Shown: positions 1-32,149 of the stretch, piece after piece
Layout: each line of letters starts with the position of its first letter
Position numbering within the stretch: the stretch's first letter is position 1
Assembly: GCA_017483465.1 (NCBI GenBank)
Contig: JAFUWN010000073.1
Span: 1-32,149, forward strand
DNA from: Oscillospiraceae bacterium
GTDB lineage: Bacteria; Bacillota; Clostridia; Oscillospirales; Ruminococcaceae
Reading direction: 5' to 3'
DNA length: 32,149 nucleotides
Notes under the pieces: model-generated
Databases searched by the model: none
Seen by the model: the letters and a program-made list of their open reading frames with translations, nothing else
Told to the model about the DNA's origin: nothing
Made by a program: the position numbers and the translations under genes

Positions 1-98
1 CATACTGTACGATTAGACAGTAAAACCTGCTATCTTAACTTTTCAAGATACATGTGAGTGCCTTTTCTGTCAGTAACGGTTTTCTCACAAATCTGTCT
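1..98 (-). promoter_or_regulatory. Possible structured leader RNA of a leftward gene outside the window
   Basis: Downstream of the leftward promoter at 105-133 there is no open reading frame before the left edge, so at least 98 nt would be transcribed as leader. Two complementary segments are visible. One is GTGAG/CTCAC (84-88 with 55-59). The other is a hairpin of TATCTT and AAGATA around 31-51. I could not match it to any riboswitch class I know, so it is called only as a candidate structured leader. The gene it would serve lies beyond the left edge. Confidence 0.3.
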
Positions 99-104
99 GA
101 TTAC

Positions 105-133
105 AGTATAGCATATTTATTTTTATTTGTCAA
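105..133 (-). promoter_or_regulatory. Leftward sigma-A promoter
   Basis: On the minus strand a perfect TTGACA (complement of 128-133) is followed after 17 nt by TATACT (complement of 105-110), with TGC just upstream of the -10 as an extended -10 element. Transcription would run off the left edge. It points away from the histidine kinase, which therefore does not use this promoter. Confidence 0.75.
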
Positions 134-149
134 GAAACGAACGGAGGGA

Positions 150-192
150 GCGGCATTCCTCCCCGACCTAAGAGGTCGGGGTATCCTGCCGC
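150..192. mobile_element. Palindromic end resembling an IS200/IS605 (TnpB-type) terminus
   Basis: The segment has nested inverted repeats. GCGGCA (150-155) pairs with TGCCGC (187-192), and CCCCGACCT (161-169) pairs with AGGTCGGGG (173-181) around a 3-nt loop. Short unpaired pyrimidine-rich strips separate the two stems. This GGC-TTCCTCC-hairpin-GCC layout is what I know from right ends of IS200/IS605 elements carrying tnpB. No tnpA or tnpB is adjacent inside the window, so it would be a remnant, a solo end or a MITE-like insertion. It lacks a U-tract, so it is not a good intrinsic terminator. Confidence 0.45.
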
Positions 193-198
193 CTATTG

Positions 199-1911
199 AT
201 GAACAAACAGAAACAGCAGATATATAAACGTCCGAAACGGACGACTTTCTTAAAACTTTTCCTGAAAAGTGCATCCTGCGGATTGCTTCTGACCGGAATT
301 TTCGCAGGAATGCTGTATCAGATCAAGGAACAGGATATTTATAAGCAAGTCCGTGAGGAAGTGTATAGCTTCTCATCAAGAACAGTTTCCCGTCTGAGTG
401 ATGAGGAAATGACTAAGCATAGCCTGAATGCCTATCTCGGGGCATATACTTACTATAATGCCATTTTAGATGAAAATTATTTAGAAATGGATACTATGGC
501 TCAGTATGTTCCGAATTATAGTCAGAATTGTTATGCTCTCTCTGCAATCTTGGACGAAGATAAAAATATTTTATATTCCAATAAAGAAACGTTACAGACG
601 GTGATCAGAATTGATGATACTGAAAATTCCGGTGCATGGTATGCCTGCAATCTCGAAGCCTGTCCGGAGATATGGCAGAAATATCAGGATTATGTATGGA
701 ACAGTGACAGGTATCGTGATGATTTCAATGTAAAGCTCCACAGTGCCTATGTGAATACAAAAGAACATTTATTTGTTCCGCATGAATATGATCTGATCTA
801 TTCACATTTAGAGGGCGATCTGAATGGAACGCTCTATTCTGAACAGATTAATAAAACAGAAAAAAATTTAATGATTAATTATGATCATCCTGATTATGAA
901 CTGATTGTCTTTCCGGAAAGAGAGGAAAATACAACAGGAACGCTCTATCCCAGTGCATTCACGGCCTATTTCCGAGGCGTTTATGAACCCATTTTTGATG
1001 CGATTTACTCGCAAGCCAAAGGCTTCAACGATAATTTTGCAACATCCGGCATGTTCGGAGTCAGTCAGACCGCAAGAATTTATTATCATGTTGTTCCGAT
1101 CTGGAGAGACGGACAGAAAAATTATTTTGTTACGATTTTTCAGATTGATGTCTGGAATCCCCATATTAAAAAAATTTATCTCAGAACAATCGGCATTTTC
1201 CTGCTGAGTATGCTGATTATCGCCTATTTCTGGAGTATGCATAAGAACCGGCTGAATCAGGTGATTTATCAGTATGAAGATTATCAGAGAAATCTGATTA
1301 ATAATCTCGCTCATGATCTGAAAACGCCTCTGATGGCCGTCAGCGGTTATGCCGAAAATCTTCTGACTTCTTATAGAATGGAAGAAGAACCGAAACGCTA
1401 TCTGCAATCAATTTTAGAAAATATTAATTATACAGATTCTATGATCAATCAGACACTGGAATTTAATAAAATGCAGGAAATTCAGAAGCTCAGAAAATCC
1501 GTATGCAGTCTGCATGAACTGACAGAAAAGGCACTCCGGAAATATGAAATCTTACTCGAAGAACATCAGATTGCTGTCACGATCAGCGGTACGGCTGAAA
1601 TCATGGCGAATTATGAAACCATGACTTCTGCAATCGAGAATCTGATTTCCAATGCTGTGAAATATACCGCAGTCGGCGGAGAAATCAATATTGAAATTTC
1701 TGATAAAACATTCCGGATTGATAATACAGTTACGGGAAAAACAGAAACATCAGCCCTGCTTCTGCCGTTTGTGAAAGGCGATCAGGCAAGAGCAGGAAAA
1801 TCCGGCAGCGGTTTAGGATTATCTATTGCAGATCAGGCAATTCGGGCAAACGGTTTCCGGCTGGAAATCAGCTGTACAGAATCGGCTTTCACAGCTGTGA
1901 TTCATTTCTGA
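199..1911 (+). CDS. Membrane sensor histidine kinase
   Basis: The protein (570 aa) is a two-component sensor kinase of the inner-membrane HisKA/HATPase_c type. It has an N-terminal membrane segment at about residues 18-40, a roughly 285-residue extracytoplasmic sensor region I do not recognise, and a second membrane segment near 328-348. The catalytic core follows: an H-box with AHDLKTPL (phospho-acceptor His near 372), an N-box ENLISNAVKYT near 480, a weak G1 (IDNTVTG) and a G2 box GSGLGLSIA near 538. The ATG at 199 is preferred to the in-frame TTG at 196, but neither has a convincing ribosome binding site because an IS-end-like palindrome lies directly upstream. No response regulator is adjacent: the left neighbour promoter points away and the right neighbour is on the other strand. 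The cognate regulator is either elsewhere or was separated from it. Confidence 0.9.
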   Translation: MNKQKQQIYKRPKRTTFLKLFLKSASCGLLLTGIFAGMLYQIKEQDIYKQVREEVYSFSSRTVSRLSDEEMTKHSLNAYLGAYTYYNAILDENYLEMDTMAQYVPNYSQNCYALSAILDEDKNILYSNKETLQTVIRIDDTENSGAWYACNLEACPEIWQKYQDYVWNSDRYRDDFNVKLHSAYVNTKEHLFVPHEYDLIYSHLEGDLNGTLYSEQINKTEKNLMINYDHPDYELIVFPEREENTTGTLYPSAFTAYFRGVYEPIFDAIYSQAKGFNDNFATSGMFGVSQTARIYYHVVPIWRDGQKNYFVTIFQIDVWNPHIKKIYLRTIGIFLLSMLIIAYFWSMHKNRLNQVIYQYEDYQRNLINNLAHDLKTPLMAVSGYAENLLTSYRMEEEPKRYLQSILENINYTDSMINQTLEFNKMQEIQKLRKSVCSLHELTEKALRKYEILLEEHQIAVTISGTAEIMANYETMTSAIENLISNAVKYTAVGGEINIEISDKTFRIDNTVTGKTETSALLLPFVKGDQARAGKSGSGLGLSIADQAIRANGFRLEISCTESAFTAVIHF

Positions 1912-1917
1912 ACAGAA

Positions 1918-1950
1918 ATTCCGGAAGATAAACCATCTTCCGGAATATTT
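1918..1950 (+). terminator. Intrinsic terminator after the histidine kinase
   Basis: A perfect 12-bp stem ATTCCGGAAGAT / ATCTTCCGGAAT (1918-1929 with 1935-1946) with a 5-nt loop is followed by a T-rich run. It begins seven bases after the kinase stop codon. On the other strand it also lies just beyond the end of the convergent regulator gene, so it may serve both. Confidence 0.85.
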
Positions 1951-1953
1951 TTA

Positions 1954-3627
1954 TTATATATATTCTTTCATGCAGCTTTCTTCAATGGCACGGACAAGCT
2001 TCGGATGCCGGATCACAAAATGTACAACAGGAGCATTGCTTTTAGAGATCATCACAGAATTATGATTCTGTGAAATAATCCGGATGTTCCGGAATAAAAT
2101 TTTATGTTTCAGAATCAGTGTATAATTTTTATATTTTTCCTGATAAGATCTTGTCTGTGCAAGATGTTCCTGATATTCCTGATAAGTGTATTGATAACGG
2201 TTTTCACAGAAGCATTCTGTCAGCGGCAGACACAGCGGCTGCTGATGAAATTCTTCTTCAGAAATATCCGGAATAATATCAATAATTTCAGACTCCTGCA
2301 ATATCATATCTGTATGGGCCTTTACTGTCTGTGCCATGTTCAGAAATCTTTCCTGTTCTGTTTCAGGAATGCCGTTCCGGGTCAGAATCGAAGAAAGAAG
2401 TTCGGCCGAGATCGTATGCAGAGGCGGTGTGGAAAGGATTGCTGTGCGTTTGCTTTTATGAAAAGCCTCCGGCCAGATGGATTCATAAAAATACTGTGTA
2501 TTGGCCTCTGTAAAAATCTGCATCATAGGAGAAGAGGCTTTTAAAATCTGTGCGGCCTGTGCTTTGATGACGGAAATTTTATTTTGTTCTGTACTCAGAG
2601 AATAATAGCCGTTTCCTTTACGGACAGATACCCCTGTCATTGCCGCACTGCCGGAGAGATAAACGGCATTCTGAAACAGGTTTTTTTCTGATTTTTTCAG
2701 ATAATATGGTGAAATCCCGCCTGTCATATATAATGGAATCCAGATTTTCAGCCCATGAATCAATTCTTCTGACGGCCTGTCCAGTGTATGAACCAGATTC
2801 ATATGCAGGCCTCGTTTCAGGCATTTGGCAACTGTCTGCACCCATTGCTGATCAAATTCCACATCCTGTGCCAGTTCCATAAACGGCAGTTCGTCATGAA
2901 TAAAAATTTCTTCTTCGGATTCTGAAAGCAGTGTCAGCCGGAAAAATTCCAGCTCTGCTTTCCGCATCTGTTCCGTGCCGATATATTCGCAGGAATATAC
3001 CGGAATTTTTTCTTTTTTCGGAATCATTAAATCTTCAAACCGGAATTCTGACATATAGGCATTTAAATCAAATTGATCCAGATCTGTAAGAAATTTATCT
3101 GTACTTTCTTTTTTTGGCGGCATTTTATTCCAGAGATACTGCCGGAGTATTTCCGGAAATTTTGTAGAATCCGCCTTGCCGAATACGGCTTCCAGGTGTG
3201 CCGGTTCCGTTTCGGCCTGAAAGAAAGCACATAAGCCGTGCAGAAAGCGTTCTGTATCAGAAGGACTGCATTTCCCCAGGCGGATTCTTGATAAATAGGA
3301 CGGTGTATAATTCACATAAGAAGCCAGTTTAGTAAGGTTGACGGAAAATTCTGTCAGCAGATAGCTGAAGCGTTCAGAAGAAAATTTTGTATCATCCAGT
3401 GTATGCATCAGGGTATCATAAGCTTGTTCCGGCAGAGCCGAACCGTTCCGGGAAGCTGCATGAGCAATGCCGAAAAAAATCCGTTCTGCCATATCAGCCT
3501 CCGGCAGACGTTCTCCTTTTCGGTAGCGGCTGAGGGTAGATTCTGAAATACCTGCGGATTTTGCAATTTCTTTCGCTGTACATCCGGACTTGTCAATCAA
3601 CTGCTCCAATATTTCATAAAATTGCAT
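1954..3627 (-). CDS. XRE-type helix-turn-helix regulator with large uncharacterised C-terminal region
   Basis: The protein (557 aa) begins with an XRE-like helix-turn-helix at about residues 12-45 (AKEIAKSAGISESTLSRYRKG). A second segment that also reads like a helix-turn-helix is near 95-120 (LTKLASYVNYTPSYLSRIRLG). The remaining roughly 430 residues match no domain I recognise. Length and layout suggest a transcription factor with a sensing or effector module. The ATG at 3627 is chosen because GGAAAGGAG lies 10 nt upstream; the in-frame GTG at 3636 would sit on that site. It is divergent from the aldo/keto reductase and might regulate it, which is inference from position only. Its minus-strand promoter has a TATAAT with an upstream TGA. 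Confidence 0.75.
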   Translation of the reverse strand: MQFYEILEQLIDKSGCTAKEIAKSAGISESTLSRYRKGERLPEADMAERIFFGIAHAASRNGSALPEQAYDTLMHTLDDTKFSSERFSYLLTEFSVNLTKLASYVNYTPSYLSRIRLGKCSPSDTERFLHGLCAFFQAETEPAHLEAVFGKADSTKFPEILRQYLWNKMPPKKESTDKFLTDLDQFDLNAYMSEFRFEDLMIPKKEKIPVYSCEYIGTEQMRKAELEFFRLTLLSESEEEIFIHDELPFMELAQDVEFDQQWVQTVAKCLKRGLHMNLVHTLDRPSEELIHGLKIWIPLYMTGGISPYYLKKSEKNLFQNAVYLSGSAAMTGVSVRKGNGYYSLSTEQNKISVIKAQAAQILKASSPMMQIFTEANTQYFYESIWPEAFHKSKRTAILSTPPLHTISAELLSSILTRNGIPETEQERFLNMAQTVKAHTDMILQESEIIDIIPDISEEEFHQQPLCLPLTECFCENRYQYTYQEYQEHLAQTRSYQEKYKNYTLILKHKILFRNIRIISQNHNSVMISKSNAPVVHFVIRHPKLVRAIEESCMKEYI

Positions 3628-3660
3628 AACAATCACGCTCCTTTCCTGAGGCTTAATTTT

Positions 3661-3666
3661 ATTATA
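3661..3666 (-). promoter_or_regulatory. -10 element for the HTH regulator
   Basis: TATAAT on the minus strand, preceded by TGA (extended -10), about 35 nt upstream of the regulator start. I see no good -35 at 17 nt, so the extended -10 probably carries the promoter. Confidence 0.5.
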
Positions 3667-3749
3667 TCATGAACTGAACATAAATTCCATGAATAATTTG
3701 TAAATTCCCGATTATGAACGTACAATATGGAAAGTTTTTTTTATTACAG

Positions 3750-3778
3750 TTGCTTTTTTCTGTAAAATATGCTAATAT
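3750..3778 (+). promoter_or_regulatory. Promoter of the aldo/keto reductase gene
   Basis: TTGCTT (3750-3755), 17-nt spacer, TAATAT (3773-3778), with an extended -10 TGC. Predicted transcription begins near 3785, leaving a leader of about 98 nt before the ATG at 3883. Confidence 0.55.
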
Positions 3779-3795
3779 AAAAATATAAAATATAA

Positions 3796-3863
3796 TTCAA
3801 TCAATAACAGAATCACCATGGCTTATATTTTTTGACATCATCAGGGTTATGGTGTGGATTGAA
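3796..3863 (+). promoter_or_regulatory. Possible folded 5' leader upstream of the aldo/keto reductase
   Basis: Two nested complementary pairs occur in the leader. TTCAATC (3796-3802) pairs with GATTGAA (3857-3863), and CACCAT (3814-3819) pairs with ATGGTG (3849-3854). The outer stem closes three bases before the AAGGAG ribosome binding site (3866-3871). It is a modest structure and could be chance; no known riboswitch class was recognised. Confidence 0.25.
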
Positions 3864-3882
3864 ACAAGGAGAATGATTTTCT

Positions 3883-4893
3883 ATGTGTACTGTTTATGAT
3901 TCTGAGTATCGTGCGGATTCTCATCGCTATGATACAATGCTTTACCGTCGCTGCGGAAAAAGCGGTCTGAAACTGCCTGTGATTTCCCTCGGACTGTGGC
4001 AGAATTTCGGCTCTCAGGGATGTTATGCCAATATGACAGATATGATTCATACGGCATTTGATCTGGGGATTGTGCATTTTGATCTTGCCAATAACTACGG
4101 ACATCCCTATAACGGCACGGCAGAAAGCAATTTCGGCCGGATTCTGCATGATATGAAATCCTATCGTGATGAACTTTGTATTTCTACCAAAGCAGGCTAT
4201 GAAATGTGGGACGGTATCTATGGCGATAAAAACGGTTCCAGAAAATATCTGCTCGCTTCGCTTGACCAGAGTCTGAAACGAATGCAGCTGGATTATGTCG
4301 ATATTTTTTATCATCACTGTCCGGATTCTGAAACACCTGTCGAAGAAACTGCTCTCGCTCTCGATCATGCCATAAAGCAGGGGAAAGCTCTTTATGCAGG
4401 CATTTCCAATTATAACAGCAGTCAGACAAGAGAGATTCTCAAAATTTTCCGTGAACTGCATACACCTTTTATTGTGAATCAGCCGTCATATTCCATGCTG
4501 AACCGCTGGACAGAACAGGACGGTTTACATCAGCTCGCTCAGGAAGAAGGCTTCGGCCTGGCAGTATTCTCGCCTCTGGCACAGGGCTTTCTGACAGACC
4601 GCTATCTGCACGGCATTCCGGAAGATTCCAGAATCGGAAAGGGCAATACATGGCTGAAAAATCAGCTTGATCAGGCTATGCTTGCGAAATTAAACGCCCT
4701 GAACGAAATCGCCGCCGGACGTGGACAGAAACTTTCTCAGATGGCTCTGTCATGGATTCTGTCTCATGAAGCTGTGACCACTGTCATCACAGGGGCAAGC
4801 CGTCCGGAACAGATTCGTGAAAATGCAGAATGCATTCAGAAAATTCATTTCACTCCGGATGAAATTTCTGAAATCGAAAAAATCTTAGCATAA
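3883..4893 (+). CDS. gpr: Aldo/keto reductase, YghZ/Gpr type
   Basis: The protein (336 aa) is a cytosolic NADPH-dependent aldo/keto reductase. It reads very like Escherichia coli YghZ (L-glyceraldehyde 3-phosphate reductase), which also acts on methylglyoxal. Matching segments are YRRCGKSGLKLP, the catalytic-Asp/Tyr stretch HFDLANNYG, ISTKAGYEMW, the SRKYLLASLDQSLKRM block, VDIFYHHC, and near the C-terminus TGASRPEQIRENA for cofactor binding. The length is normal for the family. AAGGAG lies 11 nt before the ATG. It is a single-gene unit, divergent from the HTH regulator, with its own promoter and a shared terminator downstream. The exact substrate in this organism is inferred. Confidence 0.9.
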   Translation: MCTVYDSEYRADSHRYDTMLYRRCGKSGLKLPVISLGLWQNFGSQGCYANMTDMIHTAFDLGIVHFDLANNYGHPYNGTAESNFGRILHDMKSYRDELCISTKAGYEMWDGIYGDKNGSRKYLLASLDQSLKRMQLDYVDIFYHHCPDSETPVEETALALDHAIKQGKALYAGISNYNSSQTREILKIFRELHTPFIVNQPSYSMLNRWTEQDGLHQLAQEEGFGLAVFSPLAQGFLTDRYLHGIPEDSRIGKGNTWLKNQLDQAMLAKLNALNEIAAGRGQKLSQMALSWILSHEAVTTVITGASRPEQIRENAECIQKIHFTPDEISEIEKILA

Positions 4894-4898
4894 AAAAA

Positions 4899-4926
4899 TC
4901 ACCGCAGAAATACGCTTTCTGCGGTG
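4899..4926. terminator. Bidirectional intrinsic terminator
   Basis: An 11-bp stem CACCGCAGAAA / TTTCTGCGGTG (4900-4910 with 4916-4926) has a 5-nt loop. On the minus strand it is followed by a run of seven T, an excellent terminator for the dockerin protein. On the plus strand it sits right after the reductase stop, with a weaker T-rich tail. Confidence 0.9.
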
Positions 4927-4942
4927 AACTGCTTTTCTATGA

Positions 4943-5863
4943 TTATGCTTGTGAAAAATCTGTAATCAGGCCGACAATATATTTCAGTATTGCCAGAGAT
5001 TCGTCAGAATCCGGCTTCTGATTCTGATTGAAATCGACATTGGCAAGCCCCTGTTCTGTGAGAGATTCTTTGCCTAAGATTGCTTTATTGATCGTAATCA
5101 CGTCCAGAATATTAACAGTGCCGTTCTGATCAGCATCGCCGGCCAGATTGTCAGCGGAGGATTCTTCTGCGGAAACTATGCAGACAGGCGGTACAAGTGT
5201 CAGTGTCTCTGATTTCGCACTGATGATGCTTGACTCTGCATTTTCCAGAGTTACAGTAACTTTGCCTTCGGCATCGGTTCTGTATTCTGTTTCTTTGCCG
5301 TTGATTGTAATCACTGCATTTTCGACAGGCAGAGTCACAGGAGTCCAGTTCTCGTCATAGGCCGCTCTGAAAAGCGTTAAATCCAGAGAATCACCCTGTT
5401 TGACTTCGGCTTTATCCTGATCAAAAAAGCTGTAAGAATCTGACCATGCTGTCAGATCAGTATAGACAAAGGCATACAGATAATCACCAGTCTGAACCGG
5501 GTCTGTCATGCTGAATGCTGAACTATGATTTACATAATAGCCATAGCTTCCGCCGTTCGCCGTACCCCATAATTTCGCAAGCGATAAGCCGTACTGAGTC
5601 TGCTCTGTGCCAAAACCGGCTTCTGCACCGCCGTCATAATAATCCTCATGTGCCTGATATAACGCATCATAGATTGTCAGTACACCGTCTCCGTCAAGAT
5701 CGGTTACCCTGACAGTATCCTGTGTCATTACAAGATTTCCGTCCTTATCTGCGATTGTGACGATAATATCCGCAGAATCTTCGGCAGATACCGGAAAGCC
5801 CGTCAGTGTGAAAGCCATGGTCAGAACAGCAGAAACTGCAATTGTTTTTTTTAATTTCATCAT
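4943..5863 (-). CDS. Secreted dockerin protein with transcobalamin-like (DUF4430-type) domain
   Basis: The protein (306 aa) has a signal peptide (residues 1-27, cut after VSA). A domain at about 30-160 reads like the DUF4430/transcobalamin C-terminal-like family: DLDGDGVLTIYDALYQAHE, then LWGTANGGSYGYYVNHSSAF and GDYLYAFVYTD. A beta-rich Ig-like segment spans about 165-225. The C-terminus, from 242, is a type I dockerin with two Ca-binding repeats: DADQNGTVNILD is canonical, DFNQNQKPDSDE is degenerate. Dockerins bind cohesins on scaffoldins. An upstream cobalamin riboswitch with a terminator controls the gene, which supports cobalamin (or cobinamide) binding at the cell surface. AAGGAG precedes the first of two adjacent ATG codons. 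The domain call is from memory of family sequence, so cobalamin binding is inference. Confidence 0.8.
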   Translation of the reverse strand: MMKLKKTIAVSAVLTMAFTLTGFPVSAEDSADIIVTIADKDGNLVMTQDTVRVTDLDGDGVLTIYDALYQAHEDYYDGGAEAGFGTEQTQYGLSLAKLWGTANGGSYGYYVNHSSAFSMTDPVQTGDYLYAFVYTDLTAWSDSYSFFDQDKAEVKQGDSLDLTLFRAAYDENWTPVTLPVENAVITINGKETEYRTDAEGKVTVTLENAESSIISAKSETLTLVPPVCIVSAEESSADNLAGDADQNGTVNILDVITINKAILGKESLTEQGLANVDFNQNQKPDSDESLAILKYIVGLITDFSQA

Positions 5864-5893
5864 GATGATACTCCTTCTTATGTTTATGATAAT

Positions 5894-5928
5894 AAAAATA
5901 AAAACTTTTCTGCATCCGGCAGAAAAGT
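5894..5928 (-). terminator. Riboswitch expression-platform terminator
   Basis: On the minus strand ACTTTTCTGC (5928-5919) pairs perfectly with GCAGAAAAGT (5913-5904) around a 5-nt loop and is followed by TTTTATTTTT. It lies between the cobalamin aptamer and the dockerin gene, so ligand binding probably decides between this hairpin and readthrough. Confidence 0.85.
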
Positions 5929-5930
5929 AC

Positions 5931-6097
5931 AGCTATCCTATCTGAATCAGGGCAGATTCCGCCCCTGACGGAACAGCAGCATTCTCCCGATGTCCGAAAA
6001 TGCAGAACTCTGTCAGTCTGTGTCTGCGAGCGACCCGACTGTTACGGTAGTGACGGCTGTGCCGGATTTGCACCGGACTTCCCTCAGTTCAGACGAC
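5931..6097 (-). promoter_or_regulatory. Cobalamin riboswitch
   Basis: Read on the minus strand, 6083-6041 carries the conserved cobalamin core GGGAAGTCCGGTGCAAATCC, then GGCACAGCC and the CACTACCGT stretch, close to the class consensus. Further on, about 6017-6000, ACTGACAGAGTTCTGC is a degenerate B12 box. A hairpin at 5947-5968 (TCAGGGG / GCCCTGA type) fits the 3' kissing-loop arm. A terminator follows at once, and the next gene is the secreted dockerin protein. Such riboswitches normally switch expression off when cobalamin is plentiful, so the protein should be made under B12 limitation. Confidence 0.93.
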
Positions 6098-6106
6098 TGT
6101 ATTAAA

Positions 6107-6135
6107 ATCATAGCATATTTTAAGCAATTTGTCAA
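6107..6135 (-). promoter_or_regulatory. Promoter of the cobalamin riboswitch transcript
   Basis: On the minus strand TTGACA (complement of 6130-6135), 17-nt spacer, TATGAT (complement of 6107-6112), with TGC before the -10. It places the transcription start just ahead of the aptamer. Confidence 0.85.
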
Positions 6136-6183
6136 GAACCGGAGAAATAAAAATATTAAATTATAAAATATAAAATTAAACTC

Positions 6184-6212
6184 TTGACAAATAAAATCAA
6201 ATCTGCTATAAT
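6184..6212 (+). promoter_or_regulatory. Promoter of the ileS T-box transcript
   Basis: Consensus TTGACA (6184-6189), 17-nt spacer and TATAAT (6207-6212), with extended -10 TGC. Its -35 is about 50 bp from that of the divergent riboswitch promoter. Confidence 0.92.
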
Positions 6213-6218
6213 AAAGAA

Positions 6219-6475
6219 AAACTGTAAAAGCTTTGACGGAAACAGTAATGCAGAATTGCGAACATTTCAGCGAGCCGCTGACGGTGCAAGAGCGGTATCA
6301 GTAGTATCTGCATGAAAATCATTCCCGAGCCGCAGTACTGAACCTGATTTTGATCAGAAAATAAGTACTGCCGCCGCTTCAGCGTTATCAGAAGCATAGA
6401 TGTCAGTCTATTGAGGTGGTTAGAAACAGATGTTCCGGGTCTGTCCTTATAACAGGACAGGCTTTTTATTTTTTT
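6219..6475 (+). promoter_or_regulatory. T-box leader of ileS, isoleucine specifier ATC
   Basis: Stem I is readable. GGAA near 6229 pairs with TTCC near 6321; AGTA opens the specifier loop; ATGCAGA pairs with TCTGCAT (6307-6313). The distal part CAGCGAGCC ... GGTGCAAGAGCGG matches the usual T-box apex. The loop GAAAATCA holds ATC (6318-6320), the Ile codon read by anticodon GAU. Stem III is ATAGA/TCTAT (about 6396-6411). The T-box GAGGTGGT at 6413-6420 offers TGGT to pair with ACCA of uncharged tRNA-Ile. A terminator hairpin CTGTCCT/AGGACAG (6441-6447 with 6454-6460) is followed by a long T-run. Uncharged tRNA-Ile should prevent termination and raise IleRS synthesis. Confidence 0.92.
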
Positions 6476-6496
6476 ACAGGAGGTTGTTTTTTTATT

Positions 6497-9400
6497 ATGA
6501 TGTACAAGAAAGTCAATCCCGATATGAATTTCGTTCAGAGGGAAAAATCTATTAAAGAATTCTGGATGGAACAGAATGTCTTCAAAAAAAGTATGGATTC
6601 CCGTCCGGCTGAAAATTCCTATGTTTTTTATGACGGCCCTCCGACTGCCAACGGCAAGCCGCATATCGGCCATGTGCTGACCCGTGCAATTAAAGATATG
6701 ATTCCCAGATACCGCACTATGAAAGGAGCTTTCGTTCCCAGAAAAGCCGGCTGGGATACACACGGACTTCCGGTAGAACTCGAAGTTGAAAAAATGCTCG
6801 GCCTTGACGGTAAAGAACAAATCGAATCTTACGGACTCGAACCGTTTATCAACAAGTGCAAGGAATCTGTCTGGAAATATAAGGGCATGTGGGAAGATTT
6901 CTCCGAAACCGTCGGCTTCTGGGCTGATATGGAAAATCCCTATGTAACTTATCATAATAACTTTATCGAATCTGAATGGTGGGCTTTGAAAGAAATCTAT
7001 AACAAAGGCCTGTTATACAAAGGCTTTAAGATTGTGCCTTACTGTCCGCACTGCGGAACACCGCTTTCTTCTCATGAGGTTGCTCAGGGATATAAGCTTG
7101 TGAAAGAACGTTCTGCAATTGTAAGATTCAAGATTAAAGAGAAAGAAAATGAATACTTCCTCGCATGGACAACAACGCCCTGGACTCTGCCTTCCAATGT
7201 CGCATTGTGTGTACATCCGGATGCTGTCTATGATAAAGTCAAGGCCGCTGACGGAAGAATCTATATCATGGCAGATGCCCTGTTAGATACTGTCCTCGGA
7301 GATCTGGGCACACCGGCTTATGAAGTTCTTGAAACTTATACCGGTAAAGATCTGGAACATATGGAATATGAACCGCTGTTCGCCTGTGCCGGAGAAGCCG
7401 CTCAGAAACAGAATAAAAAAGGCTTTTTTGTGACTTGTGATACTTATGTTACTATGTCCGATGGTACCGGTATTGTTCATATCGCTCCGGCATTCGGTGA
7501 AGATGACTCCCGTGTCGGAAAAAATTACGATCTGCCGTTTGTCCAGTTCGTTGACGGAAAAGGTTTATTAACACAGGAAACCCCTTATGCAGGCATTTTT
7601 GTCAAAGATGCTGACCCGAAAGTTCTGGCTGATCTCGATAAAGAAGGCAAACTCTTTGCCGCTCCGAAGTTCGAGCATGAATATCCGCATTGCTGGAGAT
7701 GTAATTCTCCGCTGATTTACTACGCAAGAGAAACCTGGTTTATCCAGATGACTGCCGTGCGTGATAATCTGATCAAAAATAATAATAAAGTTACCTGGTT
7801 CCCTGAAAACGTCGGAACAGGCCGTTTCGGTGACTGGCTCAAGAACGTACAGGACTGGGGTATCTCCAGAAACCGTTACTGGGGTACGCCTCTTAATATC
7901 TGGGAATGTGAATGCGGCTGCCGTCATTGTATCGGCTCGATCGAAGAATTGAAATCCATGTCTGATAACTGTCCGGATGATATCGAACTCCACAGACCCT
8001 ATATTGATGCCGTGACGATCAAATGCCCTGAATGCAGCAAGGAAATGCACCGTGTTCCGGAAGTGATTGACTGCTGGTTCGATTCCGGCTCTATGCCGTT
8101 TGCACAGCATCACTATCCGTTTGAGAATAAAGATCTCTTTGAAGCACAGTTCCCGGCTGATTTTATCTCCGAAGCTGTCGATCAGACAAGAGGCTGGTTC
8201 TATTCTTTGTTAGCGATTTCTACACTCTTATTCGACCGTGAACCGTTCAAGAATGTTATTGTACTCGGCCTGGTTCAGGATGAAAACGGTCAGAAAATGT
8301 CCAAATCAAAGGGCAATGCCGTTGACCCGTTCGAGGCTCTGGAGAAATTCGGTGCGGATGCGATCAGATGGTATTTCTATACCAATTCTCAGCCGTGGCT
8401 GCCGAATAAATTTCATGATAAAGTCGTGATCGAAGGGCAGAGAAAATTCATGGGTACGCTCTGGAATACCTATGCTTTCTATGTGCTCTATGCAGAAATC
8501 AATCAGTTCGATCCGACAAAGCATGAACTGGATTATGATAATCTCTCTGTTATGGATAAATGGCTTCTCTCCAGAATGAATACCATGATCAAAGAAGCTG
8601 ACGAAAATCTGAATGGCTATCATATTCCGGAAGCTGCTAAGGCAATGCAGACTTTCGTAGATGAGCTTTCTAACTGGTATGTCAGAAGAAGCCGTGAACG
8701 CTTCTGGAGTACCGAAGATACTCCCGACAGAACCAATGCTTATATGACATTATATCTGGCTCTGACTTCTCTGTGCAAGTGTGCCGCTCCGATGGTGCCG
8801 TTTATTACAGAAGAAATTTATCAGAATATCGTCCGCAGCGTAGATACCTCCGCTCCGGAGAGCATTCATCTGTGTGATTATCCGACTGCTGACGAGTCAA
8901 TGATCAATCCGGAGCTTGAATCCGAAATGGCTGAGGCAATGGATATTGTCGTACTCGGCAGAGCCGCAAGAAATGCCGCTAACAGAAAGAACCGTCAGCC
9001 TCTGAGTATCATGTATGTGAAATCTGAAAAAGTTCTGGATGATCAGTTCGTTGCAATCGTCAAGGAAGAACTGAACCTCAAGGCGGTTGCATTTACAAAT
9101 GATATGTCTGATTTCATGTCCTATCAGTTCAAGCCGCAGCTGAAAACATTAGGCCCTAAGTACGGCAAGAGCCTCGGAGAAATCAGAAATGCTCTGACTG
9201 CTCTCGACGGCAATGCCGCTATGGAGGAACTAAAGTCTGCAGGTGTTCTGAAACTTCAGATTTCTACAGGCGAAATCACCCTCATGGAAGAAGATCTTCT
9301 GATTGAAACACAGCAGAAAGAAAACTTCTATACAATTTCTGATAATCTGGTCACTGTTGCAATTGATATTACTCTGACTCCGGAACTCGAAGAAGAAGGC

Positions 9401-9640
9401 ATGGTTCGTGAAGTGATCAGCAAGATTCAGAATATGCGTAAAGATTCCGGCTTTGAAGTCATGGACAGAATCAATGTGACAATTTCCGGTGATGCCGATG
9501 TCACAGCACTCGTGATTAAGAATGCCGATGAAATCAAGAGCGAAGTCCTTGCGGATTCTATTGCACAGGCCGATACTGTTTCCGGTAAGGAATGGAATAT
9601 CAACGGCAAGCAGATCGCAATTCAGGTAGAGAAAGTATAA
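6497..9640 (+). CDS. ileS: Isoleucyl-tRNA synthetase
   Basis: The protein (1047 aa) is a class I synthetase that charges tRNA-Ile in the cytosol. HIGH is at residues 56-59 (GKPHIGHV) and KMSKS near 600. The connective editing domain lies between them (WTTTPWTLPSN), and the anticodon-binding region follows (LSNWYVRRSRERFW). The sequence reads like the longer, eukaryote-like IleRS found in clostridia, a type associated in the literature with low mupirocin sensitivity. The start is the ATG at 6497 after AGGAGG; an upstream in-frame extension to 6416 overlaps the T-box terminator and is not real. The gene is alone behind its T-box and ends at a strong hairpin. Confidence 0.97.
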   Translation: MMYKKVNPDMNFVQREKSIKEFWMEQNVFKKSMDSRPAENSYVFYDGPPTANGKPHIGHVLTRAIKDMIPRYRTMKGAFVPRKAGWDTHGLPVELEVEKMLGLDGKEQIESYGLEPFINKCKESVWKYKGMWEDFSETVGFWADMENPYVTYHNNFIESEWWALKEIYNKGLLYKGFKIVPYCPHCGTPLSSHEVAQGYKLVKERSAIVRFKIKEKENEYFLAWTTTPWTLPSNVALCVHPDAVYDKVKAADGRIYIMADALLDTVLGDLGTPAYEVLETYTGKDLEHMEYEPLFACAGEAAQKQNKKGFFVTCDTYVTMSDGTGIVHIAPAFGEDDSRVGKNYDLPFVQFVDGKGLLTQETPYAGIFVKDADPKVLADLDKEGKLFAAPKFEHEYPHCWRCNSPLIYYARETWFIQMTAVRDNLIKNNNKVTWFPENVGTGRFGDWLKNVQDWGISRNRYWGTPLNIWECECGCRHCIGSIEELKSMSDNCPDDIELHRPYIDAVTIKCPECSKEMHRVPEVIDCWFDSGSMPFAQHHYPFENKDLFEAQFPADFISEAVDQTRGWFYSLLAISTLLFDREPFKNVIVLGLVQDENGQKMSKSKGNAVDPFEALEKFGADAIRWYFYTNSQPWLPNKFHDKVVIEGQRKFMGTLWNTYAFYVLYAEINQFDPTKHELDYDNLSVMDKWLLSRMNTMIKEADENLNGYHIPEAAKAMQTFVDELSNWYVRRSRERFWSTEDTPDRTNAYMTLYLALTSLCKCAAPMVPFITEEIYQNIVRSVDTSAPESIHLCDYPTADESMINPELESEMAEAMDIVVLGRAARNAANRKNRQPLSIMYVKSEKVLDDQFVAIVKEELNLKAVAFTNDMSDFMSYQFKPQLKTLGPKYGKSLGEIRNALTALDGNAAMEELKSAGVLKLQISTGEITLMEEDLLIETQQKENFYTISDNLVTVAIDITLTPELEEEGMVREVISKIQNMRKDSGFEVMDRINVTISGDADVTALVIKNADEIKSEVLADSIAQADTVSGKEWNINGKQIAIQVEKV

Positions 9641-9650
9641 CAGAAATAAA

Positions 9651-9687
9651 AAACAGGTATGTTCTTTCGGAGCATACCTGTTTTCTG
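9651..9687 (+). terminator. Intrinsic terminator after ileS
   Basis: An 11-bp stem AAACAGGTATG / CATACCTGTTT (9651-9661 with 9673-9683) with a TTTTC tail starts eleven bases after the ileS stop. Confidence 0.88.
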
Positions 9688-9700
9688 TAGATTGACAAAA

Positions 9701-9738
9701 ATAATAAAAAATAAAAAGAGCAGAAAACTGCTCTTTTT
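9701..9738 (-). terminator. Intrinsic terminator of tRNA-Lys
   Basis: On the minus strand AAAAAGAGCAG and CTGCTCTTTTT form an 11-bp stem (9738-9728 with 9723-9713) with a 4-nt loop and a T-rich tail, six bases after the tRNA 3' end. Confidence 0.85.
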
Positions 9739-9743
9739 ATCAG

Positions 9744-9816
9744 TGAGACACGAGGGATTCGAACCCTCGACACCCGCCTTAAAAGGGCGGTGCTCTACCG
9801 GCTGAGCTAGTGTCTC
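9744..9816 (-). tRNA. tRNA-Lys (TTT)
   Basis: Cloverleaf on the minus strand: acceptor GAGACAC (9816-9810) with GTGTCTC (9751-9745), discriminator A, anticodon stem CCGCC/GGCGG, loop CTTTTAA with anticodon TTT (9783-9781), and T-arm GTTCGAATC. The CCA end is not encoded. It is a single-gene unit with its own promoter and terminator. Confidence 0.95.
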
Positions 9817-9853
9817 ATTTTTTATTTTTGCTGTGTGCCTCACAACATGTATT

Positions 9854-9882
9854 ATTATATCACACTTTCAAGCATTTGTCAA
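9854..9882 (-). promoter_or_regulatory. Promoter of tRNA-Lys
   Basis: On the minus strand TTGACA (complement of 9877-9882), 17-nt spacer, TATAAT (complement of 9854-9859), extended by TGA. It is a consensus promoter, as expected for a tRNA gene. Confidence 0.9.
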
Positions 9883-9951
9883 GTGTTTTTTCAAAAAAAT
9901 TTTAAAAAAATTTTTTCACATAATTTTCAGATTCAGAAAGCCCCGTTTCTG

Positions 9952-9980
9952 TTGATTTTTTCCGGATTCTGTGATATAAT
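9952..9980 (+). promoter_or_regulatory. Promoter of the membrane/lipid gene cassette
   Basis: TTGATT (9952-9957), 17-nt spacer, TATAAT (9975-9980) with TGA upstream of the -10; the first start codon is 23 nt downstream. The region between this and the tRNA promoter is very A/T-rich (9883-9930), with no other feature I can support. Confidence 0.82.
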
Positions 9981-10002
9981 ACTATCAAAAGAAGGGGTGC
10001 GT

Positions 10003-10698
10003 ATGACTCGGAAAAAGATGAAAAAAATATTAAAATGCAGTCTTGTATTATTTTTTATAGTCCTGATTTTATTTCTCTCTGTCCGGTATTTTGTTCCGCT
10101 TTGTAAAATGCTCGGTACGGAGCAGGGGAGAGAACAGCTCGCTCTGTTTATCGAACAGGCCGGAATCTTTGCACCGCTGGTATTTGTCCTGATGATGGCC
10201 TTACAGATCGTGATTGCTTTCATCCCCGGAGGCCCTCTTGAAATTACAGGAGGTTTTCTGTTCGGAGGGCTGCTCGGTACGGTTCTGACTGCAGCAGGTG
10301 CTTTCTTGGGAACACTGCTGGTTTATACTCTGGTCAGAAAATTCGGCAGACCGCTCGTCAGTCTTTTCGTATCAGAAGAAAAATTCAGTCAGTTTTCCGT
10401 TCTGCAAAATGAAGACAAACTGGAATTCTGGGTGTTTGTTCTTTTTCTGATTCCGGGCATTCCCAAAGATCTGCTGACGTATATTGTACCATTGACGAAA
10501 ATTCAATGCAGACAGTTTTTAGTATTATCTACAATTGCAAGATTCCCGGCTCTGATGGCCTCGGTTCTGGTAGGCGACAGCCTGTATGACGGCCGCTATG
10601 GCATGTGTATTGCCATCGCCTGTATCAGTGCTGTGCTGGCATTTGCCGGATTTGAGCTTAAAAAACATATTATGAAGGAGAAGCATGATTCAAAATGA
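10003..10698 (+). CDS. TVP38/TMEM64 (VTT-domain, DedA-like) membrane protein
   Basis: The protein (231 aa) is a multi-pass inner-membrane protein of the SNARE-associated/VTT family. Membrane segments begin at about residues 10-30. The family signature follows near 72-90 (FIPGGPLEITGGFLFGG), then FLGTLLVYTLVRKFGRP and the PGIPKDLLTY loop typical of the family. Relatives are linked to lipid scrambling or transport, but the substrate here is unknown. The ATG at 10003 follows GAAGGGG; longer upstream extensions cross the promoter and are rejected. The stop overlaps the start of the lipid kinase gene (ATGA), so the two are translationally coupled. Confidence 0.88.
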   Translation: MTRKKMKKILKCSLVLFFIVLILFLSVRYFVPLCKMLGTEQGREQLALFIEQAGIFAPLVFVLMMALQIVIAFIPGGPLEITGGFLFGGLLGTVLTAAGAFLGTLLVYTLVRKFGRPLVSLFVSEEKFSQFSVLQNEDKLEFWVFVLFLIPGIPKDLLTYIVPLTKIQCRQFLVLSTIARFPALMASVLVGDSLYDGRYGMCIAIACISAVLAFAGFELKKHIMKEKHDSK

Positions 10699-11654
10699 AA
10701 AAAATTTATTATATCTGCAATCTACAGGCAGGCAAGGCGGAACTCAGTCAGCATTTAGGACAGATTATCGACATGATGACAAAAAACGGCTGTGAAGTCA
10801 CTGTCCATCCGACACAGGCCGTTCAGGATGCAACAGAAGCCGCTGTACAGGCGGCGGATTCCGGTCTGTATGATTATGTTTTCTGTTCCGGCGGTGACGG
10901 AACACTGCATGAAGTCATGGACGGATTGTTAAAATCAGAACATGCTGTTCCGGTCGGCTATATTCCGTGCGGATCGGTGAACGATTTCGCTAAGAGTATG
11001 GATATTCCGAAAGATATGCTCGAAGCCTGTGAAGCCGTTCTGGACGGTCTGCCCCGCAAGATTGATATCGGCACGGTCAACGGAAGAGGTTTCAGCTATA
11101 TTGCAGCGTTCGGAGCATTTACCGATATTGCCTACGGAACACCTCAGAATATCAAGAATGTCTTAGGCCCTGCGGCATATATGCTCAATGCAATGACGAG
11201 TCTGACCAGTATCCGGCCGTATCCGATGAGAATCACCTGTGACGGCCATGTGATCGAAGATGAATTTATTTACGGTATGATTACCAATTCCGCTTCTGTG
11301 GGGAGCGTTCTGGATATTAATGATTTCTGTTTTGATGACGGCGATTTTGAAGTGACTCTGATCAAAAAACTTGCAAAGCCGGGCGATTTGGGCAGAGTAC
11401 TGAAATTTCTGAAAGATATTCATGAATTTCCTGAAAATGAAACTGTCTACTGTCTGCGGGCTTCGGAAGTCAAAGTGGAGCTGCTGGAAGAAACTGATGT
11501 TCCGTGGACGATTGACGGCGAATATCTGCCGAATGCTTCGGAATTTCATATTGTCAATCACAAGCAGGCAGTTTCGTTCTTAGTACCGAGAACCTGTCCG
11601 ACACATCGGTTTCAGGAAACGTTCTTATTATGGAAAATAGAGAAAAAAGCATGA
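10695..11654 (+). CDS. Diacylglycerol kinase-type lipid kinase
   Basis: The protein (319 aa) is a DagK/YegS-like kinase that would phosphorylate a lipid such as diacylglycerol with ATP at the membrane face. GGDGT at residues 66-70 is the nucleotide-binding signature, followed by the second glycine-rich site PCGSVNDFAKS. The C-terminal half carries the usual beta-sandwich, with DIGTVNGRGF and DDGDFEVTLI. The length is normal for the family. The start overlaps the previous stop by 4 nt, and GAAGGAG lies upstream. Position between a VTT protein and a membrane hydrolase fits phospholipid recycling, but this is inference. Confidence 0.92.
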   Translation: MKKIYYICNLQAGKAELSQHLGQIIDMMTKNGCEVTVHPTQAVQDATEAAVQAADSGLYDYVFCSGGDGTLHEVMDGLLKSEHAVPVGYIPCGSVNDFAKSMDIPKDMLEACEAVLDGLPRKIDIGTVNGRGFSYIAAFGAFTDIAYGTPQNIKNVLGPAAYMLNAMTSLTSIRPYPMRITCDGHVIEDEFIYGMITNSASVGSVLDINDFCFDDGDFEVTLIKKLAKPGDLGRVLKFLKDIHEFPENETVYCLRASEVKVELLEETDVPWTIDGEYLPNASEFHIVNHKQAVSFLVPRTCPTHRFQETFLLWKIEKKA

Positions 11655-11657
11655 TAT

Positions 11658-13043
11658 ATGAAGAAATTTATTAAATTTATTTCTGATATTCTGACTTCTC
11701 TGCCGCTGTTGCTTTTAGGAAATTTTCTGGTCTTCGGGCATTCGGAATCTAATAATAAAATAAAAATTATTATTTTATTGATTTTAATTATTTATTATCT
11801 GCTTGTATTGTTCTTTCCTGAAAGAAAACAGGCCGGAAGTCATAAACTCTCCGTGTTATCGCATGGAATCAGACTGCTCCGTCAGGGATGTATCTGCTCT
11901 GTATTGCAGATTCCTGTAACCGGTAATCAGATCAGTATGATTTTATCAGATAATATGATGATTTCCCCAGCACCAAACGGGCTGAATTATGCTCTTGTGA
12001 TCGGAAATTTAGTGTTATTTCTGCTAATGCTTGCCGGATTGTTTCTGGGAGGATTGTTCCGGACGGTGATCAGCTCGAAACAGGTTAAGCCGATCTGGTA
12101 TCTTTTTTTGCTCTTATTCTGGTGGACTCCTGTGATCAATCTGATTTTATTTCATCATATCGGCAAAATCGCAAGAAAAGAATTCTATTTTGAACTCACT
12201 AAATCTGAACTTGATCACGCCCGGCAGGAAAATGAAATCTGCAAGACAAAATATCCGGTACTGATGGTTCATGGAATTTTCTTCCGTGACTGGCAGTTAT
12301 TCAGCTACTGGGGCAGAATTCCGGCAGAACTCCGCCGGAACGGTGCAAGAATCTTTTACGGAAAACAGCAGTCTGCTCAGAGTATCGAGAAAAGTGCTCA
12401 GGAACTGCATCGGCAGATTCATATTGTCCTCGAACAGACCGGAGCAGAGAAAATTAATATCATTGCCCATTCCAAAGGCGGTCTTGACTCCCGGTATGCG
12501 ATTGCTAAATTAGGAGACTCGCCTTATATCGCAAGTCTGACGACAATCAATACCCCGCATCACGGCTGTGCATGGGTGGATGATCTTCTTGAGAAAATTC
12601 CGGCTTCTGTGCAGAACCGGCTTGATCGGAAATATAACAGAATTTTTGCAATGCTGGGCGATACGGCTCCGGCATTTCTGGAGGGTGTCTATGATCTGAC
12701 GGAAAAACATAGTATCGTATTTAATCAGGAATGTCCTGTACCGGAGTCGGTTTACTGTCAGTGCTATATGTCAGAAATGAAAAATGCCTTTTCCGCACCG
12801 TTTCCGCTGTGGATGAGTTACTTATATATGCATCATTTTGACGGCACAGCTAAGAATGACGGTCTTGTTACGACAGAATCCGCAAAGCTGGAAAATAAAG
12901 CATTCTGCCTTGTGAAGCCCTCCGGAAAAAGAGGAATCTCTCACGGCGATATGATTGATCTCAACCGTGAAAATATTGATCAGTTCGATGTCCGTGAATG
13001 CTATGTCGAGATTTTAAAAAATCTGAAACAGAAAGGATTTTAA
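11658..13043 (+). CDS. Membrane-anchored alpha/beta hydrolase (lipase-like)
   Basis: The protein (461 aa) has an N-terminal membrane part with about three hydrophobic segments: near 12-50, 110-135 and 145-165. A cytosolic or membrane-facing alpha/beta hydrolase follows. The strand YPVLMVHGIFFRDW contains the oxyanion region, and NIIAHSKGGLDSR holds the nucleophilic Ser near 272. TINTPHHG resembles lipase class sequences, and GISHGDMIDL near 430 offers the catalytic His. A KNDGLV stretch may supply the Asp. It is likely an esterase or triacylglycerol/phospholipid lipase. It begins 3 nt after the kinase stop, with no strong ribosome binding site, so coupling is likely. The substrate is unknown. 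Confidence 0.82.
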   Translation: MKKFIKFISDILTSLPLLLLGNFLVFGHSESNNKIKIIILLILIIYYLLVLFFPERKQAGSHKLSVLSHGIRLLRQGCICSVLQIPVTGNQISMILSDNMMISPAPNGLNYALVIGNLVLFLLMLAGLFLGGLFRTVISSKQVKPIWYLFLLLFWWTPVINLILFHHIGKIARKEFYFELTKSELDHARQENEICKTKYPVLMVHGIFFRDWQLFSYWGRIPAELRRNGARIFYGKQQSAQSIEKSAQELHRQIHIVLEQTGAEKINIIAHSKGGLDSRYAIAKLGDSPYIASLTTINTPHHGCAWVDDLLEKIPASVQNRLDRKYNRIFAMLGDTAPAFLEGVYDLTEKHSIVFNQECPVPESVYCQCYMSEMKNAFSAPFPLWMSYLYMHHFDGTAKNDGLVTTESAKLENKAFCLVKPSGKRGISHGDMIDLNRENIDQFDVRECYVEILKNLKQKGF

Positions 13044-13046
13044 ACT

Positions 13047-13328
13047 ATGAATCCAAAAACTCCGCATAAAAGACGGCTGGGTTATCTGAAAATGCCTCAG
13101 CCGGCGAATTCCAGAGAAGTGATTTATAAGATCGTAATTGATGAAATCCGGAATCAGGGCATTTTTGTCTATTTATACCTCAGCCCGGATGCAGTACGCA
13201 GTTCTTATGATGAGTATTATCCTGATCTGGATAACGCTCTTGAAAACTGGCAGGATGCTATTGACCAGCGAGGCTGGATTGCACTTCCTGAACCTCCTGC
13301 GGATGCACATGATCTGATATTTTTCTGA
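13047..13328 (+). CDS. Small conserved-looking protein of unknown function
   Basis: A 93-residue soluble protein with a basic N-terminus (KTPHKRRLGYL) and an acidic, aromatic C-terminal half (DEYYPDLDNALENWQDAI). I do not recognise it. It starts 3 nt after the hydrolase stop with AAAGGA upstream, so it is the last gene of the lipid cassette. It has no signal peptide or membrane segment. A terminator follows at once. Confidence 0.7.
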   Translation: MNPKTPHKRRLGYLKMPQPANSREVIYKIVIDEIRNQGIFVYLYLSPDAVRSSYDEYYPDLDNALENWQDAIDQRGWIALPEPPADAHDLIFF

Positions 13329-13338
13329 ATCATACAAA

Positions 13339-13366
13339 AGCCTCTTTCTAAAATCAGAAAGAGGCT
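13339..13366. terminator. Bidirectional intrinsic terminator
   Basis: An 11-bp stem AGCCTCTTTCT / AGAAAGAGGCT (13339-13349 with 13356-13366) lies between convergent genes. T-rich stretches follow on both strands (TTTTG on minus, TTATTTTTT on plus). Confidence 0.87.
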
Positions 13367-13373
13367 GTATTGC

Positions 13374-14138
13374 TTATTTTTTAAATTTCTCCGACATCCT
13401 GACCAGAGCAATGATTGTAATATTATCAGAACCCTTGTTCTGTAAAGCGAGTTCCATCAGAAGCTGTAATCTCCTGACCAGAGGTTTCGGCATAGCGAGA
13501 ATTTTTTCGATTTCCTGTCTGGTGACATAATCTGACAGACCGTCGGAGCATAATAATAAAATATCGTCGTATTCGATTTTTTCATGATGTTCCCGGATGT
13601 CAAAATCAGGCTGTTCCCGCAGATTCCCCAGTACAGGGAAGATAATATTACGGCTGACATGGGTCTGGCGTTCTTCTTCTGTGATAATGCCTTCTTCGTA
13701 GAGCACCTGCACATAAGACTGATCACGGGATAACTGTGACAGCTGCTTGTCACGATAGCGATATAAACGGGAATCACCGACATTCATACTGTGCAGCATA
13801 TCATGTTCGTCCACACCTAAAGCACAGAGGGTTGTCTGCATATTTCTTGTATCTTCCTGTTTGGCTCCGAGCCGGGCAAGAGCTTCATGAATGGAAGATA
13901 ATTTCCGTTCCATATCAATCCGGCTGGAGAAAGAAACATTTTTCAGCATATGCAGACATGCCGAAGAAGCAATTTCTCCGGAGAGTTCGCCGGAAACTCC
14001 GTCAGCGACTGCAATCAGAAACGGCTTGGAAAGCTCACATTCTGTCACGCCGTCCGTCAGGACGGTTTTATGAATCAGCAGAGCATCTTCATTATGCGGC
14101 CGAATGCCTTTGTTGGTAATCGCACAGCAGTAATACAT
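13374..14138 (-). CDS. PP2C-family serine/threonine protein phosphatase
   Basis: The protein (254 aa from the second ATG) is a cytosolic metal-dependent phosphatase of the Stp/PrpC type. Metal-binding motifs are present: NEDAL near residue 18, VADGVSGELSG near 45, LLCSDGLSDYV in the middle and GSDNITIIAL at the C-terminus. The second ATG (14138) fits the family start (MYYCCAITNKG); the upstream ATG at 14159 adds seven residues and lies only about 13 nt from the predicted transcription start. Neither has a strong ribosome binding site, so the start is uncertain. No PASTA-type kinase is adjacent, unlike the usual prkC-prpC pairing, so the substrate kinase lies elsewhere. Confidence 0.9.
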   Translation of the reverse strand: MYYCCAITNKGIRPHNEDALLIHKTVLTDGVTECELSKPFLIAVADGVSGELSGEIASSACLHMLKNVSFSSRIDMERKLSSIHEALARLGAKQEDTRNMQTTLCALGVDEHDMLHSMNVGDSRLYRYRDKQLSQLSRDQSYVQVLYEEGIITEEERQTHVSRNIIFPVLGNLREQPDFDIREHHEKIEYDDILLLCSDGLSDYVTRQEIEKILAMPKPLVRRLQLLMELALQNKGSDNITIIALVRMSEKFKK

Positions 14139-14178
14139 GATTTTTTCACACTCTCTCATGATCAGTATATCTGATTTT

Positions 14179-14207
14179 ATTATATAATATTTGTAAGAAA
14201 ATTACAA
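14179..14207 (-). promoter_or_regulatory. Promoter of the PP2C gene
   Basis: On the minus strand TTGTAA (complement of 14202-14207), 17-nt spacer, TATAAT (complement of 14179-14184). There is no extended -10 TG here. Confidence 0.6.
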
Positions 14208-14259
14208 TAACAGAATAAAATCAAATTTTTACAGGCAGATTACAAATTCCGGCAGGGGT

Positions 14260-15375
14260 TCAGATTTCATTGAAATTCCCTAAGAATTTGAAATATTCGA
14301 GATTTTCCGACAGCTCCTGTAAGAGTCCGCAGACAGCAGTATCATGAATATTTCCGCTGAAATCCAGATAGAACATGACATCAAAACTGCCGTTCCGGAT
14401 GGGTCTGCTTTCGAGTTTTAACAAATTCATATCACCGATCACGAATTTGCTTAATAAATGATACAGAGAACCTTCTTCATGCGGCAGTTTCAGCATGATG
14501 GAAATTCTGTCGGCATTGTCGGGCAGAAGCAGTTCTTTTGAGATACAGATAAATCTTGTATAATTCGGCACATAATCAGAGATATATTTTTGCAGAATTT
14601 CCAGTCCGTGCAGTTTGGCACAGTTTTCCGAGCAGATCGCTCCATAAGGCTGATCGGATTCCGCAACCATCTGGGCAGCAGTCGCAGTATTGCTGTACGG
14701 CATGGGGTGCATATCATGAACTGTGATGAATCTGGCACACTGTGTCAGTGCCTGCGGATGAGAATATACTTCTTTGACATCCCATAATTTTGTTCCTTTC
14801 CGGACGGCAAAACAGTTTGTAATTTCTACTGTCGTTGTCTTGCAGACATAGAAATTATATTTTGCCATGAGATCATAAGCCTGTACAACACTGCCGGCTG
14901 TGGAATTTTCTACCGGAATAATCCCGAACTGTACATCGCCGTTCTGAACGGCTTCAAAGACATCGGCAAATCCGGCGAGAAATTTCGGCTTGCAGTTCTT
15001 GCCGAAGATCTGTTTGGCAGCAGTTTCGGCATTGGCTCCGGCCGTACCCTGACAGGCGACACTTGCGGATTCTTCCAGATTCAGGCTCTTGTATTCGTAA
15101 GGATGTACATTCTTGTGCAGTTCCCTGTACTGGAGATATTTGCTGATATCCATAATATTCTGAAATAATACAGAAGCATAGCCCTCCAGCCCTTCCGGAG
15201 CATTGTCACGGATTCGCTGAATGACTTCTTTTTCCCGGTCTGTCTGAAAGATCTGCATTCCGTTTTCCTGCTTGTACAGAGCCACCTGACGGCAGAGTTC
15301 CATACGTTCGGAAAAATCTGACAGCATTCTTTTATCAATCTCATTGATATTTTTTCTGAGTTCTTCTAAATTCAT
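14260..15375 (-). CDS. pheA: Bifunctional chorismate mutase/prephenate dehydratase
   Basis: The protein (371 aa) performs two steps of phenylalanine synthesis: chorismate to prephenate, and prephenate to phenylpyruvate. Residues 1-88 form an AroQ-type chorismate mutase (LRKNINEIDKRML; REKEVIQRIRD). About 100-285 is the dehydratase, with PVENSTAG, YSHPQALTQC and the catalytic TRF in NYTRFI. The end is an ACT domain with KLESRP for Phe binding; the GALV motif reads GSLY, a variant also seen in other prephenate dehydratases. AGGAGG lies ahead of the ATG. It is divergent from ruvC and has its own promoter. Confidence 0.96.
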   Translation of the reverse strand: MNLEELRKNINEIDKRMLSDFSERMELCRQVALYKQENGMQIFQTDREKEVIQRIRDNAPEGLEGYASVLFQNIMDISKYLQYRELHKNVHPYEYKSLNLEESASVACQGTAGANAETAAKQIFGKNCKPKFLAGFADVFEAVQNGDVQFGIIPVENSTAGSVVQAYDLMAKYNFYVCKTTTVEITNCFAVRKGTKLWDVKEVYSHPQALTQCARFITVHDMHPMPYSNTATAAQMVAESDQPYGAICSENCAKLHGLEILQKYISDYVPNYTRFICISKELLLPDNADRISIMLKLPHEEGSLYHLLSKFVIGDMNLLKLESRPIRNGSFDVMFYLDFSGNIHDTAVCGLLQELSENLEYFKFLGNFNEI

Positions 15376-15423
15376 AAATCATCCTCCTGATATATTTCTG
15401 ACAGTAATTTTCTGTCTAATATT

Positions 15424-15452
15424 ATTATACAAAATTTTTTTGGAAAAATCAA
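15424..15452 (-). promoter_or_regulatory. Promoter of pheA
   Basis: On the minus strand TTGATT (complement of 15447-15452), 17-nt spacer, TATAAT (complement of 15424-15429). A small hairpin GACAG/CTGTC (15400-15416) lies in the leader. Confidence 0.82.
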
Positions 15453-15467
15453 TACAAAATTTGTATT
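15451..15467. promoter_or_regulatory. Palindrome between the pheA and ruvC promoters, possible operator
   Basis: A perfect 8-bp inverted repeat with a 1-bp centre, AATACAAA-A-TTTGTATT, overlaps the edge of the pheA -35 box and lies 6 bp from the ruvC -35 box. It is shaped like a dimeric repressor site. I do not know its regulator. Confidence 0.4.
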
Positions 15468-15473
15468 CAGGTA

Positions 15474-15503
15474 TTGAAAAAGCATAGAGTTTTATGTTAT
15501 AAT
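15474..15503 (+). promoter_or_regulatory. Promoter of the ruvC-led operon
   Basis: TTGAAA (15474-15479), 18-nt spacer, TATAAT (15498-15503) with TGT upstream of the -10. It leads into ruvC, whose TTG start is 31 nt downstream. Confidence 0.75.
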
Positions 15504-15533
15504 AAAGAAGTATGCGGAACAGGGGGGAGGCAC

Positions 15534-16013
15534 TTGAGAATTTTAGGGATTGACCCCGGCTATGCAATTGTAGGTTTCGGCATTGTAGATTATGCCGGTG
15601 CGAATTTTGCTCCGATTGATTACGGAGCGATTCTGACCGAGGCACATACGCCCTTTACAGAGCGGCTGTGCAGTATCGATACGGATATTCATGAAGTCTT
15701 CCGGAGATATGAGCCGGATTGCATGGCTGTGGAAAAATTGTATTTCACAACAAATCAGAAAACAGCAATTGATGTCGCTCAGGCAAGGGGAATCTTAATT
15801 TTAGCCGCTGCCAGGAAAAAAATACCTGTGTTCGAGTATACACCGTTACAGGTGAAAATGGCTGTTGTCGGCTACGGAAAAGCCGAGAAAAAACAGGTCA
15901 TGAACATGACGAAAAATATTCTGAAATTAGAACAGATTCCCAAACCGGATGATGCGGCTGATGCTCTGGCAATCGCGATCTGTCACGGACATTTCTGCCG
16001 GGGCAGAAAATAA
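15534..16013 (+). CDS. ruvC: Holliday junction endonuclease RuvC
   Basis: The protein (159 aa) resolves Holliday junctions during recombination, working with RuvAB. Catalytic acidic residues are visible: Asp in GIDPGY (residue 7), Glu in AVEKLYF (near 67), and the Asp pair in KPDDAADALAIA near 138-141. The start is the TTG at 15534, 3 nt after a very strong GGGGGGAGG. An ATG further upstream at about 15492 lies within the promoter and gives an unlikely N-terminus. It is the first gene of a long rightward operon that also holds ruvA and ruvB. Confidence 0.96.
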   Translation: MRILGIDPGYAIVGFGIVDYAGANFAPIDYGAILTEAHTPFTERLCSIDTDIHEVFRRYEPDCMAVEKLYFTTNQKTAIDVAQARGILILAAARKKIPVFEYTPLQVKMAVVGYGKAEKKQVMNMTKNILKLEQIPKPDDAADALAIAICHGHFCRGRK

Positions 16014-16049
16014 TTTTTAATTAATTTATAAAAAGAGAGGCTTTTTATT

Positions 16050-16274
16050 ATGTATATTTTATCACAGGACAGAAAAGTATTAATTCAGTTCGGCGGTGCA
16101 GACGGTTTCACGATGCTGAATGTTACCAGAAATTTCGGCGGAAAAGAAAAATATGCGATCACTGCTTCCGGTCAGATCATGGGCTTATATCTGGAAGAGA
16201 AAACGGCTCTGGATGAGCTTGTTAAAATCCTGACTGCAATCGAAGAAAATAAACAGACTTATATGATGAATTAA
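16050..16274 (+). CDS. Small protein of unknown function between ruvC and ruvA
   Basis: A 74-residue protein with no signal peptide or membrane segment. It starts with a beta-rich half (MYILSQDRKVLIQFGGADGF) and ends in a helix (KTALDELVKILTAIEENK). GAGAGG lies ahead of the ATG, and it ends 13 nt before ruvA. The IXXFGG plus 'LYLEEKTALDELVKIL' layout suggests a compact alpha/beta fold, but I do not recognise a family. Its place inside the ruv genes suggests co-expression, nothing more. Confidence 0.7.
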   Translation: MYILSQDRKVLIQFGGADGFTMLNVTRNFGGKEKYAITASGQIMGLYLEEKTALDELVKILTAIEENKQTYMMN

Positions 16275-16287
16275 CCGGAGTATTATC

Positions 16288-16890
16288 ATGATTTACAGCT
16301 TACATGGAATTTTAATTCAAAAAGAACCAAACTTAGCCGTCATCGAATGCGGCGGTGTCGGCTATGCCTGCCGGACTACCAATACAACACTTTCTCAGCT
16401 CGGCGAAATCGGAAATGATGTCAGAGTTTATACACATATGAGTGTACGGGAAGATGCTGTGGAATTATTCGGCTTTGCTGATAAGAACGAGTTGAATTGC
16501 TTTCAGATGCTGATTACCGTATCCGGTGTAGGCCCCAAAGCTGCCTTATCAATCTTATCAGACCTGACCTCCAATAAATTTGCTTTATTGGTCGCCTCCG
16601 GAGACAGTACCGCTCTGACCAAAGTAAAAGGCATCGGCAAAAAATCTGCCGAACGCATTATTCTTGATCTGAAAGATAAATTACTGAAATCCAATCCGGT
16701 TTTGCAGGAATCTTCCGTGCAGAGCGTCTCGGCCGGTGCGGATAATTTTTCCGAAGCCCTTGCCGCTCTTGCCGTGCTCGGCTATCGTCAGGAAGAAATT
16801 ATGCCCGTTCTCGCCGGACTGGAAGACTCACTTCCGGCAGAAGAATTAATCCGCCTGACACTTCGTGAAATGGGCAGAAAATCAAAATAA
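16288..16890 (+). CDS. ruvA: Holliday junction DNA-binding protein RuvA
   Basis: The protein (200 aa) forms the tetramer that binds Holliday junctions and recruits RuvB. It has the N-terminal OB-fold (MIYSLHGILIQ; ECGGVGY; THMSVREDA), tandem helix-hairpin-helix motifs (ITVSGVGPKAAL and VKGIGKKSAERI), and a C-terminal RuvB-contact domain (EALAALAVLGY). Length is normal. CGGAG lies 9 nt before the ATG. It is the third gene of the operon. Confidence 0.97.
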   Translation: MIYSLHGILIQKEPNLAVIECGGVGYACRTTNTTLSQLGEIGNDVRVYTHMSVREDAVELFGFADKNELNCFQMLITVSGVGPKAALSILSDLTSNKFALLVASGDSTALTKVKGIGKKSAERIILDLKDKLLKSNPVLQESSVQSVSAGADNFSEALAALAVLGYRQEEIMPVLAGLEDSLPAEELIRLTLREMGRKSK

Positions 16891-16905
16891 ACAGGGGGTG
16901 CAATT

Positions 16906-17637
16906 ATGAATCTGGATGAATTGCTGAAAAATGCAATCAATGACCCTTCCCGGAGAACTATATTTTTACAGGCACTGATCAGAAGCGATATTTTTGTGAT
17001 CTGCCGGAATCCGGTAAAATTAGAGAAAAATCAGCAGGGTGTGCATCTGGATCTTGTGACAGTCCGGAACTCTGACGGAGAAGTGTTCATTCCGTTTTTT
17101 ACCAGTCATAAAGAATTACAGAAATTTGTCCGGAGATATACAGAATGCTGTCAGATCAACTGTCTGAGATTCTTCGGACTGATTCAGAATATGTCTGCCG
17201 TGCTGAATCCCAATTCTTATGGAAAAGAATTCAGTTCGCCGGAAATCAGATCAGTTCTGAATATTGCTAAAAATCTGCATATCAAGGCGATTTCCTATAA
17301 TGAATTTGAAACACTCAGCTACAGCAAGCCGGAACGGTCTTTGGAACATATCACAAAACCGGCATCTAAATTCTTTAGTACACATCCGAATGTGGACAGG
17401 GCTTTCATTGTGGAAATGCAGAAAGGCAATGAAAAGCCGCAGCTGCTGATTGTTGTCGATATGCTCGGAAATACCAGAAAATTATTTGTGGATCTTGCCA
17501 GATATCTTGCCAGAAGCAGTGATAACGAGAATCATCATCTGTATTTTCTCAGTTATGAACAGCCGCTCGCCAAAAAAGCAGTCATCAATATGACACCGTT
17601 TTATGTCAGAAATACCAGACGCTATTTTCAGCGATAA
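16906..17637 (+). CDS. SseB-family protein
   Basis: The protein (243 aa) reads like the SseB family, named after enhanced serine sensitivity in Escherichia coli. An N-terminal SseB domain spans about residues 1-125, with LVTVRNSDGEVFIPFFTS then a FGLIQNMSAVLNPNSYG stretch. A C-terminal SseB_C-like part spans about 150-243, with STHPNVDRAFIVEMQ and LLIVVDMLG. The molecular role of the family is poorly known. It has a GGGGG ribosome binding site and sits tightly between ruvA and ruvB, an arrangement that splits the usual ruvA-ruvB pair. No link to recombination is established. Confidence 0.75.
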   Translation: MNLDELLKNAINDPSRRTIFLQALIRSDIFVICRNPVKLEKNQQGVHLDLVTVRNSDGEVFIPFFTSHKELQKFVRRYTECCQINCLRFFGLIQNMSAVLNPNSYGKEFSSPEIRSVLNIAKNLHIKAISYNEFETLSYSKPERSLEHITKPASKFFSTHPNVDRAFIVEMQKGNEKPQLLIVVDMLGNTRKLFVDLARYLARSSDNENHHLYFLSYEQPLAKKAVINMTPFYVRNTRRYFQR

Positions 17638-17667
17638 TTATATATTACTATCAGGAGGGATTTTTTT

Positions 17668-18735
17668 ATGATCGAAACAGGGGATTTCAGTTTTGATAAC
17701 AGATTGGTTTCCGCTGAAGAAACCGAAGAAGATACCGGTCTGGAACGGGGACTCCGGCCGCTGTCTCTGTCTGAATATATCGGACAGGATAAAGTAAAAG
17801 AAAATATGGCGATCTATATCGAAGCCGCCAAACGCCGTGAAAGTGCTCTGGATCATGTGCTGTTATACGGCCCCCCCGGACTCGGAAAAACAACACTTTC
17901 GGCAATCATTGCCCGTGAAATGGGTGTGAATCTGCGTATTACCACAGGCCCTGCCATCGAACGGCCGGGCGATCTTGCCGCTATCCTGACCAATCTTTCT
18001 CCCGGAGATGTTCTGTTTATTGACGAAATTCACAGACTTAACAGATCGGTAGAAGAAATTCTCTATCCGGCTCTGGAAGATCATGCGATTGATATTATCG
18101 TCGGCAAAGGGCCTTCTGCAAGATCGCTGAGAGTCGATCTGCCGGAATTTACGCTTGTCGGTGCGACTACCAGAGCAGGACAGCTTTCTGCTCCTCTGCG
18201 TGACAGATTCGGTATTGTACAGCGGCTCGAACTCTATACCCCCGAACAGCTGACGGATATTATCCGCCGGAGTGCTCAGATTCTGGAAATTCCCTGCACG
18301 ACAGACGGTGCTATGGAACTCGCCAGACGTTCCCGGGGAACTCCACGTATTGCCAACCGGCTGTTAAAGCGTGTCCGTGATTTTGCCGATGTACTCGGAA
18401 GCGGAGAAATTACACAGCAGATCGCCAATCAGGCTCTGACCCGTCTGGAAATTGATCAGCTCGGCCTTGACAGCAATGACAGACGAATGCTGGATATGAT
18501 TATCAAAGGCTACGGCGGAGGCCCTGTCGGTCTGGAAACACTCGCTTCTGCCCTCGGAGAAGAAGCCGTGACTCTGGAAGATGTCTGTGAACCGTTCCTG
18601 ATGCAGTTAGGATTCTTATCCAGAACCCCCAGAGGCCGCTGTGCAACACAGCTCGCCTATCAGCATTTAGGCTATCCGATACAGGGAACACCTGTTCCCG
18701 ATGACGGACAGTTGTTGTTAAATGACAAGATATAA
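17668..18735 (+). CDS. ruvB: Holliday junction branch-migration ATPase RuvB
   Basis: The protein (355 aa) is the AAA+ motor that drives branch migration on RuvA-bound junctions. Walker A is GPPGLGKTT near residue 68, Walker B is LFIDEIHRL near 117, sensor 1 lies in [10 protein letters not shown], and the arginine-finger region is RDRFGI near 179. The C-terminal winged-helix has [11 protein letters not shown] and [19 protein letters not shown] lies ahead of the ATG. Length and motifs are complete. Confidence 0.98.
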
Positions 18736-18769
18736 GCAAAATTTCTTAAACTTAAAGGAGAGAAAACAT

Positions 18770-19669
18770 TTGAGAGCAGCAGAAAATTGGAAATCTTACC
18801 GGATTCTTGATACTTCCGACGGCGAAAAACTGGAAATCTGGAACGGTGTCACACTCATCCGGCCTGATCCGCAGGTCATCTGGAAAACCAGGAAAGAGCA
18901 GAAACTCTGGTCAAGAGCCGATGCCCATTATCACAGAAGTGCTTCCGGCGGCGGAAAATGGGAATTTCATGCCAATCTGCCGGAACAGTGGGAACTGCCT
19001 TACGGAGATTTGCAGTTCAGAATCCGGCCGACAGGCTTCAAACATACGGGATTATTTCCCGAACAGGCCGTGAACTGGGATTTTATGAGCCAGTTAATCC
19101 GGAATGCCGGTCATCCTGTGAGTGTCCTGAATCTGTTCGCCTATACCGGCGGGGCAACACTCGCCTGTGCCAATGCCGGAGCTGCTGTATGTCATGTGGA
19201 TGCCTCCAAAGGCATGGTACAGTGGGCAAGAGAAAATGCGAATTTATCCGGCTTGCAGGACAAGCCGATCAGATGGATTGTAGATGACTGCGAAAAGTTT
19301 ACGCTCCGGGAAATCCGCCGGGACAGGCATTATGATGCTGTCATCATGGATCCGCCCAGCTACGGCAGAGGCCCGAACGGAGAAGTCTGGAAGCTGGAAA
19401 ATTCTATCTATGATCTGGTTCAGAACTGTGTGAACGTCCTGAGCGAAAAGCCGCTGTTTTTCCTGATCAACAGCTATACAACAGGGCTTTCTCCGTCCGT
19501 GATGGGCTATATTCTGAACAGCTTCATGATCAGGAAATACGGCGGTCATGTGTATTTTGATGAAATCGGCCTTCCGGTCGAACAAAGCGGCATGTGTCTG
19601 CCCTGCGGTGCAACGGCAGTCTGGTGCAGTGAGGATGCAAAGGAGCTGTTCTATGGAAAAAATCATTAA
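18770..19669 (+). CDS. Class I SAM-dependent methyltransferase, rRNA-type
   Basis: The protein (299 aa) reads like the RlmI/RlmK-type fold that methylates RNA bases using S-adenosylmethionine. SAM motif I is [12 protein letters not shown] near residue 119, the acidic residue after strand 2 is in CHVDASKG, and motif IV is [10 protein letters not shown] near 193. There is no N-terminal PUA domain. A TTG at 18770 with AAAGGAG 9 nt upstream is preferred; the ATG at 18722 lies within ruvB and has no ribosome binding site. The end overlaps ecfA1 by 17 nt. The target nucleotide is not known. Confidence 0.85.
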
Positions 19670-20510
19670 GGCAGAACATATTGTCTTCCGCTATCCGGCC
19701 GATACGGAGGAAAATCAGAAACCTGCCGAAAATCCGCCGATTCTCAAAGATATTTCTCTTGAAATAGAAAAAGGCAGTTTCACGGCGATTCTGGGTCATA
19801 ACGGCAGCGGAAAATCAACATTTGCCAAGCATATCAATGCCATTCTTTTGCCGGAATCCGGTAAGATGTATGTGGAAAATCTGGATACTTCTGATGAAAA
19901 TCTGCTGTTTGAGATTCGGCAGAAAGCCGGTATGGTCTTTCAGAATCCGGATAACCAGATTGTTGCAACTGTAGTTGAGGAAGATGTTGCTTTTGCTCCG
20001 GAAAATCTGGGCGTTCCGCCTGCCGAAATCCGTCAGAGAGTGGATGATGCTCTCAAAGCTGTCAATATGTATGAATATAAAAATCATGCTCCGACACAGC
20101 TTTCCGGCGGTCAGAAGCAGAGAATCGCCATCGCCGGAGTCATCGCCATGCAGCCGGATTGTATTATTCTGGATGAACCGACTGCAATGCTCGATCCGCA
20201 GGGTCGTCAGGAAGTCATGCAGACAATTCAGAAATTAAATCAGGAAAAGGGTATCACGATTGTATTAATCACTCATTATATGGAAGAAGCCGCTCTCGCT
20301 GACAGAATTGTCGTCATTGATGACGGAAAGATCATTCTTGATGATACGCCCAAAAAAGTATTCTCTCAGGTCGAGCAGATGAAGGCTCTCGGCCTGGATG
20401 TGCCGCAGGTTACAGAACTTGCTTATGAACTCCGGAAAGTCGGCTATCCGGTTTCGCCGGAGATCATCACAGAAGAAGAATGTATGCAGGCTCTGGAAGC
20501 TTTATTATAA
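19653..20510 (+). CDS. ecfA1: ECF transporter ATPase subunit EcfA1
   Basis: The protein (285 aa) is one of two ATPases of the energy-coupling factor module that drives vitamin and metal uptake. Walker A is GHNGSGKST near residue 49, the Q-loop is [10 protein letters not shown], the signature is LSGGQKQR near 150, Walker B is CIILDEPTA near 170, and the H-loop is LITHYMEEA. The start at 19653 follows AAAGGAG inside the end of the methyltransferase gene; an in-frame extension to 19548 is rejected. It is followed by ecfA2 and ecfT. No S component is present in the operon, as is normal for group II ECF systems. Confidence 0.96.
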
Positions 20511-20538
20511 TTATTAATCATGAAAGGTAAGGAATGAA

Positions 20539-21405
20539 ATGGCAATTCTGAAAACCGAAGGTCTGACCTATACTTACAGTGCAGGCACTCCGTTTGAAAA
20601 AACAGCAGTTGACCATGTGGATTTATGTATCGAAGAAAATAAGATGATCGGCGTGATCGGACATACCGGCTCAGGCAAATCCACGCTGATGCAGCATTTC
20701 AACGGCTTGTTGAAACCCACTTCCGGAAAGATGCTTCTTGAGGGGGAAGACATCTGGGCAGATAAGGCAAAACTCAGGGACGTGCGTTTCAAAGTCGGAC
20801 TGGTGTTTCAATACCCGGAATATCAGCTGTTTGAAGAAACCGTTGCAAAAGATATTGCATTCGGCCCGAAGAATATGGGCCTGAGTGAAGCCGAAATCCA
20901 GACCAGAATCCTGGAAACTGCCGATATGCTCGGCATGGACAGGGAATTGCTGGAGCGTTCGCCGTTTGCTCTGTCCGGCGGTCAGAAACGCCGGGCTGCT
21001 ATCGCCGGAGTCATGGCCATGCGGCCGAAAGTGCTCATTCTTGATGAGCCTTGTGCCGGACTGGATCCCAAAGGCAGAAATCTGATGCTCAGTCAGATCA
21101 GGAACTATCAGAAAAAAACACAAAGTACGGTTCTGCTTGTCTCGCACAGTATGGAGGATGTGGCAGAATTTACAGAAAAACTGCTCGTCATGAGCAAGGC
21201 AAAATTATTCTGCTATGAAGATACTTATCAGGTGTTCCGCAGAGCAGAAGAATTGAAACAGCTCGGCCTGAGAGTGCCTCAAATTGCCTCTGTCATGCAG
21301 TCACTCCGGAAAAAAGGCTATGACCTGCCGGAAGATTTATATACAGTCGAAGCGGCAAAGAATGCCGTGCTTGCACTGTTGGGAAAGGGGGCAGTGCAAT
21401 GCTGA
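20539..21405 (+). CDS. ecfA2: ECF transporter ATPase subunit EcfA2
   Basis: The protein (288 aa) pairs with EcfA1 as the second ATPase. Walker A is GHTGSGKST near residue 41, the Q-loop VFQYPEYQLFEETV is of the EcfA2 type, the signature is LSGGQKRRAAI near 145, Walker B is VLILDEPCAGLD near 164, and the H-loop is LLVSHSMEDV. AAGGTAAGGA lies upstream of the ATG. Its stop codon overlaps the ecfT start by 7 nt. Confidence 0.96.
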   Translation: MAILKTEGLTYTYSAGTPFEKTAVDHVDLCIEENKMIGVIGHTGSGKSTLMQHFNGLLKPTSGKMLLEGEDIWADKAKLRDVRFKVGLVFQYPEYQLFEETVAKDIAFGPKNMGLSEAEIQTRILETADMLGMDRELLERSPFALSGGQKRRAAIAGVMAMRPKVLILDEPCAGLDPKGRNLMLSQIRNYQKKTQSTVLLVSHSMEDVAEFTEKLLVMSKAKLFCYEDTYQVFRRAEELKQLGLRVPQIASVMQSLRKKGYDLPEDLYTVEAAKNAVLALLGKGAVQC

Positions 21406-22205
21406 AAGATATTACACTCGGACAGTATTTTCCCATTGACAGTGTTCTTCACAGATGTGACCCCAGATTTAAAATTATCTATACGCTGATTTTTATTGTC
21501 ATGCTGTTTTCCGGGACTCATTACTGGACACTGCTCATCGGTGCTGTATTTGTGATCATGGCACAGTTGCTCTCCAGAGTACCGCTCAAAATGAGCTGGA
21601 AGAGCATGAAGCCTCTGCTGCCGGTATTAGTATTCACAGCCGTGCTGAATCTGGTATTTATCGACAGCGGAGAGGTGCTGTGGGAATGGAGATTTCTGAA
21701 AATCACACAAGGCGGTGTGAATACCAGTATTTTTATGATATGCAGGATTATATTATTAATCGTCGGGTCATCGCTTCTGACTTACACGACTTCTCCGATT
21801 CTGCTTACCGATGCGATTGAATCTCTGATGTCGCCGCTCAAGAAAATTAATTTTCCGGTGCATGAAATGGCGATGATGATGTCGATTGCTCTGAGATTTA
21901 TTCCGACTCTGCTTGAAGAAACAGATAAAATTATGTCTGCTCAGAAAGCCAGAGGAGCAACTCTTGACAGCGGTAAGATGATGGAGCGGGTCAAAGCTAT
22001 GATTCCGATTCTGATTCCGCTGTTTGTCTCTGCGTTCCGGAGAGCTGAAGAACTGGCCACAGCGATGGAGTGCCGCTGTTACCGGGGCGGAGAGGGAAGA
22101 ACCCGTCTCCGTCAGCTGAAAGCCGCCGGAAGAGATTATATCGGACTTGTGATCTGTCTGCTGTTCTTGGCACTGACAGTCACACTGAATATTATTTTAT
22201 CATAA
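21399..22205 (+). CDS. ecfT: ECF transporter transmembrane subunit EcfT
   Basis: The protein (268 aa) is the membrane scaffold linking the two ATPases to interchangeable substrate-binding S components. It has several hydrophobic segments: about residues 25-60, 70-85, 100-125 and a last one near 245-265. Two coupling-helix motifs are visible, QKARGATL and ECRCYRGG; the second lacks the usual Ala. A strong GGGGG site precedes the ATG, and translation overlaps ecfA2. The transported vitamins depend on S components outside the window. Confidence 0.94.
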   Translation: MLKDITLGQYFPIDSVLHRCDPRFKIIYTLIFIVMLFSGTHYWTLLIGAVFVIMAQLLSRVPLKMSWKSMKPLLPVLVFTAVLNLVFIDSGEVLWEWRFLKITQGGVNTSIFMICRIILLIVGSSLLTYTTSPILLTDAIESLMSPLKKINFPVHEMAMMMSIALRFIPTLLEETDKIMSAQKARGATLDSGKMMERVKAMIPILIPLFVSAFRRAEELATAMECRCYRGGEGRTRLRQLKAAGRDYIGLVICLLFLALTVTLNIILS

Positions 22206-22222
22206 GAGGAAGGAATTCGATT

Positions 22223-25156
22223 ATGCAGAAAAATTCAACCCCTGTAACAAAGAGCTGGAAAGAACGGCTCGAAGCTATGTATTTCTGGGAAATACTCGCT
22301 TTTGTCATCCCGTTTCTGCTGATGGGTTATGCATTCAAGAAAATTGAAATTCACCCGTTCGGTGACAGACAGATTTTAGTAACCGATGCATGGCATCAGT
22401 ATTATCCATTTTTTCAGTTATTATTTGAAAAATTAAAAAACGGCGAATCGCTGTTATATTCATTCCGGACAGGGATCGGAACCAATTTCCTGTCACTGAT
22501 GGCATATTATGCGGCAAGTCCGCTGAATTTCCTGTCAGTGTTCATGAAGCAGGAAAATCTTCGTGACGGCCTGACAGTGATTCTCCTGCTGAAATTTTCC
22601 TTTGCAGGATTTTTCATGGCGAAGTGTGTGAAATATCTGTTCGGAAAAAATGATATTTCTGTCACAATGTTCGGTGTGATGTATGCACTTTGCAGTTATA
22701 TGATGGGATATTACTGGAATATTATCTGGATTGATACTGTCGCACTTCTGCCGCTGGTCATGACCGGATTGGCAATGCTGGTGCGGGAAGGGAAATACAG
22801 ACTTTATGTGCTCTCTCTGGCACTGGCATTGTATACGAATTATTATATTGCCTATTTTATTTGTATTTATACAGTACTGGCATTTTTCTGCCTGTGTCTG
22901 TATGAAAATCTGAATTTCAAGAAATTCATAAAGCGTTTCGGTATGATCACAGGCTGTTCCCTGCTGGGAGCCGGGATTTCGGCATGGATTCTGCTTCCGA
23001 CGTTCTTTGCCTTGCAGCTGACTTACAGTGCCAATAACAAATTCCCGACAAGTATTAAATTCTATGAAAAATGGCGGGATCTTATTGCCAACATGATGGC
23101 TTACACAGAACCGACAACCAAAACAGGCCTGCCGAATCTGTACTGCGGTCTGCTGCCGGTGCTGCTGCTGGGAGCGTTCCTGATTGCTAAGAAAATCAGA
23201 ATCCGTGAGAAAATTACTGCCGTGCTTTTATTGGTATTTTTAATTTTAAGCTGTAATATTAATTATTTAAACTTTATCTGGCACGGTTTCCATTTTACAA
23301 ACATGATTCCGTATCGTTTTTCATTCCTGTTTTCGTTCACAATGCTGATTATGGCATATCGGGCATATCAGGTATTACTGGAAGAAAAACTCAGTCTGTG
23401 GCAATGGGGAGCGATGCTCGTCACCGGCGGTATTTTCTGCGGAATCAGCTATACTTCCGGCGTACAGGAGGATGACGGCCATAAATTCGTGACATCCTGT
23501 ATTTATCTGGGAGCTGTCTATCTGATTGTGATTTTCTGCCGGAAATTCGCTCCGAAGCAGATCATTCAAACTCTGCTTGCCTGTGTGATTGCGTTCGAGA
23601 TGAGCGGACAGGCCATCCGTGGTGCAGATACTGTCGGCAGTTCAGGCTATGGCTCCTATCCGGCAGACAATGCCGATATGCAGACTCTGATTGCTCAGCA
23701 GGATGACAGCGATTTATTCCACAGAAGTGAAATTACTATGTGGTATACACTCAACGACCCGTCTTTGTATTATTATAACGGCATTTCGCAGTTTTCCTCT
23801 ATGGCCAATGAAGATATTTCTATCTTCTGCCGGAAAATGGCTCTGCCTGCTTCGGAGGGAAGCAACCGGTATTTCTATGCCAATACTGCTCCTCTCACAC
23901 ATATGATGCTGGATGTGCGTTATGTTCTCGCTAAAGACGGCTACAGTTCCGATACGTTCTCTATGCATAAAGTCGCCAATACAGATAAATGTGCTATGTT
24001 TGAGAATGATTATATTCTTGGCCTTGGTTTCATGATGCCGGAAACCATGGCAGATTATGAACTCCCTGACCAGGATGACCCGTTCCAGACACAGAATGAA
24101 CTGTTTAAAAAACTCACCGGTGTGAATGAAGATTTATATACACAGATTGATATTACTCATGTCGGTCATCATGGCTTTGATGTCACCCGGAAAGCTTACG
24201 GATTTTATAATTATACAAAACAGGATGATGCAAGCGAATATTATCTGAAATATAATTATACCACTGTTCAGGACGGTATGGCGTATGCCTATGCCAAAGT
24301 CAAGAACGGCGATAACATGGAAGTCCGTGTGGATAACGGCGATCTGATTCATAAATACAGCATCGGCCGTCAGCCGTATATTACCCCCCTCGGGTCATAT
24401 CCGGCCGGAACACTGATTAACCTCAAGTGCACCATGAAAGATGAGGCAAAATCCGGAGATGTAAATATCTATTTCTATCAGATGAATGAAGATGTCTGGA
24501 AAAAAGGCTATGAAGCCATTCAGAACGGCGGTTTGACCCTGACTGAATTTTCTGATACGAAAATCAATGGCACAGTCAATTCTGAAAAAGACGGTATCTT
24601 ATATCTTTCCATTCCCTATGAAAAGGGCTGGAGTGTCTGGGTAGACGGTCAGAAAGCCGATCTGCTCACCATGTTCGGAGCCATGTCCGGTGTCAGAGTC
24701 ACAGCCGGCAGTCATGAAATTGCTCTGAAATACAGTCCGAGAGGCTTTGTTCCGGGAATTATGATCGGCATCTGCTGTATTACGATTCTTGTGCTGTTAT
24801 ATTTCTATGAGAAAAAACATCCGCAGAACGAAGAAACGGAAACTCCCGAAGAAGATACACCGCAGACAGAAACTTCTGAAACCGCCGCTGTGACAGATGC
24901 TTTTATCACAACAGAAAATCCGGATACTCCCGAAACTGTACCGGAAGCAGAAGAAAATCCTGAAACTCCCGCACAGGCTATGACTGAAAGTCAGAGAATT
25001 CAGGAACAGGATCAGGATATTTTCGATTTTATTGATTCTTATTATGAGAGTAAAAAAGCCCCTGCTCCGGAAAATCCTGATACACTCGAAGATGTGGAAT
25101 ATACTCCTGAAAAGTTTATGAGTGACAGTTCACAGGATGAGGAAAATCATGAGTGA
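22223..25156 (+). CDS. YfhO-family multi-pass membrane protein
   Basis: The protein (977 aa) belongs to the bacterial YfhO/GT-C-like membrane family; members are linked to glycosylation of cell-wall polymers. About a dozen membrane segments cover residues 20-480 (WEILAFVIPFLLMGY onward, with DAWHQYYPFFQLL in the first external loop). An extracellular beta-rich domain spans about 490-855, and a last membrane helix lies near 860-880 (GIMIGICCITILVLLYF). The cytoplasmic tail of about 95 residues is strikingly acidic and Pro/Thr-rich. GGAAGGA precedes the ATG at 22223; a long in-frame extension into ecfT is rejected. Its stop overlaps truA by 8 nt. The sugar substrate is unknown. Confidence 0.9.
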   Translation: MQKNSTPVTKSWKERLEAMYFWEILAFVIPFLLMGYAFKKIEIHPFGDRQILVTDAWHQYYPFFQLLFEKLKNGESLLYSFRTGIGTNFLSLMAYYAASPLNFLSVFMKQENLRDGLTVILLLKFSFAGFFMAKCVKYLFGKNDISVTMFGVMYALCSYMMGYYWNIIWIDTVALLPLVMTGLAMLVREGKYRLYVLSLALALYTNYYIAYFICIYTVLAFFCLCLYENLNFKKFIKRFGMITGCSLLGAGISAWILLPTFFALQLTYSANNKFPTSIKFYEKWRDLIANMMAYTEPTTKTGLPNLYCGLLPVLLLGAFLIAKKIRIREKITAVLLLVFLILSCNINYLNFIWHGFHFTNMIPYRFSFLFSFTMLIMAYRAYQVLLEEKLSLWQWGAMLVTGGIFCGISYTSGVQEDDGHKFVTSCIYLGAVYLIVIFCRKFAPKQIIQTLLACVIAFEMSGQAIRGADTVGSSGYGSYPADNADMQTLIAQQDDSDLFHRSEITMWYTLNDPSLYYYNGISQFSSMANEDISIFCRKMALPASEGSNRYFYANTAPLTHMMLDVRYVLAKDGYSSDTFSMHKVANTDKCAMFENDYILGLGFMMPETMADYELPDQDDPFQTQNELFKKLTGVNEDLYTQIDITHVGHHGFDVTRKAYGFYNYTKQDDASEYYLKYNYTTVQDGMAYAYAKVKNGDNMEVRVDNGDLIHKYSIGRQPYITPLGSYPAGTLINLKCTMKDEAKSGDVNIYFYQMNEDVWKKGYEAIQNGGLTLTEFSDTKINGTVNSEKDGILYLSIPYEKGWSVWVDGQKADLLTMFGAMSGVRVTAGSHEIALKYSPRGFVPGIMIGICCITILVLLYFYEKKHPQNEETETPEEDTPQTETSETAAVTDAFITTENPDTPETVPEAEENPETPAQAMTESQRIQEQDQDIFDFIDSYYESKKAPAPENPDTLEDVEYTPEKFMSDSSQDEENHE

Positions 25157-25895
25157 GGAGAGAAATTTAAAAGTCATGATGGCCTACCGGGGGACGGCCT
25201 ATCATGGCTTTCAGATGCAGAATAACGGCATTACCGTACAGGAAGTCGTACAGAAAGCCGTTTCCAAAGTCCTGAATGAATCTGTTATCATTCATGGCTG
25301 TTCCCGTACAGATACCGGCGTTCATGCAAAACAGTTCTGCTTTTCTGTCAGAACACACAGTCAGATCAGAAATCAGGGCTTCGTCAGAGGCGTAAACGGC
25401 GAACTCCCGAAAGATATTTCTATTTTATCCTGTGAAGATGCTGACCCGGATTTTCATGCAAGATTCAGCTGTAAAGGAAAAGAATATCTCTATCTGATTC
25501 ATAACAGCGAATCAAAAGACCCGTTTACAACAGATCTGGCCTGTCATTACCGGAGACCGTTTCATCCGGAACTCGTCAGAGAAGCATTGCCGTATTTTAC
25601 AGGCACAAAAGATTTCAAGACATTCTGTGCTTCCGGGTGTAATCCTGATATGAGTACTGTCCGGACAATTTATGATTTTACACTCGAGACAGACGGCGAT
25701 AAAATTAAATTTTATATCCATGGCGACGGCTTTTTATATAACATGGTCAGAATTATCATCGGTACGCTTTTAGATATTAACGAACACCGGATTCCGGTCA
25801 GTCAGCTGGATGAAATTCTGAATGCCCGTGACAGACTCCGGGCAGGGCGGACAGCTCCTGCCTGCGGTCTGTATCTGAATCAGGTTTTTTATTAA
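25149..25895 (+). CDS. truA: tRNA pseudouridine synthase TruA
   Basis: The protein (248 aa) converts uridines 38-40 of tRNA anticodon arms to pseudouridine. The opening MAYRGTAYHGFQMQ is the family N-terminus, the catalytic Asp is in CSRTDTGVHA, and GDGFLYNMVRIIIGTLL is the conserved C-terminal RNA-binding motif. The start at 25149 is chosen because AGGA lies just upstream and the following RNLKV aligns with the family; an ATG at 25176 is possible but less likely. It overlaps the YfhO gene by 8 nt, so translation is coupled. Confidence 0.95.
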   Translation: MSEERNLKVMMAYRGTAYHGFQMQNNGITVQEVVQKAVSKVLNESVIIHGCSRTDTGVHAKQFCFSVRTHSQIRNQGFVRGVNGELPKDISILSCEDADPDFHARFSCKGKEYLYLIHNSESKDPFTTDLACHYRRPFHPELVREALPYFTGTKDFKTFCASGCNPDMSTVRTIYDFTLETDGDKIKFYIHGDGFLYNMVRIIIGTLLDINEHRIPVSQLDEILNARDRLRAGRTAPACGLYLNQVFY

Positions 25896-25925
25896 TCATA
25901 TTCTATCGAAAAAGGGGGCAGAGAT

Positions 25926-27077
25926 ATGGCAAATCTCAGTGATGTGATTCAGGCTCGTCAGCGAAGAAAAAAACGAAAACAACTCATTGCCGGTCTGCTG
26001 ATTGCAGCAGCTGTGCTGGCAGCTCTGCTGATTTATTCCAAAAGAGAACAGATTTTCTCCGGCCTGGAAAAAATCGGCAATCCGCATTCTAATTTAAATG
26101 CCGAAACTGACGGCGGTTTTCTGCTCACTGTCTCCGGCGGTGTGGAGTACCATGCCGAATTTGTAAATCATCATCTTTTTATATTATGCGATAAATATTT
26201 ATATATTTACGATATGGACGGCACACTGCTCGACAGCCGTCAACATGCCTACAGCAATGCCATTATGCAGACAAATCAGACCAAAGCACTGACATATTCA
26301 CTCAACGGTACACATTTCCGTGTGGATACACAGAAAAAAATGCTCTATGAAAATCAGACCGAACAGCCTATTTTATTCGCTGTTCTCAGCGATGACGGCA
26401 GAGCCGCTGTTGTGACAGAATCAGAAACTTATGCCTGCCGGCTTATGGTCTTTGACAGCAGCGGAAAAGGAATCTATACCCGTGACTGCGTGGAGCGGCT
26501 GACAGACATCAGCTTTACAGATAACGGCTGCCTGCTTTCTACCATAGGAGCAGAAAACGGAGAACTGGTTACGGTCGTACAGTCCGTCCGGTTCGATAAC
26601 AGTGATATTCAGTGGACAACACAGCCGCTTTCTACGCTTTGTATGCATGTCTATGCCCTGAAAAACGGCGGTGCGTTTGTCATTGGCGATACACAGGCCG
26701 CATATTATGATAATACCGGTGCATTGCTCAGTGCCTGTGAATATTCCGGAACTCTGCTGGATTTTGATTTTTCAGAAGAAAAAGGTGCGGTTCTGCTCAA
26801 AAACGAAGAACGCCGGCAGTCTGTCATGCTGCTGTTTTCCGATCCTTCTGCTGCACCGGTTTCAGTCATATTTGACAATATCTGCAAAACAGTAGAAATT
26901 CAGGAGAATACTGTCTATCTGCTCGATACCGGAAGAATCCGGAGCTATTCGTTCTCCGGAACAGAAATTTCTGTACTCGGCATTCAGGACGCTTATGAAA
27001 AGATTCTCCGCAGCGGAAAATATTTCTATCTGCTCGGCTATGACAGAATTGAACGTGTCAGTGCAGACGGCACCTGA
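25926..27077 (+). CDS. Membrane-anchored beta-propeller-like protein (DUF5711-like)
   Basis: The protein (383 aa) has a basic cytoplasmic N-terminus (ARQRRKKRKQ), one membrane helix at about residues 19-41 and a long extracytoplasmic region of repeated short beta strands. Repeats such as KYLYIYDMDGTLLDSR, LMVFDSSGKGIYTRD and AYYDNTGALLSACEY resemble propeller blades. I associate this layout with the DUF5711 family of clostridia, with no known activity. AAAGGGGGC precedes the ATG, and the gene follows truA after 30 nt, closing the ruvC-led operon. I see no terminator after it. Confidence 0.78.
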   Translation: MANLSDVIQARQRRKKRKQLIAGLLIAAAVLAALLIYSKREQIFSGLEKIGNPHSNLNAETDGGFLLTVSGGVEYHAEFVNHHLFILCDKYLYIYDMDGTLLDSRQHAYSNAIMQTNQTKALTYSLNGTHFRVDTQKKMLYENQTEQPILFAVLSDDGRAAVVTESETYACRLMVFDSSGKGIYTRDCVERLTDISFTDNGCLLSTIGAENGELVTVVQSVRFDNSDIQWTTQPLSTLCMHVYALKNGGAFVIGDTQAAYYDNTGALLSACEYSGTLLDFDFSEEKGAVLLKNEERRQSVMLLFSDPSAAPVSVIFDNICKTVEIQENTVYLLDTGRIRSYSFSGTEISVLGIQDAYEKILRSGKYFYLLGYDRIERVSADGT

Positions 27078-27098
27078 ACAGAAAGAAAATAAAAAAAG

Positions 27099-27127
27099 TT
27101 GACAAGTCCGGAATTATGTGTTATACT
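27099..27127 (+). promoter_or_regulatory. Promoter of the ClpE-like gene
   Basis: TTGACA (27099-27104), 17-nt spacer, TATACT (27122-27127), with TGT before the -10. The leader to the ATG at 27182 is about 48 nt. I saw no CIRCE or CtsR heptad repeat around it. Confidence 0.85.
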
Positions 27128-27181
27128 AAAAATACAAAAGGCGAAGAAATATTTTTTTCACGCAGGAAAGGAAGAGAAAGT

Positions 27182-29536
27182 ATGGTTTTATGCAGCAAGT
27201 GCAAAAAAAGACCGGCCGTTGTGTTTATTTCTGCCCTCCGTGGTGAGGAAAGCAAGAATGAAGGCTATTGCCTGGTATGTGCCAGAGATCTGAATATTCC
27301 GCAGGTTTCTGATTACCTGAAAAGTCATTATATCAATGAAGATGATCTGGAAGAATTCTCTGACCGCATGATGGAAATGATGCAGGAGGATATCCCGGAT
27401 ATGCTGGATGAAGAACTGAATAATATGAACCCCAATTCCAATGAAGAAAACAATGAACCTGCCAACGGAACAATCGATGCAATGCCGAATTTCCTCCGCA
27501 GTCTGTTCGGCGGAATGTCCGGTATGCAGCCCGGCGGAAAATCCGCTTCTTCCTCAAACGGGGATTTCCGTGAAACACGCCGACCTGAAAGAAATCCGAA
27601 AAGAAACAGACCCGAAGAAAAAGAGAAAGAATATAAATTCCTGAATAATTATTGCACCAATCTGAGCAAGCGTGCTGAAAATAACGAACTGGACAGAATT
27701 ATCGGCAGAGACAGGGAAATTTCCCGTGCAATGCAGATTCTCTCCAGAAGAACCAAAAATAATCCCTGCCTGATCGGTGAACCCGGTGTCGGCAAGACCG
27801 CAATTGCAGAAGGCCTCGCCCAGAGAATCGCTGCCAAAGAAGCTCCGTTTCATTTGCTGGATAAGAAGATCTATCTTCTGGATTTAACCGCCCTCGTTGC
27901 CGGTACACAGTTCAGAGGTCAGTTTGAAAGCCGTGTCAAAGGCCTGATTGCTGATGTCGTAAAAGCAGGAAATGTGATTCTGTTTATTGACGAAGTTCAT
28001 AATCTTGTCGGTGCAGGCGATTCCGAAGGCTCCATGAATGCCGCCAATATCCTGAAACCCGCTCTCTCCAGAGGAGAAATTCAGGTCATCGGTGCAACAA
28101 CTTTCAAGGAATACAGAAAATATATCGAGAAAGACAGTGCCCTGGAACGCCGTTTCCAGCCGGTGACTATTACAGAGCCTACAGTGGAGGAAACTGCTGA
28201 TGTGCTGATCGGCATCCGGGAATATTATGAAAATTATCACAGAGTGCATATCGAAGACAGAATGCTGAAACTCTGTGCTGTGCTCTCGGAAAGATATATT
28301 ACTAACAGATTCCTGCCCGATAAAGCAATCGATCTGCTTGACGAAAGCTGTGCCTACAGAAGCATCCGTGCCAAGGAACTCACAAAACTGGATGAAATTA
28401 CCGCCGAACTGGATGAAACTAACCGGAAACTTGCCGAACTGTCTGAAAGCGATTATCCGAATTTTGAAAAAATCGCTGAAACCAAGTCCGCTTGCAGCCG
28501 CCTTGAAATGAAAAAACAGGAACTCGAAGAAAAAGCAAAGCAGATCTTCGTAGAAGAATCAGATCTGGCTGCTGTTATTGAACTCTGGACAGGAATCCCG
28601 GCAAATAAAATCGCCGAAACCGAAATGGCCCGCATGAAAGGGCTTGCAGATCGTCTCCGTGCCAAAGTCATCGGACAGGACGAAGCCGTGGATGCTCTTG
28701 CAAAAGCGATCAAGAGAAGCCGGATTCAGTTCAGCGAAAGAATCAGACCTGCTTCGTTTATCTTCGTAGGGCCTACCGGTGTCGGAAAAACAGAGCTTGT
28801 CAAAGTACTGGCTTCGGAACTGTTTGATGCGGCTGATCCGTTAATCAGATTGGATATGACAGAATTTATGGAAAAGCATTCTGTTGCCCGTCTGATCGGT
28901 TCACCTCCTGGCTATGTCGGCTATGATGAAGCCGGTCAGCTCACTGAAAAAGTCAGAAGAAAACCCTATTCTGTGATTTTATTCGATGAAATCGAAAAGG
29001 CTCATCCTGATGTCATGAATATCCTGATGCAGATTCTCGATGAAGGTCAGATTGAAGATGCTCAGGGCAGAACCGTCAGCTTCGCTCATACTGTCATCTG
29101 CATGACTTCCAATGCAGGTTCTACTGATAAATCGACAGGAGTCGGCTTTAACAAGACGGTTGAGGATATTTCCAAAGAAAAAGCCCTCAAAGCTCTGAGA
29201 GATTTCCTCCGTCCGGAATTTATCAGCCGTATTGATGAAATTATTGTCTTCCGTCCGCTGACAGAACAGGATTATGCTTCCATTGCCGGTCTCATGCTGG
29301 ACGAAATGAAAGCACCTCTCGAAGAAAAGGGGATTACTCTCACATACAAGAGAGCCGCTCTGGAATGTATTGCCGCTGAAGCATTCGGCAAACGCTACGG
29401 TGCAAGAGAAATCCGCCGTGTGCTCCGTGATCATGTGGAAGATGCCATTGCTGCCGAAATGATTGATAACGGAACTGTGATTAAAAATGTCCTTGTCACA
29501 GAACAGGATCATGCTGTAAAAATTAATTTTAATTAA
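27182..29536 (+). CDS. clpE: ClpE-like AAA+ unfoldase with N-terminal zinc finger
   Basis: The protein (784 aa) is a Hsp100 unfoldase likely to feed ClpP. Instead of a Clp_N repeat it starts with a C4 zinc finger (Cys 4, 7, 30, 33), as in ClpE. An acidic, Asn/Met-rich linker follows (about 45-165). Two AAA+ modules come next: Walker A GEPGVGKTA near 199 with LFIDEVHN near 266, and GPTGVGKTE near 529 with ILFDEIEKAHPD near 599. The helical middle domain (LDETNRKLAELSE, KKQELEEK) is short. TGVGFN near 654 matches the ClpP-binding VGF loop. The start at 27182 follows AAAGGAAGAG; the longer ORF from 27116 begins in the promoter. Confidence 0.88.
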   Translation: MVLCSKCKKRPAVVFISALRGEESKNEGYCLVCARDLNIPQVSDYLKSHYINEDDLEEFSDRMMEMMQEDIPDMLDEELNNMNPNSNEENNEPANGTIDAMPNFLRSLFGGMSGMQPGGKSASSSNGDFRETRRPERNPKRNRPEEKEKEYKFLNNYCTNLSKRAENNELDRIIGRDREISRAMQILSRRTKNNPCLIGEPGVGKTAIAEGLAQRIAAKEAPFHLLDKKIYLLDLTALVAGTQFRGQFESRVKGLIADVVKAGNVILFIDEVHNLVGAGDSEGSMNAANILKPALSRGEIQVIGATTFKEYRKYIEKDSALERRFQPVTITEPTVEETADVLIGIREYYENYHRVHIEDRMLKLCAVLSERYITNRFLPDKAIDLLDESCAYRSIRAKELTKLDEITAELDETNRKLAELSESDYPNFEKIAETKSACSRLEMKKQELEEKAKQIFVEESDLAAVIELWTGIPANKIAETEMARMKGLADRLRAKVIGQDEAVDALAKAIKRSRIQFSERIRPASFIFVGPTGVGKTELVKVLASELFDAADPLIRLDMTEFMEKHSVARLIGSPPGYVGYDEAGQLTEKVRRKPYSVILFDEIEKAHPDVMNILMQILDEGQIEDAQGRTVSFAHTVICMTSNAGSTDKSTGVGFNKTVEDISKEKALKALRDFLRPEFISRIDEIIVFRPLTEQDYASIAGLMLDEMKAPLEEKGITLTYKRAALECIAAEAFGKRYGAREIRRVLRDHVEDAIAAEMIDNGTVIKNVLVTEQDHAVKINFN

Positions 29537-29572
29537 AATTTTATATCGTGAAACAGAGAGGAGTTGTTCTGT

Positions 29573-30586
29573 ATGAAAAAAAAGAATCTGTTTGTTGTGT
29601 GCAGTGTTCTTGCTGTCTGCATGACCGGATGCGGTCAGCTCCGGGAAACGGCACAGGATACAACAGTTGAAAAACTGCCGGTCACACCTCTGCCGGTCAG
29701 CACCTCGGCACAGAACGATACTGCACTCAAGACAGCTGAAAACTCCAGTCCGATGTTTTCAGGCTTTGTCAGTGCCGGAAATCAGGAGTATATTATTCTG
29801 CATTCCTCTGCGGATGAAAATTCCGGTTCTGTTGCCCGGATGTATACCGGAGAAGATATTGAAATCTATGAAATGGGTGATCAGTGGTGCTATGTCAAAT
29901 ATGGCGATCTGACAGGATATATCTCCAAAGACGGTGTCAGTCTTTCCAAACCGGAAACAACAGCCTCCGGTTCTGCCGGTTCTCCGGCAGAACCCGCACC
30001 GGCTGCGACAGAAGCCCCCGTTGTGGCGGCTGAAGCTCCTGTTGTCAATAATGAAATCAATAATACTATCAGCATTGTACTGAAATATGATACTGACGGC
30101 ATCGCTCTGCCGACTTCCTATCAGAATGCCGGATATGTTGCCTATGATTCCAAAAGAAATGCCTATTGCTCCACAACTTCCTGCTATATCTATAAAACCG
30201 CTTCGACAAGCGGCCCTAAACGTGAGGCGGATATGCTCTACCAGGGCGACCCGGTGACAGTATACGGAACATATGACGGATTTTATTATATCGGCACGGA
30301 CAGCGGCAGCGGCTATGAACTGAAAGGCTATGTCCAGACAAAATATATCACAATCGGAACACCTCCGGCATCGGATAAGAAAAATTATTCCGCTACACAG
30401 GGCTATGTCAGTGTAGGTTCCTGCAATGTCAGAAGTTCTCCGTCAAAAGCAGATGATTCCAATGTCATCGGCACTCTGACACAGGGAGCAACATTCACAG
30501 TCAACAGCTTTGACGGCTATTGGTATTATATCAATTATTCCGGCGGAAGCGGCTACGTCAGCCATAAAATGGTAACAGTGTATTAA
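29573..30586 (+). CDS. Lipoprotein with three bacterial SH3 domains
   Basis: The protein (337 aa) has a lipoprotein signal peptide with Cys at residue 20 (CMTGCGQ), so it is probably anchored to the outer face of the membrane. A Ser/Thr/Pro-rich linker separates three SH3b-like segments: around 65-125 (QEYIILHSSADENSGS), 185-255 (YCSTTSCYIYKT ... GYVQTKYI) and 275-337 (GYVSVGSCNVRSSP ... GYVSHKM). SH3b domains usually bind peptidoglycan or cell-wall proteins. GAGAGGAG precedes the ATG. It lies 36 nt after clpE with no terminator between, so cotranscription is likely. Confidence 0.88.
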   Translation: MKKKNLFVVCSVLAVCMTGCGQLRETAQDTTVEKLPVTPLPVSTSAQNDTALKTAENSSPMFSGFVSAGNQEYIILHSSADENSGSVARMYTGEDIEIYEMGDQWCYVKYGDLTGYISKDGVSLSKPETTASGSAGSPAEPAPAATEAPVVAAEAPVVNNEINNTISIVLKYDTDGIALPTSYQNAGYVAYDSKRNAYCSTTSCYIYKTASTSGPKREADMLYQGDPVTVYGTYDGFYYIGTDSGSGYELKGYVQTKYITIGTPPASDKKNYSATQGYVSVGSCNVRSSPSKADDSNVIGTLTQGATFTVNSFDGYWYYINYSGGSGYVSHKMVTVY

Positions 30587-30593
30587 TTTTATC

Positions 30594-30620
30594 TATCCCC
30601 CTGCAAAGGGGGATATGTTT
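30594..30620 (+). terminator. Probable intrinsic terminator after the SH3 lipoprotein
   Basis: An 8-bp stem TATCCCCC / GGGGGATA (30594-30601 with 30608-30615) with a 6-nt loop is followed by TGTTTTAT. The tail is short, so some readthrough into the next gene 15 nt on is likely; no separate promoter for that gene is evident. Confidence 0.6.
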
Positions 30621-30634
30621 TATCAGGAGAATTT

Positions 30635-31735
30635 ATGACAAATAAAGAAAAATTTAAAAATTATATGCTCGCCGGACATGGCAGATGTTTCAGCTTATTA
30701 GAACATCATCAGGAAGAATATCGGGATTTGATTCTGTACGGCTGTCTGCATGATATTGCTTTCGACTTGCAGTGCGAAGATACCAGAAGTTTATTTATCT
30801 ATAATTTGATTCTGCAATATGAGGATTATAGCTATTTTTTGAATCCTGCAATTCAGAAATTTTTATCGGAAGAAGTCAATACAGACTGGCATTTGATGCA
30901 CCATCTGACGGATTTACTGGGATTATTCGCTTATGATTATCATGAAAAATCAGCTGAACAGGCTCTGAAAGATAAATATAATCAGATGTATGAAATTATT
31001 ATGACTCGCCGGCACAGCCTGTATGTGCATGAACTGCTCCAGAATTTCGAGATTCTCTGCACCTGTCTGCTTCTGAATTCTGATTTTGATCAGGCTTTGC
31101 AGATCTTTCAGGACATCGGAGCGTATTTTATTAAAAAAAGACATGTTCCGGATGAAGATTTGCATTTCCGGTTTGAAAGTTTCTGGTTCTGGACAAAGGA
31201 AAAATATCCGGTCAGACCGCTTTACAGACAAATCCGGAAATCTGCCGGAACTTCCGGAGAACTCCGCCGTTTTCAGCGTGTGATGTACATTCCGGAAAAG
31301 AAATACAAACCAGGAAAACGCAGATTTAAACCCAGAAATCAAGAAATCCAGCCGAATCCTGAAACAGAAAGAATTTCTGCTCTCGAAATTTTAAAAAATC
31401 ATTATGATGAAGATGCTCTTGCAATGCTGATTTCATACTATCAGCCGGAAGATAAAAATATTTTATTAGAGAGTTTAAATCAAGTAATCATAGACAGGGG
31501 AGATTTTCTCGGCTGGCATCATATCACGATTGAAATTCTGAATCAGGCCGAAAAAAATTCAGCCTTTCCGGATGAGGCTCTTTTCTGGATTTATGAAAAT
31601 TCTCAGTGTGCCTATTGCCGTCATGATGCTGTTAAAATCATGAAAAATCGCCATATCCTGACCGATTCCATCATAGAGGAATGCCGTTTCGATGCCTTTG
31701 AGGAAACAAGAAAACTGACAGAAAAAATTTTTTGA
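30635..31735 (+). CDS. Helix-rich protein of unknown function
   Basis: A 366-residue protein without signal peptide or membrane segment. The first 200 residues are rich in Leu, Tyr, Phe and His, with helix-like spacing (FIYNLILQYEDYSYF; HELLQNFEILCTCLL). A basic linker follows near 220-245 (KKYKPGKRRFKPRN). The C-terminal 120 residues again look helical (ALEILKNHYDEDALAMLISYY; AVKIMKNRHIL), like tetratricopeptide or HEAT-type repeats. I do not recognise a family. AGGAG lies 6 nt before the ATG. It follows the SH3 lipoprotein and a leaky terminator, and precedes the tRNA promoter. Confidence 0.75.
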   Translation: MTNKEKFKNYMLAGHGRCFSLLEHHQEEYRDLILYGCLHDIAFDLQCEDTRSLFIYNLILQYEDYSYFLNPAIQKFLSEEVNTDWHLMHHLTDLLGLFAYDYHEKSAEQALKDKYNQMYEIIMTRRHSLYVHELLQNFEILCTCLLLNSDFDQALQIFQDIGAYFIKKRHVPDEDLHFRFESFWFWTKEKYPVRPLYRQIRKSAGTSGELRRFQRVMYIPEKKYKPGKRRFKPRNQEIQPNPETERISALEILKNHYDEDALAMLISYYQPEDKNILLESLNQVIIDRGDFLGWHHITIEILNQAEKNSAFPDEALFWIYENSQCAYCRHDAVKIMKNRHILTDSIIEECRFDAFEETRKLTEKIF

Positions 31736-31753
31736 AAAATTTTCAAAAAGCCC

Positions 31754-31782
31754 TTGACAAATCAGAGTATTTGTGCTATAAT
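31754..31782 (+). promoter_or_regulatory. Promoter of the tRNA cluster
   Basis: Perfect TTGACA (31754-31759), 17-nt spacer, perfect TATAAT (31777-31782) and an extended -10 TGC; the first tRNA starts 34 nt downstream. Confidence 0.95.
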
Positions 31783-31816
31783 AGTTATTGTTGTGAGGAA
31801 CAAACACAAACCGCAT

Positions 31817-31890
<74 letters not shown>

Positions 31891-31898
31891 TTAGAATT

Positions 31899-31972
31899 GC
31901 GGATGTAGTTTAGTGGCAGAGCATCAGCTTCCCAAGCTGAGTATGCGGGTTCGATTCCCGTCATCCGCTCCA
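31899..31972 (+). tRNA. tRNA-Gly (CCC)
   Basis: Acceptor GCGGATG pairs with CATCCGC, the anticodon stem TCAGC/GCTGA holds loop TTCCCAA with anticodon CCC at 31931-31933, and CCA is encoded at 31970-31972. It closely resembles the preceding tRNA-Gly, consistent with duplication. Confidence 0.95.
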
Positions 31973-31993
31973 GTTCTCAGAACAAATGACTAT

Positions 31994-32067
31994 GCGCCTT
32001 TAACTCAGCTGGATAGAGTAACTGCCTTCTAAGCAGTAAGCCGCTGGTTCGAGTCCAGCAAGGCGCG
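31994..32067 (+). tRNA. tRNA-Arg (TCT)
   Basis: Acceptor GCGCCTT pairs with AAGGCGC, anticodon stem ACTGC/GCAGT, loop CTTCTAA with anticodon TCT at 32028-32030, T-arm GCTGG/CCAGC. The CCA end is not encoded. Confidence 0.96.
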
Positions 32068-32072
32068 TCTAT

Positions 32073-32149
32073 GGTGGGTATAGCGTAGCTGGTTAACGCG
32101 TCAGTTTGTGGCACTGAAGACCATCGGTTCGAATCCGATTATCCACCCC
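32073..32149 (+). tRNA. tRNA-His (GTG), reaching the window edge
   Basis: Acceptor GTGGGTA (32074-32080) pairs with TATCCAC, with an encoded extra G at 32073 opposite C73 as is typical of tRNA-His. Anticodon stem TCAGT/ACTGA, loop TTGTGGC with anticodon GTG at 32108-32110. The body is complete, but the last base of a likely encoded CCA lies beyond the right edge. Confidence 0.95.

Follow-up and report, generated by a model that had tools for sequence, protein, structure and literature searches.

BtuG and BtuH, in contrast to the protein described here, are membrane-associated proteins of Bacteroidetes that function in outer-membrane uptake, and dockerins have been studied mainly for polysaccharide breakdown. 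For Gram-positive bacteria, Burroughs et al. 2007 (PMC1796856) proposed that surface SLBB proteins carrying Gram-positive anchors scavenge B12; statements on this and the other cited papers refer to the covered parts of each text. The operons described there combine a toroid-SLBB gene with CbiO/CbiQ-like ABC genes and at times encode a second extracellular SLBB protein, and the word dockerin does not occur in the main text of that paper. As accessory B12-handling proteins of gut bacteria, BtuG and BtuH (PMC8941943) are similar in concept to the protein studied here.

Secreted dockerin proteins without a catalytic domain are described in Ruminococcus flavefaciens (PMC2930009, PMC5301203), and in strain FD-1 118 dockerin proteins were catalogued as having domains of unknown function (PMC2930009). 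Group-4 dockerins of this species bind the sortase-anchored ScaE cohesin (PMC5301203). Cohesin binding by R. flavefaciens dockerins has been assayed by ELISA or microarray. The words vitamin and cobalamin do not occur in the main text of PMC2930009, nor does vitamin in PMC5301203. Control of dockerin genes by an RNA leader is suggested for the xyl-doc cluster of Clostridium papyrosolvens, which has a putative 5'-UTR riboswitch; unlike the leader described here, it was speculated to sense oligosaccharides, not cobalamin (PMC5815224). Our literature searches found no report joining transcobalamin-like proteins, a riboswitch and Firmicutes, and none joining a dockerin with transcobalamin. The freely accessible dockerin literature mentioning cobalamin or a riboswitch showed no such case by title and start of abstract. 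As far as the searches go, three features are new: a dockerin as the anchor, the exchange between dockerin and sortase-type tail, and an orphan riboswitch gene.

The locus lies in a 32,149-nucleotide stretch of DNA from an Oscillospiraceae bacterium, called the window in the following. This Ruminococcus-related gut bacterium appears to make a B12-uptake surface protein under B12 scarcity, with the scaffold of its fibre-degrading enzymes as the attachment. We judge it fairly probable that the protein is a riboswitch-controlled surface subunit of corrinoid uptake that is displayed via the cellulosome.

Riboswitch leader

The earlier note on this DNA had read a promoter, a cobalamin aptamer and an intrinsic terminator on the minus strand ahead of the gene, and each was recovered in our analysis. 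The promoter-like site at 6107-6135 (-) is of the sigma-70 type, TTGACA-17-TATGAT with a TG ahead of the second hexamer (11 of 12 positions agree; a consensus match only). It is followed by an AdoCbl-II (cobalamin) riboswitch aptamer (RF01689) at 6021-6095 (-), which scored 37.2 bits against an Rfam gathering cut-off of 36.5, with an E-value of 1.8e-05 for the whole window. A terminator-like hairpin with a T-run at 5904-5928 (-), between aptamer and gene, makes up the predicted expression platform, and another terminator-like hairpin lies past the end of the gene at 4899-4927 (-). Downstream of the aptamer a script located an 8-bp hairpin, GCATTTTC/GAGAATGC, at 5979-6003 (-), a candidate kissing-loop (P13-like) stem. 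The Rfam margin is thin, but the riboswitch is more than a chance match, as like elements precede the genes of relatives. Our own model R1, for which 12 leaders of the gene family, the window's included, served as the training set, scored the element (6102-6014, -) at 89.1 bits.

The presence of the riboswitch is thus observed, and by analogy with its RNA family the ligand would be expected to switch the leader off. In ligand-free folding the minimum-energy fold breaks the terminator and gains just 0.8 kcal/mol over the terminated fold; because of this small difference we do not claim a clear switch for the window leader.

Rfam cobalamin-clan models matched at E≤0.05 in 10 of the 22 first relatives' loci. 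With R1, 22 genomes were searched, 21 of them carrying the gene, and elements at E<1e-10 were found in 12, every one upstream of a family gene copy; all of these but the one in G019 (11/12) were members of the training set. In a search at genus level, R1 matched the same strand of the 5' flank at 14 of 16 loci, 10 of the 14 being outside the training set and one being weak (L196, 25.2 bits). G106, with RF00174 at the head of the operon, is the 13th genome with an element. Of 13 family leaders, 12 have a terminator-like hairpin after the element, where shuffles give an expectation of 4.6. The occurrence of the riboswitch before relatives of the gene supports the B12 control that had been suggested for it. 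The element was not found at the gene or operon of G028, G188, G250, G065, G037, G279, G096 and G292, where some contigs are short, nor with R1 before the G307 gene of the genus search. In G196 the element precedes one gene copy at a contig end (L060), and the transporter adjoins another copy (L067). The consensus fold of 12 aptamers has 14 pairs, three with changes on both sides, and a weak covariation term.

A small ORF separates the element from the family gene in G108, G120 and G246. In the leaders of L022, L023 and L030 the small ORFs between riboswitch and gene look alike by eye, and the spacing in L060 is similar. Weaker R1 matches occur elsewhere in G037 (30.2 bits), on contig C87 of G000 (22.2 bits) and on contig C2 of G106 (22.5 bits); one of 19.5 bits in L068 lies inside an ORF (13289-15211) and was taken as chance. 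P1 stems sought by script in the family leaders were not reliably registered and were not used. Divergently upstream of the gene in the near relative L042, a T-box leader match was seen at 488-704 (-), with 76.2 bits below the cut-off of 93. No T-box exceeded the cut-off in the window, where the corresponding region is about 6224-6450 (+), before an ileS-like gene.

Protein domains and family

The gene (4943-5863, -) is an ORF of 306 aa for the secreted dockerin protein that had been proposed; the ORF stands, and the signal peptide (about residues 1-27, 5783-5863, -) was read from the sequence by eye. The remainder comprises domain 1 (residues 28-148, 5420-5782, -), which contains an EF-hand-like loop, DLDGDGVLTIYD (residues 55-66, 5666-5701, -), domain 2, an Ig/prealbumin-like beta sandwich (about residues 145-235, 5159-5431, -), and a C-terminal type I dockerin (PF00404, residues 241-295, 4976-5143, -). 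The dockerin, as expected from the earlier reading, scored 29 bits against a cut-off of 22.9, and was the sole Pfam match of the protein over cut-off. Compared with the PDB by sequence it matched other dockerins (best E 1.7e-06), none of them decisive for type.

Domain 1 had been assigned to a DUF4430/transcobalamin-like family, and by sequence the DUF4430 assignment was rejected. PF14478 gave no match in the window protein at E≤1, did not appear among the 25 families listed, out of 42, in the E≤1 scan of 23 relatives, and had no match listed at the family gene at E≤0.001 in the 21 genomes with the gene. Profile comparisons were no better than chance: when the family domain was compared with true DUF4430 domains by hhalign the probability was 0.8%, and HMM scores were within the range of shuffles. 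A PDB sequence search gave no meaningful match for domain 1, nor for true DUF4430 domains.

The transcobalamin-like part of the claim is supported by the relatives' operon (see below) and, to a limited degree, by fold resemblance. The full two-domain model (pLDDT 62) had structure neighbours that were all taken by the Ig-like domain, and domain 1 was therefore modelled alone. The best structural neighbours of this low-confidence model were the B12-contacting beta domains of vertebrate transcobalamin, haptocorrin and intrinsic factor (PDB 4kki, 5np4, 2pmv). Foldseek returned nothing at E≤0.03, and among its best 50 rows transcobalamin 8ixt (E 0.22) had the highest TMq, 0.43. Identity in these comparisons is 8-10%, and unlike the vertebrate proteins the window protein has no toroid in its chain. 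The SLBB transcobalamin-like clade is marked by a conserved glycine right after strand 2 and another before strand 3; in our alignment (A1) G33 is invariant in 23 of 23 rows and sits after model strand 2, which makes it a candidate for the first of these two glycines. We treat a transcobalamin-beta/SLBB-like beta-grasp fold of domain 1 as a low-confidence lead from modelling.

The two-domain region was found in at least 21 of the 297 genomes of the taxonomic family, the window's own included, and the gene in 16 of 38 genomes of the genus search. The protein search, which scored up to 7 candidates per genome, matched in at least 44 of the 297; beyond the 21 these were dockerins only or weak matches. 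Named genomes gave two further loci, L042 (uncultured Ruminococcus sp. RUG14155, 73% identical) and L043; L042 and genus locus L182 look like one species and are therefore not independent. Invariant in all 23 rows of domain 1 are T9, G15, D28, D32, G33, T36, A40, H45, G56, G65, W72, G73, G81, S114, D115 and F120. The invariant D28, D32, G33 and T36 belong to the loop, in which D30 and D39 are conserved in at least 90% of the rows; D28-x-D30-x-D32-G33-x-L-T36-x-x-D39 conforms to the EF-hand loop pattern and may bind calcium. G295 has two more diverged family copies of about 25-30% identity (L065 7761-8426 and L066 8056-7604).

Genomic context

Neighbours were searched by tblastn with queries from the window's own genome (E≤1e-4). 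Same-strand neighbours of the family gene are a toroid-DUF4430 gene and one for an ECF S component, in 16 of 21 genomes (G019, G250, G065, G037, G279, G096, G108, G120, G249, G113, G263, G106, G246, G192, G295, G196) and also in L043. The genes are on different contigs or far apart in G000, G028, G139 and G188, and G292, with short contigs, was left out of both sets. In the toroid-DUF4430 partner DUF4430 exceeded the cut-off, and the alpha/alpha-toroid was a weak Pfam match below cut-offs. A DUF4430 protein is present in all 21 genomes with the family gene versus 127 of 276 others; since 148 of the 297 genomes have one, its presence alone is weak evidence.

In L059 the operon order is family protein (with an LPXTG-type tail), toroid-DUF4430, T component, double EcfA and S component. 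The T component was missed by Pfam, and NCBIfam ECF_T_CbiQ matched it weakly, with 17.5 bits against a cut-off of 111.8. By eye L046 and L043 have the same order, so that EcfT and EcfAA genes are found in all three operons; in G250, G037 and G106 the S component is ahead of the family gene. The gene inserted in the B12 ECF operon of L043 (8262-9074, +) encodes a xylose isomerase-like TIM barrel (PF01261).

The family, with its Gram-positive secreted or surface protein and the toroid-SLBB and CbiO/CbiQ-like neighbours in relatives, resembles the transcobalamin-like SLBB clade (PMC1796856, in the parts covered). It is probably the second extracellular SLBB protein of those operons, and thus probably one of the two surface proteins of a known operon type, not a lone invention. 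Unlike members of the clade, the window protein is below DUF4430 sequence detection, has the EF-hand-like loop, is under riboswitch control and ends in a dockerin, and its gene stands alone in its genome. No toroid-SLBB/ECF uptake operon is present at the window gene's own locus; contig C42 carries the toroid-DUF4430 and S-component pair, with no T or A genes alongside. The window itself has an EcfA-EcfA-EcfT-like energising module at 19548-22205 (+), about 14 kb from the riboswitch gene. For another ECF transporter, ECF-CbrT, complementation of an E. coli B12-uptake mutant is reported (PMC5997447).

The protein could also belong to B12 uptake without binding a corrinoid, by serving at the surface as a platform on which the toroid-DUF4430 partner is positioned or stabilised; the EF-hand-like loop, the Ig-like domain and the anchor would then have structural roles. 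Such a platform would suit the complete two-domain transcobalamin-like partner in the relatives' operon, the lack of DUF4430 sequence features in domain 1 and the conservation of the loop in 23 rows. However, the structures nearest to domain 1 are beta domains that contact B12, and the separation of gene and partner in four genomes makes a 1:1 complex less obviously required. We consider the platform rather unlikely and prefer a protein that itself captures a corrinoid or helps to hand it over.

On contig C60 (L002) an RF00174 riboswitch (90.9 bits), the only one in the window's genome, precedes CbiK and follows CobB/CobQ-like and CbiC genes; the genome therefore also has B12 biosynthesis genes.

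Surface anchors and the cellulosome

In most cases the family protein is anchored through a sortase-type tail, made up of an xPxTGD-like motif, a hydrophobic stretch and a basic end, some of them degenerate; the dockerin is a lineage-level exchange of this anchor. Read by hand, the 23 rows at family level comprise 3 dockerins, 17 sortase-type tails, 2 transmembrane tails only and 1 without an anchor, and at E≤0.1 NCBIfam NPXTG models matched in 9 and LPXTG models in 8 of them. The 16 genus loci were judged by eye as 5 dockerin, 10 sortase-type and 1 transmembrane tail. PF00404 exceeded its cut-off in L191, L184, L182 and the window; the dockerin of L190 (G139) was recognised by eye. A toroid-DUF4430 gene lies close downstream at 7 of the 16 loci, none of them with a dockerin (raw counts that ignore kinship), and all 5 dockerin genes are among the 9 without it in the downstream stretch examined, usually about 1.3 kb. 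L190 runs to its contig end, with the toroid-DUF4430 partner on another contig.

The first tree allows a single clade of the three dockerin rows (support 58/3). Across the wider genus, the tree needs 4 anchor changes, undirected, at least 2 of which are forced by well-supported branches, and the dockerin label was not clustered on it beyond shuffles (140/500 as low). The sortase-tailed L183 and the dockerin-bearing L184 are sister loci (99/96) whose DNA shares 86.8% identity along 2109 bases that begin in the upstream flank, include the riboswitch and both domains and stop at about the end of domain 2. Beyond this point the two diverge across the tail and the next gene, a different one in each species (L183 2107-3341 versus L184 2104-3115, reverse strand in L184), before matching again at a conserved gene downstream (89% over 262 bases). 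The anchor has been exchanged in place.

The cohesin-dockerin system on which the earlier note relied is real in the window's genome, which has 9 cohesin matches (the one on C10 with stops in frame) and 105 dockerin matches. Six of the cohesin matches are clustered on C41, in what we take to resemble the sca cluster of R. flavefaciens, and contigs C116 and C11 carry cohesins as well. The class of the window dockerin, common to cellulosomal enzymes, makes up 54 of 97 extracted dockerins. Among 53 scanned parents of the class, many of them partial, were LRR proteins (13), GH9 (7), GH5 (3), cohesins (2), GH48 (1) and a serpin (1). A subset with a PxSEES-like second loop is richer in LRR (9 of 21 parents), yet also includes GH9, GH44, GH26, GH43 and GH5, and a clean non-catalytic dockerin class was rejected for this reason.

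That the class is also found on LRR proteins and cellulases, together with the solitary position of the window gene away from the transporter, would fit a cellulosomal protein of an ordinary kind, an adhesin or Ig-like protein, that acquired a B12 riboswitch by chance rearrangement, so that the link to B12 would be accidental. We think this highly improbable, as riboswitch and transporter linkage also occur in other genera with sortase-type tails; the B12 link is hence wider than the dockerin form. The breadth of a class shared with GH9, GH48, GH5 and GH10 enzymes would likewise be compatible with recruitment into cellulosomes for another task, for instance cell-fibre contact under B12 stress. 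The exchange of the tail took place at one and the same locus and spared the riboswitch and both domains, which points instead to a common role in surface display and leaves recruitment for another task a slim chance.

In the explanation that we favour, corrinoid uptake with display via the cellulosome, low intracellular cobalamin would let transcription pass the terminator and the protein would be secreted. Domain 1 would capture corrinoid at the surface or help to hand it over, as the operon of the relatives suggests. The dockerin, in place of the relatives' sortase-type tail, would dock on a scaffoldin cohesin, both partners being encoded in the genome. The next recipients of the corrinoid would be the toroid-DUF4430 protein, which is membrane-anchored, and the ECF S component, both encoded on contig C42, and an ECF module such as that at 19548-22205 may drive the import.

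Riboswitch, relatives' operon, fold and anchor exchange give one dockerin protein a testable role. More broadly, the cellulosome could be a general display platform for nutrient capture, with relatives of Ruminococcus having repeatedly swapped the sortase tail of a B12-responsive protein for a dockerin by in-place 3'-end replacement and so built corrinoid scavenging induced by vitamin shortage into the fibre-degrading complex; to us the chances for and against this appear evenly balanced. Should this hold, vitamin acquisition is a further function of cellulosomes, and L183/L184 represent a domain swap made by nature, which suggests that a dockerin and a sortase tail can stand in for each other in surface display. 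With this family there is also a compact bacterial protein for studying by what means capture of the transcobalamin type could proceed when the chain itself has no toroid.

One cohesin protein of the window's genome ends in a dockerin (L071 2780-4192), and a similar one is found on C41 (L068 12318-13166); these are possible adaptor scaffoldins.
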